DNA of 64,000 nucleotides from Nocardioides aurantiacus (GTDB taxonomy: Bacteria; Actinomycetota; Actinomycetes; Propionibacteriales; Nocardioidaceae). Of this stretch, positions 1 through 64,000 are shown in pieces. A program made the position numbers and the translations under genes. Each line of letters starts with the position of its first letter. Position 1 is the first letter of the stretch. The stretch lies in contig NZ_RKHO01000001.1 of assembly GCF_003752505.1 (NCBI RefSeq), positions 2,976,001 through 3,040,000 of the forward strand. Direction: 5' to 3'. Below the pieces are notes generated by a model that saw only the letters and a program-made list of their open reading frames with translations, ran no database searches and was not told the DNA's origin.

Positions 1-83
1 CTCCTCGTCTTCTCGCAGCCGTCTCGACCCGCTGGGTGCCCCGGTGGAGGACGGGGGTCGAGGTCGTCCCCCACCGAGGCTGA
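1..83. other. left-edge stretch, no supported gene
   Basis: No plus-strand gene is visible here. On the minus strand an open frame runs from a GTG at 74 to the window edge. It starts only 10 nt from the LexA box and has no ribosome binding site, so it could be the beginning of a divergent SOS gene or nothing at all. Confidence 0.3.
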
Positions 84-99
84 TCGAACACCTGTTCGA
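84..99. promoter_or_regulatory. LexA (SOS) box
   Basis: Perfect palindrome TCGAAC-ACCT-GTTCGA, matching the actinobacterial LexA operator (TCGAAC-N4-GTTCGA). It lies 55 bp upstream of the -10 hexamer of the YbaK gene, too far to block that promoter directly. A divergent gene beyond the left edge is the more likely target. Confidence 0.8.
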
Positions 100-154
100 A
101 CAACCCCAAGGTACACCCGCCCTCCGACAACCCGTCAAGCGTCGGACGGGCCGG

Positions 155-160
155 TACGGT
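155..160 (+). promoter_or_regulatory. -10 hexamer, leaderless-type, YbaK gene
   Basis: TACGGT, 7 nt before ATG 168. This spacing puts the transcript start at or next to the start codon, and it favours ATG 168 over GTG 159. Confidence 0.5.
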
Positions 161-167
161 GCCCGCC

Positions 168-683
168 ATGAGCGACCCGGTCACCGAGCACGCCGCGATC
201 ACCCGGTTCCGGGAGGCCCTCGCCGCCCGCGGCGGCACCGGCGAGGTCGTGGTGCTGCCCGAGGGGGTGCACACGGCCGCCCTCGCGGCCCAGGCCCTGG
301 GCTGCGAGGTCGGGGCGATCGCCAACAGCCTGCTGTTCGCGGTGCCCGGAGCTCCCGGGGCGACGGGACCCGCCGAGGGCACCCCGCTGCTGCTCCTGAC
401 CAGCGGGGCGCACCGGGTCGACACGGCGGCGGTGGCCGGCCGGATCGGCGTACCCGCCCTGCAGCGGGCGCGGCCCGACTTCGTGCGGCACCACACCGGG
501 CAGGTGATCGGCGGGGTCTCGCCGCTGGGACACCCGGCACCGGTGCCGACCTACCTCGACCCGTGGCTGCGGCGCCACGAGGTGGTGTGGGCGGCGGCCG
601 GCCACCCGGCCGCGGTGTTCAGCGCCACCGCCGAGGAGCTGCTGCGGATGACCGGCGCCACCGAGGTCGACGTCGAGGCCTGA
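168..683 (+). CDS. YbaK/EbsC-family (aminoacyl-tRNA deacylase-like) protein
   Basis: Cytoplasmic protein of the YbaK/EbsC/ProX fold; characterised relatives hydrolyse mischarged tRNAs in trans. The 171-residue product is full length for the family. Landmarks are GCEVGAIANSLLF (45-57), TSGAHRVD (78-85) and the glycine-rich loop GGVSPLGHP (115-123). The lysine needed for deacylation in Haemophilus YbaK should fall in the IANSL segment, where this protein has Asn53, so activity on tRNA is uncertain. ATG 168 is chosen over GTG 159 because a -10 hexamer ends 7 nt before it. The gene stands alone between the LexA box and the oxidoreductase gene. The family call is firm; the substrate cannot be read from sequence. 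Confidence 0.85.
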   Translation: MSDPVTEHAAITRFREALAARGGTGEVVVLPEGVHTAALAAQALGCEVGAIANSLLFAVPGAPGATGPAEGTPLLLLTSGAHRVDTAAVAGRIGVPALQRARPDFVRHHTGQVIGGVSPLGHPAPVPTYLDPWLRRHEVVWAAAGHPAAVFSATAEELLRMTGATEVDVEA

Positions 684-715
684 CGCCGCCGGGTCTCCCG
701 CGGGGGACCGCCCCC

Positions 716-721
716 TAGGGT
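716..721 (+). promoter_or_regulatory. -10 hexamer, leaderless-type, oxidoreductase gene
   Basis: TAGGGT ending 7 nt before ATG 729. It overlaps the alternative GTG at 720, which argues against that start. Confidence 0.55.
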
Positions 722-728
722 GACCGCC

Positions 729-2036
729 ATGGCACGGGTGGTGGTGGTCGGCGGCGGGTACGGCGGCCTCGCCAGCGCCGCCCGGCTGGCCAAGCTCGGC
801 CACGACGTCACCGTCCTCGAGGCCCGCGACACCCTCGGTGGCGCCCAGGGCCGCGTCGAGCGCGACGGGTTCACCTGGGACGCCGGACCGACCCACACCC
901 TGCTGCCGGCCGTCGCCCGCGACCTGTTCCGCAAGTCCGGCCGCCCCCTGGAGCGCGAGCTCGAGCTGGTGCCGCTCACCCCGCTGCGCCGGCACCGCTT
1001 CGAGGACGGCACCGAGCTCGACCTTCCCGCGGGGCGCGCGGACCAGCTGGCGGCGGTCGACGCCGCGCTCGGCCCCGGCGCCGGCACGGCCTGGGTCGAG
1101 CACGTCGACGCGTTCGCCGACGACTGGGCCGCACTGCGCCGCGACTACTTCGAGCGGCCCTTCTCCCGCGACCTCGCCGGCGACCACGCCAAGGCGCTGC
1201 TGGGCACCCGGCTGACGTTGCACAAGGTGCTGCGCTCGACCTTCCGCAAGGACGAGCGGCTCCGGCTGCTGGCCGGCACCGCCGCCCTGCTGGAGGGCCA
1301 CGCGCTGCGCGACGTGCCGGCCTGGGTCGGGCTGTGGAGCTACGTCGAGCAGAACTTCGGCTCCTGGACGCTGCCCGGCGGCATGGCCGGGCTCACCGAC
1401 GCCCTCGCCGCCCGCCTGACCACCCGGCGGGTGCAGGTCGAGCTCGGCACCCGCGTGCGCGACCTCGAGGTCCGCGACGGCCGGGTGCGCGGTGTCCGCA
1501 CCGACGCCGGCGACCTGGACGCCGACGTCGTCGTGGTGGCTGTCGACCCGCGCCAGCTCCCGGCGCTCGCCTCCCACGTGCGCCGGACCAACCCGGTGAT
1601 CCCGCCGGTGGTGGCCCACGTCGGCCTGGCCGGCGAGGTGCCCGACCTCCCCCGCGAGACGGTCTTCCACGGCGACCCGACCCTGGTGGTGCGCACGGGC
1701 GGCGTCGCGCCCGCCGGCCACCACGCCTGGACGCTGCTCGCGCGCGGCCGGATCAGCGAGGACCCGGTGACGGCGCTGGCGCGGCTCGGCGTCCGCGTGC
1801 GGGACCAGGTGGTCGTGCAGGTCGACCGCTCACCCCTGGAGCAGGTGCGCACCTACGGCGGCTCGCCGTACGGCGTGCTGTGGGAGGGCCGCGGCACCGT
1901 CGCCCACCGCCTCGGACCTCGTACGCCGGTCGCCGGGACCTATCTCGCCGGGGCCAGCGCCAACCCCGGGGCCGGCATCGCCGCCGTGGGTCTCTCGGCC
2001 TCGCTCGTCGCGCAGGCGGTCGGCCCGGCGTCCTGA
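729..2036 (+). CDS. FAD-dependent phytoene-desaturase-like oxidoreductase
   Basis: Flavoprotein of the phytoene desaturase/amine oxidase superfamily, 435 aa. The N-terminus is a Rossmann FAD site (VVVVGGGYGG, residues 4-13, with acidic Glu31 ending the second strand). The C-terminus carries the second FAD signature, GTYLAGASANPGAG. The GGMAGLTDALAARL segment in the middle is typical of CrtI-like proteins. No phytoene synthase or cyclase lies nearby. The closest isoprenoid gene is the polyprenyl synthase at 2965, on the other side of metF, so a link to carotenoid or quinone metabolism is only suggestive. ATG 729 fits the -10 hexamer better than GTG 720. Family is well supported, substrate unknown. 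Confidence 0.85.
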   Translation: MARVVVVGGGYGGLASAARLAKLGHDVTVLEARDTLGGAQGRVERDGFTWDAGPTHTLLPAVARDLFRKSGRPLERELELVPLTPLRRHRFEDGTELDLPAGRADQLAAVDAALGPGAGTAWVEHVDAFADDWAALRRDYFERPFSRDLAGDHAKALLGTRLTLHKVLRSTFRKDERLRLLAGTAALLEGHALRDVPAWVGLWSYVEQNFGSWTLPGGMAGLTDALAARLTTRRVQVELGTRVRDLEVRDGRVRGVRTDAGDLDADVVVVAVDPRQLPALASHVRRTNPVIPPVVAHVGLAGEVPDLPRETVFHGDPTLVVRTGGVAPAGHHAWTLLARGRISEDPVTALARLGVRVRDQVVVQVDRSPLEQVRTYGGSPYGVLWEGRGTVAHRLGPRTPVAGTYLAGASANPGAGIAAVGLSASLVAQAVGPAS

Positions 2037-2046
2037 GGGCGACCGG

Positions 2047-2934
2047 TCAGGCGCTGAGCGACAGCGCCGACCAGATCTCGCGGGTCGCCTTGGAGCGGTT
2101 GAGCGTGTAGAAGTGCAGGCCCGGCGACCCCTCGGCGAGGAGGTCGTCGCACAGCTCGGTGGCGATCGCGATGCCCTCGGACCGCACGGCCGCGGGGTCG
2201 TCGGCGAGCGGCTCGATGCGGGACCGGACCTCCTCGGGGATGTCGCGCCCGGAGAGCTCCACCATCTTGGTCATCGAGGTGATGCCCAGGATCGGCATGA
2301 TGCCGGGGACGATCGGGATCGTGACCCCGGCGGCCCCGGCGCGCTCGACCAGCCCGAGGTAGTCCGAGGCGCGCAGCACCATCTCGGTGACGGCGAACTC
2401 CGCGCCCGCGTCCTGCTTGGCGCGCAGCACCGCGACGTCGTCGTCGAGCGTCGCCGCGTCGCGGTGGCCCTCGGGGAAGGCGGCGACGCCGACGCACAGG
2501 TCGCTGCTGCGCCGCACCAGCTCGACCAGCTCGTTGGCGTAGTCGACCCCGCCGGGCGTGGGCTCGAACGCCGTCCCCGGGCCACCGGGCGGGTCGCCGC
2601 GCAGCGCCAGGACGTTGCCGACACCGGACCCGCGGAGCGCCGCGAGGATGTCGAGCAGCTCGGCGGTGGTGTGGCCGACGCAGGTGAGGTGGGCCATCGG
2701 GAGCAGCGAGGTCTCCTGCGCGATCCGCGCCGTGATGGCCAGGGTGCGGTCGCGGGTGGTGCCGCCCGCGCCGTACGTCACGGAGACGAAGGAGGGCTGC
2801 AGGGGCTCCAGCTCGCTGATCGAGCGCCACAGGACGTCCTCGCCCGCCTCGTCCTTGGGCGGGAAGAACTCGAAGGAGAACGAGCGCTGTCCGCTCCCGA
2901 GCAGGTCGCCGATGCGCGCAGGGGTCCCGGACAT
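2047..2934 (-). CDS. metF: methylenetetrahydrofolate reductase
   Basis: Reduces 5,10-methylene-THF to 5-methyl-THF with FAD, supplying the methyl group for methionine synthesis. The 295-residue single-domain form is normal for bacteria (no eukaryotic regulatory domain). The FSFEFFPPKD segment contains the catalytic glutamate (Glu22 here). SVTYGAGGTTRDRT, HLTCVGH and LALRGDPP are folate/FAD barrel signatures, and the C-terminus (GLHFYTLNRS) is intact. ATG 2934 is chosen because a TATCCT hexamer lies 6 nt upstream; the open frame extends further but loses homology. It is divergent from the polyprenyl synthase, the arrangement found at Rv2172c-Rv2173 in M. tuberculosis. Confidence 0.95.
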   Translation of the reverse strand: MSGTPARIGDLLGSGQRSFSFEFFPPKDEAGEDVLWRSISELEPLQPSFVSVTYGAGGTTRDRTLAITARIAQETSLLPMAHLTCVGHTTAELLDILAALRGSGVGNVLALRGDPPGGPGTAFEPTPGGVDYANELVELVRRSSDLCVGVAAFPEGHRDAATLDDDVAVLRAKQDAGAEFAVTEMVLRASDYLGLVERAGAAGVTIPIVPGIMPILGITSMTKMVELSGRDIPEEVRSRIEPLADDPAAVRSEGIAIATELCDDLLAEGSPGLHFYTLNRSKATREIWSALSLSA

Positions 2935-2940
2935 GCTGCG

Positions 2941-2946
2941 AGGATA
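2941..2946 (-). promoter_or_regulatory. -10 hexamer, leaderless-type, metF
   Basis: TATCCT on the minus strand, 6 nt before the metF ATG at 2934. Confidence 0.5.
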
Positions 2947-2952
2947 CGGGGC

Positions 2953-2958
2953 TAGGCT
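2953..2958 (+). promoter_or_regulatory. -10 hexamer, leaderless-type, polyprenyl synthase
   Basis: TAGGCT, 6 nt before GTG 2965. Together with the metF hexamer, two opposed promoters fit into a 30-bp intergenic gap. Confidence 0.5.
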
Positions 2959-2964
2959 CACCCG

Positions 2965-4050
2965 GTGACCGTGCCGCACGCAGCGTGGGACACCGCCGGT
3001 TTCCGGACCTCGGTCGAGTCCACGCTCCTCGACTTCGTCGACGCGCAGGCCGCCTGGCTGGCCGAGCTGGGGCCCGACGCCGACCGGCTCGTCGCCCACG
3101 CCCGCACCAGCGTCACCGGCGGCAAGCGGCTGCGCGCCGCCTTCTGCTGGTGGGGCCACCACGCGATCGACGACGCCCCCCTCGACGACGCGGCGCAGAC
3201 CGCGCTGCTGCGGGCATGCGGTGCGCTGGAGCTGCTGCACGCCAGCGCTCTGGTGCACGACGACCTCATGGACGCCTCCGACACCCGGCGCGGCCACCCC
3301 TCGACCCACCGCGCGTTCGAGCGGCTGCACCGCGAGCAGGGGTGGCGCGGCGGCGCCGTGGAGTACGGCGCGTCGGCGGCCATCCTGCTCGGCGACCTGC
3401 TGCTCAGCTGGTCCGACGAGCTGCTGCGCACCTCAGGGCTGCCGGCCGAGCGCGTGCTGGAGGCGCTGCGCTTCCTCGACCTCACCCGCAGCGAGGTGGT
3501 GACGGGCCAGTTCCTCGACGTCTCCGCGCAGGCCCGCGGCACCGCCGACGTGGACACCGCGATGACGGTCCTGCGCTACAAGTCGGCGAAGTACAGCATC
3601 GAGCGGCCGCTGCACGTGGGCGCGGCGCTCGGCGGCGCGACGGCGGCCCAGGTCTCCGACCTGACCCGCTTCGGGCTCCCGCTCGGCGAGGCCTTCCAGC
3701 TGCGCGACGACGTGCTCGGCGTCTTCGGCGACCCGGCCGCGACCGGCAAGCCCGCGGGCGACGACCTGGTCGAGGGCAAGCGCACCGTGCTGGTCGCCCT
3801 CGCCCTCGACGCCCTCCCGCCGGAGCAGGGCCGACGTCTCGACGCCGCGCTCGGCACGCCGCTGGATCCCGACCAGGTGGCCGAGCTGCGCGACCTGATC
3901 AGCGCGAGCGGGGCGCTCGCGCAGCTGGAGCAGGTCATCGAGCACCTGACCGGCACGGCGCTCGGCGCCCTGGAGCGCGCCGAGGTCACCGACAGCGCCC
4001 GCACCGCCCTCGCCGGGCTGGCCGAGCAGGCCACGCAGCGCACGGTCTGA
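2965..4050 (+). CDS. idsA: polyprenyl (geranylgeranyl/farnesyl-type) diphosphate synthase
   Basis: Class I trans-prenyl chain synthase condensing IPP with allylic diphosphates; cytoplasmic, Mg-dependent. The 361-residue protein has the substrate-binding GGKRLR (52-57), the first aspartate-rich motif DDLMD (99-103) and the second at DD 248-249 (LRDDVLGVFGD). All the catalytic residues I looked for are present. Final chain length cannot be decided by eye. The gene occupies the place of idsA2 (Rv2173) in the mycobacterial order metF-idsA2-Rv2175c-pknL. The GTG start gives a probable leaderless mRNA. Confidence 0.93.
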   Translation: MTVPHAAWDTAGFRTSVESTLLDFVDAQAAWLAELGPDADRLVAHARTSVTGGKRLRAAFCWWGHHAIDDAPLDDAAQTALLRACGALELLHASALVHDDLMDASDTRRGHPSTHRAFERLHREQGWRGGAVEYGASAAILLGDLLLSWSDELLRTSGLPAERVLEALRFLDLTRSEVVTGQFLDVSAQARGTADVDTAMTVLRYKSAKYSIERPLHVGAALGGATAAQVSDLTRFGLPLGEAFQLRDDVLGVFGDPAATGKPAGDDLVEGKRTVLVALALDALPPEQGRRLDAALGTPLDPDQVAELRDLISASGALAQLEQVIEHLTGTALGALERAEVTDSARTALAGLAEQATQRTV

Positions 4051-4074
4051 GCCCGGGCCCCAGGAGGCGGGCCG

Positions 4075-4102
4075 TCAGGACAGGGCCATCAGGACAGGGC
4101 CA
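4075..4102. repeat. 14-bp tandem duplication at a stop codon
   Basis: TCAGGACAGGGCCA occurs twice back to back (4075-4088 and 4089-4102). The second copy encodes the last residues and stop of the Rv2175c-like gene, so the first is a duplicated tail just outside the reading frame. Confidence 0.9.
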
Positions 4103-4475
4103 TCGCCTGGGCGCGGCGCTTGACCTCCGAGCCGCGGTTCTCGCGCAGCGCGTCGATGGGACGGCCCGGCAGGGTGTCGTCCTCGGTGAAGAGCCAGGTC
4201 AGGATCTCGAGGTCGTCGTAGTGGCCGTCGTGCAGCAGCGTCAGCAGCCCGGGAACGCCCTTGACGATCTCGCCGTCCATGACCAGCGCGGCGGGGACCT
4301 GCTGGCCGGCCTTCGGGCGCGGCACGGCGGCGGCGAGCTGGTGCTCACGGATCCAGGTGCGCACCCGGCTGACCGTCACGCCGAGCGCCTCGGCGGTCTG
4401 CTTCCAGTCCCACCACTCGCCCACGAGGGCGTCGAGGTCGGCCGGCGGGGCGTCGGCGGTGTCGTCGTCACTCAC
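4089..4475 (-). CDS. Rv2175c-family DNA-binding protein
   Basis: Small winged-helix-type protein of 128 aa, closely resembling M. tuberculosis Rv2175c, a DNA-binding protein phosphorylated by PknL. WWDWKQTAEALGVTVSRVRTWI (residues 21-42) is the helix-turn-helix segment. The C-terminal half (DLEILTWLFTEDDTLPGRPIDALREN) is the family's signature. The N-terminal tail is acidic (DDDTADAPPADLD); in M. tuberculosis the phosphosite is a Thr near the N-terminus, and Thr6 is present here. It is divergent from the kinase gene at 4707, as Rv2175c is from pknL. The GTG start has a modest GGGAG upstream. Direct regulation by the neighbouring kinase is inference. Confidence 0.88.
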   Translation of the reverse strand: MSDDDTADAPPADLDALVGEWWDWKQTAEALGVTVSRVRTWIREHQLAAAVPRPKAGQQVPAALVMDGEIVKGVPGLLTLLHDGHYDDLEILTWLFTEDDTLPGRPIDALRENRGSEVKRRAQAMALS

Positions 4476-4562
4476 CGGCCCATGCTCCCACCCGATCGCC
4501 GGAGCGGCGTACTCGGCCGTAGATCCTGCTGCTGCGCCGGAGCCGTGGTCCCGGCGCGGCGC

Positions 4563-4590
4563 CGGTTTCCCAGGCGACCTTGGGAAACCG
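4563..4590. repeat. dispersed palindrome, GGTTTCCC family (copy A)
   Basis: Inverted repeat CGGTTTCCCA / TGGGAAACCG with an 8-nt centre, between the Rv2175c-like gene and the kinase. Read on the minus strand, the 26-nt core differs from the copy at 56410-56435 at only two positions. It is not near a gene end, so an operator or a REP-like mobile element are both possible. Confidence 0.75.
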
Positions 4591-4655
4591 AGCCCCCCAC
4601 CCGCGACTCCACGCCGACGGGGCGCACGGTCCCGGGCCGGGGCCCCCGCGCACCG

Positions 4656-4661
4656 TAAAGT
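4656..4661 (+). promoter_or_regulatory. -10 hexamer, PASTA kinase
   Basis: TAAAGT, predicting a transcript start near 4668 and a leader of about 40 nt. The leader contains a GGAG ribosome binding site 6 nt before GTG 4707. Confidence 0.45.
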
Positions 4662-4706
4662 GGCTGGTCAGTCGGGCTCTCTTCCCCACCCGCGCCGGAG
4701 GACACC

Positions 4707-6884
4707 GTGGACCGCACCCGTGACGCCCTGACCGGGCGCGTCCTGGACGGGCGCTACCGCCTCGGCGCCAGGATCGCCCGCGGCGGCATGGCCACCGTCC
4801 ACGAGGCCGTCGACCTGCGGCTGGACCGGCCGGTCGCGGTCAAGGTGATGCACGAGGGACTGGCCGCCGACGACGAGTTCGTGCGCCGCTTCCAGCGCGA
4901 GGCCCGCTCCGCCGCCCGCCTCTCCGACCCCCACGTCACCGCCGTCTTCGACACCGGCGACGACGACGGCACGCTGTTCCTCGTCATGGAGCTGGTGCCC
5001 GGGCGCACGCTGCGCGACCTGATCCGCTCCGAGGCGCCCGTCCAGCCGGCCCGGGCGCTCGCGCTCGTCGAGCCGGTCCTCTCCGCGCTCGCCGCCGCCC
5101 ACCGGGCCGGCATCGTCCACCGCGACGTCAAGCCCGAGAACGTGCTGCTCGCCGACGACGGCCGCGTCAAGGTCGCCGACTTCGGGCTGTCGCGGGCCGT
5201 CAACGCCGAGACCCAGCACTCCGCGACCGGCGGGGTGCTCATCGGCACCGTCTCCTACCTCGCGCCCGAGCTCGTTGTCGACGGCACCGCCGACGCACGC
5301 ACCGACGTGTACGCCGCCGGCGTGGTGCTGTTCGAGCTGCTCACCGGGAGCAAGCCGCACCAGGCCGAGAACCCGATCCAGGTCGCCTACAAGCACGTCC
5401 ACGAGGACGTCCCGCCCCCGTCGAGCCGGGTCCCAGGGCTGCCGGCCTACCTCGACGCCCTCGTCGCGCGGGCCACCTCGCGCGAGCCGGCGCTGCGGCC
5501 CGCGGACGCCCAGGTCCTCCTCCAGCAGGTACGCCGGGTCCGGCTGGCCCTCGACCAGGGGGTGCTCGAGGACGACGAGCTGACCACCGACCTCGCCCCC
5601 GTCGCCCTGGCCCGCTCGGCCGGCGGCGTGGTCGAGGAGCTCGACGCCGCGACCACCGACGAGATCCCCGACATCCTCGCCCCCGCCGAGGCGGCCCGCG
5701 CCGCCCGGAGCGACCTGACCGACCGGGCCGACCTGACCGACTCGGCCGACGACCACGAGCACACCCGCACCGTCCGGCGCGACGACCTCGGGGTCGACAC
5801 CGTCTACGACCAGGAGCAGGACCGGTCCCCCGACGGGTCGGGTGGACGCGGCGCCCTGCTGGCCCCGCCCCGGCCGCCCCAGCAGCGCCGCGGCGACGAC
5901 GGGGTCCCGGGCTGGGGGAGCGAGCGGCTGGTCGGCGGCCCGGGTGGCGACGGCCGCGACGAGGACCACGACGACGAGTGGCCGCACGAGCGTCGCCACC
6001 GTCGCGGACGCGGCCCCGTCGCGCTGCTGCTCGTGCTGCTCCTGGCCGCCGGTGCCGCCGGCGCCGGCTGGTGGTTCGGCGTCGGTCGCTACACCGACGC
6101 CCCGGCGGTGCTCGGGCTCTCGCAGGCGGCCGCCGAGTCGCGCCTCGAGGCGGCCGGCCTCGACCTGCGGGTCGGCGACCCGGCGTACAGCGAGACCGTG
6201 CCGCGCGGCCGGATCGTCGCCACCGACCCCGAACCGGGCGGCCGCGTCCTCCAGGACGGCACCGTCGTGGCCGTGCTCTCCCGCGGGCCCGAGCGCCACG
6301 ACGTCCCCGCGGTCGCCGGCCGCACCCTCGACGCCGCCCAGCAGGCCCTGCTCGACGCGCGGCTCGGGTTCGGCGAGGCCGTCGAGCGCTTCTCCCCCGA
6401 GGTCCCCAAGGGCCAGGTCGTCACCAGCGACCCCGTCGCCGGTACCGCGCTGCGCCGCGACGCGGCCGTCGACCTCGTGGTCAGCAAGGGCCCCCGGCCG
6501 ATCACGGTGCGCGACTGGACCGGCGAGGACGCCGACGAGGCGCAGGCGGCGCTGGAGAAGCGCGGCTTCGAGGTCGAGGTGAGCGAGGAGAACAGCGACA
6601 GCGTCGACGCCGAGACCGTGATCGGCCAGTCCCCCGACTCCGGCACCGCCTTCAAGGGCGACACCGTCGAGCTCACCGTGAGCAAGGGACCGGTCCTCGT
6701 GGAGGTCCCCGACGTGGTGCGCATGGGCGTCGCGGCGGCCACCGCCCGGCTCGAGGCGGCCGGCTTCGACGTCGAGGTGGAGGAGTCCAGCCTCTACATT
6801 GGGGTGCAGTACGTCGTGGCGACCGACCCCGGCGCCGGCGGCCGGGCACCCCGCGGCAGCACCGTCACGCTGAGCATCGTCTGA
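4707..6884 (+). CDS. pknL: Ser/Thr protein kinase with four PASTA domains
   Basis: Membrane receptor kinase of 725 aa. The cytoplasmic kinase domain (about 15-280) has the Gly-rich loop (ARGGMATV), Lys46 in VAVK, HRD 138-140 and DFG 158-160, so it looks active. A disordered acidic linker follows. One transmembrane helix lies near residues 435-455, preceded by a basic cluster, and four extracellular PASTA repeats run to the C-terminus. PASTA domains bind muropeptides/lipid II in relatives, so a cell-wall sensing role is likely. Its position beside the Rv2175c homologue marks it as the PknL orthologue by synteny, but M. tuberculosis PknL has no PASTA repeats. GTG start with GGAG 6 nt upstream. 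Confidence 0.92.
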   Translation: MDRTRDALTGRVLDGRYRLGARIARGGMATVHEAVDLRLDRPVAVKVMHEGLAADDEFVRRFQREARSAARLSDPHVTAVFDTGDDDGTLFLVMELVPGRTLRDLIRSEAPVQPARALALVEPVLSALAAAHRAGIVHRDVKPENVLLADDGRVKVADFGLSRAVNAETQHSATGGVLIGTVSYLAPELVVDGTADARTDVYAAGVVLFELLTGSKPHQAENPIQVAYKHVHEDVPPPSSRVPGLPAYLDALVARATSREPALRPADAQVLLQQVRRVRLALDQGVLEDDELTTDLAPVALARSAGGVVEELDAATTDEIPDILAPAEAARAARSDLTDRADLTDSADDHEHTRTVRRDDLGVDTVYDQEQDRSPDGSGGRGALLAPPRPPQQRRGDDGVPGWGSERLVGGPGGDGRDEDHDDEWPHERRHRRGRGPVALLLVLLLAAGAAGAGWWFGVGRYTDAPAVLGLSQAAAESRLEAAGLDLRVGDPAYSETVPRGRIVATDPEPGGRVLQDGTVVAVLSRGPERHDVPAVAGRTLDAAQQALLDARLGFGEAVERFSPEVPKGQVVTSDPVAGTALRRDAAVDLVVSKGPRPITVRDWTGEDADEAQAALEKRGFEVEVSEENSDSVDAETVIGQSPDSGTAFKGDTVELTVSKGPVLVEVPDVVRMGVAAATARLEAAGFDVEVEESSLYIGVQYVVATDPGAGGRAPRGSTVTLSIV

Positions 6885-6933
6885 CCCCTTCGTCCGGTAG
6901 GTCCGGCGACGAGGTCACGATCCGGACTCAGCG

Positions 6934-6968
6934 GTCCGCATCCTGATAACGATGTCCGTCATGCGGAC
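6934..6968. promoter_or_regulatory. inverted repeat upstream of DAHP synthase
   Basis: Perfect 8-bp arms GTCCGCAT (6934-6941) and ATGCGGAC (6961-6968), 19 nt apart. They cover the -35 region of the promoter with hexamer 6979-6984. It is either a regulator site or a hairpin ending the kinase transcript. Confidence 0.5.
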
Positions 6969-6978
6969 GTGAGCGTCC

Positions 6979-6984
6979 TACGCT
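6979..6984 (+). promoter_or_regulatory. -10 hexamer, leaderless-type, DAHP synthase
   Basis: TACGCT ending 6 nt before ATG 6991. Confidence 0.5.
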
Positions 6985-6990
6985 CGCCGC

Positions 6991-8016
6991 ATGGTCGTGG
7001 TGATGTCGCCGGAGGCCACCGAGGAGCAGATCGCGCGGGTCACGTCCCGCGTCGAGGGGACCGGTGGTCGCGCGTTCGTGAGCCGCGGCGTCGTACGCAC
7101 GATCATCGGGCTGGTCGGCGACATCGAGTCCTTCCACGGCCTCAACCTGCGCAGCATGCCCGGCGTCGAGGCGGTCCACCGCATCTCCGACCCCTACAAG
7201 CTCGTCAGTCGTCAGCACCACCCCGACCGCTCGACGGTCCACGTCGGCGAGCCCGGCGCCCAGGTCGCGATCGGCCCCGACACCTTCACCCTCATCGCCG
7301 GCCCCTGCGCCGTGGAGTCGGCCCAGCAGACCCTCGAGGCGGCCGAGATGGCACGTGCCGCGGGAGCCCGGCTGCTGCGCGGCGGAGCCTTCAAGTCGCG
7401 GACGTCGCCGTACTCCTTCCAGGGCCTCGGCCCCCAGGGCCTGGAGATCCTCGCCGACATCGGTCGCGCCACCGGGCTGCCGGTCGTCACCGAGGTGGTC
7501 GACGCCCGCGACGTCGCCCTGGTGGCCGAGCACGCGCACATGCTGCAGGTCGGCGCGCGCAACATGGCCAACTTCGGGCTGCTCCAGGCCGTCGGCGACG
7601 CGGGCCGACCGGTGCTGCTCAAGCGGGGCATGAACTCCACCGTCGAGGAGTGGCTGATGGCCGCGGAGTACGTCGCCCAGCGCGGCAACCTCGACATCGT
7701 GCTGTGCGAGCGCGGCATCCGCACCTTCGAGCCCGCCACCCGCAACACCCTCGACATCTCCGCGGTCCCGGTCGTGCAGGCGTCCAGCCACCTGCCGGTC
7801 ATCGTCGACCCCTCGCACGCCGGCGGTCGCCGCGACCTCGTCGTCCCCCTCTCGCGCGCCGCGATCGCGGTCGGCGCCGACGGCCTGCTCGTCGACGTCC
7901 ACCCCGACCCGGAGAACGCCCTGTGCGACGGCCCGCAGGCGCTGGTCGGCGCCGACCTGCGCGAGCTGGCCTCCGCCGTACGCCGCCTGACGCCGGTCGT
8001 CGGGCGTCGGGCCTAG
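6991..8016 (+). CDS. aroF: 3-deoxy-7-phosphoheptulonate synthase, type I-beta
   Basis: First enzyme of the shikimate pathway: PEP plus erythrose 4-phosphate to DAHP; metal-dependent and cytoplasmic. The 341-residue protein has an N-terminal ferredoxin-like domain (1-70, with RTIIGLVGD) followed by the barrel. Barrel signatures are IAGPCAVES, LLRGGAFKSRTSPYSFQG, LQVGARNMAN, LLKRGM and VDPSHAGGRRD. This is the type I-beta (AroG/KDSA-like) architecture. The N-terminal domain is a feedback-regulation module in relatives. A second, unrelated-class DAHP synthase lies at 16474-17817, so the strain has at least two. It converges on the threonine aldolase gene with a 12-bp gap. Confidence 0.95.
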   Translation: MVVVMSPEATEEQIARVTSRVEGTGGRAFVSRGVVRTIIGLVGDIESFHGLNLRSMPGVEAVHRISDPYKLVSRQHHPDRSTVHVGEPGAQVAIGPDTFTLIAGPCAVESAQQTLEAAEMARAAGARLLRGGAFKSRTSPYSFQGLGPQGLEILADIGRATGLPVVTEVVDARDVALVAEHAHMLQVGARNMANFGLLQAVGDAGRPVLLKRGMNSTVEEWLMAAEYVAQRGNLDIVLCERGIRTFEPATRNTLDISAVPVVQASSHLPVIVDPSHAGGRRDLVVPLSRAAIAVGADGLLVDVHPDPENALCDGPQALVGADLRELASAVRRLTPVVGRRA

Positions 8017-8028
8017 GCCCCCCGACCG

Positions 8029-9027
8029 TCAGCCGACGAGCCGGGAGAGCACCGTCGCGGCCCGCTCGACCTCGTCGCGGTTGACGTCGAGGTGGGTGAG
8101 CAGCCGCACCCGGGTGGGGCCGACGGCGCCGATCAGGACGCCCTCCTCCCGGGCCGCCGCGACGACGGCCGCGGCGTCGGGCGCCTCGACGACCACGATG
8201 TTGGTCTCCGTCAGGGCGGGGTCCTGACCGCACGCCTCGGCGAGCAGCCGGGCGTGCTCGTGGTCGTCGGCGAGCCGGTCGAGGTGGTGGTCGAGCGCGT
8301 GCAGCCCGGCGGCGGCGAGCACGCCGACCTGGCGCATCCCCCCGCCCATCCGCTTGCGGCGCACCCGGGCCACCTCGATCGCCTCGGTCGTGCCGAGGAC
8401 CAGCGAGCCGATCGGGGCCCCGAGCCCCTTGGACAGGCACACCGCCATGGCGTCGGCGACCGCGCCGTACTCCCGCAGCGGGGTGCCGGTCGCGACGTGG
8501 GCGTTCCAGATGCGGGCGCCGTCGACGTGGACGCCCACCCCCACCTCGTCGGCCCAGCCGCGCAGCTCCTGCAGGTCGGCCAGCGGCAGCACGGTGCCGC
8601 CGGCGAAGTTGTGGGTGTTCTCCACCGCGATCGCGGTGGTGCGCACGAAGAACGGACCCATGTCGGGGGCGTACATCGACTTCACCGTCGGCAGGTCGAG
8701 CTGGCCGCGCTCCTCGACCCAGGTGCGGCTGGTGATGCCGAGCAGCGCACCGTGGGCACCGAGCTCCGCGCGCAGGATGTGCGAGCGCGACTCGCACAGC
8801 ACCTCCTCGCCCGGGCCGACGAGGGCGGCCACCGCGAGCACGTTGGCCATCGAGCCGGTCGGGGTGAACAGCGCCGCCTCGAAGCCGAACAGGTCGGCGA
8901 CCCGCTCCTGCAGCTGCTGGACCGTGGGGTCCTCGTCGTAGACGTCGTCGCCGACCTCGGCCTCGGCCATCGCGCGCCGCATGGCCGGGGTGGGGCGGGT
9001 GACGGTGTCCGAGCGCAGGTCGATCAT
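8029..9027 (-). CDS. ltaE: low-specificity L-threonine aldolase (PLP)
   Basis: PLP-dependent fold-type I enzyme cleaving L-threonine/allo-threonine to glycine and acetaldehyde. The protein has 332 aa. The N-terminal [16 protein letters not shown], the DDVYDEDPT loop, [10 protein letters not shown] (Asp169 and Arg172) and the Schiff-base lysine Lys200 in CLSKGLGAP are all present. The start at ATG 9027 puts the protein at [10 protein letters not shown], the usual first residues. The upstream in-frame extension lacks similarity and overlaps the -10 hexamer. Monocistronic by appearance; it supplies glycine or recycles threonine. Confidence 0.93.
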
Positions 9028-9034
9028 GCGATCG

Positions 9035-9040
9035 AGCCTA
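9035..9040 (-). promoter_or_regulatory. -10 hexamer, leaderless-type, threonine aldolase
   Basis: TAGGCT on the minus strand, 7 nt before the ATG at 9027. Confidence 0.5.
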
Positions 9041-9072
9041 GGAGCGGCCACCCGCCGGGACGGGCACGGGGG

Positions 9073-11148
9073 TCAGGCGAGCAGGTCGGGCACCACCCAC
9101 TCCTCCCCCAGCACGTGGTGGGAGAGGAAGGCGAAGACCGTGGCGTACCAGAGCTGCGCGTGGTTGGGGGTGAGCACCCAGTGGTTCTCGTCGGGGAACA
9201 GCAGGAACTTGTGCGGCATCGAGCCGTCCTCGGCCTCGGCGTGCGCGGCCAGGTCGGCCCACAGCCGCAGCCCCTCCCCGATCGGCACCCGGTAGTCCTT
9301 GTCGCCGTGGATCACCAGCACCGGGGTGACGATGTCCTGGACGAAGCGGTGCGGTGAGTTCTCGGCCGCCATCTCGGGCGTCATCTCGCGCGACCAGTAC
9401 CACGGGGCGTCGGTGGTCGGCCCGAACTGGTCGAGCGCCCACAGGCTGGCGTGGGTGACGATCGCGTCGAAGCGGTCGGTGTGCCCGGCCACCCAGTTGG
9501 CCATGTAGCCACCGAAGGAGCCGCCCATCGCCGCGGTGCGGGTCTCGTCGACGTCGTCGCGCGCGACGGCGGCGTCGGTGGCCGCCATCAGGTCGGTGTA
9601 CGGCGCCCCGCCCCACGCGCCCCAGCCCCGGGCGATGAAGTCGAGCCCGTAGCCGGTCGACAGGGCCGGATCGGGCAGCAGCACGGCGTAGCCGCGCGAC
9701 ACGGCGAGCCACGGGTTCCAGCGCCAGGACCAGGCGTTCCACGAGCCCAGCGGGCCGCCGTGGATCCACAGCAGCAGCGGGGCAGGGGCGTCGGCCGACG
9801 CGCCGTGGGGCAGGCACAGCCACGACCGCACCCGGGTGCCGTCGGCGGCGGTGGCCTCGACGTCGACCAGCGTGCCGGGCAGCGCCGGCGGCTCGGCCGG
9901 CCCTCGCAGCGGCACGGAGTCCTGGTCGGGGGTGGTGGCGTCGAGGCGGACCGGGCGGGCGGGCTCGGCGTAGGAGGTGCGCAGGGCGTAGACCACGCGG
10001 CCGTCGGGGCCGACCTGCACGTCGGAGTAGGCGAAGTCGTCGTGGGTCAGCCGGGTGAACACGCCGGTCGCCACCTCGCAGCGGAACACCGGCGAGCGGC
10101 CGTCCTCGTCGGCGTGGAGCAGCAGCGCCGAGCCGTCGGGCGTCCAGCGCAGCTCGCCCGCGGGCCAGTGGTCCCAGTCGCCGCTGAGGTCGCGCAGCTC
10201 GCCGCTGGCGAGGTCGACCACGGCGAGGCGGACGTCGCCCGGGTCGTGGGGGGTGGAGCGGCGCTCGGTGGTCACGGCCAGCGTGGCCCCGTCGGGGCTG
10301 AAGGACGGGGAGCCGAACTCGACCTCGGGGTCGTCCAGGAGCAGCCGTCGCTCGCCCGTCGCGACGTCGACCAGCGCCATCGCCGAGCGCAGCCCGCCCC
10401 GCTCGCGCACGGCCCAGGTCGCGGCGACGGTCGTGCCGTCGGGGCTCACGTCGTGGGCCTCGGAGTAGAAGCTCTCCAGGCCGCGGCCGGCACCCGGCGT
10501 CAGGTCGCGCAGCTCGACCCGGTCCTCGCCCCCGGGGAGGGTGCCCGCGAAGAGCCGGGGGTGGTCGGGGCCGAGGTCGTGGTCCCAGAAGCGGACCCCG
10601 GCGCCCTCGTGCAGGATCGCCGAGACCTTGCCGTCCTTGCGCGCCTTGCGGGTGCGCGCCTCGGACTCCTCGTCGGTCGAGGAGGGGAAGGTGGCCGAGG
10701 ACAGCACCAGGGTGCCGGCGTCGCGCGCGACCCGGACGTCGCCCACGCCTCCCGGGCGGGAGGCGACGACCCGGGCCTCGCCGCCACCGGCGGGCAGCTG
10801 CCACAGCAGCGCCTGCTCCTCGTCGTCCTCCGCGGAGGGGTCGGGGCGCGCCGAGGTGAACAGCACCGAGCCGTCGGCGGCGAAGGTCGCACCGCCCTCG
10901 CCCTTGGCGCTGCGGGTCAGCCGGCGCGCCGGCTGCTCGCCGGCCGGGTCGACCTCCCACAGCGCGCTGACCCAGCGGGCACCCGCCGGGTCGAGGGTCT
11001 GCACCGAGGTGACCAGTCGGGTGCCGTCGGGAGACAGCGCCAGCCCGCCGACGCGCGGCAGGGCGACGTAGGCCGCGAGGTCGTGCAGCGGGTCGGCGGA
11101 GACGGCGTCGGGGCCGTCGGGGGCGCTGGTGGGGTCCGGGTCGCTCAC
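9073..11148 (-). CDS. S9 family prolyl oligopeptidase-like serine peptidase
   Basis: Cytoplasmic peptidase of the acylaminoacyl-peptidase/S9C type, 691 aa. The N-terminal 400 residues form a beta-propeller with recurring LSPDG/FSPDG blades. The C-terminal alpha/beta hydrolase holds the catalytic Ser544 in [11 protein letters not shown], Asp in HGDKDYRVP and His in DENHWV. There is no signal peptide. It releases short or N-acylated peptides in relatives; the substrate here is unknown. GTG start; no strong ribosome binding site was seen. The gene stands alone, 59 bp from the lon stop. Confidence 0.9.
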
Positions 11149-11207
11149 CCGTCACACCCTGCCACGCGCCTCCGACAGCCCCGGTCCGTCGTACCGGTGG
11201 GTCGACC

Positions 11208-13580
<2,373 letters not shown>

Positions 13581-13594
13581 GGGGGTCTCCGATT

Positions 13595-13615
13595 CTTGAG
13601 TCTGTCCGGCTCAAC
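13595..13615. promoter_or_regulatory. HAIR element (HspR operator) of lon
   Basis: CTTGAGT-N7-GCTCAAC against the HAIR consensus CTTGAGT-N7-ACTCAAG: 12 of 14 positions match with exact spacing. It sits just upstream of lon. In Streptomyces, HspR represses lon through such a site. Confidence 0.75.
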
Positions 13616-13766
13616 CTCGGGTCGGGCGCACCGCTTCCCCCACGACGTCCGCCCACAGCGAACGCCTCCGCGACCGGGCACTCCTGCTCGGTCCCAGCAC
13701 ACCGACCGGGCGGCTCTGCGCAGCACCACGACGCCGACCGGGCAGGTGCGTGCAGGGTGGCGTCCG

Positions 13767-13772
13767 TAACGT
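13767..13772 (+). promoter_or_regulatory. -10 hexamer, SGNH hydrolase
   Basis: TAACGT, predicting a leader of about 43 nt. The leader ends in GGAG 5 nt before GTG 13822. Confidence 0.4.
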
Positions 13773-13821
13773 CCGGCCCTCCCCCGCGTTGCACCTGGGG
13801 ACCCCGATCCCTGGAGCTCCC

Positions 13822-14700
13822 GTGCGCCGCCACCTCACCGCCCTGTCCCTCGGCCTCGCCGCCGCCGTCACGACCGGCCTGGTCACGACCGCGCCCGCCT
13901 CGACGGCGACGACCGGATCCACGCCGACCGACCCGTTGTACGTCGCGCTGGGCGACTCCTACAGCGCCGCCTCCGGCGTGCTCCCGGTCAGCCCGACCGC
14001 GCCGCCGCAGTGCCTGCGCTCGACCCGCAACTACCCCCAGGTGATCGCCGCGACGACCGCGACCCCGGTGCGCGACGTGACCTGCGGCGCCGCCGAGACC
14101 AAGGACTTCCGCGAGTCGCAGGGCCCCGGCATCGCGCCTCAGCTCGACGCGGTGAGCAGCAGCACCGAGCTGGTCACGATGACCATCGGCGGCAACGACA
14201 GCGGCGTCTTCATCGGCGCCATCACCAGGTGCGGCACCGCCGGGGCGAGCACCGCCGGTCGCGGCAGCCCGTGCCGGGACCGCTACGGCAGCTCCTTCGA
14301 GGACACCATCCGCACCACGACCTACCCCGCGCTCGTCCGGGCGCTCCAGGACGTCCGCGCCAAGGCGCCCGACGCCCGCGTCGCGATCCTGGGCTACCCG
14401 TGGATCGTGCCGAGCAGCGGCCGCTGCTTCCCGCAGCTGCCGATCGCCGACGGCGACGTGCCCTACCTGCGCAGCCTGCAGGCCACGCTCAACGACGCGG
14501 TCGCCCGCGCCGCGGCGGCGACCGGAGCGACGTACGTCGACCTGGGCGGCGTCTCCGAGGGCCACGACGCCTGCCAGCCGATCGGCACCCGCTGGGTCGA
14601 GCCGGTCGTCGGCACCACCAACCCCGTGATCGTGCACCCCAACGCGCTCGGTGAGCGCCGGATGGCCGAGCAGACGATCTCCGTGCTCGGCCTCGGCTGA
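13822..14700 (+). CDS. secreted SGNH/GDSL hydrolase (lipase/esterase)
   Basis: Extracellular esterase or lipase of 292 aa. A Sec-type signal peptide covers residues 1-30 (RRH, hydrophobic core, APASTA). Block I is ALGDSYSAASG with nucleophile Ser46; GGNDSG is block III; HPNALGE near the C-terminus supplies the catalytic His. Six cysteines (PQC, VTC, TRC, SPC, GRC, DAC) suit the three disulphides of Streptomyces SGNH lipases. The GTG start at 13822 is preferred over upstream GTG codons. It has GGAG at the right distance and gives a proper signal peptide, whereas the longer frame adds 24 non-homologous residues. Confidence 0.88.
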   Translation: MRRHLTALSLGLAAAVTTGLVTTAPASTATTGSTPTDPLYVALGDSYSAASGVLPVSPTAPPQCLRSTRNYPQVIAATTATPVRDVTCGAAETKDFRESQGPGIAPQLDAVSSSTELVTMTIGGNDSGVFIGAITRCGTAGASTAGRGSPCRDRYGSSFEDTIRTTTYPALVRALQDVRAKAPDARVAILGYPWIVPSSGRCFPQLPIADGDVPYLRSLQATLNDAVARAAAATGATYVDLGGVSEGHDACQPIGTRWVEPVVGTTNPVIVHPNALGERRMAEQTISVLGLG

Positions 14701-14707
14701 GCACAGT

Positions 14708-14782
14708 CGCCCGGTCGGCGGCTCCCGGGTTAGCAGAAGCGCCCGGTCGGCGGCTCCTGGCTCAGCAGAAGTGCCCGGTCGC
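14708..14782. repeat. 32-bp tandem repeat, two and a half copies
   Basis: Units at 14708-14739 and 14740-14771, with a partial third at 14772-14782. Each unit begins CGCCCGGTCGGCGGCTCC and ends AGCAGAAG. The two full copies differ at only a few positions. It fills the gap between two convergent genes and may act as a terminator or be simple slippage product. Confidence 0.85.
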
Positions 14783-14784
14783 GG

Positions 14785-15189
14785 TCAGACGTTGCCGATG
14801 ACCTGGGTCAGGGTGATGCGCAGCGCGACGCGGGCGGGGTTCTCGCGGGGCTGGCGGTAGCGCTCGGCGTAGCGACGCACCGCCTCCGCGACCGAGTCCG
14901 GGTCGTCGAGCACCTCGGCGGTCCCCTCGAGGGTCGACCAGCGACGGCCGTCGACCTGGCAGACCGCGACCCGGGGGTCCAGACCGGCGCGGAGGTTGAC
15001 GACCTTCTGGGAGCTGCCCGAGGTGATCCCCCAGGCGAAGCCGCCGGTGCCACCGGCGTCGGGGTCGACGGCGATGCCCATCGGCACGACGTGCGGGGAG
15101 CCGTCACGTCGCAGCGTGGTCACGGTGCACAGGTGGCGCTCGCGCCAGAACTCGAGGTGGTCGCCCACCAGGGCGTGGGTGCGGGGCAC
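14785..15189 (-). CDS. pyridoxamine 5'-phosphate oxidase-like (FMN/F420-binding) family protein
   Basis: Split-barrel flavin- or F420-binding protein of 134 aa, of the short family annotated as PPOX-class oxidoreductases. Visible features are the VTTLRRDGSPHVVPMG strand pair (a typical first sheet), KVVNLRAGLDPRVAVC, and the WSTLEGTAEVLDDPD region before the C-terminal helix carrying YRQPRENPARVALRI. Many such proteins in F420-making actinobacteria reduce F420-dependent substrates, but the cofactor cannot be chosen by eye. GTG 15189 is preferred; a CAGGGT hexamer ends 6 nt upstream, suggesting a leaderless start. The longer in-frame extension is Arg/Ser-rich and looks non-coding. Confidence 0.75.
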   Translation of the reverse strand: MPRTHALVGDHLEFWRERHLCTVTTLRRDGSPHVVPMGIAVDPDAGGTGGFAWGITSGSSQKVVNLRAGLDPRVAVCQVDGRRWSTLEGTAEVLDDPDSVAEAVRRYAERYRQPRENPARVALRITLTQVIGNV

Positions 15190-15287
15190 GGACCCACCCT
15201 GGCACAGCGAACGTGGAGAACCACCCGCGCGGGCGGCGGGGAGCCGCGACCATGGACCCCACGACCGGCACGTTCCTCGGGGGGACC

Positions 15288-16535
15288 ATGACCACGACCG
15301 CACCGACCCCACCCACGACCGGCTCCGCAGCGGAGCCGGCACCCTCCGGGTTGCGCGACCCCGTGCTGGACCTGGTGGCGCTGCTGCTGGTGGCGGCCGC
15401 GATCGCCTGGGACCTGCTCTCGCTCTCCGAGGTCGGCCCGGCCACGCTGGTCGCCGGCGCGCTGGTGCTCGCCGCCGTCGGGTCGGTGCACGTGGCCGCG
15501 GTGGTGACGACCACGCCCCGGGCCGGCGTGCTGCTCGTCGTGCGGCTGCTCCTCGTCCTGGGGGCGGTGCTCGTCCTGCTGCCCGCCGTGCGCTCGCAGC
15601 CCGAGCTCACCGAACTCCAGGTGCCCTACCGGCCGGCCGCCGCCACGCTCGGCCTGCTCCTGGCGGCGGCCGTCGCGGCCCTGCTCCCCCGCCGGCCCGA
15701 CCGGACGCCCGGGGCGGTCCTCTGGCGCCGGTACGCCGCGACGGCGCTCGTCGTGGTCGGTCTGCTCGACCCGGCGACCGAGGTGGTCCGGGAGGTGCGG
15801 CTCTCGCCGACCACCCTGCCGGCGGGGCTCGGGCTGGGGCCGATGTCGGTCTACCTGCTGAGCGCCCTCGTCGTCCCGACGCTCGCCGCCGGCCTTCTCG
15901 TGCTGGGTCGCCCGGGCGCCGGCGCGGTGCTCGGGTGCGCCTCGCTCGCAGGCCTGCTCGTCCTCGTGCTGCTCGGCACCGTCACCTCCGGCGACTGGTA
16001 CGCCCAGGAGGCCAGCCCGCTGTCGTGGGTCGTCGCGACCTCGCTGCTGCTGCTCGCGGGCGGGATCGCCGTCGGCAGCGACCCGGAGCCACCGCCGAGC
16101 GGGAGGTACGCCGACCCGGCTCTCACCGCCGGGCTGGTGCTCCTCACCGTTCCTGCCGTGGGGCTGCTGCTCGCGCTGCTGGCCCTGGCCGGACGTCGGC
16201 TGACCCTCGACCCGGCGTACGCCGAGCAGCTGCGTCCCGACGTGCTGGGACTTGCGGGCGTGCTCGTGCGTCTGGTGATCGCCGCCGGAGTGCTCGCGCT
16301 GCTCCACCACGGCGGTCGCGGCACCCGGGTCGCCGCCGGCGCGATCGCGGGCACCGTCGCGCTGCTGACGCTGGTCTGGCTCGGCGTCGCCCACGCCGTG
16401 GTCGGCACCGTCGTCACCCCGTGGAGCCTGGCCGCGGTGCTCGCCCCGCCGACGGCGGTCGCCCTGCTGGCGCTCAGGCCTTCCGGAGCATCTCCGCGAC
16501 CAGGAACGACAGCTCGAGGCTCTGCACCCGGTTGA
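15288..16535 (+). CDS. polytopic membrane protein of unknown function
   Basis: Integral membrane protein of 415 aa with 11-12 hydrophobic helices rich in Leu, Val and Ala, and only short loops. No recognisable catalytic or transport motif was found. The start at ATG 15288 follows a run of G residues that could act as a ribosome binding site and leaves a 30-residue soluble N-terminus. ATG 15252 in frame is an alternative. The last 62 bp overlap the 3' end of the convergent DAHP synthase gene, so the final 20 residues (LRPSGASPRPGTT...) are the antisense of aroG. I do not recognise a family. Confidence 0.6.
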   Translation: MTTTAPTPPTTGSAAEPAPSGLRDPVLDLVALLLVAAAIAWDLLSLSEVGPATLVAGALVLAAVGSVHVAAVVTTTPRAGVLLVVRLLLVLGAVLVLLPAVRSQPELTELQVPYRPAAATLGLLLAAAVAALLPRRPDRTPGAVLWRRYAATALVVVGLLDPATEVVREVRLSPTTLPAGLGLGPMSVYLLSALVVPTLAAGLLVLGRPGAGAVLGCASLAGLLVLVLLGTVTSGDWYAQEASPLSWVVATSLLLLAGGIAVGSDPEPPPSGRYADPALTAGLVLLTVPAVGLLLALLALAGRRLTLDPAYAEQLRPDVLGLAGVLVRLVIAAGVLALLHHGGRGTRVAAGAIAGTVALLTLVWLGVAHAVVGTVVTPWSLAAVLAPPTAVALLALRPSGASPRPGTTARGSAPG

Positions 16536-17817
16536 GGCGCGGGTCGCACACCGACTCGTAGCGCCCGGCGAGGTCGGCCTCGCTGAGCTCCTCGCCGCCG
16601 CCGACGCACTCGGTGACGTCGTCACCGGTCAGCTCGACGTGGAGACCACCGGGCCAGGTGCCGACGGCGCGGTGCACGTCGAAGAAGCCCTGGACCTCCT
16701 CGATGACGTCGTCGAAGCGACGCGTCTTGTAGCCCGAGGACGCCTCGAAGGTGTTGCCGTGCATCGGGTCGCAGACCCAGGCGGCCTCGACGCCGGCGGC
16801 GTGGACCTTCTCCAGCAGCGGCGGCAGGTGGTCGCGGATCTTGCCCGCGCCCATCCGGGTGATGAAGGTCAACCGGCCCGGCTCGTTGGTCGGGTTGAGC
16901 TTGGCGGCGAGCGCGATGGCGTCGTCGGAGCTGGTGGTGGGGCCGAGCTTGACGCCGATCGGGTTGGCGATCCGGCTCATCAGCTCCACGTGGGCGCCGT
17001 CGAGCTGGCGGGTGCGCTCGCCGATCCAGACGAAGTGGCTGGAGACGTCGTAGGGCAGCTGGGTGCGGCTGTCGGTGCGGGTCAGCGCGTGCTCGTACTC
17101 CAGCACTAGCGCCTCGTGGCTGGAGTGGAAGTCGACCCGGCGCAGCTCGTCGACGTCGACGCCGATGGCCTCCATGAACGACATCGCCTTGTCGATCTCG
17201 GCGGCCAGCTGCTCGTAGCGGCGGCCCACCTCCGAGCCCAGCACGAAGTCGGTGTTCCAGGTGTGGACCTGGCGCAGGTCGGCGTAGCCACCGGTCACGA
17301 AGGCGCGGACCAGGTTGAGCGTGGCGGCGGAGGCGTTGTAGACGTCCACGAGCCGGCTCGGGTCGGGCACCCGGGACTCGGGGGTGAAGTCGAAGCCGTT
17401 GACGGCGTCGCCGCGGTAGGCGGGCAGCGTCACGTCGCCCCGGGTCTCGAGGTCCGAGGAGCGCGGCTTGGCGTACTGCCCGGCGAGCCGGCCGAGCTTG
17501 ACCACCGGGACCGAGGCGGCGTACGTCAGCACGACGGCCATCTGGAGCAGCACCCGCAGCTTGTTGCGGGTGTTGTCGGCGGTGACGCCGGCGAAGGTCT
17601 CGGCGCAGTCGCCGCCCTGCAGCAGGAACGCCTCGCCGCGCGCGACGGCGGCGAGCTTGGCCTTCAGCTCGTCGCACTCACCGGCGAAGACCAGCGGCGG
17701 CATCTGGCGCAGCCGGGTGACGGCGGCGTCGACGGCAGCGCGGTCGGGGTAGCTCGGCTGCTGGGCGGGGGCGAGGGCGTGCAGCTCGGCCAGGGACGGG
17801 ACAGACGGGACGGACAC
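16474..17817 (-). CDS. aroG: class II 3-deoxy-7-phosphoheptulonate synthase
   Basis: Plant/mycobacterial-type DAHP synthase, 447 aa, same reaction as the enzyme at 6991 but a different sequence class. Class II signatures are FLLQGGDCAETF, VVKLGRLAGQYAKPRS, LPAYRGDAVNGFDF, RRVDFHSSHEAL, HFVWIGERTRQLDGAHVE and the C-terminal GGLHVELTGDDVTECVGG. In M. tuberculosis the homologue (Rv2178c) is feedback-regulated and activates chorismate mutase non-covalently, and it lies near pknL, as here. GTG 17817 has a TACCCT hexamer 6 nt before it. Confidence 0.95.
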   Translation of the reverse strand: MSVPSVPSLAELHALAPAQQPSYPDRAAVDAAVTRLRQMPPLVFAGECDELKAKLAAVARGEAFLLQGGDCAETFAGVTADNTRNKLRVLLQMAVVLTYAASVPVVKLGRLAGQYAKPRSSDLETRGDVTLPAYRGDAVNGFDFTPESRVPDPSRLVDVYNASAATLNLVRAFVTGGYADLRQVHTWNTDFVLGSEVGRRYEQLAAEIDKAMSFMEAIGVDVDELRRVDFHSSHEALVLEYEHALTRTDSRTQLPYDVSSHFVWIGERTRQLDGAHVELMSRIANPIGVKLGPTTSSDDAIALAAKLNPTNEPGRLTFITRMGAGKIRDHLPPLLEKVHAAGVEAAWVCDPMHGNTFEASSGYKTRRFDDVIEEVQGFFDVHRAVGTWPGGLHVELTGDDVTECVGGGEELSEADLAGRYESVCDPRLNRVQSLELSFLVAEMLRKA

Positions 17818-17823
17818 CGCTCC

Positions 17824-17829
17824 AGGGTA
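17824..17829 (-). promoter_or_regulatory. -10 hexamer, leaderless-type, aroG
   Basis: TACCCT on the minus strand, 6 nt before GTG 17817. Confidence 0.5.
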
Positions 17830-17900
17830 CGGCGCTCCCGGCGACCCGCCGAAACGCGACCCCGCGGTGGACTCCCGGCCGGCGCGGGCCGGGAGCCCTG

Positions 17901-19334
17901 TCACTCCCCCAGGTGCTCGACGTCGCGGAAGCGACCGCCCTCGGGCTTGTGCACGAACATCGTGACGACCCAGAGGACCACGCCGATGAGCATGAGCACC
18001 GCGGCGATCTGGTAGACCAGCGCGCCCCGGTCGACCCACGGGCCGACCAGGAAGGCGCACAGCACGGCCGCCACCGCGGGGGTGAACCCCGGGGAGCGGA
18101 ACCCGCCCTCGTGGGAGTGGTCGCGACGCAGCACCAGGCAGGCGACGTTGACGATGAGGAAGACCACGAGCAGCAGCAGCGAGGTCACGCTGGCGAGGTT
18201 GAGCACGACCTCGTCCTCGGCACGGCTCGAGACGTAGACGATCAGGGCGAGCGCGAGGACCGTGGAGAAGGCGATGCCGACGTACGGCGCGTGCGACGTG
18301 CGCGAGACCTTGCCCAGCACCCGGGGCAGCACGTCCTGGTTGGCCAGGCCGTAGAGCAGCCGGCTGGCCATCAGCATGTTGATCAGCGCGGTGTTGGCGA
18401 CGGCGAACACGGCCAGGAACGGGAAGACCCGGTCGATCGGGAAGTCCGGGGCACCGACGCGGACCACCTCGAGGAGCGCACGGCCCTCGGACGCGTCGGC
18501 GATCTGCTCGGAGGTGAGCACGGAGACGACCGAGACCGCCACGAGCATGTAGATGATCACCGCGATGCCGAGGCCGGTGAGCAGCGCGCGGGGGAAGATG
18601 CGGGCGGGGTCCTTGGTCTCCTCGACCATGTTGACCGAGTCCTCGAAGCCCACCATGGCGAAGAACGCGATCGAGGTGGCCGCCGTGACGGCGAGGAACA
18701 GGCCCTTGTCGCCGGAGTCCTCGAAGGTGACCACGCGGCTGAAGTCGACGTTGCCCTGGGACATCGCGAAGAACCCGACGCCGATGACGATCGCGAGGGC
18801 GGTGACCTCGACCAGCGTCAGGAGCACGTTGAACTTCACCGACTCCCCGACGCCGCGCAGGTTGATCAGCGCGAGGAGCAGCATGAAGGCCATCGCGATG
18901 CCGGTGATGACGCCGGTGCTCGGCTCGGCGTCCAGCCACCCGTTGGCGACGAACCCGCCGGCGAGGTTCTGCGCCAGCACGTTGGAGGAGGTGGCGGCGC
19001 TCGTGATGCCCGAGCAGATCACCCCGAAGGCCACCAGGAAGGTCACGAAGTGGATGCCGAAGGCCTTGTGCGTGTAGAGCGCGGCGCCCGCGGCGCGGGG
19101 GTACTTGCACACCAGCTCGAGGTAGGACAGCGCCGTCAACGAGGCCACCAGGAAGGCCACCAGGAACGGCAGCCAGACGATGCCGCCGACGATGCCGCTG
19201 AGCTGGCCGGTGACGGCGTACACGCCCGCGCCGAGGATGTCGCCGACGATGAAGAGCAGCAGCAGACCCGGCCCCATCACCCGCTTGAGGTCCGGCTGGT
19301 CTTTCGTGGTCTGTTCCGAGGTGCTGCTGGCCAT
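17901..19334 (-). CDS. APC-family amino acid/polyamine permease
   Basis: Cytoplasmic membrane permease, 477 aa, with about 12-13 transmembrane helices. The N-terminal helix-1 signature is LLLFIVGDILGAGVYAVTG, the unwound Gly-rich substrate segment of the APC superfamily. FFAMVGFEDSVNMVEETKDPARIFPRAL is the conserved helix 6-loop region. Substrate is not predictable; amino acids or polyamines are usual. ATG 19334 has GGAGG at good spacing. It lies 125 bp downstream of pfkA on the same strand but with a likely terminator between them, so it is probably transcribed alone. Confidence 0.9.
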   Translation of the reverse strand: MASSTSEQTTKDQPDLKRVMGPGLLLLFIVGDILGAGVYAVTGQLSGIVGGIVWLPFLVAFLVASLTALSYLELVCKYPRAAGAALYTHKAFGIHFVTFLVAFGVICSGITSAATSSNVLAQNLAGGFVANGWLDAEPSTGVITGIAMAFMLLLALINLRGVGESVKFNVLLTLVEVTALAIVIGVGFFAMSQGNVDFSRVVTFEDSGDKGLFLAVTAATSIAFFAMVGFEDSVNMVEETKDPARIFPRALLTGLGIAVIIYMLVAVSVVSVLTSEQIADASEGRALLEVVRVGAPDFPIDRVFPFLAVFAVANTALINMLMASRLLYGLANQDVLPRVLGKVSRTSHAPYVGIAFSTVLALALIVYVSSRAEDEVVLNLASVTSLLLLVVFLIVNVACLVLRRDHSHEGGFRSPGFTPAVAAVLCAFLVGPWVDRGALVYQIAAVLMLIGVVLWVVTMFVHKPEGGRFRDVEHLGE

Positions 19335-19418
19335 GACGGTCCTCCGACGTGAGCGGTTCCGGCCATCGTGGACCACGACACGCCTGCTGACCAGCGATTC
19401 GGCGTACGACGCGCCGTG

Positions 19419-19445
19419 GTCACGCCACCGTCATCATCGCGTGAC
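19419..19445 (-). terminator. possible terminator of pfkA
   Basis: Arms GTCACGC and GCGTGAC with a 13-nt loop, 15 nt past the pfkA stop. There is no U-tract. Confidence 0.35.
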
Positions 19446-19459
19446 GCCGCGGGAACAAC

Positions 19460-20488
19460 TCAGCCGAAGAAGACCTCGGCCTCGGCGTACTCCGCCGGGT
19501 CGACCAGCTTGAGCTCGCCCGTGCCCTCGATGAGCGGGACCCGCTCGATGTGCGTGCCGCGCAGCGCCATCATCGTGCCGAAGTCGCCGTCGTGGACCGC
19601 GTCGATGGCGTGCAGCCCGAAGCGGGTCGCCAGCCACCGGTCGAAGGCGGTCGGCGTGCCGCCGCGCTGCACGTGCCCGAGCACGACGGCGCGGGCCTCC
19701 TTGCCGGTCCGGTGCTCGATCTCGCTGGCGAGCCGGTCGCCGATGCCCCCGAGCCGGACGTGCCCGAAGGCGTCCTTCTCCCCCGAGACAAGGCTCATCT
19801 CGCCGCCCTCGACGGGCACGGCGCCCTCGGAGACGACCAGGATGGGTGCGAAGTGGTCCTCGAAGCGACGCTCGACCAGCGCGCAGACCTGCTCGATGTC
19901 GAACGGCTTCTCGGGGATCAGCACGACGTTGGCCCCGCCCGCGAGACCGGCGTGCAGCGCGATCCAGCCCGCGTGACGGCCCATCACCTCGACCACGAGG
20001 ACGCGGTGGTGCGACTCGGCCGTGGTGTGCAGGCGGTCGATGGCCTCCATCGCGATGTTGACCGCGGTGTCGAAGCCGAAGGTGAAGTCCGTGGCGTTGA
20101 GGTCGTTGTCGATCGTCTTGGGCACACCGACGACGTTGACGCCCAGGTCGTGCAGCTTGGTCGCGACCCCGAGGGTGTCCTCGCCGCCGATGGCGATCAG
20201 CGCGTCGACCCCGAGCTCGGCGAGGTTGGCCTTGATGCGCTCCACGCCGTCGTCGACCTTGAACGGGTTGGTGCGCGAGGAGCCCAGGATCGTGCCGCCG
20301 CGGGGCAGGATGCCGCGCACCTGCGGGATGCCCAGCTCGGTGGTCACGCCCTCGAGCGGGCCCTTCCAGCCGTCGCGGAAGCCGACGAAGTCGTAGCCGT
20401 ACTCCGAGACCCCCTTGCGGACGACCGCCCGGATCACGGCGTTGAGGCCGGGGCAGTCCCCGCCTCCGGTCAGGACTCCGACGCGCAT
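19460..20488 (-). CDS. pfkA: 6-phosphofructokinase, PPi-type signature
   Basis: Phosphorylates fructose 6-phosphate. The 342-residue protein has the family core: LTGGGDCPGLNAVIRA (6-21), GGEDT (101-105), PKTIDND (123-129) and MGRHAGW. The residues deciding the phosphoryl donor are Asp104 and Lys124. ATP enzymes such as E. coli PfkA carry Gly at both; Asp104 with Lys124 is the pattern of pyrophosphate-dependent PFKs, including that of Amycolatopsis. I therefore infer a reversible PPi-dependent enzyme, not proven. ATG 20488 has GAGGAG upstream. The neighbouring minus-strand coiled-coil gene ends 83 bp before it. Confidence 0.93.
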   Translation of the reverse strand: MRVGVLTGGGDCPGLNAVIRAVVRKGVSEYGYDFVGFRDGWKGPLEGVTTELGIPQVRGILPRGGTILGSSRTNPFKVDDGVERIKANLAELGVDALIAIGGEDTLGVATKLHDLGVNVVGVPKTIDNDLNATDFTFGFDTAVNIAMEAIDRLHTTAESHHRVLVVEVMGRHAGWIALHAGLAGGANVVLIPEKPFDIEQVCALVERRFEDHFAPILVVSEGAVPVEGGEMSLVSGEKDAFGHVRLGGIGDRLASEIEHRTGKEARAVVLGHVQRGGTPTAFDRWLATRFGLHAIDAVHDGDFGTMMALRGTHIERVPLIEGTGELKLVDPAEYAEAEVFFG

Positions 20489-20571
20489 CTGCTCTCCTCG
20501 TGTCTGGTGGCTCAAACGCATTGGATCGTTCCACACCTGCGGACGGAAACCCAGGGCTCGGGGTCGTCCGC

Positions 20572-21504
20572 TCAGGCCGGGCCGAGGTCGTCCAGCGCGG
20601 TGCGGGCGCGCTCCTCCTCGCGGACGGCCTCGTCGAGCACGGCCCGGGCGTCGTCGAGCGCCTCCTGCGACTCCTCGCGCTCCTCGTCGCAGCGGTCGAC
20701 CTCGTCCTCGAACTCCGCGAGGCGGCGGCGGAGCTCCTCGGCCTCGCCCTGGAGCTGCAGCCGACGCGCGTCGAGGCGCGAGACCGACGCCGCGACCTCG
20801 TCGTGCTCCGCCCGGGCGGCGTCCAGCTCCTCGGTCGCCTGCTCCAGCGCTTCCTCGGCCTCGCGCCGCGCCCGTCCGTCGTCGGGCACGAGCGTCAGCG
20901 TCGGCGGCGCGGGGTCGGCGTCCCCCTCGGGCTCCCGCGGGGTGGCCCGCACCCCGAGCGCGTCGGGAACCGCCACGACCGAGGCCACGTCGAGGTCCGA
21001 GACGCCGGTCGAGGTGAAGGAACGGACCAGCCGACCCGTCAGCACCACCTGTGCGGCCACCGGGTCGAGCATGGCGGCGGTGAGCACGTCCTCGACCTGC
21101 TCGACGACCGCCTCGGAGAGCCGCGTGCCCTCGTCGCGGGCGCGGCTGCGGGCGGTCGTGGCCAGCGCCGCGGTCAGCTGGCGGCGCTGCCGGGTCAGGG
21201 CGCGCAGCTCGTCGCCGTCCAGCGCCTCCGCCGCACTGCGCAGCGAGGCCGCCACGGCCAGCACCTGGTCGATCTGCTCCGCCTCCACCCGCACCAGCAG
21301 GTTGACCGCCCACGCCGCGACCGACGGCTTGCGCAGCCGACCCACGTCGCGCGCCAGGGCCGGCTCGCCGGCCTGCTTGGCCGCGCGCACCGCGGCGTCG
21401 CGACGCGGCACGAACTGCTCGACGTGCCCCGCGTAGAGGTCGTCCGCGACGGCGGCGAGACCCGCGGTCGTGGTCGGCTCCTCGGGCTCGTCGGCGCGTG
21501 CCAT
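20572..21504 (-). CDS. conserved actinobacterial coiled-coil protein, function unknown
   Basis: Cytoplasmic protein of 310 aa. The N-terminal half has the stretch VPRRDAAVRAAKQAG followed by RKPSVAAWAVNLLVR, a sequence I associate with conserved actinobacterial proteins of no assigned role. The C-terminal third (about 205-305) is a long charged coiled coil (EEALEQATEELDAARAEHDE and onward), rich in Glu and Arg heptads. No enzyme motif, signal peptide or membrane segment is visible. ATG 21504 has a TAGCGT hexamer 6 nt before it. It is upstream of pfkA on the same strand, 83 bp away; a functional link is not evident. Confidence 0.7.
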   Translation of the reverse strand: MARADEPEEPTTTAGLAAVADDLYAGHVEQFVPRRDAAVRAAKQAGEPALARDVGRLRKPSVAAWAVNLLVRVEAEQIDQVLAVAASLRSAAEALDGDELRALTRQRRQLTAALATTARSRARDEGTRLSEAVVEQVEDVLTAAMLDPVAAQVVLTGRLVRSFTSTGVSDLDVASVVAVPDALGVRATPREPEGDADPAPPTLTLVPDDGRARREAEEALEQATEELDAARAEHDEVAASVSRLDARRLQLQGEAEELRRRLAEFEDEVDRCDEEREESQEALDDARAVLDEAVREEERARTALDDLGPA

Positions 21505-21510
21505 GCCTGC

Positions 21511-21516
21511 ACGCTA
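21511..21516 (-). promoter_or_regulatory. -10 hexamer, leaderless-type, coiled-coil protein
   Basis: TAGCGT on the minus strand, 6 nt before ATG 21504. Confidence 0.45.
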
Positions 21517-21678
21517 GCCCGTCCAGGTCTAGTCCACGGGCCACCCGTCACCGTCGTGCGTTCCCGTCGGCGCCACCGACCCCCACACTGGCGGAGGTCC
21601 CGTCCATCACCCCGGTCCTGCCCAGGCCGGGTGGACACGGACCAGGAGGTGCCCACCGCGGTGGGCAGGGGGAGAGAC

Positions 21679-22284
21679 ATGCGCGTGCCCGACGACTCGA
21701 CCGACCACAACCGGACCAGCCACCAGACCGGCCCCACGACCGGCCCCACGACCGGCCCGGGCCATCCGACGGCGCCCGTGCGCCGGGCCGAGTGGACCGC
21801 CCCGGACCACGGTCGAGCGGCGTTGACGCTGCTGCTCGTGATGGCCGTCGCCGGCTGCGCGGTGCTCGCGCTGCGCGGGCTCACCCGCCCCTCCCCCGCG
21901 CACCTGGCCGAGCTGGGCCTCGGGGTCCTGGTGACCCTGGCGGTGGCCCTCGCGGTGCTCGCGAGCGCGCCCCGCGTGGTCCGGGTGCACGGCACGGTGG
22001 TGAGCCTGCACCGCGGTCGGCGGCAGCACCGGTTCGACCTCGCCGACGCGGCCGTGGTCGCCGAGCTCAGCGGCCGGCCGACCGACCCCGCGTGGAGCCT
22101 GCTGCTGCGCGACGGCGCCGCCGGGGTCGAGGTGACGGTGCGGCGGCGCGAGGTCGACGCGTTCGCGCTCGACGGGGTGGTGCGCCACCACCGGTCAGCG
22201 GCCGGGGTCGTCCGCCCCGTGCGCCCGCGGACCACGCCGCGCCTCGACGGGCTCGACGGCGACGGGCACCGGCGCTCCGCCTGA
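21679..22284 (+). CDS. two-helix membrane protein, hypothetical
   Basis: Predicted membrane protein of 201 aa. Residues 1-45 are hydrophilic with a GPTTGPTTGP repeat. Two transmembrane helices follow (about 47-65 and 76-95). The C-terminal cytoplasmic part (VVRVHGTVVSLHRGRRQHRFDLAD...) resembles the small PH-like beta domains seen after paired helices, but I cannot name a family. ATG 21679 has a strong GGGGGAGAG upstream. Its last 90 bp overlap the 3' end of the convergent EamA gene, so the exact C-terminus deserves care. Confidence 0.6.
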   Translation: MRVPDDSTDHNRTSHQTGPTTGPTTGPGHPTAPVRRAEWTAPDHGRAALTLLLVMAVAGCAVLALRGLTRPSPAHLAELGLGVLVTLAVALAVLASAPRVVRVHGTVVSLHRGRRQHRFDLADAAVVAELSGRPTDPAWSLLLRDGAAGVEVTVRRREVDAFALDGVVRHHRSAAGVVRPVRPRTTPRLDGLDGDGHRRSA

Positions 22285-23322
22285 GCCGGCGACGACCGGC
22301 TCGTCCCCTGCCGACGGGCCGTCGGGCTCCTCCAGGCGCACCACGACCACGCCACCCAGGATGAGCAGCCCACCGGCCAGCTGCACCAGGCCCGGCAGCT
22401 GGCCGAGCAGCAGCCACGCGAAGAGCACGGCGAACAGCACCTCCGAGAGCCCCACGAACGACGCGACCTTGGCCCCGAGCAGACGGGCCGCCACGATCCC
22501 GGTGACGTACGCCGTGGCGGCGGCGACCGCGCCGAGCTCGAGGACCGGCACCCACCAGGGCAGCACCGCCCCGGCCAGCTCGACGTCGTCGGTGCGGAAG
22601 GTCATCGGCAGCACGCCGAGCAGGCCGAGCACGCCGAAGCCCACCGCGGCGACCACCAGGCCCGACCCGGCCAGGGCCAGCGGCGGCAGCGCGTCGTCGT
22701 GGGAGGCGCCCGACATCACGAAGTACGACGCCAGGCCCAGCGCCGCGAGCAGGCCCCAGGCGACGCCCACGCCGCTGACCTCGACCTGGCCGCCCTGCAG
22801 CAGCGAGGGCAGGTCGAGCACCAGCGTCAGGCCGCTGACCGCCAGCACGATGCCGGCCAGCGTCGGCAGTGCGGGCCAGCGCCGGCGCACGACGGCCTGG
22901 TAGGCGACGACCAGGACCAGCCCGAGGTACTCCAGCAGCAGGGCGACGCCGACCGAGAGGGTGTCCACGGCGTAGAAGAAGGCCAGCTGCGGCAGCGCGA
23001 CGGCCATCGCGCCGTACACCAGGACCTGGCGCCACGAGCCGCGCAGCAGGTGCCAGCGTCCCGAGAGCGCGCGCACGGTGGGCACCAGGAGCAGCAGCGC
23101 CGCCCCGGCGATGCGCAGGAAGACCGTGGACCCGGGGGTCCAGCCGGTCTCGAGCAGCGACTTGGCGAACGGGCCCGAGGTGCCGAAGGTGGCGGCCGAG
23201 ACCAGGGCCACGAGCAGGCCCCCGCCGGCCAGGCCGCGGCCGCGTCCGGACGGCCGGGCGTCACCGCGCGCGTCGGGGCGGGTCCCGCTCGGGGTGCCGG
23301 GCAGGGTCTCGGGGAGCGCCAT
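22195..23322 (-). CDS. EamA/DMT-family transporter
   Basis: Ten-helix drug/metabolite transporter of the inner membrane, 375 aa, built as two EamA repeats of five helices. Typical features are FGTSGPFAKSLLETGW in helix 1, YAVDTLSVGVALLLEYLGLVLV in helix 4-5, and ASFVGLSEVLFAVLFAWLLLGQ in helix 9. Substrate unknown; export of amino acids or metabolites is common. The N-terminal 30 residues and the last 45 are hydrophilic and poorly conserved. It is divergent from the CGNR regulator, which is therefore the obvious candidate controller. Start ATG 23322 with AGAGGGG upstream. Confidence 0.88.
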   Translation of the reverse strand: MALPETLPGTPSGTRPDARGDARPSGRGRGLAGGGLLVALVSAATFGTSGPFAKSLLETGWTPGSTVFLRIAGAALLLLVPTVRALSGRWHLLRGSWRQVLVYGAMAVALPQLAFFYAVDTLSVGVALLLEYLGLVLVVAYQAVVRRRWPALPTLAGIVLAVSGLTLVLDLPSLLQGGQVEVSGVGVAWGLLAALGLASYFVMSGASHDDALPPLALAGSGLVVAAVGFGVLGLLGVLPMTFRTDDVELAGAVLPWWVPVLELGAVAAATAYVTGIVAARLLGAKVASFVGLSEVLFAVLFAWLLLGQLPGLVQLAGGLLILGGVVVVRLEEPDGPSAGDEPVVAGSGGAPVPVAVEPVEARRGPRAHGADDPGR

Positions 23323-23340
23323 GGCGGGCCCCTCTCACGT

Positions 23341-23400
23341 CGTCAGGAGTCAAAGTGTCGGACACCAGTTACTCTAGGAAGACGAGACGTCAGGAGTCAA
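23341..23400. promoter_or_regulatory. shared divergent promoter/operator, EamA and CGNR genes
   Basis: Direct repeat CGTCAGGAGTCAA at 23341-23353 and 23388-23400. Between them lie the palindrome GTGTC-G-GACAC (23355-23365) and overlapping -10 hexamers: TACTCT rightward (23370-23375) and TAGAGT leftward (23371-23376). The leftward promoter has TTGACT 18 nt upstream, inside the second repeat. The layout implies mutually exclusive, regulated transcription. Confidence 0.6.
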
Positions 23401-23401
23401 C

Positions 23402-23953
23402 ATGACTTTCGCCCATGACACCCAGATGGCGCTGGCCGCGGCCGCCGCGCTGGTCAACACCGACCCCGAGGGCGGGTCGGGCGAGGACACGCTGCAGACC
23501 CGCGACGACCTGGCGCGCTTCCTCGACGACCAGGGCTGGTACGGCGTGAGGCTGGGCGACGCCGGCGAGCTGGACGCCGTCCGGGCGCTGCGACCCGGGC
23601 TGCGACGGCTGTGGCACCTCGACGAGGCGTCCCTGGTCGCCCGGATCAACGAGATCCTCGCCGAGGCCCGAGCGCTTCCCCAGCTCGTCGACCACGACGG
23701 GCTCGGCTGGCACGTCCACGCCGTGCCGCAGCACGCCCCGCTCGACCAGCGGATGGCCGTCGAGGCGGCGATGGCGATGATCGACGTGGTCCGCTCGGGC
23801 GAGCTGGACCGCCTCAAGACCTGTGCGGCCGACGACTGCGAGGACGTCGTCGTCGACCTGTCCCGCAACCGCTCACGCCGCTTCTGCGAGGGCGGGTGCG
23901 GCAACCGGGAGAACGTCCGGGCCTACCGCGACCGCCGGCGCACCGACCCCTAG
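23402..23953 (+). CDS. CGNR zinc-finger (ABATE-domain) transcriptional regulator
   Basis: Predicted DNA-binding regulator of 183 aa. The N-terminal ABATE-like helical domain (1-130) is thought to sense stress or ligands. The C-terminal zinc finger has Cys141, Cys146, Cys162 and Cys166, ending in the diagnostic CGNRENVRAYRDRR. Family members in actinobacteria often sit divergently to an exporter. The gene shares a 79-bp intergenic region with the EamA transporter and has AGGAG 5 nt before ATG 23402. I infer that it regulates itself and the transporter. No effector can be deduced. Confidence 0.88.
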   Translation: MTFAHDTQMALAAAAALVNTDPEGGSGEDTLQTRDDLARFLDDQGWYGVRLGDAGELDAVRALRPGLRRLWHLDEASLVARINEILAEARALPQLVDHDGLGWHVHAVPQHAPLDQRMAVEAAMAMIDVVRSGELDRLKTCAADDCEDVVVDLSRNRSRRFCEGGCGNRENVRAYRDRRRTDP

Positions 23954-23959
23954 CCGGGA

Positions 23960-24601
23960 TCAGTCCTGGGCCTGGCGCTCCGCGGTCGTCGGGCGTCCCG
24001 CCCGGTGCCGTACGACGTCGCGGGCGAACTCCCAGCCGGAGGTCAGGGTGAGCACCACGGCGACCAGCAGCGCCGCGGCGGAGAGCCACCACAGCGCGTC
24101 GCCGATGGTCTCGAGGCCGCCCTCGAGCAGCCCGAACGGCGCGACGAAGCCGCCCAGCGCCACCACCTGCATCGTGGTCTTGACCTTGCCGCTCTGCTTG
24201 GCGGGCATCACGACCTCGCGGGCCACCGAGAGCCGCGCCGCGGTCACCCCCCACTCGCGCACCAGCACCACCACGGTGACCGTCCACCACAGCCACGCCG
24301 GCAGGAAGTCGGCGATGATCGCGAGGCCGATGAGGGCCATGCCGGTCATCGCCTTGTCGGCGATGGGGTCGGCGATCTTGCCGAAGTCGGTCACCAGGTC
24401 GTGCTTGCGGGCGAGGTCGCCGTCGATCTTGTCGGTCAGCATCGCGACCGCGAACAGCGCCCAGGCCACCCAGCGCCAGGTGAGGTCCTGACCGCCGTCG
24501 TGCAGCAGCGCCCAGCCGAAGAACGGCACCATGACGATGCGGAGCGTGGTCAGGGCGTTGGGGACGTTCCAGTTGCTCACGGTGCGTCCGCTGTCGGTCA
24601 T
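23960..24601 (-). CDS. pgsA: CDP-diacylglycerol-glycerol-3-phosphate 3-phosphatidyltransferase
   Basis: Membrane enzyme making phosphatidylglycerol phosphate, 213 aa, with about five or six transmembrane helices. The CDP-alcohol phosphatidyltransferase motif is complete: Asp57, Asp60-Gly61, Ala64-Arg65, Gly74, Asp78 and Asp82. ATG 24601 overlaps the rimO stop by 4 bp (ATGA), so translation is probably coupled. In many actinobacteria cinA and clgR follow pgsA; here the next gene is the convergent CGNR regulator only 6 bp away, so those two are absent from this spot. Confidence 0.95.
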
Positions 24602-26046
24602 CGACCCGCCTCCCCCGCTGCTCGGCCCGCGACCTCCGCCACGAGGTCGACGCCGTCGGTCGCGACGACGCGTGCCCGGATCATGTCACCGACCGCGATC
24701 CCGGCGAGGTCGCCGCTCAGCAGCGTGCTGCCGTCGACCTCGGGACCCTGGTGCGCGGCGCGGCCCTCGACCTCCTCGTCGTCGACCGACTCCACGAGCA
24801 CCAGCACCTCCTCGCCGACGCGCTCCTCGGCGCGCTGGGCGCTGAGCTCCTCGGCCAGCGCGGTCAGGTGCTCCACGCGCTCGGCGATGACGTCCTCGTC
24901 GAGCTTGTCGGTGAAGCCCTCGGCCTCGGTGCCGTCCTCGTCGGAGTAGCCGAAGACACCGATGGCGTCCAGGCGCGCCTGCGCGAGGAAGTCGCACAGC
25001 ACCTCGAAGTCGTGCTCGGTCTCGCCCGGGAAGCCGACGATGAAGTTGGAGCGGGCCCCGGCCTGCGGCGCGAGCGCCCGGGCCTGCTCGAGCAGGCCGA
25101 GGAACGACTCGCTGTCGCCGAAGCGGCGCATCCGGCGCAGCACCGGGTTGGACGCGTGCTGGAAGGACAGGTCGTAGTAGGCCGCGACACCCGGGGTGCC
25201 GGCGATGGTCTGCACCAGCCCGGGCCGCGTCTCGGCGGGCTGCAGGTAGGAGACCCGCACCCGCTCGACACCCTCGACCGCGGCCAGCTCGGGCAGCAGC
25301 GTCTCGAGCAGCCGGAGGTCGCCCAGGTCCTTGCCGTAGGACGTGGAGTTCTCGCTCACCAGGAACAGCTCGCGGGCCCCCTGGTCGGCCAGCCACCGCG
25401 CCTCGGCCAGCACGTCGGAGGGCCGCCGGGAGACGAAGGAGCCGCGGAACGCCGGGATCGCGCAGAAGGTGCAGCGCCGGTCGCAGCCCGAGGCCAGCTT
25501 GAGCGGGGCCATCGGACCGCTGTCGAGGCGACGTCGCTCGCCGTGGCCGGGCTGGTAGGCCGGCGCGTCGGTGCGCTCGGCCGGCGAGATCGGCAGCAGC
25601 TTGCGGCGGTCCGACGGCGTGTGGGGGTGCTGCTGCTCCCCGGCGAGGATGCCGCGGAGCCGGGAGGCGATGTCGGGGTAGTCGTCGAACCCGAGCACCG
25701 CGTCGGCCTCGGGCAGCGAGGTGGCGAGGTCGGCGCCGTAGCGCTCGGCCAGGCAGCCCACGGCGACGACCGCCTGGGTGGTGGCGCCGCTGCCCTTGAG
25801 GTCGGCCGCGGCCAGCAGGGTGTCGACGGAGTCCTTCTTGGCCGCCTCGACGAAGCCGCAGGTGTTCACGACCACCGTCTCGGCCTGCTCGGGGTCCTCG
25901 ACGAGCACGAACCCGCCGGCCTCGAGGCGGCCGGCGAGCTCCTCGGAGTCGACCTCGTTGCGGGCGCAGCCCAGCGTGACCATCGCGACGGTCGTGGGGG
26001 CGTGCGGGCGGGCGGTGGGCGCGGAGGCGGTGTCAGAGGTAGTCAT
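24598..26046 (-). CDS. rimO: ribosomal protein S12 methylthiotransferase RimO
   Basis: Radical-SAM enzyme that methylthiolates a conserved aspartate of ribosomal protein S12, 482 aa. The N-terminal UPF0004 domain has cluster cysteines Cys27, Cys63 and Cys98. The radical SAM motif is [18 protein letters not shown] domain closes the C-terminus ([20 protein letters not shown]). ATG 26046 is the first start that gives the family N-terminus ([18 protein letters not shown]). Position between the RodZ-like gene and pgsA is the usual actinobacterial order. It overlaps pgsA by 4 bp. Confidence 0.95.
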
Positions 26047-26078
26047 GGGCCTCGTCGAGTATGACGGACGCCCCGCGC

Positions 26079-27763
<1,685 letters not shown>

Positions 27764-27767
<4 letters not shown>

Positions 27768-30412
27768 TGCTCCCCCTGGATGGCGACGATGACCTCGTCG
27801 AGGTCGTCGGGCTTGATCAGCACGTCACGGGCCTTGGACCCCTCGCTGGGGCCCACCACCCCGCGGCTCTCCAGGATGTCCATCAGCCGGCCCGCCTTGG
27901 CGAAGCCGACGCGCAGCTTGCGCTGCAGCATCGAGGTGGAGCCGAACTGGGTCGACACGACCAGCTCGATGGCCTGGACCACGAGCTCCATGTCGTCGCC
28001 GATGTCGTCGTCGAGCTCGCGCTTGGAGGCGGCGGGCGCGGTGACGTCGTCGCGGTAGCTGGGCTCGAGCTGCTGCTTGCAGTCGGCGACCACCTGGGCG
28101 ATCTCGGCCTCGGTGACCCACGAGCCCTGCACGCGCACCGGCTTGGAGGCACCCATGGGCAGGAACAGCCCGTCGCCCTGGCCGACCAGCTTCTCCGCGC
28201 CCGGCTGGTCGAGGATGACCCGGCTGTCGGCGAGCGAGCTGGTCGCGAAGGCCAGCCGCGAGGGCACGTTGGCCTTGATCAGGCCGGTGACCACGTCCAC
28301 CGAGGGCCGCTGCGTGGCGAGCACGAGGTGGATGCCGGCCGCACGGGCCAGCTGGGTGATCCGCACGATGGCGTCCTCGACGTCGCGCGGGGAGACCATC
28401 ATCAGGTCGGCGAGCTCGTCGACGATCACGCACAGGTAGGGGTACGGCGCGAGCACGCGCTCGCTCCCGGGCGGCACCTGCACCTTGCCGGCGCGGACCG
28501 CCTTGTTGAAGTCGTCGACGTGCCGGAACCCGAAGTTGGCGAGGTCGTCGTAGCGCAGGTCCATCTCGCGCACGACCCACTGCAGCGCCTCGGCCGCCTT
28601 CTTGGGGTTGGTGATGATCGGGGTGATCAGGTGCGGGATGCCCTCGTAGGCGTTCAGCTCGACCCGCTTGGGGTCGACCATGATCATCCGGACCTCGTCG
28701 GGCGTGGCCCGCATCAGCAGCGAGGTGATCATCGAGTTGATGAACGAGGACTTGCCCGAGCCGGTGGCGCCGGCCACCAGCAGGTGGGGCATCTTGGCCA
28801 GGTTGGCGACCACGAAGCCGCCCTCGACGTCCTTGCCCAGGCCGCAGACCATCGGGTGGTGGTCGTTGCGGGCGATCTGGCTGCGCAGGACGTCGCCGAG
28901 GGAGACGACCTCCTTGTCGCTGTTGGGGATCTCGATGCCGACCGCGGACTTGCCGGGGATCGGGCTGAGGATCCGCACGTCGGCCGAGGCCACGGCGTAG
29001 GAGATGTTCTTGGCGATGCCGGTGATCTTCTCGACCTTGACGGCCGGGCCGAGCTCGACGATGTAGCGCGTCACCGTGGGGCCGCGGGTGTAGCCCGTGA
29101 CCTGGGCGTCGATGTCGAACTCCTCGAGCACCCGGGTCAGCCGGTCGACGACCGCGTCGGAGGCCTTGGAGCGGGCCTTGTGCACCGAGCCGGGCTTGAG
29201 CACCTCGCTGTCGGGCAGCGAGTAGGTGACGTCGCCGGACAACGCGAGCTGCTCCACCCGGGCGGGCAGCGGCGTGTGCGGCGGCGGCTCGAGGGCCTCC
29301 TTGGCGGCGGGCTCGGCGACCGCGGCGCGGGCAGGCGCGGCGCCGTCGGTGCCGTCGGTGCCGTCGGTCCCGTCGGTGAGGTCGAGGTCGATCTCGTGGT
29401 CCTTCTGCGGGTCCGACTCCGGGTCCTTCTCGACCCGGCGTCGCGAGCGACGCCTGACCTCGCGCTCCTCCAGCACCGGGGAGTCGTAGGCCGGGTCGCC
29501 CATCTCCGGGTCGATCTCGTCGTCGACCCGGCCGCGACGGCCGCGCGGGGAGCCCTCGTCCCGGTCCTCGTCGTCGAGCTGGTCGGGGTGGGTGCCCATG
29601 ATCCGCTCGCCGAGCTCCCGGAAGCGCGCCGGGATCTGGTAGACGGGCGTAGCGGTCACCACCAGCACTCCGAACAGCGCCACCAGGGCCAGCAGCGGCA
29701 CCACGACGTAGACCGACTGGAGCAGGTCGAGCAGCAGCTTGGAGACCACGAACCCGATGGCGCCACCCGCCTGCTGCAGCGGACGGGTGTCGCCGAGCTC
29801 GGGGGCCGGGGAGCCGTTGGCGATGTGCACGATGCCGAGCACGCCGAAGAGCAGCGCACCCCAGCCGATCACCTGCCGCCCGGCGGGACCGTTGCGCTCG
29901 GGGTCGCGCAGGTTGCGCCAGGCGACCACGGCGAGCAGCAGCGGCACGAACCAGGCGAGGAGGCCGACGGACCCGGCGACCACCGCGCGGGTGAAGTCGC
30001 CGATGCCGCCGGGGAGCTGCCACCACACGGCGGCGGCGACCACGAGGGCGGCGCCGAGCAGGAGCAGCCCGGCGCCGTCGCGGCGGTGCTCGGGCTCCAG
30101 CTCACCGGCGGAGTGGCCCAGGCTGCGGACGGCGCCACCGACGGCGTGGGCCAGGCCCAGCCAGGCGGTGACGAGCACGCGCGCGAGCGCGAGGAAGACC
30201 CGGGCGACCGGTCCGGTGCCGTTGCGCACCGCGCGGGGTGCCGGGCGACCCGCCCGGCCACGGCCCTTGGCCGGCCCCTTGCCACGGGCAGGGGCCTTGC
30301 GGGTGCTGCTTCCCGACGACCGGGTGCGCGTGCCCGCCCCCTTGCTGCCGGTCTTGCGGGCAGAGGAGGTGGAGCTGCGCGACCCCGGCGGGGAAGACGT
30401 ACGGGTCGCCAT
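27764..30412 (-). CDS. ftsK: DNA translocase FtsK/SpoIIIE
   Basis: Septal DNA pump of 882 aa that moves chromosome ends through the division plane. The N-terminal 65 residues are Ser/Arg/Lys-rich; about four transmembrane helices follow (95-260); an acidic linker carries a TDG repeat. The motor domain has Walker A ATGSGKSS (Lys554) and Walker B ([15 protein letters not shown]). The C-terminal winged-helix gamma domain ([20 protein letters not shown]) reads polar KOPS-like sites. ATG 30412 has a TACATT hexamer 7 nt upstream, suggesting a leaderless start. It heads the ftsK-rodZ-rimO-pgsA cluster. Confidence 0.95.
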
Positions 30413-30419
30413 GGTCGCG

Positions 30420-30425
30420 AATGTA
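30420..30425 (-). promoter_or_regulatory. -10 hexamer, leaderless-type, ftsK
   Basis: TACATT on the minus strand, 7 nt before ATG 30412. Confidence 0.45.
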
Positions 30426-30466
30426 CCGGCGCACCACTCCCGTCCCGCGCGTCACACGCCGGACGG

Positions 30467-32416
30467 TCAGGAGGCCTGCGACCGCGCCGTGCCGCCGGGG
30501 TGCGCCATCGCCTCGGGCGGGAACGGGGCCGCGGACCCCTCGGGGGCCCCGGTGGGGACGCCGGGGGGGACGCGGGTGGGGGCGCCGGTGGGTCCGCCGC
30601 CGATGGCACCGGTCGGCTGCTGGTCGTCCTGGGCGCGCACCGGCAGCCGCAGCCGGAAGCTGCTGCCGCGGCCGAGCTCGGAGGAGACCAGGATCTCGCC
30701 GCCGTGCATCTGCGCGATGCGGCGCGAGATCGCCAGACCCAGGCCGGTGCCGGGGATCGACAGCGCCTCGGGGTTGGAGGAGCGGTGGAAGGCCGAGAAC
30801 AGCTGCACCTGGTCGGCGGCGGAGATGCCGAGGCCGGTGTCGACGACCTCGACGAAGGCCAGCGGCCCGTCCTGGCCGACCGAGACCTCGACCGCACCGC
30901 CGGGCAGGGTGTACTTCACGGCGTTGCTGACCAGGTTGTCCACGACCTTGCCGAGCTCGTCGGGGTCGCAGGTGACCAGGACCTCGGCGTCGGGCACCGA
31001 GACCCCGATCGTCACCGAGCCCTGCTCGGCCGGCATCGCCATCAGGTCGATGCTCTGGGCCGCCAGCGCGCGCAGGTCGACCGGCACCCGCACCCGCTCG
31101 CGCTTGTCCTGGACCTGGGAGTAGTTCAGGAGGTTCTGCACCAGCCGGTTGAGCCGGTCGGCGTTGCGCGAGATCGCGTCGACCGAGGAGATGCCGGTGT
31201 CGAGGTCCTCGAGCAGCTCGATGTGGCCGATGATCGAGGTCAGCGGCGTCTTGAGCTCGTGGGAGATGGTCGCGATCAGCTCGCCCTTGTAGCGGTCGAG
31301 CTCCTGCAGCTCCCCCACCAGGTGGCGCTCGCGGTCGTAGAGCCGGGCGTTGAGCACGACCCGGCCGAGGGTCCGGCCGACCTCCATCACGGCGTCCTGC
31401 TCGTCGTCGCTCCAGGGCGCGCCGTCGTCGCGGGCGAGCAGCACGTAGCCGAGCAGCTCGCGACCCAGCCCGACCGGGGCGAACATCAGGCTCTTGTCGG
31501 GGTTCTCGTCGAGCAGCCCGAGCACGTGCTGCTGCTGGTCGGGGTCCAGGTGCGTGGCCAGCTCGTACGACGTCCGCGCGGTCACCACCACCGGCCGACC
31601 CAGGCGCGCGGCCCGCGAGGCCAGCTGCGCCTTGACCTGCACCAGGTCGGCGGCCTGCTCGCGCTCGTCGGGCGGGTACGCCGCGGACTGCTCGAGCTGG
31701 CCGAGGTCACCGTTGGGGAAGCAGCGGATCCACAGGTGCTCGGTGCGCAGCCCCCGGGCCACCGCCTGCGCGGCCTCGCGCAGCGAGACGTCGAGCTCGG
31801 CGAGCTGGCCGGCCGAGGAGACGGCGCGCAGCATCTCGCCCATCCGCACCTGGTCGCTGAGCCGCTCGCGCTGCTGGGCGTTGTACATCGCCAGGCCCGC
31901 CTGCACCACGAACATCTCGAGCAGCTCGCGCTCCTCGCGGTTGGGGATGCGGTTGCCCGGCGGCAGGTCGACCGACATGTTGCCGAGCAGCTGACCGGTC
32001 GCGGAGTAGAGCGGCGCGTAGAGCGCGTCGAGCGGGTGCCACGCGTCGGGGCGGGCGTCGGGCTCGAACTCCGGCACCCAGGCGGACTCCTCGAGGGCGT
32101 CGGGCATCCGGTCGTGCGGCACGAAGCGCAGCACGCCCCACTCGTCGGCCTGGGCGAACTCGTTGAAGATCGAGGCCACCGGCGTACGACGGCCGATGAT
32201 CTGCTCCTGGACCTCGACCGGGCCCGCGACGGTGGTCATCACGAACGTCTCGCCCTCGAGCCGGGCGATGGCGGCGATGCCGTAGCCGAGGACCTCGACG
32301 ACACCGCGGGCGATCTCGTCGAGCACCTCGGAGAGGTCCGTCGAGCTGTTGACGCGCAGCATCAGCTCGTACAGACGACGGATCCCCTCGGCCCGAGGGG
32401 ACTCTGTGAGGTGCAT
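30467..32416 (-). CDS. GAF-domain sensor histidine kinase (orphan)
   Basis: Soluble histidine kinase of 649 aa with no transmembrane helix. Two GAF-type sensor domains occupy about 1-190 and 200-360. The dimerisation helix contains the phospho-acceptor His386 in ISHELKTPL. The HATPase domain has the N box (DNLVSNAVKYT), VVDTGLGIS (G1) and GTGLGLAIS (G2). The Pro/Gly/Ala-rich tail (PTGAPTRVPPGVPTGAPEG) is disordered. No response regulator gene lies next to it, so its partner is elsewhere. The ligand may be a small molecule or redox signal. ATG 32416 lies about 46 nt downstream of the predicted transcript start. Confidence 0.88.
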   Translation of the reverse strand: MHLTESPRAEGIRRLYELMLRVNSSTDLSEVLDEIARGVVEVLGYGIAAIARLEGETFVMTTVAGPVEVQEQIIGRRTPVASIFNEFAQADEWGVLRFVPHDRMPDALEESAWVPEFEPDARPDAWHPLDALYAPLYSATGQLLGNMSVDLPPGNRIPNREERELLEMFVVQAGLAMYNAQQRERLSDQVRMGEMLRAVSSAGQLAELDVSLREAAQAVARGLRTEHLWIRCFPNGDLGQLEQSAAYPPDEREQAADLVQVKAQLASRAARLGRPVVVTARTSYELATHLDPDQQQHVLGLLDENPDKSLMFAPVGLGRELLGYVLLARDDGAPWSDDEQDAVMEVGRTLGRVVLNARLYDRERHLVGELQELDRYKGELIATISHELKTPLTSIIGHIELLEDLDTGISSVDAISRNADRLNRLVQNLLNYSQVQDKRERVRVPVDLRALAAQSIDLMAMPAEQGSVTIGVSVPDAEVLVTCDPDELGKVVDNLVSNAVKYTLPGGAVEVSVGQDGPLAFVEVVDTGLGISAADQVQLFSAFHRSSNPEALSIPGTGLGLAISRRIAQMHGGEILVSSELGRGSSFRLRLPVRAQDDQQPTGAIGGGPTGAPTRVPPGVPTGAPEGSAAPFPPEAMAHPGGTARSQAS

Positions 32417-32469
32417 CGGGTGTTTCCCCTACCCATCTCGACGGCAGGACGAGGGCGACCTGTAGGACC

Positions 32470-32475
32470 AGTCTA
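32470..32475 (-). promoter_or_regulatory. -10 hexamer, sensor kinase
   Basis: TAGACT on the minus strand, giving a leader of about 46 nt before ATG 32416. Confidence 0.4.
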
Positions 32476-32527
32476 GGTGGCATTGTCCGGTTTGACTGCT
32501 GATCCTCCTACCCGACGGTACGCGCCG

Positions 32528-32558
32528 GGCCCCCCGTCGTGCATGGCACTGGGGGGCC
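32528..32558 (-). terminator. terminator of rnj
   Basis: GGCCCCCC (32528-32535) and GGGGGGCC (32551-32558) with an inner GTGC/GCAC stem. The hairpin begins about 23 nt after the rnj stop. No U-tract follows, as is common in high-GC genomes. Confidence 0.65.
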
Positions 32559-32580
32559 ATTCCCGCAGGTCGGTCGCGGG

Positions 32581-34268
<1,688 letters not shown>

Positions 34269-34272
<4 letters not shown>

Positions 34273-35159
34273 AGGAGTCCTGCCTTCTGGATCACGGCCC
34301 GCAGGGCCGCGACCTCGTCGTCGTCGAGCGGCACCAGGGGGCCCCGCACGTGGCGTCCGTCGAGGACGCCGAGCAGCTCGAGGGCCGCCTTGGCGGTCGT
34401 CGCGCCGTAGTTGGGCACGCCCATGACGGCGTCGAACACCGGCAGCAGCGTGGTGAACGTGTCGAGCGCGCCCGCCGGGTCGGAGCCGAACTGCTCCACC
34501 ACGCGGCGCAGCTGCTCGCCGACCACGTGGCCGGCCACCGAGACCACGCCGCAGGCGCCGTGGGCGAGGTAGCCCAGCAGCAGGCTGTCGTCGCCGGCGT
34601 AGACGTCGTAGCCGAGCTGCCGCAGCGCGACCGCGTCGAGCGGGTTGCCCGTGGCGCTCTTGACCGAGGTGACGTTCTCGAGCCGGCGGGCGGCCTCGTA
34701 GGTCGAGGGCGCGATCGCCTGGCCGGTGCGACCGGGCACGTCGTAGAGCATCACCGGCAGGCTGGTGGCGCGAGCCACCTCGGTGAAGTGGTGCAGCATG
34801 CCGGCCGGGCCGGGCTTGTTGTAGTAGGGCGCCACCAGGAGCACGGCGTCGACGCCGACCTTCTCGGCCTGCACGGCGAGCTCCACGGAGTGGGCGGTGG
34901 CGTTGGTGCCGACCCCGGCCACGACCGTGCCGCGGTCGCCCACGGCGTCCTTGACGGCGCGGAGGATCTCGGTGTCCTCGGGGACGGTGGTCGTGGGCGA
35001 CTCACCGGTGGTGCCGCTGACGACGACGCCGTCGTTGCCGTGGTCGAGCAGGTGCGAGGCCACCGCGGCGACCCCGTCGAGGTCGACGGCACCGTCGGCG
35101 GTGAAGGGCGTGACCATCGCGGTCAGCACGCGGCCGAAGGGCGCGGCAGGCAGGCTCAT
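34269..35159 (-). CDS. dapA: 4-hydroxy-tetrahydrodipicolinate synthase
   Basis: Condenses pyruvate with aspartate semialdehyde, the first committed step to lysine and diaminopimelate. The 296-residue TIM-barrel protein has GTTGESP (49-55), Tyr139 (LYDVPGRTG) and the Schiff-base Lys167 ([10 protein letters not shown]). ATG 35159 is chosen because the family N-terminus begins there and a TAACGT hexamer ends 7 nt upstream. The longer open frame adds 26 unrelated residues. dapB is also in this window (40592). Confidence 0.95.
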
Positions 35160-35166
35160 GGGCCCT

Positions 35167-35172
35167 ACGTTA
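35167..35172 (-). promoter_or_regulatory. -10 hexamer, leaderless-type, dapA
   Basis: TAACGT on the minus strand, 7 nt before ATG 35159. Confidence 0.5.
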
Positions 35173-35222
35173 TCCGGGACGCGGACCGTCGCGAGTCGCA
35201 GGCGCACGGCAGCCGTGGCGCG

Positions 35223-35228
35223 TATCTT
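35223..35228 (+). promoter_or_regulatory. -10 hexamer, leaderless-type, TM2 protein
   Basis: TATCTT ending 7 nt before ATG 35236. Confidence 0.5.
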
Positions 35229-35235
35229 GTGCCGC

Positions 35236-35730
35236 ATGACGCAGAGCGACCAGCCCGACCCGTCGTACGACCCCCACGCCGGAGGCGGCCAGGCAGGCAG
35301 CGGCTACGGCGGCGGCCAGGGCGGCTACGACCAGGGCTACGGCCAGCCCGGGGTCCCCGCCCCGACCCAGGGCAGCTTCATGCTGGCCCACCTCGGCCAG
35401 GAGTACGGCCCCTACGGCTTCCAGCAGCTGCAGCAGATGGCGCTGGCCGGCCAGCTCAAGGGCGACGCGACCCTGCGGGAGTCCACCCAGGGCGGCTGGT
35501 TCCCGGCCAAGCAGCTGCCGGGGCTGTTCAGCCACCGCGAGTGGCTCACCGCCACGCTGCTCTCGGCCTTCCTCGGCGGCTTCGGCGTCGACCGGTTCTA
35601 CCTCGGCCAGACCGGCCTCGGCATCCTCAAGCTGCTGACGCTCGGCGGCTGCGGCATCTGGTCGCTGATCGACTTCATCCTGATCCTGCTGCGCAAGGTC
35701 CCCGACGCCGACGGCCGCCCCTTGGCCTAG
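35236..35730 (+). CDS. GYF-like and TM2-domain membrane protein
   Basis: Membrane protein of 164 aa. Residues 1-42 are a Gly/Tyr/Gln-rich disordered tail. A GYF_2-like domain follows (about 46-95: [15 protein letters not shown] and [13 protein letters not shown]). Then comes a TM2 domain: two helices joined by the conserved [25 protein letters not shown] turn region, ending in the [14 protein letters not shown] helix. TM2 proteins have no firmly known role in bacteria. It is divergent from dapA with a 76-bp gap. Probably leaderless. Confidence 0.85.
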
Positions 35731-35772
35731 CGGCCCGGGGCCCCGCGGGCACCCCGGGTCCGCACGGAGATC

Positions 35773-36696
35773 TCAGTCCCTGCCGACCAGCTCCCCCAGG
35801 AGCTCGAGGTGGTCCAGGTCGTCCAGGTCGAGCACCTGCAGGTAGGCGCGGGTGACGCCCAGCTCGGCGTAGCGGCCCAGCTGCTCGCCGATCTCCTGGG
35901 GCGTGCCCGTGAGGCCGTTGCGGCGCAGCTCCTCGGGCGCCCGGCCCGCGGCCCGGGCGCGACGGTCCACCTCGGCGTCGTCACGGCCCGCGGCGACCGT
36001 GAGGGCCACCGACCAGGTGAGCTCGTCCGCGTCGCGGCCGATCTCCGCGCAGGCGTCGCGGACCCGCCCGACCTGGGTGCGCGTCACGTCCGGCGGTGCG
36101 AACGGCAGGTTGAACTCCGCGGCGTACCGCGCCGCCAGGGCCGGGGTGCGGCGCTTGCCGGTGCCGCCGACCACGATCGGCGGTCCCGGGCGCTGCACCG
36201 GCTTGGGCAGCGCGGGCGAGCCGGTGACCGGGTAGTGCGGCCCCGGGTGGTCGAACGACTCCCCCTCGGGCGTCGCCCACAGCCCGGTGACCACCGCCAG
36301 CTGCTCCTCGAGGCGGTCGAACCGCTCGCCCACGGCCGGGAACCCGATGCCGTACGCCGCGTGCTCGGCCTCGAACCAGCCCGCGCCCAGCCCCAGCTCG
36401 ACGCGGCCGCCCGACATCTGGTCGACCTGGGCCACGGTGATCGCCAGCGGGCCGGGCAGCCGGAAGGTCGCCGAGCTGACCAGGGTGCCGAGCCGGATCG
36501 TGGTCGTCTCCCGCGCCAGGCCGGCGAGCGTCACCCACGCGTCGGTCGGACCGGGCAGCCCGTCGCCGCCCATGGCGAGGTAGTGGTCGGAGCGGAAGAA
36601 CGCCCCGAAGCCGAGCGACTCCGCGGCCCGGGCGACCCGGAGCTGCTGGTCGTAGGTGGCGCCCTGCTGGGGCTCGACGAAGATGCGCAGGTCCAT
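35773..36696 (-). CDS. LLM-class F420-dependent oxidoreductase
   Basis: Luciferase-like monooxygenase superfamily TIM barrel, 307 aa, of the type that uses coenzyme F420 in actinobacteria. Signatures are FFRSDHYLAMGGDGLPGPTDAW (53-56 region Asp/His), RLGTLVSSATFRLPGPLAITVAQVDQMSGGRVELGLGAGW, and GPPIVVGGTGKRRTPALAARYA. The substrate is unknown. ATG 36696 has a TACGGT hexamer 6 nt upstream. The gene lies downstream of dfr on the same strand with a short hairpin in the 39-bp gap. Confidence 0.88.
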   Translation of the reverse strand: MDLRIFVEPQQGATYDQQLRVARAAESLGFGAFFRSDHYLAMGGDGLPGPTDAWVTLAGLARETTTIRLGTLVSSATFRLPGPLAITVAQVDQMSGGRVELGLGAGWFEAEHAAYGIGFPAVGERFDRLEEQLAVVTGLWATPEGESFDHPGPHYPVTGSPALPKPVQRPGPPIVVGGTGKRRTPALAARYAAEFNLPFAPPDVTRTQVGRVRDACAEIGRDADELTWSVALTVAAGRDDAEVDRRARAAGRAPEELRRNGLTGTPQEIGEQLGRYAELGVTRAYLQVLDLDDLDHLELLGELVGRD

Positions 36697-36698
36697 GG

Positions 36699-36715
36699 CG
36701 CCACCGTAGGTGGCG
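36699..36715. promoter_or_regulatory. short palindrome over the F420-oxidoreductase promoter
   Basis: CGCCACC-GTA-GGTGGCG overlaps the TACGGT hexamer (36703-36708, minus strand). It could be a dfr terminator, a repressor site, or both. Confidence 0.4.
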
Positions 36716-36735
36716 GGCGGCCGGAGCGGTCGGGC

Positions 36736-37233
36736 CTAGCGGCGCTCGAGCCAGCGGATCGTCCAGGCCGGGTCGTCGTCGAGGTGCTCCTCGCGGCGCG
36801 TCTCGGCCCAGTCGCCCTCGTCGAAGTCGGGGTAGTGGGTGTCGCCCTCGGGGGCGAGGTCGACCTCGGTGAGGACCTGCTCGGTCGCGAACCTGATGGC
36901 CTCGGCGTACAACCGACCGCCGCCGCCGACGTTGACGACCTCGTCCAGGCCGGCCCCGACCTCCAACGCCTCCTCGAAGGACCGCGCGACGAGCACGCCC
37001 TCGTGGGCCCAGCCCCGGTCGCTGGTGACCACGATGCTCTGCCGGTCGGGCAGCGGGCGGCCGATGCCCTCGAAGGTGGCGCGGCCGAGGACCAGCGGGT
37101 GGCCCACGGTGGTGCGCCTGAAGTGGGCGAAGTCGGCCGGGATCCGCCACGGGATGCCGCCCGTCGCGCCGATGACACCGTTGCGGGCGCGCGCGGCCAC
37201 CAGCACGACCCGGGTCACCGGCCGCTCACCCAT
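36736..37233 (-). CDS. dfrA: dihydrofolate reductase
   Basis: Reduces dihydrofolate with NADPH, 165 aa. NGVIGATGGIPWRIPADFAHFR near the N-terminus holds the substrate loop and the Trp/Asp pair. VLGRATFEGIGRPLPDRQSIVVTSD and VNVGGGGRLYAEAI are the nucleotide-binding segments. The ATG at 37233 overlaps the thyA stop by one base (TGATG), so the two are translationally coupled. The pair regenerates tetrahydrofolate consumed by ThyA. A start at the next in-frame GTG would shorten it by 5 residues; ATG is preferred. Confidence 0.94.
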   Translation of the reverse strand: MGERPVTRVVLVAARARNGVIGATGGIPWRIPADFAHFRRTTVGHPLVLGRATFEGIGRPLPDRQSIVVTSDRGWAHEGVLVARSFEEALEVGAGLDEVVNVGGGGRLYAEAIRFATEQVLTEVDLAPEGDTHYPDFDEGDWAETRREEHLDDDPAWTIRWLERR

Positions 37234-38048
37234 CAGACCGCGATGGGGGCGCGGATGCCCGGGTGGGGGTCGTAGCCCTCGAGGCGGACGTGCTCGAGGT
37301 CGAAGGCGTCGAGCTCGCGCACGCGGGGGTCGAGGTGGAGCGTCGGCAGCGGCCGCGGGTCGCGGGTGAGCTGGAGCTCGGCCTGCTCGAGGTGGTTGAG
37401 GTAGAGGTGGGCGTCGCCGAAGGTGTGCACGAAGTCGCCCACCTCGAGGTCGACGACCTGGGCGACCATGTGGGTCAGCAGCGCGTAGGAGGCGATGTTG
37501 AACGGCACGCCGAGGAAGACGTCGGCGGAGCGCTGGTAGAGCTGGCACGACAGCCGGCCCCGCTCCCCCGGCGCCGCCGGCGGGGCGACGTAGAACTGGA
37601 AGAGCGCGTGGCACGGCGCCAGCGCCATGTCGGGGATGTCTGCGACGTTCCACGCCGAGACGAGGTGGCGCCGCGAGTCGGGGTCGCGGCGCAGCTGCTC
37701 GACCACCTGCGCGACCTGGTCGACGTGGCGGCCGTCGGGGGTCGGCCACGAGCGCCACTGGTAGCCGTAGACCGGGCCCAGGTCGCCGTCGGCGTCGGCC
37801 CACTCGTCCCAGATCGAGATGCCACGGTCCTGGAGCCACTTCACGTTGGTGTCGCCCCGCAGGAACCACAGCAGCTCGCCGAACACCGAGCGGGTGTGGA
37901 CCTTCTTGGTGGTGACCAGCGGGAAGCCGGCGGCGAGGTCGAGGCGGAGCTGGTGGCCGAAGACGCTGCGGGTGCCGGTGCCGGTGCGGTCGGACTTCTC
38001 GACGCCGTCCTCCAGCACGCGGCGGAGGAGGTCGAGGTAGGCCTGCAT
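37233..38048 (-). CDS. thyA: thymidylate synthase
   Basis: Methylates dUMP to dTMP with methylene-THF, 271 aa. Catalytic Cys146 lies in [10 protein letters not shown], the same number as in E. coli. Other invariants are [61 protein letters not shown] and [12 protein letters not shown] 38048 has a TAGGTT hexamer 6 nt upstream. It heads the thyA-dfr unit. Confidence 0.97.
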
Positions 38049-38054
38049 GGGGTC

Positions 38055-38060
38055 AACCTA
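38055..38060 (-). promoter_or_regulatory. -10 hexamer, leaderless-type, thyA
   Basis: TAGGTT on the minus strand, 6 nt before ATG 38048. Confidence 0.5.
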
Positions 38061-38082
38061 CCGTCGGTGCCAGGATGGCCCG

Positions 38083-38628
38083 GTGAGCAGTGCCGACGTC
38101 TCAGCCCGTGTCGCCTGGGCCGACGACGCCCCCGCGATCGCGGCCGTCCAGGTCCGCGCGTGGCGGACGTCGTACGCCGAGCTGCTGCCCGAGGAGGTGC
38201 TGGCGGCCCTCGACCCCGAGCAGCTCGCCGCCGGCTGGCGCGACGCGCTGGCCCGGCCCGCCGACGCCCGGCAGCGCACCCTGGTGGCGCTGGAGCGCAA
38301 CACCGTGACGGGGTTCGTGCTCACCGGCCCGACGGCCGACCCCGACCGCGACCCGGTCGCGACGGGCGAGCTGACCGACCTCACCGTCGACCCGCACGTG
38401 CGCGGCGCGGGCCACGGCTCGCGGCTGCTCCAGGCCGCCGCCGACACGCTGGTGGCCGACCGCTTCACGCGGGCGGTGACCTGGCTGCCGGCGCGCGACG
38501 ACGCGCTGCGGGCCTTCCTCACCGAGGCCGGGTGGGGACCCGACGGGGCGCACCGCACGCTGGACCTGCTCGGCGACGGCGCCGTGACGCTGCAGCAGGT
38601 CCGGCTGCACACGTCGTTCTCCGACTGA
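38083..38628 (+). CDS. GNAT-family N-acetyltransferase
   Basis: Acetyl-CoA-dependent acyltransferase, 181 aa. ARVAWADDAPAIAAVQVRAWRTSYAELLP is the N-terminal GNAT segment; LTDLTVDPHVRGAGHGSRLL is motif A with the (R/Q)GxGxG/A pyrophosphate loop; FLTEAGWGPDGAHRTLDL is motif B. Substrate unknown. GTG 38083 is preferred over the ATG at 38047, which would overlap thyA. A CAGGAT hexamer ends 6 nt before GTG 38083. Two strong hairpins follow the gene. Confidence 0.85.
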   Translation: MSSADVSARVAWADDAPAIAAVQVRAWRTSYAELLPEEVLAALDPEQLAAGWRDALARPADARQRTLVALERNTVTGFVLTGPTADPDRDPVATGELTDLTVDPHVRGAGHGSRLLQAAADTLVADRFTRAVTWLPARDDALRAFLTEAGWGPDGAHRTLDLLGDGAVTLQQVRLHTSFSD

Positions 38629-38707
38629 GAGCCCCCGGACGCACCTGACCGCCGGGGTTCCGAGCCACCCGAGAGGGGCCCGGACACGCACCGGCGGTCG
38701 GGAGGGT

Positions 38708-38747
38708 GGACGGGGGGCCACGTGTGCCCAACACGGGCCCCCCGTCC
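38708..38747. terminator. bidirectional terminator
   Basis: Perfect 12-bp arms GGACGGGGGGCC and GGCCCCCCGTCC, with an inner CGTGT/ACACG stem and a 5-nt loop. It lies between two convergent genes and serves both. Confidence 0.85.
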
Positions 38748-38754
38748 GGGGGAA

Positions 38755-38786
38755 TCCTGACCTTCCAGGGGGGAGGAAGGTCAGGA
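38755..38786 (-). terminator. hairpin overlapping the M4 protease stop
   Basis: Perfect 12-bp arms TCCTGACCTTCC and GGAAGGTCAGGA with an 8-nt loop. The 3' arm includes the protease stop codon (38781-38783). Confidence 0.7.
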
Positions 38787-40409
38787 CACGTTGACCGCGC
38801 TCCAGGCGGCGGCCACCGTGGTGAACTGGGTGCTGGACGCGCCGTACAGGTCACGGGCGGCGTTCAGCGTGGCGGTGCGGGCCCCGGCGTAGTTCGTGCC
38901 GGAGGTCATGTAGACCGACAGCGCGCGGAACCAGATCTTGCCCGCTGCGTCGCGACCGATCCCCGTCACCGACGAGCCGTTGCAGGTCGTCGACGCGTGG
39001 GGCTTGCCGCCGATGGTCTTCGAGCCGGAGCCCTCGGCGAGCAGGTAGAAGAAGTGGTTGCCGATGCCCGAGGAGTAGTGCACGTCGGCGGTGCCGGCGG
39101 TCGAGGAGTAGCAGTTCAGCGAGCTGCCGTCCGAGGAGGGATTGTCCATCCGGCGGAAGCCGACGCCCTTGGCGAGGTCGAACTCCTCGCCGATGTAGTA
39201 GTCGGCCGGGTCGCTGGCGTTGGCGGCGTAGAACTCCACCAGGGTGCCGAAGATGTCCGAGGTGGCCTCGTTGAGGCCGCCGGACTCGCCGGAGTAGGTG
39301 AGGTCGGCGGTGTTCTCGGTGACGCCGTGGCTCATCTCGTGGCCGGCCACGTCGAGGGAGACGAGCGGGCCGAAGCTGGTGCCGTCGCCGTCGCCGTACG
39401 TCATCTTGGAGCCGTCCCAGAAGGCGTTGACGTACCTGTTGCCGTAGTGGACGCGGTTGAGCGAGCCGGTGCCGTTGCCGAAGATGCCGTTGCGGCCGTG
39501 GACCTGCGCGAAGTAGTCCCAGGTCTCGTTGCTGCCGTACTGCGCGTCGGCGGCGGCGCTCGCCCGGTTGGCGTTGGTGCCGTTGCCGAACGTCGTGGTC
39601 GAGGAGGTGACCAGCGTGCCGTTGGAGCAGCCGCTGCCGGTGACCTGGCAGATGTAGGAGTCCTGCTTGTTCTTCATGTCGGTGGTGTAGGTGCCGCCAC
39701 GGACGCCGGCGTTCTTGAGCTGGTAGGACGACCCCGACGGGGTGACGCTCAACGGGACGCTGCCGCTGTAGAGCGTCTGGCCGGAGCCGTCGACGTTGAC
39801 GATCTCCTGCTCGGTGCGGATGACCTGACCGGTCTTCGCGTCGACGTACGTCGCGAGGCGGCTGGGCGTCTGGTCGGCCTGGGTGCCGCCGCTCATGACC
39901 TTCCAGGCCAGGCGCGGCTGCGCGCCGCGGGCGTCGACCACCAGCGAGCTGCCCTCGAGCTCCTCGCCGGCGATGGCGCGGGTGACCTTGCTGGGGGCCA
40001 GCGCCTTCGCACCGGCGGCGGCCTTGCCGACGGCCGGGGTGACCGCGAGGGTCAGGTCGTCGGCGAGGGTCTGGCTCGCGCCCTTCCAGCCGCCGGAGGG
40101 GCCCTGGTGGACGACGAGGTCGCCGCCGACGACCGGGAGGCCGCGGTAGCTGCGCTGGAACCGGACGTGGCTGGTGCCGTCCGCGTCGACCACGGTGTCG
40201 ACCGCCTCGAGCTGCTGCGACGCGGCGTAGCGGGTCGCGCCGGGGTGGGCCTCGACGGCGGCCCGGGCCCGGTCGACGCGGGCGCCGGACGGGTCGGCGG
40301 TGACCGAGGGGCCGGAGGCGGCGGTGGCCGGCGCGACCTGGGCACCCGCGGCCGCGGCCGAGGCCAGGGCCACAGCGGCAGCGCTGAGGAAGGCGGTGGT
40401 GGGACGCAT
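38781..40409 (-). CDS. secreted M4-family (thermolysin-like) metallopeptidase
   Basis: Extracellular zinc protease precursor of 542 aa. Residues 1-35 are a Sec signal peptide, with hydrophobic core and ATAA-type end. The propeptide (FTP/PepSY-like, about 36-210) includes VRFQRSYRGLPVVGGDLVVHQ. The mature enzyme has HEMSH (357-361) and the third zinc ligand Glu381 in GGLNEATSD. The C-terminal helical domain is complete (YMTSGTNYAGARTATLNAARDLYG). Three Cys are in the mature part (ICQVTGSGC; LNC; TTC). ATG 40409 is chosen as the signal-peptide start; the ribosome binding site is weak (GAGCAG). It likely scavenges peptides outside the cell. Confidence 0.92.
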   Translation of the reverse strand: MRPTTAFLSAAAVALASAAAAGAQVAPATAASGPSVTADPSGARVDRARAAVEAHPGATRYAASQQLEAVDTVVDADGTSHVRFQRSYRGLPVVGGDLVVHQGPSGGWKGASQTLADDLTLAVTPAVGKAAAGAKALAPSKVTRAIAGEELEGSSLVVDARGAQPRLAWKVMSGGTQADQTPSRLATYVDAKTGQVIRTEQEIVNVDGSGQTLYSGSVPLSVTPSGSSYQLKNAGVRGGTYTTDMKNKQDSYICQVTGSGCSNGTLVTSSTTTFGNGTNANRASAAADAQYGSNETWDYFAQVHGRNGIFGNGTGSLNRVHYGNRYVNAFWDGSKMTYGDGDGTSFGPLVSLDVAGHEMSHGVTENTADLTYSGESGGLNEATSDIFGTLVEFYAANASDPADYYIGEEFDLAKGVGFRRMDNPSSDGSSLNCYSSTAGTADVHYSSGIGNHFFYLLAEGSGSKTIGGKPHASTTCNGSSVTGIGRDAAGKIWFRALSVYMTSGTNYAGARTATLNAARDLYGASSTQFTTVAAAWSAVNVS

Positions 40410-40525
40410 GCAGCTGCTCGATTCGCAGGAGGAGGAAGAGATCCGGGAGGGCTTCCCGGGGGCTCCTCCAGCGTGCCCGTGGAGCGGCCTCCTGGCACCG
40501 GGCTGGCGGGTGCACGATGGTGCGT

Positions 40526-40539
40526 TGCACGTTCGTGCA
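40526..40539. promoter_or_regulatory. palindrome upstream of the M4 protease
   Basis: TGCACG-TT-CGTGCA, within a 180-bp region that also holds other GTGCAC repeats (40510-40515) and CGTGCCG tandem copies (40560 onward). It is a candidate regulator site for the protease. No clear -10 hexamer was found. Confidence 0.4.
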
Positions 40540-40591
40540 GAGTTGCGCGTCCCCGACGCGTGCCGATGCGTGCCGGCGTGTGCCGGCGTCC

Positions 40592-41523
<932 letters not shown>

Positions 41524-41524
41524 C

Positions 41525-42805
41525 TCAGGCCGGCCCCACCGTCGCGAGCGTCTGCGGGCGGGAGAACACCTCGGCCGCGAGGGTGCGTACGTCGGTGGGG
41601 GTGATCGCCTCGATGCGGGTGAGGACCTCGTCGACGGAGCGGAGGCGGCGCTGGAACAGCTCGGCCTCGCCGAGGCGGGTCATCCGGGAACCGGTGTCCT
41701 CCAGCGAGAGCACCAGGCCGCCACGGGCCTGGCCCTTGCCACGCTCGACCTCGTCGTCGTCGAGGCCGTGCCGGGCCACCAGCGCCACCTGCTCGCGCAC
41801 GACGCGCAGCAGCTCGTCGGCCTTGCCGGGGAGCGAGCCGGCGGCGACGCCGACCATGCCGGCGTCGGAGTAGCCCAGGCCGAAGGAGTAGACGGAGTAG
41901 GCCAGGCCGCGCTTCTCGCGCACCTCCTGGAACAGCCGCGAGCTGGAGCCGCCGCCGAGGCCGGCGTTGAGCACATTGAGGGTGAGCCGCCGGGGGTCGG
42001 ACCGGGTCATGCCCTGCACGCCGAGCACGAGGTTGACCTGCTCGAAGGGACGGGTCGCGAAGACCTCCCCGACGCGGAAGTCGCGGGGCGCCTCGGCGAT
42101 GCGGGGCCCACGCGGGGACGCGTCGGTGCCGAGGAAGCCGCGACCCGCGAACGCGGCGGTGACGCGACGCACGACGTCGTCGTGGTCGACGTTGCCGGCC
42201 ACGGCGACCACCGTCGAGGCGGCGACGTAGTGGGTGCGGTAGTAACCCTCGACCTGGTCGCGGGTCAGGGCCCGGATCGACTCGGCGGTGCCGGCGATGG
42301 GCAGCGCGAGCGGGGTGCCGGCCCACGCGGTCTCGGCGAAGAGGTTGTGAACGACGTCGTCGGGGTCGTCGTCGTGCATCGCGATCTCGTCGAGGATGAC
42401 CTCACGCTCGGCCTCGACGTCCTCGCCCGCGACGTGGGAGGAGGTGAGCATGTCGCCGAGCACGTCGAGCGCCATCGGGAGGTCCTCGTCGAGGACGCGG
42501 GCGTGGTAGCAGGTGTACTCACGCGCGGTGTAGGCGTTGAACTCGCCGCCGACCTCGTCGAAGGCGGTGGAGATGTCCATCGCCGACCGGGTCGGGGTGC
42601 CCTTGAAGAGCAGGTGCTCCAGGAAGTGCGAGGCGCCGTTGAGCTCGGCCGCCTCGTCGCGCGAGCCGACCTGCACGAAGACGCCGACCGCGGCCGAGCG
42701 GACGCCCGGCACGTGCTCGGTGACCACGCGCAGGCCGCCCGGCACGACCGTGCGGCGCACGCCGGCGGGCAAGGAGCCCGCCGGCGTGGCAGCAGGGTTC
42801 GTCAC
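41525..42805 (-). CDS. M16-family zinc metallopeptidase
   Basis: Insulinase/processing-peptidase-like protease of 426 aa. The inverted zinc motif HFLEH (60-64) is present, and Glu140 in [12 protein letters not shown] is the likely third ligand. [26 protein letters not shown] is the conserved R/Y region of the second half. This single-chain form is usual in actinobacteria downstream of pnp. GTG 42805 overlaps the pnp stop (GTGA), so it is coupled to PNPase translation. No signal peptide. The physiological substrate is unknown. Confidence 0.92.
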
Positions 42806-45036
42806 GCGGTCTCGGGCTCCGAGCCCTCGTCGTCGGCCGCGTCGGAGTCCTCGACCACGGGGGCCAGGGAGAGCTTGCCGCGGTCGTCGATCTCGGAGAT
42901 CTGGACCTGGAGCTTCTGGCCGACCGAGACGACGTCCTCGACGTTGTCCACGCGCTTGCCGCCGGCCAGCGCACGCAGCTTGCTGATGTGCAGCAGGCCG
43001 TCCTTGCCGGGCAGCAGCGAGACGAAGGCGCCGAAGTTGGTCGTCTTCACGACGGTGCCGAGGTAGCGCTCGCCGACCTCGGGCATCGTCGGGTTGGCGA
43101 TCGCGTTGACCGCGGCACGCGCGGCCTCGGCGGCCTCACCGTTGACGGCGCCGATGTAGACGGTGCCGTCGTCCTCGATCGACAGGGTCGCGCCCGTGTC
43201 GTCCTGGATCTGGTTGATGACCTTGCCCTTGGGGCCGATGACCTCGCCGATCTTGTCGACGGGGACCCGCACGGTGATGATGCGCGGCGCGTGGACCGAC
43301 ATCTCCTCGGGACCGTCGATGGCCTCGGCCATCACCTCGAGGATCGCCAGGCGGGCGTCGCGGGCCTGGGTGAGCGCACCGGCCAGGACCTCGGCGGGGA
43401 TGCCGTCGAGCTTGGTGTCGAGCTGCAGCGCGGTGACGAACTCCTTGGTGCCGGCGACCTTGAAGTCCATGTCGCCGAACGCGTCCTCGGCGCCCAGGAT
43501 GTCGGTGAGGGCGACGAACTCGTCCTTGCCGTCGACCTGGCCGGAGATGAGGCCCATCGCGATGCCGGCGACCGAGGCGCGCAGCGGCACACCGGCCTGC
43601 AGCAGCGACAGGGTCGAGGCGCAGACCGAGCCCATCGAGGTGGAGCCGTTGGAGCCCATGGCCTCGGAGAGCTGGCGGATGGCGTAGGGGAACTCCTCGC
43701 GGCTGGGCAGCACGGGCAGGAGCGCACGACGCGCGAGCGCACCGTGGCCGACCTCGCGGCGCTTGGGCGAGCCCACGCGACCGGTCTCACCGGTGGAGAA
43801 GGGCGGGAAGACGTACTTGTGCATGTAGCGGCGGTGCTTCTCCGGCGACAGCGTGTCGAGCTGCTGCTCCATCTTGAGCATGTTCAGCGTGGTGACGCCC
43901 AGGATCTGGGTCTCGCCACGCTCGAACAGCGCCGAGCCGTGCACCCGCGGGATCACCTCGACCTCGGCCGAGAGGGTGCGGATGTCGGTGAGGCCACGGC
44001 CGTCCATGCGGACCTTGTCGCGCAGCACGCGCTCGCGGACCAGCGACTTGGTCAGCGAGCGGAACGCGGCGCCGACCTCCTTCTCGCGACCCTCGAACTG
44101 GCCGGCGACCTGCTCCAGCAGCGAGGCCTTGACCTCGTCGAGGCGCTCCTCGCGCTCCTGCTTGCCGGCGATCGTCAGCGCGGAGGCGGTGTCGTCCTTG
44201 ACGGCCGACTCGACGGCGGCGTACACGTCGTCCTCGTAGTCGAGGAAGATCGGGAACTCCTGGACGGGCTTGGCGGCCTGCTTGGCCAGCTCGGCCTGCG
44301 CCTCGCACAGCTGCTTGATGAAGGGCTTCGCGGCGTCGAGGCCCTGGGCCACGACCTCCTCGGTGGGCGCCTGCTGGCCCGACTGCACGAGCTCCCAGGT
44401 GGTCTCGGTGGCCTCGGCCTCGACCATCATGATGGCGACGTCACCGGTCTCGGTGACGCGGCCGGCCACGACCATGTCGAACACGGCGGTCTCGAGCTGC
44501 GCGTGGGTGGGGAACGCGACCCACTGGCCGTCGATCAGGGCGACGCGGGTGCCGCCGACCGGGCCGGAGAACGGCAGGCCGGAGAGCTGGGTGGAGGCCG
44601 ACGCCGCGTTGATCGCGAGCACGTCGTAGGGCTGGTTGGGGTCGAGCGCCATCACGGTGATGACGACCTGGACCTCGTTGCGCAGGCCCTTCTTGAAGGT
44701 GGGCCGCAGCGGGCGGTCGATGAGGCGGCAGGTGAGGATCGCGTCCTCGCCCGGCCGGCCCTCGGAGCGGAAGAACGAGCCGGGGATCTGGCCCACGGCG
44801 TACATCCGCTCCTCGACGTCGATCGTCAGGGGGAAGAAGTCGAAGTGGTCCTTGGGGTGCTTGCCCGCGGTGGTCGCGGAGAGCAGCATCGTGTCGTCGT
44901 CGAGGTACGCCGTGACGGCGCCGGCGGCCTGGCGCGCGAGCAGCCCCGTCTCGAACTTGACGGTGCGCTGGCCGTGGGGGCCGTTGTCGATGACGGTCTC
45001 GACGGCGAAGACGTCGGTTCCTGTGGTGTCGGTCAA
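42802..45036 (-). CDS. pnp: polyribonucleotide nucleotidyltransferase (PNPase/guanosine pentaphosphate synthetase I)
   Basis: 3'-5' phosphorolytic RNase and polymerase, a degradosome-type enzyme. About 744 aa from the TTG start: two RNase PH domains joined by an all-helical domain, then KH ([17 protein letters not shown]) and S1 ([28 protein letters not shown]). The second core has [38 protein letters not shown] 45036 gives [19 protein letters not shown], the family N-terminus. A GTG at 45177 in frame would add 47 residues of lower-GC, non-homologous sequence covering a leader hairpin. The start is the uncertain part; the identity is not. Confidence 0.9.
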
Positions 45037-45156
45037 AAGATCGTCGCTTTCGTTGGCGAAGCGATCCGAGGCCGCGTCGTGGCCGATCTTCGATCGAAGC
45101 GACTGGTGTCCGGGAGGCGTGCCGCTGGTCACGGACGTGCTGACCTGCTGGCGTCG

Positions 45157-45172
45157 GTCCTCCGACGAGGAC
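45157..45172 (-). ncRNA. pnp leader hairpin
   Basis: GTCCTC-CGAC-GAGGAC: a 6-bp stem with a tetraloop about 120 nt before the TTG start. PNPase genes in other bacteria have leader stems cleaved by RNase III for autoregulation; a similar role here is inference. Confidence 0.45.
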
Positions 45173-45254
45173 ACCAATCCCTACTACCGAGGACCGGGCC
45201 GCAGGGCTCGCGGACCACTCCTGGGGGGATCAGGGATGTAGTTGTGTTCTAGCA

Positions 45255-45286
45255 CGAACGGCCCACCCGGGAGGGTGAGCCGTTCG
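45255..45286 (-). terminator. terminator of rpsO
   Basis: CGAACGGC (45255-45262) and GCCGTTCG (45279-45286) with inner pairing, starting 6 nt after the rpsO stop. A less GC-rich run follows. It may give partial read-through into pnp. Confidence 0.7.
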
Positions 45287-45291
45287 GGGTG

Positions 45292-45567
45292 TCAGCGTCG
45301 CAGGCCGAGGCGGGACACGATCGAGCGGTAGCGCGCGATCTCGGTCTTCTCCAGGTAGTTCAGGAGACGACGGCGCTGGCCGACCAGCAGCAGCAGGCCA
45401 CGCCGGCTGTGGTGGTCGTGCTTGTGGGTCTTCAGGTGGTCGGTGAGGTGGGAGATGCGGTGGCTCAGCAGCGCGATCTGCACCTCGGGGGAACCGGTGT
45501 CGCCCTCGACGGTGGCGTACTCGGCGATGATCTTCTTCTTGGTCTCGGCGTCTGTACCGATCGACAC
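45292..45567 (-). CDS. rpsO: 30S ribosomal protein S15
   Basis: 91-residue ribosomal protein binding the central domain of 16S r[49 protein letters not shown] is the signature, complete to the C-terminal [16 protein letters not shown] start with AGAGAGAC about 15 nt upstream. It precedes pnp, as in nearly all bacteria, but the usual upstream partner ribF is 8 kb away behind the accessory block. Confidence 0.97.
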
Positions 45568-45665
45568 GACGAACTACCCGTCTCTCTTTGTCTCGTTGCG
45601 CGGCGCGCCGGGGCCTGTTCACCCGGGCACTACTGGTCCGCGGCCGTTGCACGGCAGTGTCGCCC

Positions 45666-45682
45666 GGGCCGGGAACCGGCCC
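45666..45682 (-). terminator. hairpin between the protein-kinase gene and rpsO
   Basis: GGGCCGG-GAA-CCGGCCC, perfect 7-bp stem, 53 nt past the kinase stop and about 100 nt before rpsO. It is likely a terminator of the accessory operon. A TAGCCT hexamer lies just upstream on the minus strand (45697-45702) and could start the rpsO message. Confidence 0.5.
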
Positions 45683-45734
45683 TGGGCAACTGCTCAAGGC
45701 TATCAGCGCAGGGCACCGCACCCGAAATCGTGCC

Positions 45735-46574
45735 TCACGCGTGCGCGTGGGCCTCCAGGACACGACGTACGTCGCACAGGGTGGGCCGCGCCGCCGGGTC
45801 GGGGCGCAGGCACGCGAGCAGCAGGTCGCCCACGTCGGCGGGCACCAGGCCGGCCGGCAGCCGCGGCGCCCGGGGGGCACGTCGGTGCAGCACCGGCAGC
45901 CGCCGCCGGGAGTCCCAGGTCGCCTCGTCGCCGTGGGGCAGGTCCGAGGTGAGGGCCTCGACCAGGGTCACCGCCAGCCCCCAGACGTCGGTGGCGGGAC
46001 CGAGGCCGGTGCCACGGGCCTGCTCGGGCGCGAGGTAGCCGCGGGTGCCGGCACCCGGTCGTCCCTCCCCCGGTCGTCCGACGAGGCTGAGGTCGATGAG
46101 CGTCGCCCGGCCCCCGTCGACCACGACGTTGGCGGGCTTGACGTCGAGGTGCAGCCAGTCGTGGCGGTGCAGGTAGCCCAGCACCGAGACCAGCTGCAGC
46201 CCCAGCCCGGCGGTGTCGGCGAGGCCGAGCGGCTCGTCCTCGACCAGCGCCGCCAGCGTGGCGCCGCCGAGCACCTCCAGGACCAGCGCCGGGGGCTCCT
46301 CGTGGACCTCGTAGCACCGCACGAGGTGGGGGTGGGCGAGCGAGGAGAGGACCTCGCCCTCGCGTCGGGTCGCCGCGACGACCCGCGGCTCGTGGCGCCG
46401 GTCCGCGCGCAGCACCTTGACCACGCTGCGGCAGCCGCGGTCGAGGTCGCGGGCGTCGTAGGTGTCCATGCGGCGGCCGTGGGCGAGCAGCGCCACCACG
46501 ACCTGCCCCGGCAGCACCTGCTCCCCCGGCGGCACCGTGCCCGCCGGGACCACCGCCGCCCGCCGGCCGCTCAC
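45735..46574 (-). CDS. small cytoplasmic protein kinase with divergent motifs
   Basis: Eukaryotic-like kinase domain only, 279 aa, with no transmembrane helix or PASTA. Lys53 (VVKVL) and Glu73 form the usual pair. The catalytic loop is HLDVKPAN (His142, Asp144; Leu replaces the Arg of HRD). The DFG motif is DLS (Asp161). APE at 182-184 is intact. No Gly-rich loop of normal form is visible. Catalysis is plausible because both aspartates and the lysine remain. GTG 46574 overlaps the ABC gene's stop (GTGA), so it is coupled to the exporter. Modification of the adjacent Arg-rich peptide or the exporter is a hypothesis. Confidence 0.82.
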   Translation of the reverse strand: MSGRRAAVVPAGTVPPGEQVLPGQVVVALLAHGRRMDTYDARDLDRGCRSVVKVLRADRRHEPRVVAATRREGEVLSSLAHPHLVRCYEVHEEPPALVLEVLGGATLAALVEDEPLGLADTAGLGLQLVSVLGYLHRHDWLHLDVKPANVVVDGGRATLIDLSLVGRPGEGRPGAGTRGYLAPEQARGTGLGPATDVWGLAVTLVEALTSDLPHGDEATWDSRRRLPVLHRRAPRAPRLPAGLVPADVGDLLLACLRPDPAARPTLCDVRRVLEAHAHA

Positions 46575-48310
46575 GCCGGCACCGCCTGCAGCGAGGCGAG
46601 GTCGATCACGCGGTCGACGTGGGCGAGGACACGCGGGTCGTGGGTCAGCACCAGCACGGTGCGGCCGCGCTCGGCCGAGAGCGGCCCGAGCAGCCGCGCG
46701 GCCGCCTCGTCGTCGAGGCCGGTCGTCGGCTCGTCCAGCACCAGCACCGGGGCGTCGCGGAGCAGCGCCCGGGCCACGCACAGCCGCTGCCGCTGGCCGC
46801 CGGAGAGCAGCCGGCCCCGCTGGCCGACGCGGGCGTCGTACGCCCCGGGGAGGCGCTCGACGAACTCCTCGGCCCCCGCCCGGCGCACGGCGTCGCGCAC
46901 CGCGGCCCGCGAGGCTCCGGGGCTGCCGAGGGCCACGTTGTCGTGGACGCTGGCGTCGAGCAGCAGCGTCTCCTGGAGCACGATCGAGACCGACGCCCGC
47001 ACCGACTCCCGCGTGTGCTCGGCCAGGTCGTGCCCGTCCAGCAGCACCCTGCCCGCACCGGGCTCGAGGTGACGGGTGAGCAGGTAGGCGAGCGTCGACT
47101 TGCCGACACCGCTCGGGCCCACCAGCGCGACGCGCTCGCCCGCGGCGACCTCGAGGTCGAGGTCGCGGAGCACGTCGCGACCGGTCCCGGGGTAGCCCAC
47201 GGTGACGCCCCGCAGGCTGACCGCGCCGGGACCGCGCGGGAGAGCGGTCGCCCCGGGACGGTCCTGCGGCGCGGGCTCGTCGAGCAGCTCGACCACGCGC
47301 TCGACCCCGGCCGAGGCGGCGAACATCTCCGGCAGCAGGTCGCCGAGGTCGCGGGCGGGCCGGTAGCACTGCACCAGCAGGGTGAGGAAGGCGAGCAGGC
47401 CGCCGAGCGTCAGCCGCTCGGAGTCCAGCGCCCACACGCCCAGGGCGACCACGAGCAGCACGCCGAGCAGCTCGACGAGGTCGACCACGGGCAGGAAGAC
47501 GGCGCGCACCCGGCTCGAGGCGAGCTCGGCGGCCATGATGGCGCGGTTCTGCCGGTCGTACGCCGCCTCGGTCTCGCGCTCCGCGCCGGCGGTCTGCACG
47601 AGCGCCGCGCTCCCGAGGCTCTCCTCGGTGACCGAGCCGAGCGCCCCGCCCCGGCGGCGCCGCTCCCGGCTCAGGTCCTTGACGAGGTGGGCGAAGCGCG
47701 AGGAGACCCACCAGAAGGCGGGCACGACGACCAGCGAGGCCAGCGCGAGCTCCCACTGCAGGTAGAACAGCGCGCCGACGAAGAAAAGCAGCCGCAGCGC
47801 GGTCCCGACGACCTCGCTGAGCTGCCCGACCATGAAGGTCTCGACCTGCGCGATGTCGCCGCTGAGGCGCTGCAGCACGTCGCCGAGGCGGCGCTGGGCC
47901 AGCCGGGGCAGCGGCAGCGCGAGCGCGTGGGCGAAGGAGCGGCCGCGCAGCCGGACCAGGAAGTGCTGGGTGATCCAGGTGGAGAGGTAGTCGTCGGCGC
48001 CGGAGACGCCGGCGCTGAGCAGGTTGAGGCCGAGGTAGAACGCGACCAGCAGCGGCAGCGCCTCGAAGGAGGCGGGCACCAGGACGTCGTCGACGAGCCG
48101 CTGAAACAGCAGGATCTCGACCACCTCCACCGCCGGCGCCGCGGCCAGCAGGGCCAGCCCGAGCAGCAGGTGGCGGGAGTAGGGCCGCAGGTCGGGCCAG
48201 AACCGGCGTACGACCTGGGCGAGGGTGAGCCCGGGGGCCTCCTCGACCACCGGGGCGTCGTCGTGCTGGGGCCGGAGCAGGGCGCCGGCCCGCTGCCACC
48301 TCGTCGTCAT
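46571..48310 (-). CDS. ABC-type exporter (TMD-NBD half transporter)
   Basis: Type I exporter of 579 aa that should work as a homodimer. It has a 35-residue N-terminal tail, six transmembrane helices (about 45-330), then the ATPase domain: Walker A GPSGVGKST (398-406), signature LLSGGQRQR, Walker B VLVLDEPTTGLDD, and the H-loop in LTHDP. There is no C39 peptidase domain, so it does not itself cleave a leader. ATG 48310 has GAGGA upstream. It lies between an Arg-rich peptide gene (upstream) and a kinase gene (overlapping downstream), which points to peptide export. The cargo is not proven. Confidence 0.9.
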   Translation of the reverse strand: MTTRWQRAGALLRPQHDDAPVVEEAPGLTLAQVVRRFWPDLRPYSRHLLLGLALLAAAPAVEVVEILLFQRLVDDVLVPASFEALPLLVAFYLGLNLLSAGVSGADDYLSTWITQHFLVRLRGRSFAHALALPLPRLAQRRLGDVLQRLSGDIAQVETFMVGQLSEVVGTALRLLFFVGALFYLQWELALASLVVVPAFWWVSSRFAHLVKDLSRERRRRGGALGSVTEESLGSAALVQTAGAERETEAAYDRQNRAIMAAELASSRVRAVFLPVVDLVELLGVLLVVALGVWALDSERLTLGGLLAFLTLLVQCYRPARDLGDLLPEMFAASAGVERVVELLDEPAPQDRPGATALPRGPGAVSLRGVTVGYPGTGRDVLRDLDLEVAAGERVALVGPSGVGKSTLAYLLTRHLEPGAGRVLLDGHDLAEHTRESVRASVSIVLQETLLLDASVHDNVALGSPGASRAAVRDAVRRAGAEEFVERLPGAYDARVGQRGRLLSGGQRQRLCVARALLRDAPVLVLDEPTTGLDDEAAARLLGPLSAERGRTVLVLTHDPRVLAHVDRVIDLASLQAVPA

Positions 48311-48355
48311 CTCTCGCGTCCTCGCCGTGGGTTGCCGGTGCGTGCTCGAATGGCC

Positions 48356-48396
48356 GTCCGGGCGGGTGGCTCCCTGATCGAGCCACCCGCCCGGAC
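48356..48396 (-). terminator. 17-bp perfect hairpin between peptide and exporter genes
   Basis: Arms at 48356-48372 and 48380-48396 (GTCCGGGCGGGTGGCTC against its complement), loop CCTGATC. It starts 26 nt after the peptide stop and has no U-tract. A leaky terminator here would make far more peptide than exporter mRNA. Confidence 0.8.
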
Positions 48397-48421
48397 CTGT
48401 GCCTGCGGTGGTGCCGTGCCG

Positions 48422-48592
48422 TCAGTCGGTGCTGCGGCTGCGGGCCGCGCGACGGCGACGCAACCGCCGGCGCCGCATGATCCGGCGGCGCCGACGACGC
48501 CGGCGGCGACGCTGGTCGTCGGAGCTGTCCGAGCGCGCCGAGCGCGCCATCCGGGCCGGCTGGAGCGAGGCGAGGATCGTGGAGCGTGCCAT
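48422..48592 (-). CDS. 56-residue arginine-rich peptide
   Basis: Small protein with 24 Arg of 56 residues. Residues 1-27 (MARSTILASLQPARMARSAR then SDSSDDQ) form a milder, amphipathic, Ser/Asp-containing leader. Residues 28-48 are almost pure Arg (10 Arg, Ile-Met, 4 Arg, Leu, 4 Arg), and the tail is AARSRSTD. ATG 48592 has a very good ribosome binding site (AGGAAGG, 7 nt spacing), and third positions are mostly G/C, so I think it is translated. The plus strand is also open here but lacks a good start. It is upstream of an ABC exporter and kinase on the same strand. Function unknown: it could be an exported cationic peptide, a nucleic-acid binder, or a kinase substrate. Confidence 0.6.
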   Translation of the reverse strand: MARSTILASLQPARMARSARSDSSDDQRRRRRRRRRRIMRRRRLRRRRAARSRSTD

Positions 48593-48669
48593 GGTCGTGC
48601 CTTCCTGTGGGGTGGTCTTCCCTGACGAGGAGGACACTCCCGGTGGCGCGTGAGGTGCGGGTGAGGTCA

Positions 48670-48689
48670 GCGTGAGAGGGCTCTCACGC
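48670..48689. promoter_or_regulatory. palindrome upstream of the Arg-rich peptide gene
   Basis: GCGTGAGAG-GG-CTCTCACGC, perfect 9-bp arms, 78 bp upstream of ATG 48592 in the divergent gap with the molybdoenzyme gene. It looks like an operator for a dimeric regulator. No convincing -10 hexamer for the peptide gene was found. Confidence 0.5.
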
Positions 48690-48820
48690 GTGGGTCAGCG
48701 GGTGCTCCGCAGCTCCTCGACGCCCGCGTCGCGCCACTCCCCCGACCGCGGCGCCGGCGCCGCTGCGGAGTCGTCCTCGAGGCCCTCGGGGCGGCGGCGC
48801 TGCGTGCGAGGATGCCGGGC

Positions 48821-51059
48821 ATGACGACGGCCCCCACCGATCCCGAGAGCACGACCCGGCTGACCGCCTGCAACCTGTGCGAGGCGATCTGCGGGCTGGT
48901 GCTCACGATCGAGCAGCGTCCCGACGGCCCCGCCGTCACCGGCGTGCGCGGCAACGCGGGAGACCCCCTCTCGCGGGGGCACGTCTGCCCCAAGGGCGTG
49001 GCCATCGCCGACGTCCAGGCCGACCCCGACCGGCTGCGGACCCCCGTGCGTCGTGTCGGCCGTGGCGCCGACGCGACGTGGGAGGAGATCTCCTGGGACG
49101 AGGCGGTCCGGCTCGCCGCGGACGGACTCGCCGACACCCAGCAGCAGCACGGTCGCGACGCGGTCGGCGTCTACCTCGGCAACCCCAACGTGCACTCGCT
49201 CGGCGCGATGACCCACGGGGTCCGGCTCGCCAAGACGCTGCGCACCCACAACACCTACAGCGCGACCTCGGTCGACCAGCTCCCCGCCCAGCTGCTCGCG
49301 TGGCAGCTCTACGGCCACCAGCTGATGATCCCGGTGCCCGACCTCGACCGCACCGAGCTGTTCCTCGTCGTCGGGGCCAACCCGATGGCCTCGAACGGCT
49401 CGCTGATGACGGTGCCCGACTTCCCCGCCCGGGTGCGCGAGCTCAAGGCGCGCGGCGGCCGGATGATCGTGCTCGACCCGCGTCGCACCGAGACCGCCGC
49501 GGTCGCCGACGAGCACCACTTCGTGCGGCCCGGCTCCGACGCCGCGGTGCTGCTCGCGATGGTGCACACGCTGCTCGCCGAGGACCTCACCGACGTGCCG
49601 TCCTACGTCCGCGGCGTCGAGGCGGTCCGGCTGGCCGTCGCCGACCTGACGCCCGAGCGGGCGGCGGCGGTCTCCGGGCTCGCGGCCGAGGAGATCCGCC
49701 GGTTGGCGCGCGACTTCGCTGCGGCCGGGCGCGCGGCGGCGTACGGCCGGATGGGCCTGTCCACGCAGGGCTTCGGGTCGCTCGGCCAGTGGGCGGTCCA
49801 CCTGCTCAACGTGCTCACCGGCAACCTCGACCGCGAGGGCGGCGTGATGTTCACCGAGCCGGCGATCGACGTCGTCGGCAGGGGCCTGGTGGGCCGCGGC
49901 CACCTCGGCGCCTGGCGCAGCCGGGTGCGGGGGCTGCCGGAGTTCTCCGGCGAGCTGCCCGTCAGCGCGCTGCGCGAGGAGATCACCACCCCCGGCGAGG
50001 GCCAGGTGCGGGCGCTGCTCACGGTGGCCGGCAACCCCGTCCTCTCCACGCCCGACGGCGCCGGGCTCTCCCGCGCGCTGGAGGGCCTGGACTTCATGGT
50101 GTCGGTCGACATCTACCTCAACGAGACGACCCGGCACGCCGACGTGGTGCTGCCGCCGACCACCGCGCTCGAACGCGACCACTACGACCTGGTCTTCCAC
50201 GCGCTGGCGGTGCGCAACACCGCGCGGTTCTCCCCCGCCGTGCTGCCCAAGCCGGCCGGGTCGCGCCACGACTGGGAGATCTTCCGTGACCTCGCGCTGC
50301 GCATCACCGGGCGGCGCCCCGCCCGTGGCACGGCGCGGCTCAGGCGCGTGGCCGACGCCGCGGTGCTGCGGACCAGCCCGACCCGGCTCGTCGAGCTGCT
50401 GCTCCTCGCCGGCCGTCGTACGACGCTCCGCGCGCTGCGCGCCCACCCCGAGGGCGTCGACCTCGGCGCCCTGCGCCCGGTGCTGCCCGGCCGGCTGCAG
50501 ACCCGCGACAAGCTGGTGCACCTGGCCCCCGACCTGGTGCTGGCCGACCTCGACCGGCTCCGCCGCAGCCTCGACGCCCCGCAGGCGGCCGAGGGCGAGC
50601 TGCTGCTGATCGGCCGCCGCCACCAGCGCACCAACAACTCCTGGATGCACAACACGCCGCGGCTGACCCGGGGCAAGGCGCGCCACCAGCTCCTCGTCCA
50701 CCCCGACGACCTGGCCGCCCACGGGCTGGCCGACGGCGACCGGGTGCGGATCACCTCGCGCGTCGGCAGCGTCATCACCGAGGTGCAGGCCACCGACGAC
50801 GTGATGCCCGGCGTGGTCTCGCTGCCCCACGGCTACGGCCACGGCGGTCCGGGCAACGCGGGCACCCGGCTCGCGCACGCCAACGGCGTCGCGGGCGTCT
50901 CGGTCAACGACCTGACCGACCCCGAGCGCCTCGACGTCTCCGGCAACGCCGCGCTCAACGGCGTCCCGGTGACGCTCGCGCCGGCGGACGCCCACGACGA
51001 CGGGACGGGGCACGACGCCGCCGCGGCGGTCACCGAGCCGACCCCGGCACACTCCTCCC

Positions 51060-51067
<8 letters not shown>
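48821..51067 (+). CDS. molybdopterin-dependent oxidoreductase (formate dehydrogenase/nitrate reductase-like)
   Basis: Cytoplasmic molybdoenzyme of 748 aa (DMSO-reductase superfamily). The [4Fe-4S] ligands are Cys17, Cys20, Cys24 and Cys56. [19 protein letters not shown] and [33 protein letters not shown] are the molybdopterin-binding domain segments. The C-terminal barrel has [11 protein letters not shown] and [11 protein letters not shown]. No Tat signal, so it is not periplasmic. Electron donor or substrate cannot be deduced. Start: ATG 48821 is preferred (GAGGAT hexamer 7 nt upstream); ATG 48812 would add 3 residues. It overlaps the next gene by 8 bp. Confidence 0.9.
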
Positions 51068-52945
<1,878 letters not shown>

Positions 52946-52964
<19 letters not shown>

Positions 52965-53015
52965 CCGGGGAAACTGCCCTCCGACGTCCGGAATGCCCGG
53001 TCTCGCGGGCAGTTT
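52946..53015. repeat. compound palindromic repeat, CAGTTTC family (copy 2)
   Basis: A 34-bp near-palindrome (52946-52979) with a CCGGCTAACCGG centre. The unit runs GAAACTGCCC (52970-52979), 13 nt, ATGCCCG (52993-52999), 6 nt, CGGGCAGTTT (53006-53015). The spacings are identical to the copy at 41453. The TAA of the GH13 gene lies in the centre of the palindrome. Confidence 0.9.
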
Positions 53016-53022
53016 TGCCCGC

Positions 53023-54027
53023 TCAGTCGCCCCGGGCGGCGAGGTAGGTCGCGCGCGAGGACACGGCGCGGTCGAGCTCGGCCTTGATCTCGGTGAAGAA
53101 CTGCTCGCGGTAGGTCTCGTCGGTGACGGCGTAGACGGTGAAGTAGAGCCCCGAGAAGGCCGCGAGGAACACCGAGACCTGCACCAGCTCGACGGAGAGG
53201 TTGTCGGCCCACGGCAGCGCCGAGATCGAGTCCTGGCCGGTCCACGCCTCCTGCACGCCGTGGGTCATCACCAGGCCGCCGAAGACCATGAAGAAGGCGA
53301 ACACCGACAGCGCGAGCAGCAGCACCTGCACCGCCTGGGCGACCATCAGCACGAGCACCAGGTTGGCCCGCTCGAGCCCGCTGATCTGCGGGGCGTCGAC
53401 CTGGTCACCCACCCGGTCGAGCTCCTCGGGCAGCCGCGCCAGCAGGAACACCACGGCGATCGCGGCGAACATCAGCACCGTCAGCCAGAGCACGCCGCCG
53501 TCGAGGTTGGCCGAGAGCTGCCACACCTCGGCGTTGATGAACAAGAAGGTGATGAACAGCAGCAGCAGCGGCAGCGCCCGGGTCACCAGGGGCAGCAGCA
53601 GGTGCAGGCTGCGCAGCGTGTGGCGGCCGGCCCAGCGGGCGATCGGCCACGCCCCCAGCTTGGTCCCGGCGTACGCCGCCGCGGCGAGGCCGGTGACCGT
53701 CAGCAGCGAGGCGGGGGCCAGGCTGGGCGTCCCGGCCAGCCAGGCCAGCGCGATGCCGCCGAGCAGGCTGAGCAGCGCGACGCCGACGAGGCCCACCAGC
53801 AGGCGGGGGTCGTGCAGCGCCCGGTGGGCCCGCTCGCGGCGCTCGGGCACGAACCACGGCAGGCCGTGCTCGACGAACCAGCGGTCGTCCTCGGGCGAGG
53901 TGGCACGCGGACGGCCACGGAGCCGACCGGGCTGGCCGGGCTGGCCGGGTCGGCCGGGCTGCTCGGGCTGCTCGGGCTGCTCGGGGCCGGCGCTGAACGG
54001 GACGGTGGGCGGCTGCTCCTCGCTCAC
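53023..54027 (-). CDS. conserved actinobacterial membrane protein, function unknown
   Basis: Polytopic membrane protein of 334 aa with about six helices (from residue 75). The N-terminal 45 residues are Pro/Gln/Gly-rich (EQPEQPEQPGRPGQPGQPG). A region RWFVEHGLPWFVPERRERAHRALHDPRLL precedes helix 1. The C-terminal part (TDETYREQFFTEIKAELDRAVSSRATYLAARG) is soluble and charged. I know no function. GTG 54027 overlaps the ribF stop (GTGA), so it is co-translated with ribF. It may have been a normal member of the operon before the accessory block was placed beyond it. Confidence 0.75.
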   Translation of the reverse strand: MSEEQPPTVPFSAGPEQPEQPEQPGRPGQPGQPGRLRGRPRATSPEDDRWFVEHGLPWFVPERRERAHRALHDPRLLVGLVGVALLSLLGGIALAWLAGTPSLAPASLLTVTGLAAAAYAGTKLGAWPIARWAGRHTLRSLHLLLPLVTRALPLLLLFITFLFINAEVWQLSANLDGGVLWLTVLMFAAIAVVFLLARLPEELDRVGDQVDAPQISGLERANLVLVLMVAQAVQVLLLALSVFAFFMVFGGLVMTHGVQEAWTGQDSISALPWADNLSVELVQVSVFLAAFSGLYFTVYAVTDETYREQFFTEIKAELDRAVSSRATYLAARGD

Positions 54028-54977
54028 GCGGTGCCCTCCAGCAGCTCGCGGGTGCGCTCGACGTCGAGCGCCATCCGCTCCAGCAGCTCATCGACGCCGT
54101 CGAAGCGGACCATGCCGCGGATGCGGGCGGTGAAGGTCACCTCCACGGTGCGGTCGTAGAGCTCGATCCCCTCGTGGTCGAGCACGTAGGACTCCACGCG
54201 GCGGTCGCGCTCGCCCTCGAAGGTGGGGTTGGTGCCGACGCTGATCGCGACCGGCAGCCACGCGCCGTGGAGCGGGTCGCCCTCGTCGAGCACGCGCAGC
54301 CGGCCGGCGTACACCCCGTCGGCAGGGGCGGCGAGGCCGTGGGTGGGCACGTTGGCCGTGGGGTAGCCGAGCTCGCGGCCGCGCTGGTCGCCGCGGACCA
54401 CCTGGCCGACGAGCGAGAACGGGCGACCGAGCGCCTCGGCGGCGCCCTCGACGTCGCCGGCGGCCAGGCAGGTGCGGACGTAGGTCGAGGACCACACCTG
54501 CGGGCCGCCGTCGAGCTCGATGCCCTCGGCGGTGAACCCGTGCTCGCGCCCGAACTCGCGCAGGAACGTCACGTCCCCGGCGGCGCGGGCACCGAAGCGG
54601 AAGTTGGCGCCGACCACGACCGCCCTCGCGTGCAGGCCGTCCACGACCACGCGCTGCACGAACTCCTCGGGCGTCCAGGCCGCCACCTCGCGGTCGAAGG
54701 GGAGCACGAACACGTCGTCCACCCCGGCGTCGGCGAGCAGGGCACAGCGGGTGCCGACCTCGGTCAGCGGCTGCGGCGCGTGGTCGGGCCGCAGCACCGC
54801 GATGGGGTGCGGGTCGAAGGTGACGGCGACGACGCGGTGCCCCAGCTCGTCGGCCAGCTCGCGGGTCCGACGCAGCACCGCCCGGTGGCCGAGGTGCACG
54901 CCGTCGAAGTTGCCGATGGTCACCACGGTGGCGGCGAGGTCGGCGGGGACGTCGTCCAGGGATCGCCAGATGCGCAC
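54024..54977 (-). CDS. ribF: bifunctional riboflavin kinase/FAD synthetase
   Basis: Makes FMN then FAD from riboflavin, 317 aa. The N-terminal adenylyltransferase half has TIGNFDGVHLGHRAVL, VTFDPHPIAVL and STYVR. The C-terminal kinase half has GRELGYPTANV and GVYAGRLRV, followed by SVGTNPTFEG. GTG 54977 has a TAAGGT hexamer 6 nt upstream, so it probably has its own leaderless transcript besides reading from truB. In most actinobacteria rpsO follows directly; here the membrane gene and the accessory block intervene. Confidence 0.95.
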   Translation of the reverse strand: MRIWRSLDDVPADLAATVVTIGNFDGVHLGHRAVLRRTRELADELGHRVVAVTFDPHPIAVLRPDHAPQPLTEVGTRCALLADAGVDDVFVLPFDREVAAWTPEEFVQRVVVDGLHARAVVVGANFRFGARAAGDVTFLREFGREHGFTAEGIELDGGPQVWSSTYVRTCLAAGDVEGAAEALGRPFSLVGQVVRGDQRGRELGYPTANVPTHGLAAPADGVYAGRLRVLDEGDPLHGAWLPVAISVGTNPTFEGERDRRVESYVLDHEGIELYDRTVEVTFTARIRGMVRFDGVDELLERMALDVERTRELLEGTA

Positions 54978-54983
54978 GGACGA

Positions 54984-54989
54984 ACCTTA
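54984..54989 (-). promoter_or_regulatory. -10 hexamer, leaderless-type, ribF
   Basis: TAAGGT on the minus strand, 6 nt before GTG 54977. Confidence 0.5.
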
Positions 54990-55000
54990 CTGGCGTCCGC

Positions 55001-55894
55001 TCAGACGAAGACGGCCACGGCCCGGGCCTGTGGCCCCGCCTGCTCGTAGAGCGCGAGGAAGGTGCCGTCGGGCGCGAACAGCGCCACCGGGCCCGGGCTG
55101 CCGAGCTCCAGCTCGAGCTTGCGGCCCACGCGCACGTCGGCCGCCCGCGTCTCGTCGAGGTCGACCGCGGGGAAGCCGCGGCGGGCGGCCGCGGCGATGG
55201 GCAGCACCTCCGGCTCGGCCTCGAGCTGCTCGAGGGTGCGGGCCACGTCGAGCGAGAACGGGCCCACCGTCGTACGACGCAGGGCGGTGAGGTGGCCCCC
55301 GGTGCCGAGCTGCTCCCCCAGGTCGCGCGCGACGGCGCGGACGTAGGTGCCGGTGGAGCAGTGCAGGGTCAGGTCGACGTCGAGCACCTCGTGGGCGTCG
55401 ACGGCGGCGCGGCGTACGTCGTGGACGGTGAGCGCGTGGACCGTCACCCGCCGCGAGGCGAGCTCGACCTGCTCGCCGGCCCGCACCCGGTCGTAGGCGC
55501 GGCGGCCGTCGACCTTGATGGCCGAGACCGCCGAGGGCACCTGGTCGATCTCGCCGACGAAGCCCGCGAGCGCCTCCCGCACGGCCCCCGCCTCGACCCC
55601 CGCGACCGGCGCGGTGGCCAGCACCTCGCCCTCGGCGTCGTCGGTGGTCGTGCTCGCGCCGAGGCGCACCGTGGCGTCGTAGGTCTTGTCGGCCAGCTGC
55701 AGGTGGCCGAGCAGCCGGGTGGCGCGGCCGACCCCGAGGACCAGCACGCCGGTCGCCATCGGGTCGAGCGTGCCGGCGTGCCCGACCTTGCGGGTGCCGA
55801 GGATGCGACGGGTCCGGGAGACCACGTCGTGGGAGGTCATGCCCCCGGACTTGTCGACGACGACCAGTCCGTCGGGACCGTCGGGACGGCTCAC
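55001..55894 (-). CDS. truB: tRNA pseudouridine(55) synthase
   Basis: Forms pseudouridine 55 in the T-loop of tRNAs, 297 aa. The catalytic aspartate is Asp44 in [14 protein letters not shown]. Other conserved parts are [42 protein letters not shown] and [18 protein letters not shown] 55894 overlaps the rbfA stop (GTGA). The C-terminal PUA-like end is complete ([19 protein letters not shown]). Confidence 0.96.
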
Positions 55895-56376
55895 GCCCGC
55901 GGGTCGTCCTCGTGCTCGTCCTCAGGGCCCTCGCCGAGGTCGTCGTCGTCGGACTCGGGCTCGCGCGGCTTCTTGTAGGGGTCCGCGTCCCCGGCGTACG
56001 CCCCCTCGGCGGCGCGTCGCGCCGCCTCCGCGTCGGCCGCGCGGACCCGCTCGAGCAGGTCGTCGATCTCACGCGCGGTCTCGGGCAGGGCGTCACGGAC
56101 GAACTCCAGCGTCGGCACCTGCCGGATGCCGAGCTGCTTGCCCACCTCGGAGCGGATCAGCCCACGGGCCGACTCCAGCGCCGCGGCGGTGCCCTCGTGG
56201 TCGGACTCCTCGCCGAGGACGGTGTAGAAGATCGAGGCGTGCTGGGTGTCACCGGAGACGCGCACGTCGGTCACGGTGACGAACCCCAGTCGGGGGTCCT
56301 TGATCCGGCGCTCGAGCATCTCCGCCACGACCACCTTGATGCGGTCGGCGATCTTGCGCACGCGGGGGCTTGCCAT
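55891..56376 (-). CDS. rbfA: ribosome-binding factor A
   Basis: Cold-shock 30S maturation factor with a KH-like fold, 161 aa. [51 protein letters not shown] is the core, and [14 protein letters not shown] the second segment. The C-terminal 40 residues are an acidic, disordered tail, longer than usual. ATG 56376; the ribosome binding site (AGGACC) is modest. It lies 167 bp downstream of infB, across a large stem-loop region. Confidence 0.94.
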
Positions 56377-56409
56377 GGTGGGTCCTGTTCTGTGCCTGGG
56401 GCCGTCGAC

Positions 56410-56435
56410 GGTTTCCCGAGGTCGCCTGGGAATCC
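56410..56435. repeat. dispersed palindrome, GGTTTCCC family (copy B)
   Basis: Begins GGTTTCCCGAGGTCG and ends CCTGGGAATCC. It is nearly identical to copy A (4563-4590) read on the other strand. With copy C it flanks a perfect hairpin. Confidence 0.75.
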
Positions 56436-56439
56436 GTCA

Positions 56440-56467
56440 CCTGGCCGGTGTCGCAACACCGGCCAGG
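56440..56467. repeat. 12-bp perfect hairpin between infB and rbfA
   Basis: CCTGGCCGGTGT-CGCA-ACACCGGCCAGG. The stem with a tetraloop sits between copies B and C of the GGTTTCCC family. It could end or process the infB-rbfA message. Confidence 0.8.
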
Positions 56468-56477
56468 CGGCGGTCTG

Positions 56478-56497
56478 CCAGGCGAACCTGGGAAACC
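56478..56497. repeat. dispersed palindrome half, GGTTTCCC family (copy C)
   Basis: CCAGGCGAACCTGGGAAACC, inverted relative to copy B. The two copies can pair around the hairpin at 56440-56467 to make one long stem structure. Confidence 0.7.
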
Positions 56498-56543
56498 GCC
56501 GCCGGGACGACCGGTGCTGCAGCCGTACGACGTGCCGCGGGGA

Positions 56544-59495
56544 TCAGCTCCGCGGGATCTCCTTCATCTCGAAGGCCTCGACGATGTCGCCCTCCTTGAT
56601 GTCGTTGAACCCGCGCAGGACCAGACCGCACTCGAAGCCCTCGCGGACCTCGGAGGCGTCGTCCTTCTCCCGCTTGAGCGAAGCCAGGTCCAGGTTGTCC
56701 TGGACCACGGAGCCGTCGCGGATCAGGCGCACCTTGGCGTTGCGTCGGATGACGCCGCCGGTGACCATGCAGCCCGCGATGTTGCCGATCTTGGAGCTGC
56801 GGAAGATCGCACGGATCTCCGCCTGGCCCAGGGTCGACTCCTCGTACTCGGGCTTGAGCAGGCCCTTGAGCGCCGCCTCGATCTCCTCGATGGCCTGGTA
56901 GATCACCGAGTAGTAGCGGATCTCCACGCCCTCCTTGTCGGCCATCTCCGTCACCTTGCCCTGCGGGCGGACGTTGAAGCCGATGATGATGGCGTCGGAG
57001 GCCGCGGCCAGGTCGACGTTGGTCTCGGTGATCGCACCGACACCGCGGTCGATGACGCGCAGCGAGACCTCGTCGCCGACGTCGATCTGGGCCAGCGAGT
57101 CCTCGAGGGCCTCGACCGAACCGGACACGTCGCCCTTGAGGATGAGGTTGAGCTCCTGGCTCTTGCCCTTCTCCATGGAGGCCATGAAGTCCTCGAGGCT
57201 GCGACGCACGCGGCGCTTGGCCTGCATGGCCGCCCGCTCGCGGGACTCGCGCTTCTCGGCGATCTGGCGGGCCATCCGGTCGTCCTCGACCACGATGAAG
57301 TTCTGGCCCGCACCGGGGACGCCGGAGAGACCGAGCACCATCGCAGGACGCGAGGGGTAGGCCTCCTCGATGTTGTCCCCGTGCTCGTCGATCATCGCGC
57401 GGACGCGGCCGTGGGCCGGACCGGCGACGATCGAGTCGCCCACGCGCAGCGTGCCGCGCTGGACCAGGATCGTGGCGACCGGACCGCGACCGCGGTCCAG
57501 GTGCGCCTCGACGACCAGGCCCTGGGCGTCCTGCTCGGGGTTGGCGCGCAGGTCGAGCGACGCGTCGGCGGTGAGCACGACGGCCTCGAGCAGCTTGTCG
57601 AGGTTGAGCTGCTCCCGGGCGGAGACGTCGACGAACATCGTGTCGCCGCCGTACTCCTCGGGGACCAGGCCGTACTCGCTGAGCTGGCCGCGCACCTTGG
57701 TCGGGTCCGCCGCAGGCACGTCGATCTTGTTGACCGCGACCACGATCGGCACGTTGGCGGCCTTGGCGTGGTTGAGCGCCTCGACCGTCTGCGGCATGAC
57801 ACCGTCGTCCGCCGCGACCACGAGGATCGCGATGTCGGTGGCCTGCGCACCACGGGCACGCATGGCGGTGAACGCCTCGTGACCGGGGGTGTCGATCAGG
57901 GTGATGTAGCGCTCGTCGCCGTCGACCTCGGCCGCGACCTGGTAGGCACCGATGTGCTGCGTGATGCCACCGGCCTCCTTGTCGACGACGTTGGCGCTGC
58001 GCAGCGCGTCGAGCAGCTTGGTCTTTCCGTGGTCGACGTGACCCATGACGGTGACGACCGGCGGCCGCGCCTCGAGCATGTCCTCGTCGCCCTCGTCGGA
58101 GCCGAACTGGACGTCGAAGGAGTCGAGCAGCTCGCGGTCCTCGTCCTCCGGGGAGACGACCTCGACGACGTAGTTGAGCTCGTCGCCGATCAGCTGCAGG
58201 GTGTCCTCGTTGACCGACTCGGTCGCGGTGACCATCTCGCCCAGGTGGAACAGCATCTGCACCAGCGAGGCGGCGTCGACGCCGATCTTCTCGGCGAAGT
58301 CGGTCAGCGAGGCGCCACGCGCCAGGCGGACGGTCTCGCCGTCGCCCTTGCGGACCCGCACGCCGCCGATCGTCGGGGCCTGCATGGCCTCGAACTCCTG
58401 ACGACGGGCGCGCTTGCTCTTGCGACCGCGACGCGACGGGCCGCCGGGGCGACCGAAGGCGCCCTGCGTGCTGCCGCGCTGGCCGGGACGACCCCGACCG
58501 GGACCACCGGGACGACCGGGGGCACCGCCACCGGGCGCACCGCCCGGGCCGCCGCCGAAGCCGCCGCGGCCGGGAGGGCCACCGCGCGCCGGGGCGCCAC
58601 CGGGACCACCGCGACCGGGACCACCGGGGCCACCGCGACCGGGGCCGCCGGGGCCACCACGGCCGGGACCGGCACCGAAGGCGGCCGGGGACTTGGGCAT
58701 CATCGCCGGGTTGGGACGCGGCATGCCGTCGCGACCGGCCGGGGGCCGGGGCGGACGCTGGGCGTCGTCGCCGGGAGCGGCGGGCGCACCCGACTGCGGA
58801 CGCGGCGCCGGGCGGCGACCCATGCCCTGGGTGGAGCTGAACGGGTTGTTGCCCGGACGCGGGGCGCCGGGACGGGGCGGCCGGGGGCCGGGCTTGAAGC
58901 CGGCGCCACCGGAGGGACGCTCCTCCTCGCCACCCTCACGGGCGGCGGGCGCCTCGGGAGCCGCGGGGCTCTCGGGGGCGGCCGGGGCCGCGGGGGCGCT
59001 CGCCGCGGGGGCGGGTGCCTCCGGGGCCGCGGGCTCGGGGGCGGGCTTGGCCCGGGGACCCGGGCGCGGACCCGGTCGGACGGGTGCGGCCGACGGCGCC
59101 TGGGCGGCCGGGGACGCCGGGGCCTCGGCGGCAGGAGCCTCGGGGGCGGGCGCCTCGGCGGCCGGCGCGGCCGGGGACGCGGGAGCCTCCGGCGCGGGGG
59201 CCTCGGGGGCAGGTGCCTCGGCGGGGGCCGCAGCCGCGGGGGCGGCGGGAGCCGGGGCCGCAGGGGCCGACGGGGTCGCGGACGGCGCCTTCTTGGCGGC
59301 CTTCTTGGCAGCAGCGGCGTCGGCCTTGGCCTTCAGCTCGCTGCCGTAGGTGTCGTTGAAGCGCTTCTCGACGAGGGGGTTGATGCCCGACGACGGCGCC
59401 TTGACGAACTCGCCCAGGTCGCCGAGGAGGGTGATGACCTCCTTGCTGGGCACGCCGTACTTCTTGGCGAGATCGCTGACTCGGGTGTTTGCCAC
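56544..59495 (-). CDS. infB: translation initiation factor IF-2
   Basis: GTPase that places fMet-tRNA on the ribosome, 983 aa. Order: N-terminal IF2_N domain ([25 protein letters not shown]), an Ala/Pro-rich linker (about 60-200), an RGG/Pro-rich basic linker (200-360), a second N-domain ([26 protein letters not shown]), the G domain with GHVDHGKT (Lys491), DTPGHEAFT and NKID, then domains II-IV. GTG 59495 has a perfect AGGAGG. The long low-complexity linkers are usual in high-GC actinobacteria. Confidence 0.97.
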
Positions 59496-59596
59496 GGATT
59501 TCCTCCTGGTCCGAGCCCGTCCAGGAGGGCAGCGAACCGCTAGTTGATGTGCTTGCTCATCGCGCGGTACTCATTGCGAGGGGTCTCATCGCAGGC

Positions 59597-59980
59597 TCAT
59601 GAGCTCGTGCTCCCGTTCCGGATGGGTGCTGACTGGGTCTGTGCTGGTGTCGCGCGTGCTGGTGGTGCGTCGTGCGGTGCGAGGTGCCGGCGCAGCCGGT
59701 CGAGGCTGAGTGCTGCTCGGGCCTGAGCATCATGCCGCAGGGCCCGGGTGAAAGCACGTTTGCGCTCGGCCAGCGCCAGGCACGCGACCGTGGGGTGCAG
59801 GTGCGCCCCGCGGCCCGGTGCGGAGCCGACCGGGTCGGGCTCGACGTGCCAGGGGGCCTGGCCATCGGGACCCGCACGGACGACCACCCGCAACAGCTCG
59901 CGCTTGGGGGCCTTCTGCCGACACCCGACACAGGTCCGGACGGGTCCGTCGCCGCGCTGCGTGTCCTGCTGGAAAACCAC
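59597..59980 (-). CDS. ylxR: YlxR-family (DUF448) RNA-binding protein
   Basis: Small protein between nusA and infB, 127 aa. RTCVGCRQKAPKRELLRVV (Cys17, Cys20) and RGAHLHPTVACL (Cys67) are the YlxR landmarks. Relatives bind RNA or act as nucleoid/RNase P-associated regulators. The C-terminal 40 residues (APHDAPPARATPAQTQSAPIRNG) extend beyond the usual 90-residue family length. GTG 59980 follows a TAGAGT hexamer by 8 nt, so it may be leaderless although it lies inside the operon. Confidence 0.88.
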   Translation of the reverse strand: MVFQQDTQRGDGPVRTCVGCRQKAPKRELLRVVVRAGPDGQAPWHVEPDPVGSAPGRGAHLHPTVACLALAERKRAFTRALRHDAQARAALSLDRLRRHLAPHDAPPARATPAQTQSAPIRNGSTSS

Positions 59981-59988
59981 CGTGGGCC

Positions 59989-59994
59989 ACTCTA
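59989..59994 (-). promoter_or_regulatory. -10 hexamer, leaderless-type, ylxR
   Basis: TAGAGT on the minus strand, 8 nt before GTG 59980. It would be an internal promoter for ylxR and infB. Confidence 0.35.
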
Positions 59995-60039
59995 CCGGGC
60001 GGCTCGCCCCAGCCCTAACCGGATCTCGGGGCCTCCCGG

Positions 60040-61014
60040 TCAGTCGGTCGGTGCCTCGTCGGAGCGGATGTCGATGCGCCAGCCGGTGAGGCGGGCGGCG
60101 AGGCGGGCGTTCTGGCCCTCCTTGCCGATCGCGAGCGAGAGCTGGAAGTCGGGCACCACGACGCGGGCCGAGCGGGCGGCGAGGTCGACGACGGTGACCT
60201 GGGAGACCCGGGCCGGGCTGAGCGCGTTGCCGACCAGCGTGGCGGGGTCGTCCGACCAGTCGACGATGTCGATCTTCTCGCCGTGCAGCTCGTTCATCAC
60301 GTTGCGCACGCGCTGGCCCATCGGGCCGATGCACGAGCCCTTGGCGTTGACGCCCGGCACCTGGGTGTGGACCGCGAGCTTGGTGCGGTGGCCGGCCTCG
60401 CGGGCGATGCCGGCGATCTCGACGGTGCCGTCGGCGATCTCGGGCACCTCGAGCGCGAAGAGCTTCTTGACCAGGCTCGGGTGGGTGCGCGAGAGCATCA
60501 CCTGCGGACCGCGCATGCCCTTGCGGACGCTGACCACCAGGCACTTGATGCGGGTGCCGTGGGAGTAGTCCTCCCCCGGGACGCGCTCGCCGGCGGGCAG
60601 CAGCGCCTCGAGCGAGCCCAGGTCGACCATGACGTCGTCGGGGTTGCGGCCCTGCTGGATGACGCCGGAGACGATGTCGCCCTCCTTGCCGGCGAACTCC
60701 CCGAACTTGCGCTCGTCCTCGGCATCGCGCAGCCGCTGCAGCATGATCTGCTTCGCGGTCGTCGCGGCGATCCGGCCGAAGCCCGCCGGGGTGTCGTCGT
60801 ACTCCCCCACGACCTCGCCCTCGGCGTCGCGCTCCTGGGCCACCACCGTGACGTGGCCGGACTTGCGGTCCAGCTGGACGCGGGCGTGCTCCTGCGCCTC
60901 GTTGCTCTTCTGGTACGCCGTGAGCAGCGCCTGCTCGATGGCCTCCACCAGCACCTCGAAGGGGATCTCCTTCTCGCGCTCGAGCATGCGCAGCAGGTTC
61001 ATGTCGATGTCCAT
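60040..61014 (-). CDS. nusA: transcription termination/antitermination factor NusA
   Basis: RNA polymerase-associated factor, 324 aa. The N-terminal RNAP-binding domain (1-110), an S1 domain ([29 protein letters not shown]) and two KH domains ([58 protein letters not shown]) are visible. It is the short actinobacterial form without acidic repeats. The ATG overlaps the rimP stop by one base (TGATG). A second in-frame ATG at 61002 is an alternative. Confidence 0.95.
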
Positions 61015-61484
61015 CAGGACTCCTCGTGCTTGGTGAACTCGATCTGGACCTTGGCCTTGGTGACCTCGTCGAACCCGACGCGACGGGCGGTGCCGTCCAC
61101 GTCGAGGTCGGCACCCTGCTCGTCGGCACCGACCAGCCGGCCGGTCACGTCGTCCTCGCCGGGCAGCGTGACCCTGACCAGGCGGCCGACGTTGCGGCGC
61201 CAGTGGCGCGGCAGGGTGAGCGGGCGGTCGACGCCGCGCGAGGACACCTCGAGGGTGTAGGCGCGCTCGCCCATGAGGCCGCGCTCGTCGAGCACGCGGG
61301 AGACCTCGCGGGTCGCCTCCGCGATCTCGTCCATGGTGACGCCGCCGTCCTTGTCGACGGCGACCCGCAGCACGCGGCGCTTGCCGGCGGCGGAGACGTC
61401 CACGGCCTCGAGGTCGAGCCCCAGCGCGAGCATGGGTGCGACGAGCTCCTCAGCGAGGCGATCCCTGGTGTCGGACGCAGTCAT
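61014..61484 (-). CDS. rimP: ribosome maturation factor RimP
   Basis: 30S assembly factor, 156 aa. [58 protein letters not shown] is the N-terminal domain; [30 protein letters not shown] links to the SH3-like domain. ATG 61484 has AGGGAGGG upstream. It is first in the rimP-nusA-ylxR-infB-rbfA-truB-ribF series and divergent from the lipoprotein gene. Confidence 0.93.
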
Positions 61485-61521
61485 GTCCCAGACCCTCCCT
61501 GCTGTGCTGTTGTGGAGTGCC

Positions 61522-61527
61522 ACCCTA
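61522..61527 (-). promoter_or_regulatory. -10 hexamer of the rimP-nusA-infB operon
   Basis: TAGGGT on the minus strand, giving a leader of about 31 nt before rimP. Confidence 0.45.
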
Positions 61528-61580
61528 ACGCCCCGGTGGGGCACGCTCGGCGGCTGCGTCGGGCGGGCGGCCGCCGCCCC

Positions 61581-61586
61581 TAGGAT
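61581..61586 (+). promoter_or_regulatory. -10 hexamer, leaderless-type, lipoprotein gene
   Basis: TAGGAT ending 6 nt before GTG 61593. Confidence 0.5.
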
Positions 61587-61592
61587 GCTCGG

Positions 61593-62114
61593 GTGGTCGA
61601 CCCGAGCCCGACGCGGCGCACGCTCTCGCGTCGCACGCTGGTCACCGGCGGGCTGGCCGTCGGGGCGGCCGCCACCGTGCTGCCGGGCTGCTCGGTCGAC
61701 ACGCCGCTGCGCGGGGACGACACACCCCGGCCACGCCGGCCCGCCCCCGACGTCGCGGTCGCGACCACCGCCCTCGCCGAGCTGCGGGCGACCCGCCGCG
61801 CGCTGGCCGCGACCACCCGCCGCTTCCCCGGGCTCGCCTCCCGGCTCGACCCCGTCGGGTCGATGCATCGGGCTCACGAGGCCTCCCTGGTCGACGCCGT
61901 CCCGGCGGGTGCCGACCCGAGCACCCCCGCCAGGCCGTACGCCGTGCCCCGCCGCCGTCCCGCCGCCCTGCGCGCCCTGGAGCAGCGGGAGCAGGAGCTG
62001 CACGACCGCCTGGCCACGCTGGCCGCGCAGGCGCAGAGCGGCGAGTTCGCCCGGCTGCTGGCGAGCATGGGCGCCGGCGTGCAGCAGCGCCTCGCCACCT
62101 GGCCGGCGTCGTGA
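61593..62114 (+). CDS. predicted lipoprotein with twin-arginine-like signal
   Basis: Exported protein of 173 aa. The N-terminus has a twin-Arg motif (SRRTLVTGG), a hydrophobic core and the lipobox LPGC with Cys33 as the lipidation site. The rest is Ala/Arg-rich and largely helical (residues 55-170). I infer a partner of the adjacent ferritin-like protein, with which it overlaps by 4 bp (GTGA); such pairs occur beside rimP in Nocardioides-like genomes to my recollection. No catalytic motif is visible. Confidence 0.75.
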   Translation: MVDPSPTRRTLSRRTLVTGGLAVGAAATVLPGCSVDTPLRGDDTPRPRRPAPDVAVATTALAELRATRRALAATTRRFPGLASRLDPVGSMHRAHEASLVDAVPAGADPSTPARPYAVPRRRPAALRALEQREQELHDRLATLAAQAQSGEFARLLASMGAGVQQRLATWPAS

Positions 62115-62530
62115 CCCCGGTCGAGGCGCTGCAGAAGGCGCTGGCCGCCGAGCACGCGTCGGTCTACCTCTACGGCCTGCTCGGGGCACGGGCCTCGGCG
62201 TCGGCTGAGCCGGTGCTGTTCGCCCGCCTCGAGCAGGCGTACGCCGACCACCGCACCGCCCGCGACGACCTGGTCGCCCGGCTGGCCCGGCGCGGCGTCG
62301 ACCCGGTCGCGAGCGAGACCGACTACGCCCCGCCCGGACCGGTCTCGACGCCCGAGGAGATCGAGGCCGTCGCCCGCACGCTGGAGCGCCGGGTGGCGCT
62401 GACCTACGGCGAGGCCGTCGCCCACACGGCGGGAGAGGACCGGCTGGCGGCCATGGACGGGCTCGACGCCACCGCCGTCCGCGGCCTCGGGTTCGGCGAG
62501 CCGCCGACCGACTTCCCCGGGCTCGGCTGA
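62111..62530 (+). CDS. ferritin-like domain protein (DUF4439)
   Basis: Four-helix protein of 139 aa. The pattern TPVEALQKALAAEHASVYLYGLLGARAS then DHRTARDDLVARLARRGVDPV, and a third helix with YGEAVAHT, is the DUF4439 ferritin-like fold. GluHis (AEHAS) and Asp-His positions could bind metal, but not all ferritin ligands are obvious. GTG 62111 overlaps the lipoprotein stop. Cytoplasmic by absence of a signal peptide. Confidence 0.85.
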   Translation: MTPVEALQKALAAEHASVYLYGLLGARASASAEPVLFARLEQAYADHRTARDDLVARLARRGVDPVASETDYAPPGPVSTPEEIEAVARTLERRVALTYGEAVAHTAGEDRLAAMDGLDATAVRGLGFGEPPTDFPGLG

Positions 62531-62591
62531 CTCCCGGGTCGCCCCCACGCGGACCGGCACCGGGGGCCCCGGCGCTGTCGGCCGGCCCGTC

Positions 62592-62597
62592 TAGGGT
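62592..62597 (+). promoter_or_regulatory. -10 hexamer, leaderless-type, TldD gene
   Basis: TAGGGT ending 7 nt before ATG 62605. Confidence 0.45.
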
Positions 62598-62604
62598 CGA
62601 GGAC

Positions 62605-64000
62605 ATGAGCGAGTTCGATGCCGCCCAGGCGGCCGTCCAGGCCGCGCTCGACGCCGGAGCGAGCTATGCCGACGCCCGGCTGATGCACCGGCGCTACGAG
62701 TCGATGTCGGCCCGCGACGGCGACGTCGACGACGTCACCCAGGACGCCGACTCCGGCATCGGCGTCCGTGCGCTGGTCGGGTCCGGCTGGGGCTTCTTCG
62801 CCACGCCCGACCTGGGCGACCGGTCGCTGCGTGACGCCGGCACCCGTGCCGCCGAGATCGCCCGGGCGAGCGCGCTGGTCAGCCGCGAGGGCCGCGGGAT
62901 GATCCCCGGTGAGGCCTCGGTCGGCTCGTGGGCCAGCGAGTGCGTGACCGACCCGTTCGAGGTGCCGCTGTCGACCAAGGGCGACCTGCTCGTCCGGGCG
63001 ACGCAGACGATGCTCGAGCACGGCGCCGACCTCGCGACCGGGTCCTACGACATCTGGGAGACGCGCAAGTGGTTCGTCTCCAGCGAGGGCCACCGCATCG
63101 ACCAGCACGTCCGCGAGAGCGGGGCCGGCATCCAGGCCACCGCCATCGGCGAGCACGAGACCCAGCGCCGCTCCTACCCCGCCTCCCGCGGCCAGTTCGC
63201 CACCCGCGGCTGGGAGTTCGTCGAGGAGATCGACCTCGAGGCCAACGCCGCCCGGGTCGGCGCCGAGGCCCGTGAGCTGCTGACGGCGCCCGCCTGCCCC
63301 AGCGGCACCACCGACCTGATCCTGGGCTCCGAGCAGCTCGCCCTGCAGATCCACGAGTCGGTCGGCCACGCCATCGAGCTCGACCGCATCCTCGGCTGGG
63401 AGGCGGCCTACGCCGGCACCTCCTGGCTCGACCTCTCCCGGCTCGGCTCGCTGCAGTACGGCTCGGAGCTGATGAACATCACCGTCGACCCGACCATCCC
63501 GGGCGCGCTGGGGTCCTTCGGCTACGACGACGAGGGCTCGCCCGCGGTCAAGCGCGACGCCGTCCGCGACGGGGTGTGGGTGGGCGTCCTTGCCGGCCGC
63601 GACTCCGCGGCCGCCGCCGGGCTCGACCACGCCGGCTCGGTCCGGGCCGACGGCTGGTCGCGACTGCCGATGGTGCGGATGACCAACGTCGGGCTCGAGC
63701 CCGGTCCGCACACCCTGGAGGAGATCATCGCCGCGACCGACGACGGGATCCTGATGGAGAGCAACCGCTCGTGGTCGATCGACGACCGCCGGCTGAACTT
63801 CCAGTTCGGCACCGAGGTCGGCTACGAGGTGAAGAACGGCGTCCAGGGTCGGCTGCTGCGCAACCCGACCTACACCGGCATCGGCCCACGCTTCTGGGCC
63901 TCGATGGACATGCTCTCGAGCGAGTCGGTGGCCTGGGGCACCCCCAACTGCGGCAAGGGCCAGCCCGGACAGACCGGTCACACCGGTCACCCCGCGGCAC
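62605..64000 (+). CDS. tldD: TldD/PmbA-family metalloprotease (3' end beyond window)
   Basis: Metalloprotease subunit of the TldD/TldE type that processes peptides (microcin B17, CcdA) in other bacteria. At least 465 residues are present; the stop codon is off the right edge. The zinc motif is HESVGH (250-255) in QIHESVGHAIELDR. LGSEQLALQ and GAGIQATAIGEHETQRRSYP are also conserved. ATG 62605 has GAGG just upstream and a TAGGGT hexamer. TldE would be expected just beyond the window. Confidence 0.92.
   Translation, partial: MSEFDAAQAAVQAALDAGASYADARLMHRRYESMSARDGDVDDVTQDADSGIGVRALVGSGWGFFATPDLGDRSLRDAGTRAAEIARASALVSREGRGMIPGEASVGSWASECVTDPFEVPLSTKGDLLVRATQTMLEHGADLATGSYDIWETRKWFVSSEGHRIDQHVRESGAGIQATAIGEHETQRRSYPASRGQFATRGWEFVEEIDLEANAARVGAEARELLTAPACPSGTTDLILGSEQLALQIHESVGHAIELDRILGWEAAYAGTSWLDLSRLGSLQYGSELMNITVDPTIPGALGSFGYDDEGSPAVKRDAVRDGVWVGVLAGRDSAAAAGLDHAGSVRADGWSRLPMVRMTNVGLEPGPHTLEEIIAATDDGILMESNRSWSIDDRRLNFQFGTEVGYEVKNGVQGRLLRNPTYTGIGPRFWASMDMLSSESVAWGTPNCGKGQPGQTGHTGHPAA

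What the first reader, a model, noticed from the sequence alone, without database searches (positions are those of the whole stretch)
45735..48592. Candidate peptide system: Arg-rich peptide, attenuator hairpin, ABC exporter, protein kinase
Three minus-strand genes lie in order: a 56-residue peptide (24 Arg), a 17-bp hairpin, a homodimeric exporter without a peptidase domain, and a divergent kinase overlapping the exporter by 4 bp. The order resembles peptide-export loci in which the precursor is followed by a leaky terminator. Kinases modifying exported peptides are known in class III/IV lanthipeptide synthetases, but here the kinase stands alone with no cyclase and the peptide has no Cys. 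The Ser/Asp-rich leader (residues 21-27) could be a kinase target. Seen: gene order, ribosome binding sites, hairpin. Inferred: that they form one system.
Basis: partly seen in the sequence, partly recalled or inferred. Interest (0 to 1): 0.72.

Follow-up and report, generated by a model that had tools for sequence, protein, structure and literature searches.

The report
Exported low-complexity peptide with dedicated kinase
A tiny arginine-rich protein, a membrane pump and a protein kinase form a small cassette found across soil bacteria, in which the kinase appears to add phosphate to an unusually repetitive peptide that the pump probably sends out of the cell.

Summary
A 56-residue, 24-Arg peptide, a 17-bp hairpin, an ABC exporter without peptidase domain and a Ser/Thr kinase (4-bp overlap) lie in that order on the minus strand. 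It is not chance: related exporters in several actinomycete families carry a short, compositionally extreme ORF with a ribosome site upstream (106 of 113 loci, against 10 of 111 and 13 of 113 control stretches). Many share an N-terminal hydrophobic-xx-hydrophobic-x-P motif; the rest varies wildly (R10-RSRS, HGHG, KPPP, GCRRRW, RTRTRT). Codons of the closest group show purifying selection (pN/pS 0.22). Kinase presence follows Ser/Thr in the peptide: 75 of 75 kinase-bearing rows have at least two Ser/Thr after residue 12, against 10 of 42 kinase-less rows; a correlated-evolution test gives p about 1.5e-7, while a stricter independent-pairs test is not significant. Elsewhere in this genome the nearest paralogous kinase sits behind a repeat protein with an apparent Sec signal, with the same promoter repeats, beside an OmpR-type two-component system. 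Best reading: a cassette for a phosphorylated, exported, disordered peptide. Export, phosphorylation and role are untested. No known family fits.

The parts
48650..48678 (-). Promoter-proximal direct repeats CTCTCAC-N6-CTCAC-N6-CTCAC (11-bp period), candidate OmpR/PhoB-type response-regulator site
   Evidence: Repeats of this kind before the peptide ATG in 26 of 29 Nocardioidaceae clade-A loci printed and 1 of 21 others; 5 sites with at most 1 mismatch in the own genome, 0 for the reversed pattern
48600..48606 (-). Ribosome-binding site AGGAAGG, 8 nt before the ATG
   Evidence: Read; similar purine-rich sites at the same place in relatives
48422..48592 (-). 56-aa Arg-rich peptide: leader MARSTILASLQPA, Ser/Asp stretch (SDSSDD), Arg tracts, RSRSTD end
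   Evidence: Conserved upstream of the exporter in relatives; control scan; pN/pS 0.22 in a 14-member sister group and 0.51 in the 11-member group that holds the window peptide
48356..48396 (-). 17-bp perfect hairpin with 7-nt loop between peptide and exporter: candidate partial terminator or 3'-end stabiliser
   Evidence: perfect stem of at least 8 bp in 73 of 107 loci, better than all 40 shuffles in 65 of 107, median 10 against a shuffled mean of 5.5
46571..48310 (-). ABC exporter, 579 aa, one transmembrane and one nucleotide-binding domain, no peptidase domain
   Evidence: relatives
45735..46574 (-). Hanks-type Ser/Thr protein kinase, 279 aa, GTG start overlapping the exporter stop by 4 bp
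   Evidence: behind the exporter in 44 of 45 Nocardioidaceae loci; catalytic Lys, His, Asp, Asn and metal Asp in 68 of 68 scorable rows

Best explanation
The three genes are an export cassette. A response regulator, probably that of an OmpR-type two-component system elsewhere in the genome, switches on transcription. The short peptide is made in excess because the hairpin behind it stops or stabilises most transcripts, while some run on into exporter and kinase. In the cytoplasm the kinase phosphorylates Ser/Thr of the peptide: first in the Ser/Asp stretch after the leader, in this clade probably also the C-terminal RS dipeptides. The exporter recognises the short hydrophobic leader ending in P-A and moves the disordered polyionic peptide out. 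Phosphate charges probably keep the polycation off nucleic acid and membrane inside the cell and ease its export; outside it acts on envelopes, its own or a competitor's. Shown: gene order, conservation, translation-level selection, leader motif, hairpin, kinase integrity, co-variation of kinase with Ser/Thr. Inferred: phosphorylation, export, regulator identity, extracellular role.
For: Peptide ORF upstream of the exporter in 106 of 113 loci against 10 of 111 further upstream, 13 of 113 on the other strand, 2 of 41 downstream, 0 of 7 own-genome paralogous exporters, 4 of 30 distant exporters, 0 of 6 nearest non-clade exporters; with the leader motif 85 of 113 against 0, 1, 0, 0, 1 and 0. pN/pS 0.22 in 14 peptides, 0.40-0.58 in six other groups. 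Hairpin in most loci. Catalytic residues intact in 68 of 68 scorable rows. 75 of 75 kinase-bearing rows have at least 2 Ser/Thr after residue 12, 10 of 42 kinase-less rows do; in the probable Streptomyces clade 29 of 29 against 2 of 10. Pagel-type test LR 37.4, p about 1.5e-7. In that clade Ser/Thr separates the two groups (AUC 0.97); of the other residues only Asp differs strongly, and the other way (AUC 0.15), as if Asp replaced phospho-Ser. The nearest own-genome paralog of the kinase (41% id) lies directly behind a repeat protein with an apparent Sec signal; such a Ser/Thr-Arg-Asp protein precedes that kinase in 26 of 30 loci, the promoter repeats occur in 19 of 30, and an OmpR-type regulator lies close by in 24 of 30.
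Against: No protein data: export and phosphorylation are not observed. The threshold of two Ser/Thr was chosen after seeing the sequences; with the first threshold (10% Ser/Thr) the counts were 57 of 64 against 3 of 35, and for an adjacent pair 64 of 75 against 5 of 42. Kinase state changes only 9 times on the tree; independent pairs give about 4 same-way, 0 opposite, the rest unchanged, of 7 (median p 0.125; earlier set p 0.25). The likelihood test has rates at or near their bound and rests on one quick tree. Two kinase-less peptides keep a Ser/Thr pair after the leader (L130, L164), and one kinase-bearing peptide has no pair (L252). Two loci have kinase and exporter but no peptide was found (L087, L134); one lost peptide and kinase but kept the exporter (L088). 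The hairpin is weak or missing in about a third of loci and has no U-tract in the window. The OmpR-type promoter repeats are almost confined to Nocardioidaceae clade A, and that regulator is near none of 45 Nocardioidaceae cassettes scanned. Cationic peptides of kinase-less clades show that charge neutralisation cannot be a general need of the exporter.
Confidence: 0.68

Rival explanations
1. The small ORF is a regulatory leader peptide: ribosomes stalling on the Arg run (arginine shortage, or a drug that arrests at basic motifs) open the hairpin and allow transcription of a drug exporter.
For: Arg-rich ORF followed by a strong hairpin and an exporter of the MsbA/multidrug type. That some drugs stall ribosomes at Arg/Lys motifs is recalled, not looked up.
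Against: In the sister group residues after the Arg run are conserved (NRSRSRSS/TN) and per-site change is mainly synonymous; the body of the peptide is replaced by HGHG, KPPP or GGW runs in relatives while a similar leader motif stays. A stalling peptide would not co-vary in Ser/Thr with a kinase. One genome has three identical tandem copies of the peptide gene.
Confidence: 0.08
2. The peptide is a cytoplasmic nucleic-acid-binding or protamine-like protein whose activity the kinase controls, as SR-protein kinases do; the exporter carries something else.
For: Poly-Arg and RS dipeptides resemble protamines and RS domains (resemblance recalled); the kinase co-varies with Ser/Thr. All loci were found through the exporter, so peptides without an exporter would have been missed.
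Against: Peptide and exporter stay together without the kinase in 39 of 104 peptide-bearing loci of known state. His/Gly, Asp-rich and Gly/Trp/Cys types would not bind nucleic acid alike. The shared element is a short hydrophobic N-terminal motif, as expected for a transporter signal.
Confidence: 0.12
3. The kinase acts on the exporter, or on other proteins, and merely travels with the peptide gene.
For: Kinase overlaps or closely follows the exporter gene; one locus keeps exporter and kinase after losing the peptide (L087) and in another no peptide was found (L134).
Against: Kinase-bearing rows have at least two Ser/Thr in the peptide (75 of 75) and kinase-less rows usually do not (32 of 42), correlated-evolution p about 1.5e-7; the paralogous kinase also sits behind a Ser/Thr-rich protein with an apparent Sec signal.
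Confidence: 0.12

Closest known systems
Phosphorylated lasso peptides (paeninodin PadeK / ThcoK / PsmK)
   Same: A stand-alone kinase gene in a peptide cluster phosphorylates Ser of the unmodified precursor (PMC9266682, passages seen)
   Different: Those clusters need B and C proteins that thread the peptide; here none is in the cassette, the peptide is low-complexity, and the kinase is of the Hanks type
Class III/IV lanthipeptide synthetases (LanKC, LanL)
   Same: Hanks-like kinase domain acting on Ser/Thr of a short precursor; the window kinase scores 84.5 bits with the LanL model, far below its cut-off of 650
   Different: No lyase, no LanC-like domain, no Cys in the window peptide
Bacteriocin or peptide-export operons with an internal terminator between precursor and exporter (recalled)
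   Same: Order precursor, hairpin, ABC exporter; small locus
   Different: No peptidase domain and no double-glycine leader in the window peptide; a different short motif, hydrophobic-x-P-[A/T/V/L], is shared by many members; no activity known
Eukaryotic SR proteins with SR protein kinases (recalled, not looked up)
   Same: Ser/Thr kinase with RS-dipeptide substrates
   Different: Bacterial, exporter-linked, and the substrate body is not always RS

Membership tests
Class III/IV lanthipeptide system | Synthetase with lyase, kinase and LanC-like cyclase domains | tested here: not met
   Pfam on the kinase gives kinase families only; LanL model 84.5 bits against cut-off 650; no fourth gene in the window cassette
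Class III/IV lanthipeptide system | Cys in the core to form lanthionine or labionin | tested here: not met
   No Cys in the window peptide; Cys in 5 of 76 peptides of kinase-bearing loci
Lasso peptide system | B (leader protease) and C (cyclase) genes | tested here: not met
   Window cassette has three genes; flanks are ribosomal S15, PNPase and a molybdopterin oxidoreductase
Lasso peptide system | Kinase phosphorylates the precursor | not testable with these tools
   Needs an in vitro assay
Double-glycine peptide / bacteriocin exporter (PCAT) | N-terminal peptidase C39 domain and GG leader | tested here: not met
   Only ABC_membrane and ABC_tran as transporter domains in the window exporter and two relatives; no GG in the window peptide
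Hanks-type Ser/Thr kinase | Conserved Lys, HxDxKxxN and Asp of the metal site | tested here: met
   68 of 68 scorable rows for K, H, D, N and D (4 of 72 rows gapped); the catalytic-loop Lys is Arg in 8. The column I first took for the helix-C Glu was not conserved; the Glu two places before it is conserved in over 70%
Type IV (MsbA/multidrug-like) ABC exporter | Transmembrane and nucleotide-binding domain in one chain | tested here: met
RiPP in general | Ribosomal peptide modified after translation and exported | not testable with these tools
   Modification and export are inferred from co-variation and gene order only

The most novel reading that the evidence does not exclude
Actinomycetes hold a general pathway for secreted phosphopeptides and phosphoproteins: cytoplasmic Hanks-type kinases of one lineage, each paired with its own low-complexity Ser/Thr-rich substrate, phosphorylate it before it leaves by a dedicated ABC exporter (peptide branch) or by Sec (repeat-protein branch), under envelope-type regulators: an OmpR-type two-component system in Nocardioidaceae and a sigma/anti-sigma pair in the probable Streptomyces clade. 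The exporter clade carries intrinsically disordered polyionic peptides of almost any composition, selected by a short N-terminal hydrophobic-P-A motif.
Probability: 0.42. Interest if true: 0.9.

Novelty: new variant of a known kind. Interest (0 to 1): 0.8.

Why it matters
If true, this is a widespread and overlooked class of exported bacterial peptides. Ten of them matched no NCBIfam family apart from one hit far below its cut-off, and the window peptide matched no Pfam family. Each kinase comes with a likely substrate next door, which is useful because physiological substrates of bacterial Ser/Thr kinases are usually hard to assign (recalled). It would also mean an ABC exporter that handles poly-Arg, His-Gly, Lys-Pro and Trp-Arg chains, although dense positive charge is reported to block secretion by ABC transporters (PMC9223453, abstract seen). 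The kinase-less natural variants give an evolutionary control for what phosphorylation does.

Tried and rejected
Leader-peptide attenuation was considered and rejected on codon-level selection, conservation after the Arg run, and replacement of the peptide body across relatives. Lanthipeptide and lasso membership were rejected. No credible Rfam match in the peptide-exporter gap; the one credible match nearby is Actino-pnp before pnp, just under its gathering score. Plasmid carriage: no match at E 1e-90 in the plasmid collection. Literature: seven full-text searches showed no description of this cassette in the rows listed (searches list only 15 of 27, 12 of 58 and 10 of 103 papers). Of three papers opened I saw passages or abstract and outline. 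This is absence from one open-access library only. The independent-pairs test cannot reach significance with so few changes, so I added a Pagel-type test of my own: one quick tree, bounded rates, asymptotic chi-square. One search scanned loci without turning minus-strand ones; one search replaced it.

Rows dropped before counts. From I took loci for 30 of 80 places, the best-scoring; all 42 places are covered. One search pooled 120 distinct loci; 13 loci had no acceptable upstream peptide on inspection (L087, L088, L101, L107-L112, L134, L135, L144, L176; L101 is cut by a contig end, L135 has a candidate on the other strand), leaving 107 peptides; the starts of two (L068, L071) were set by hand. 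One search used the 114 clade loci (L107-L112 apart), 113 with enough upstream sequence; kinase state unknown for 4 loci cut by contig ends. One search used 61 of the 107 peptides, in seven groups that I chose; 117 rows; left out were L208 (peptide pick and kinase out of frame), L211 and six earlier rows whose exporter translation was too short for the tree (L140, L161, L175, L178, L183, L186), duplicates, and loci without peptide or with unknown kinase. With the earlier six put back the counts are 76 of 76 and 11 of 46. Kinase absence in rows with 1.5-kb flanks means absence within about 1.4-1.5 kb; L160 and L164 were rechecked over about 3.9 kb. picked, per locus, the signal-like ORF with the highest Ser/Thr fraction, by a crude pattern, not a signal-peptide predictor.
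Full report
OBSERVATION. All elements exist at the stated places. The peptide starts at ATG 48592 on the minus strand with AGGAAGG eight bases before it, has 56 residues, 24 Arg and no Cys. The hairpin is a perfect 17-bp stem with a 7-base loop at 48396-48356. The exporter has one transmembrane and one ATPase domain and no peptidase domain, and the kinase is a Hanks-type enzyme overlapping it by GTGA. Downstream lie ribosomal protein S15 and PNPase; upstream, divergent, a molybdopterin oxidoreductase.

CONSERVATION. Exporter relatives were sought in whole genomes: 42 of 341 in the family at E 1e-110, 40 of 391 in the order at 1e-90, 17 of 394 in the class at 1e-95, 17 of 100 in family f20 at 1e-95 and 2 of 5 in f16 at 1e-95; with an exporter of genus g77 (probably Streptomyces) as query, 53 of 199 g77 genomes at 1e-100 and 42 of 392 at 1e-200. 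From the first six of these searches I pooled 120 distinct loci, taking 30 of 80 places. In close relatives the upstream peptide is MARSGILTALAPAVQARRGDSSSDDG-R10-NRSRSRSRSS and variants; one genome has three identical copies in tandem, 218 bp apart. A control scan (ATG, Shine-Dalgarno match of at least 4, 25-90 aa, four residues making up at least 65% after residue 12; rules set after I had seen the peptides) found such an ORF in 106 of 113 loci, against 10 of 111 just further upstream, 13 of 113 on the other strand, 2 of 41 downstream, 0 of 7 paralogous exporters of the own genome, 4 of 30 distant exporters and 0 of 6 nearest non-clade exporters. With the leader motif the figures are 85 of 113 against 0, 1, 0, 0, 1 and 0.

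THE PEPTIDE FAMILY. Many first 10-13 residues share a motif, hydrophobic-xx-hydrophobic-x-P-[A/T/V/L] or its shorter form: LASLQPA, SSLFPA, KIAPV, KLAPL, LFPT. The fixed pattern missed 28 of 113 loci; L080-L086, L100, L102 and L133 are among the peptides without a P-A. The rest is extreme and changes between clades: Arg tracts with RS dipeptides, RG/TRTRT, SKSYSKSYS, HGHGHG, KPKSKQLPPPP, GCGCRRRRCGCRRRW, RGGYGRGG. Per-site synonymous change exceeds non-synonymous change in all seven groups tested: pooled pN/pS 0.22 in 14 peptides of a sister group, 0.40-0.58 in six others, 0.51 in the group with the window peptide. Third-position G+C bias should lower pS, so the ratios are probably conservative (inference). 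A hairpin between peptide and exporter is usual: perfect stem of at least 8 bp in 73 of 107, better than all 40 shuffles in 65 of 107. In some Lys/Pro-type loci a T run follows, as in an intrinsic terminator; in the window it does not.

SURROUNDINGS. In 18 loci whose neighbours I listed the genes beyond the cassette mostly differ; five flanking genes were checked with Pfam. The exception is the probable Streptomyces clade. There a relative of one anti-sigma-like gene (weak zinc-finger match) lies within reach in 37 of 45 loci read, two of which are repeats, so 35 of 43; next to it, where the stretch is long enough, lies a sigma factor with regions 2 and 4. A promoter-like CCATCC-N15/19-CGTAT lies upstream in 23 of the 45 loci, in 0 control stretches further upstream and in 0 of 97 loci of other clades. 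So that clade seems to be run by a sigma/anti-sigma pair.

KINASE AND SERINE/THREONINE. The kinase stands behind the exporter in 44 of 45 Nocardioidaceae loci and in most of one probable Streptomyces clade, and was not found in the Lys/Pro, Gly/Trp/Cys/Arg and several other clades. Catalytic Lys, His, Asp, Asn and metal Asp are intact in 68 of 68 scorable rows. Ser/Thr fraction after residue 12 has median 0.21 in 65 kinase-bearing and 0.026 in 39 kinase-less peptides. I then looked for kinase losses in the probable Streptomyces clade with new genomes. All 29 kinase-bearing rows there have at least two Ser/Thr after residue 12; in three it is a single pair inside a long His/Asp/Gly chain (DFTSRD, DESSFE, DRSSEH). 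Of 10 rows without an intact kinase, 7 have none and 1 has one. The two exceptions are L130, whose kinase gene has lost its core but leaves remnants, and L164. Over all 117 rows the count is 75 of 75 against 10 of 42; for an adjacent Ser/Thr pair 64 of 75 against 5 of 42. The cut at two was chosen after seeing the data; my first cut, 10% Ser/Thr, gave 57 of 64 against 3 of 35. Independent pairs go the same way about 4.3 times and never the other way in 7, which cannot reach 0.05; a Pagel-type likelihood test that I wrote gives LR 37.4, p about 1.5e-7, with rates at or near their bound. In the same clade Ser/Thr content separates the groups (AUC 0.97) and Asp runs opposite (0.15), as if encoded Asp stood in for phospho-Ser.

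A SECOND CASE IN THE SAME GENOME. The promoter of the window peptide carries CTCTCAC-N6-CTCAC-N6-CTCAC. Repeats of this kind precede the peptide in 26 of 29 clade-A loci printed and in 1 of 21 others. The own genome has five sites with at most one mismatch, and none for the reversed pattern. Two of them lie in one locus, L199: a protein with an apparent Sec-type signal (judged by eye) and PQTRD/TTRD repeats, a kinase directly behind it, and an OmpR-type regulator with histidine kinase. That kinase is the nearest paralog of the window kinase (41% identity, E 1e-29; the next is 9e-18). It has relatives at E 1e-60 in 42 of 100 family genomes. Of the 30 loci taken, 26 have a signal-like Ser/Thr-Arg-Asp protein directly upstream and 19 have the promoter repeats (two loci begin too near the contig end, and the scan preferred Ser/Thr-rich candidates); 24 have the regulator close downstream. 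None of 45 Nocardioidaceae cassette loci scanned has that regulator close by. A further site lies before a PepSY lipoprotein gene, which suggests an envelope signal (inference).

MECHANISM. My reading is that the regulator induces the cassette, the hairpin sets a high peptide-to-exporter ratio, the kinase phosphorylates the peptide after the leader and, in this clade, perhaps at the RS dipeptides, and the exporter moves it out by its leader. The window peptide has 24 Arg, 4 Asp and 10 Ser/Thr, so full phosphorylation would roughly cancel its charge. Dense positive charge is reported to hinder secretion by ABC transporters (PMC9223453, abstract). But peptides of kinase-less clades are cationic too, so this cannot be a rule. 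What the peptide does outside is open: an envelope-binding or antagonistic role fits its variety and patchy spread, but nothing here tests it.

STANDING. No known family fits on tested features: no lanthipeptide cyclase or lyase, no lasso genes, no double-glycine leader or peptidase. It works like a peptide-export locus with a tailoring kinase, for which phosphorylated lasso peptides are the closest precedent (PMC9266682, passages). Whether export and phosphorylation happen must be shown at the bench.

Noticed in passing
L199 (own genome C1:1233000-1243500), 2638-6350: Protein with apparent Sec signal and PQTRD/TTRD repeats, Ser/Thr kinase, OmpR-type regulator and histidine kinase, with the promoter repeats of the window cassette; such kinases occur in 42 of 100 family genomes.
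   Followed up: partly
L130, L131, L132 and other loci of the probable Streptomyces clade: A sigma factor and an anti-sigma-like gene lie beside the cassette, and a CCATCC-CGTAT promoter-like element precedes the peptide in about half of the loci.
   Followed up: partly
L087 and L088: The peptide gene is gone while promoter repeats and hairpin remain; by eye the exporter reading frame seems to start at the promoter and run through the hairpin. In L088 the kinase is gone too.
   Followed up: partly
L089, 698-546, 480-328 and 262-110 nt upstream of the exporter match: Three identical peptide genes in tandem, 218 bp apart.
   Followed up: yes
L135, upstream of the exporter, opposite strand: By eye, a His/Lys/Pro-rich small ORF appears to be encoded divergently from the exporter.
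   Followed up: no
L200 2669-3289 (-) and L201 3214 in the own genome: The same promoter repeats precede a PepSY lipoprotein gene and lie in an ArsR/APH region.
   Followed up: partly
window 45082-45198 (-): Actino-pnp RNA before pnp, 46.8 bits against a gathering score of 47.7.
   Followed up: no
L080, L083, L086 upstream regions: A different conserved promoter element (GTCCTAGTACCAACGGACATCTG and variants) precedes the RG/TRTRT-type peptides.
   Followed up: no
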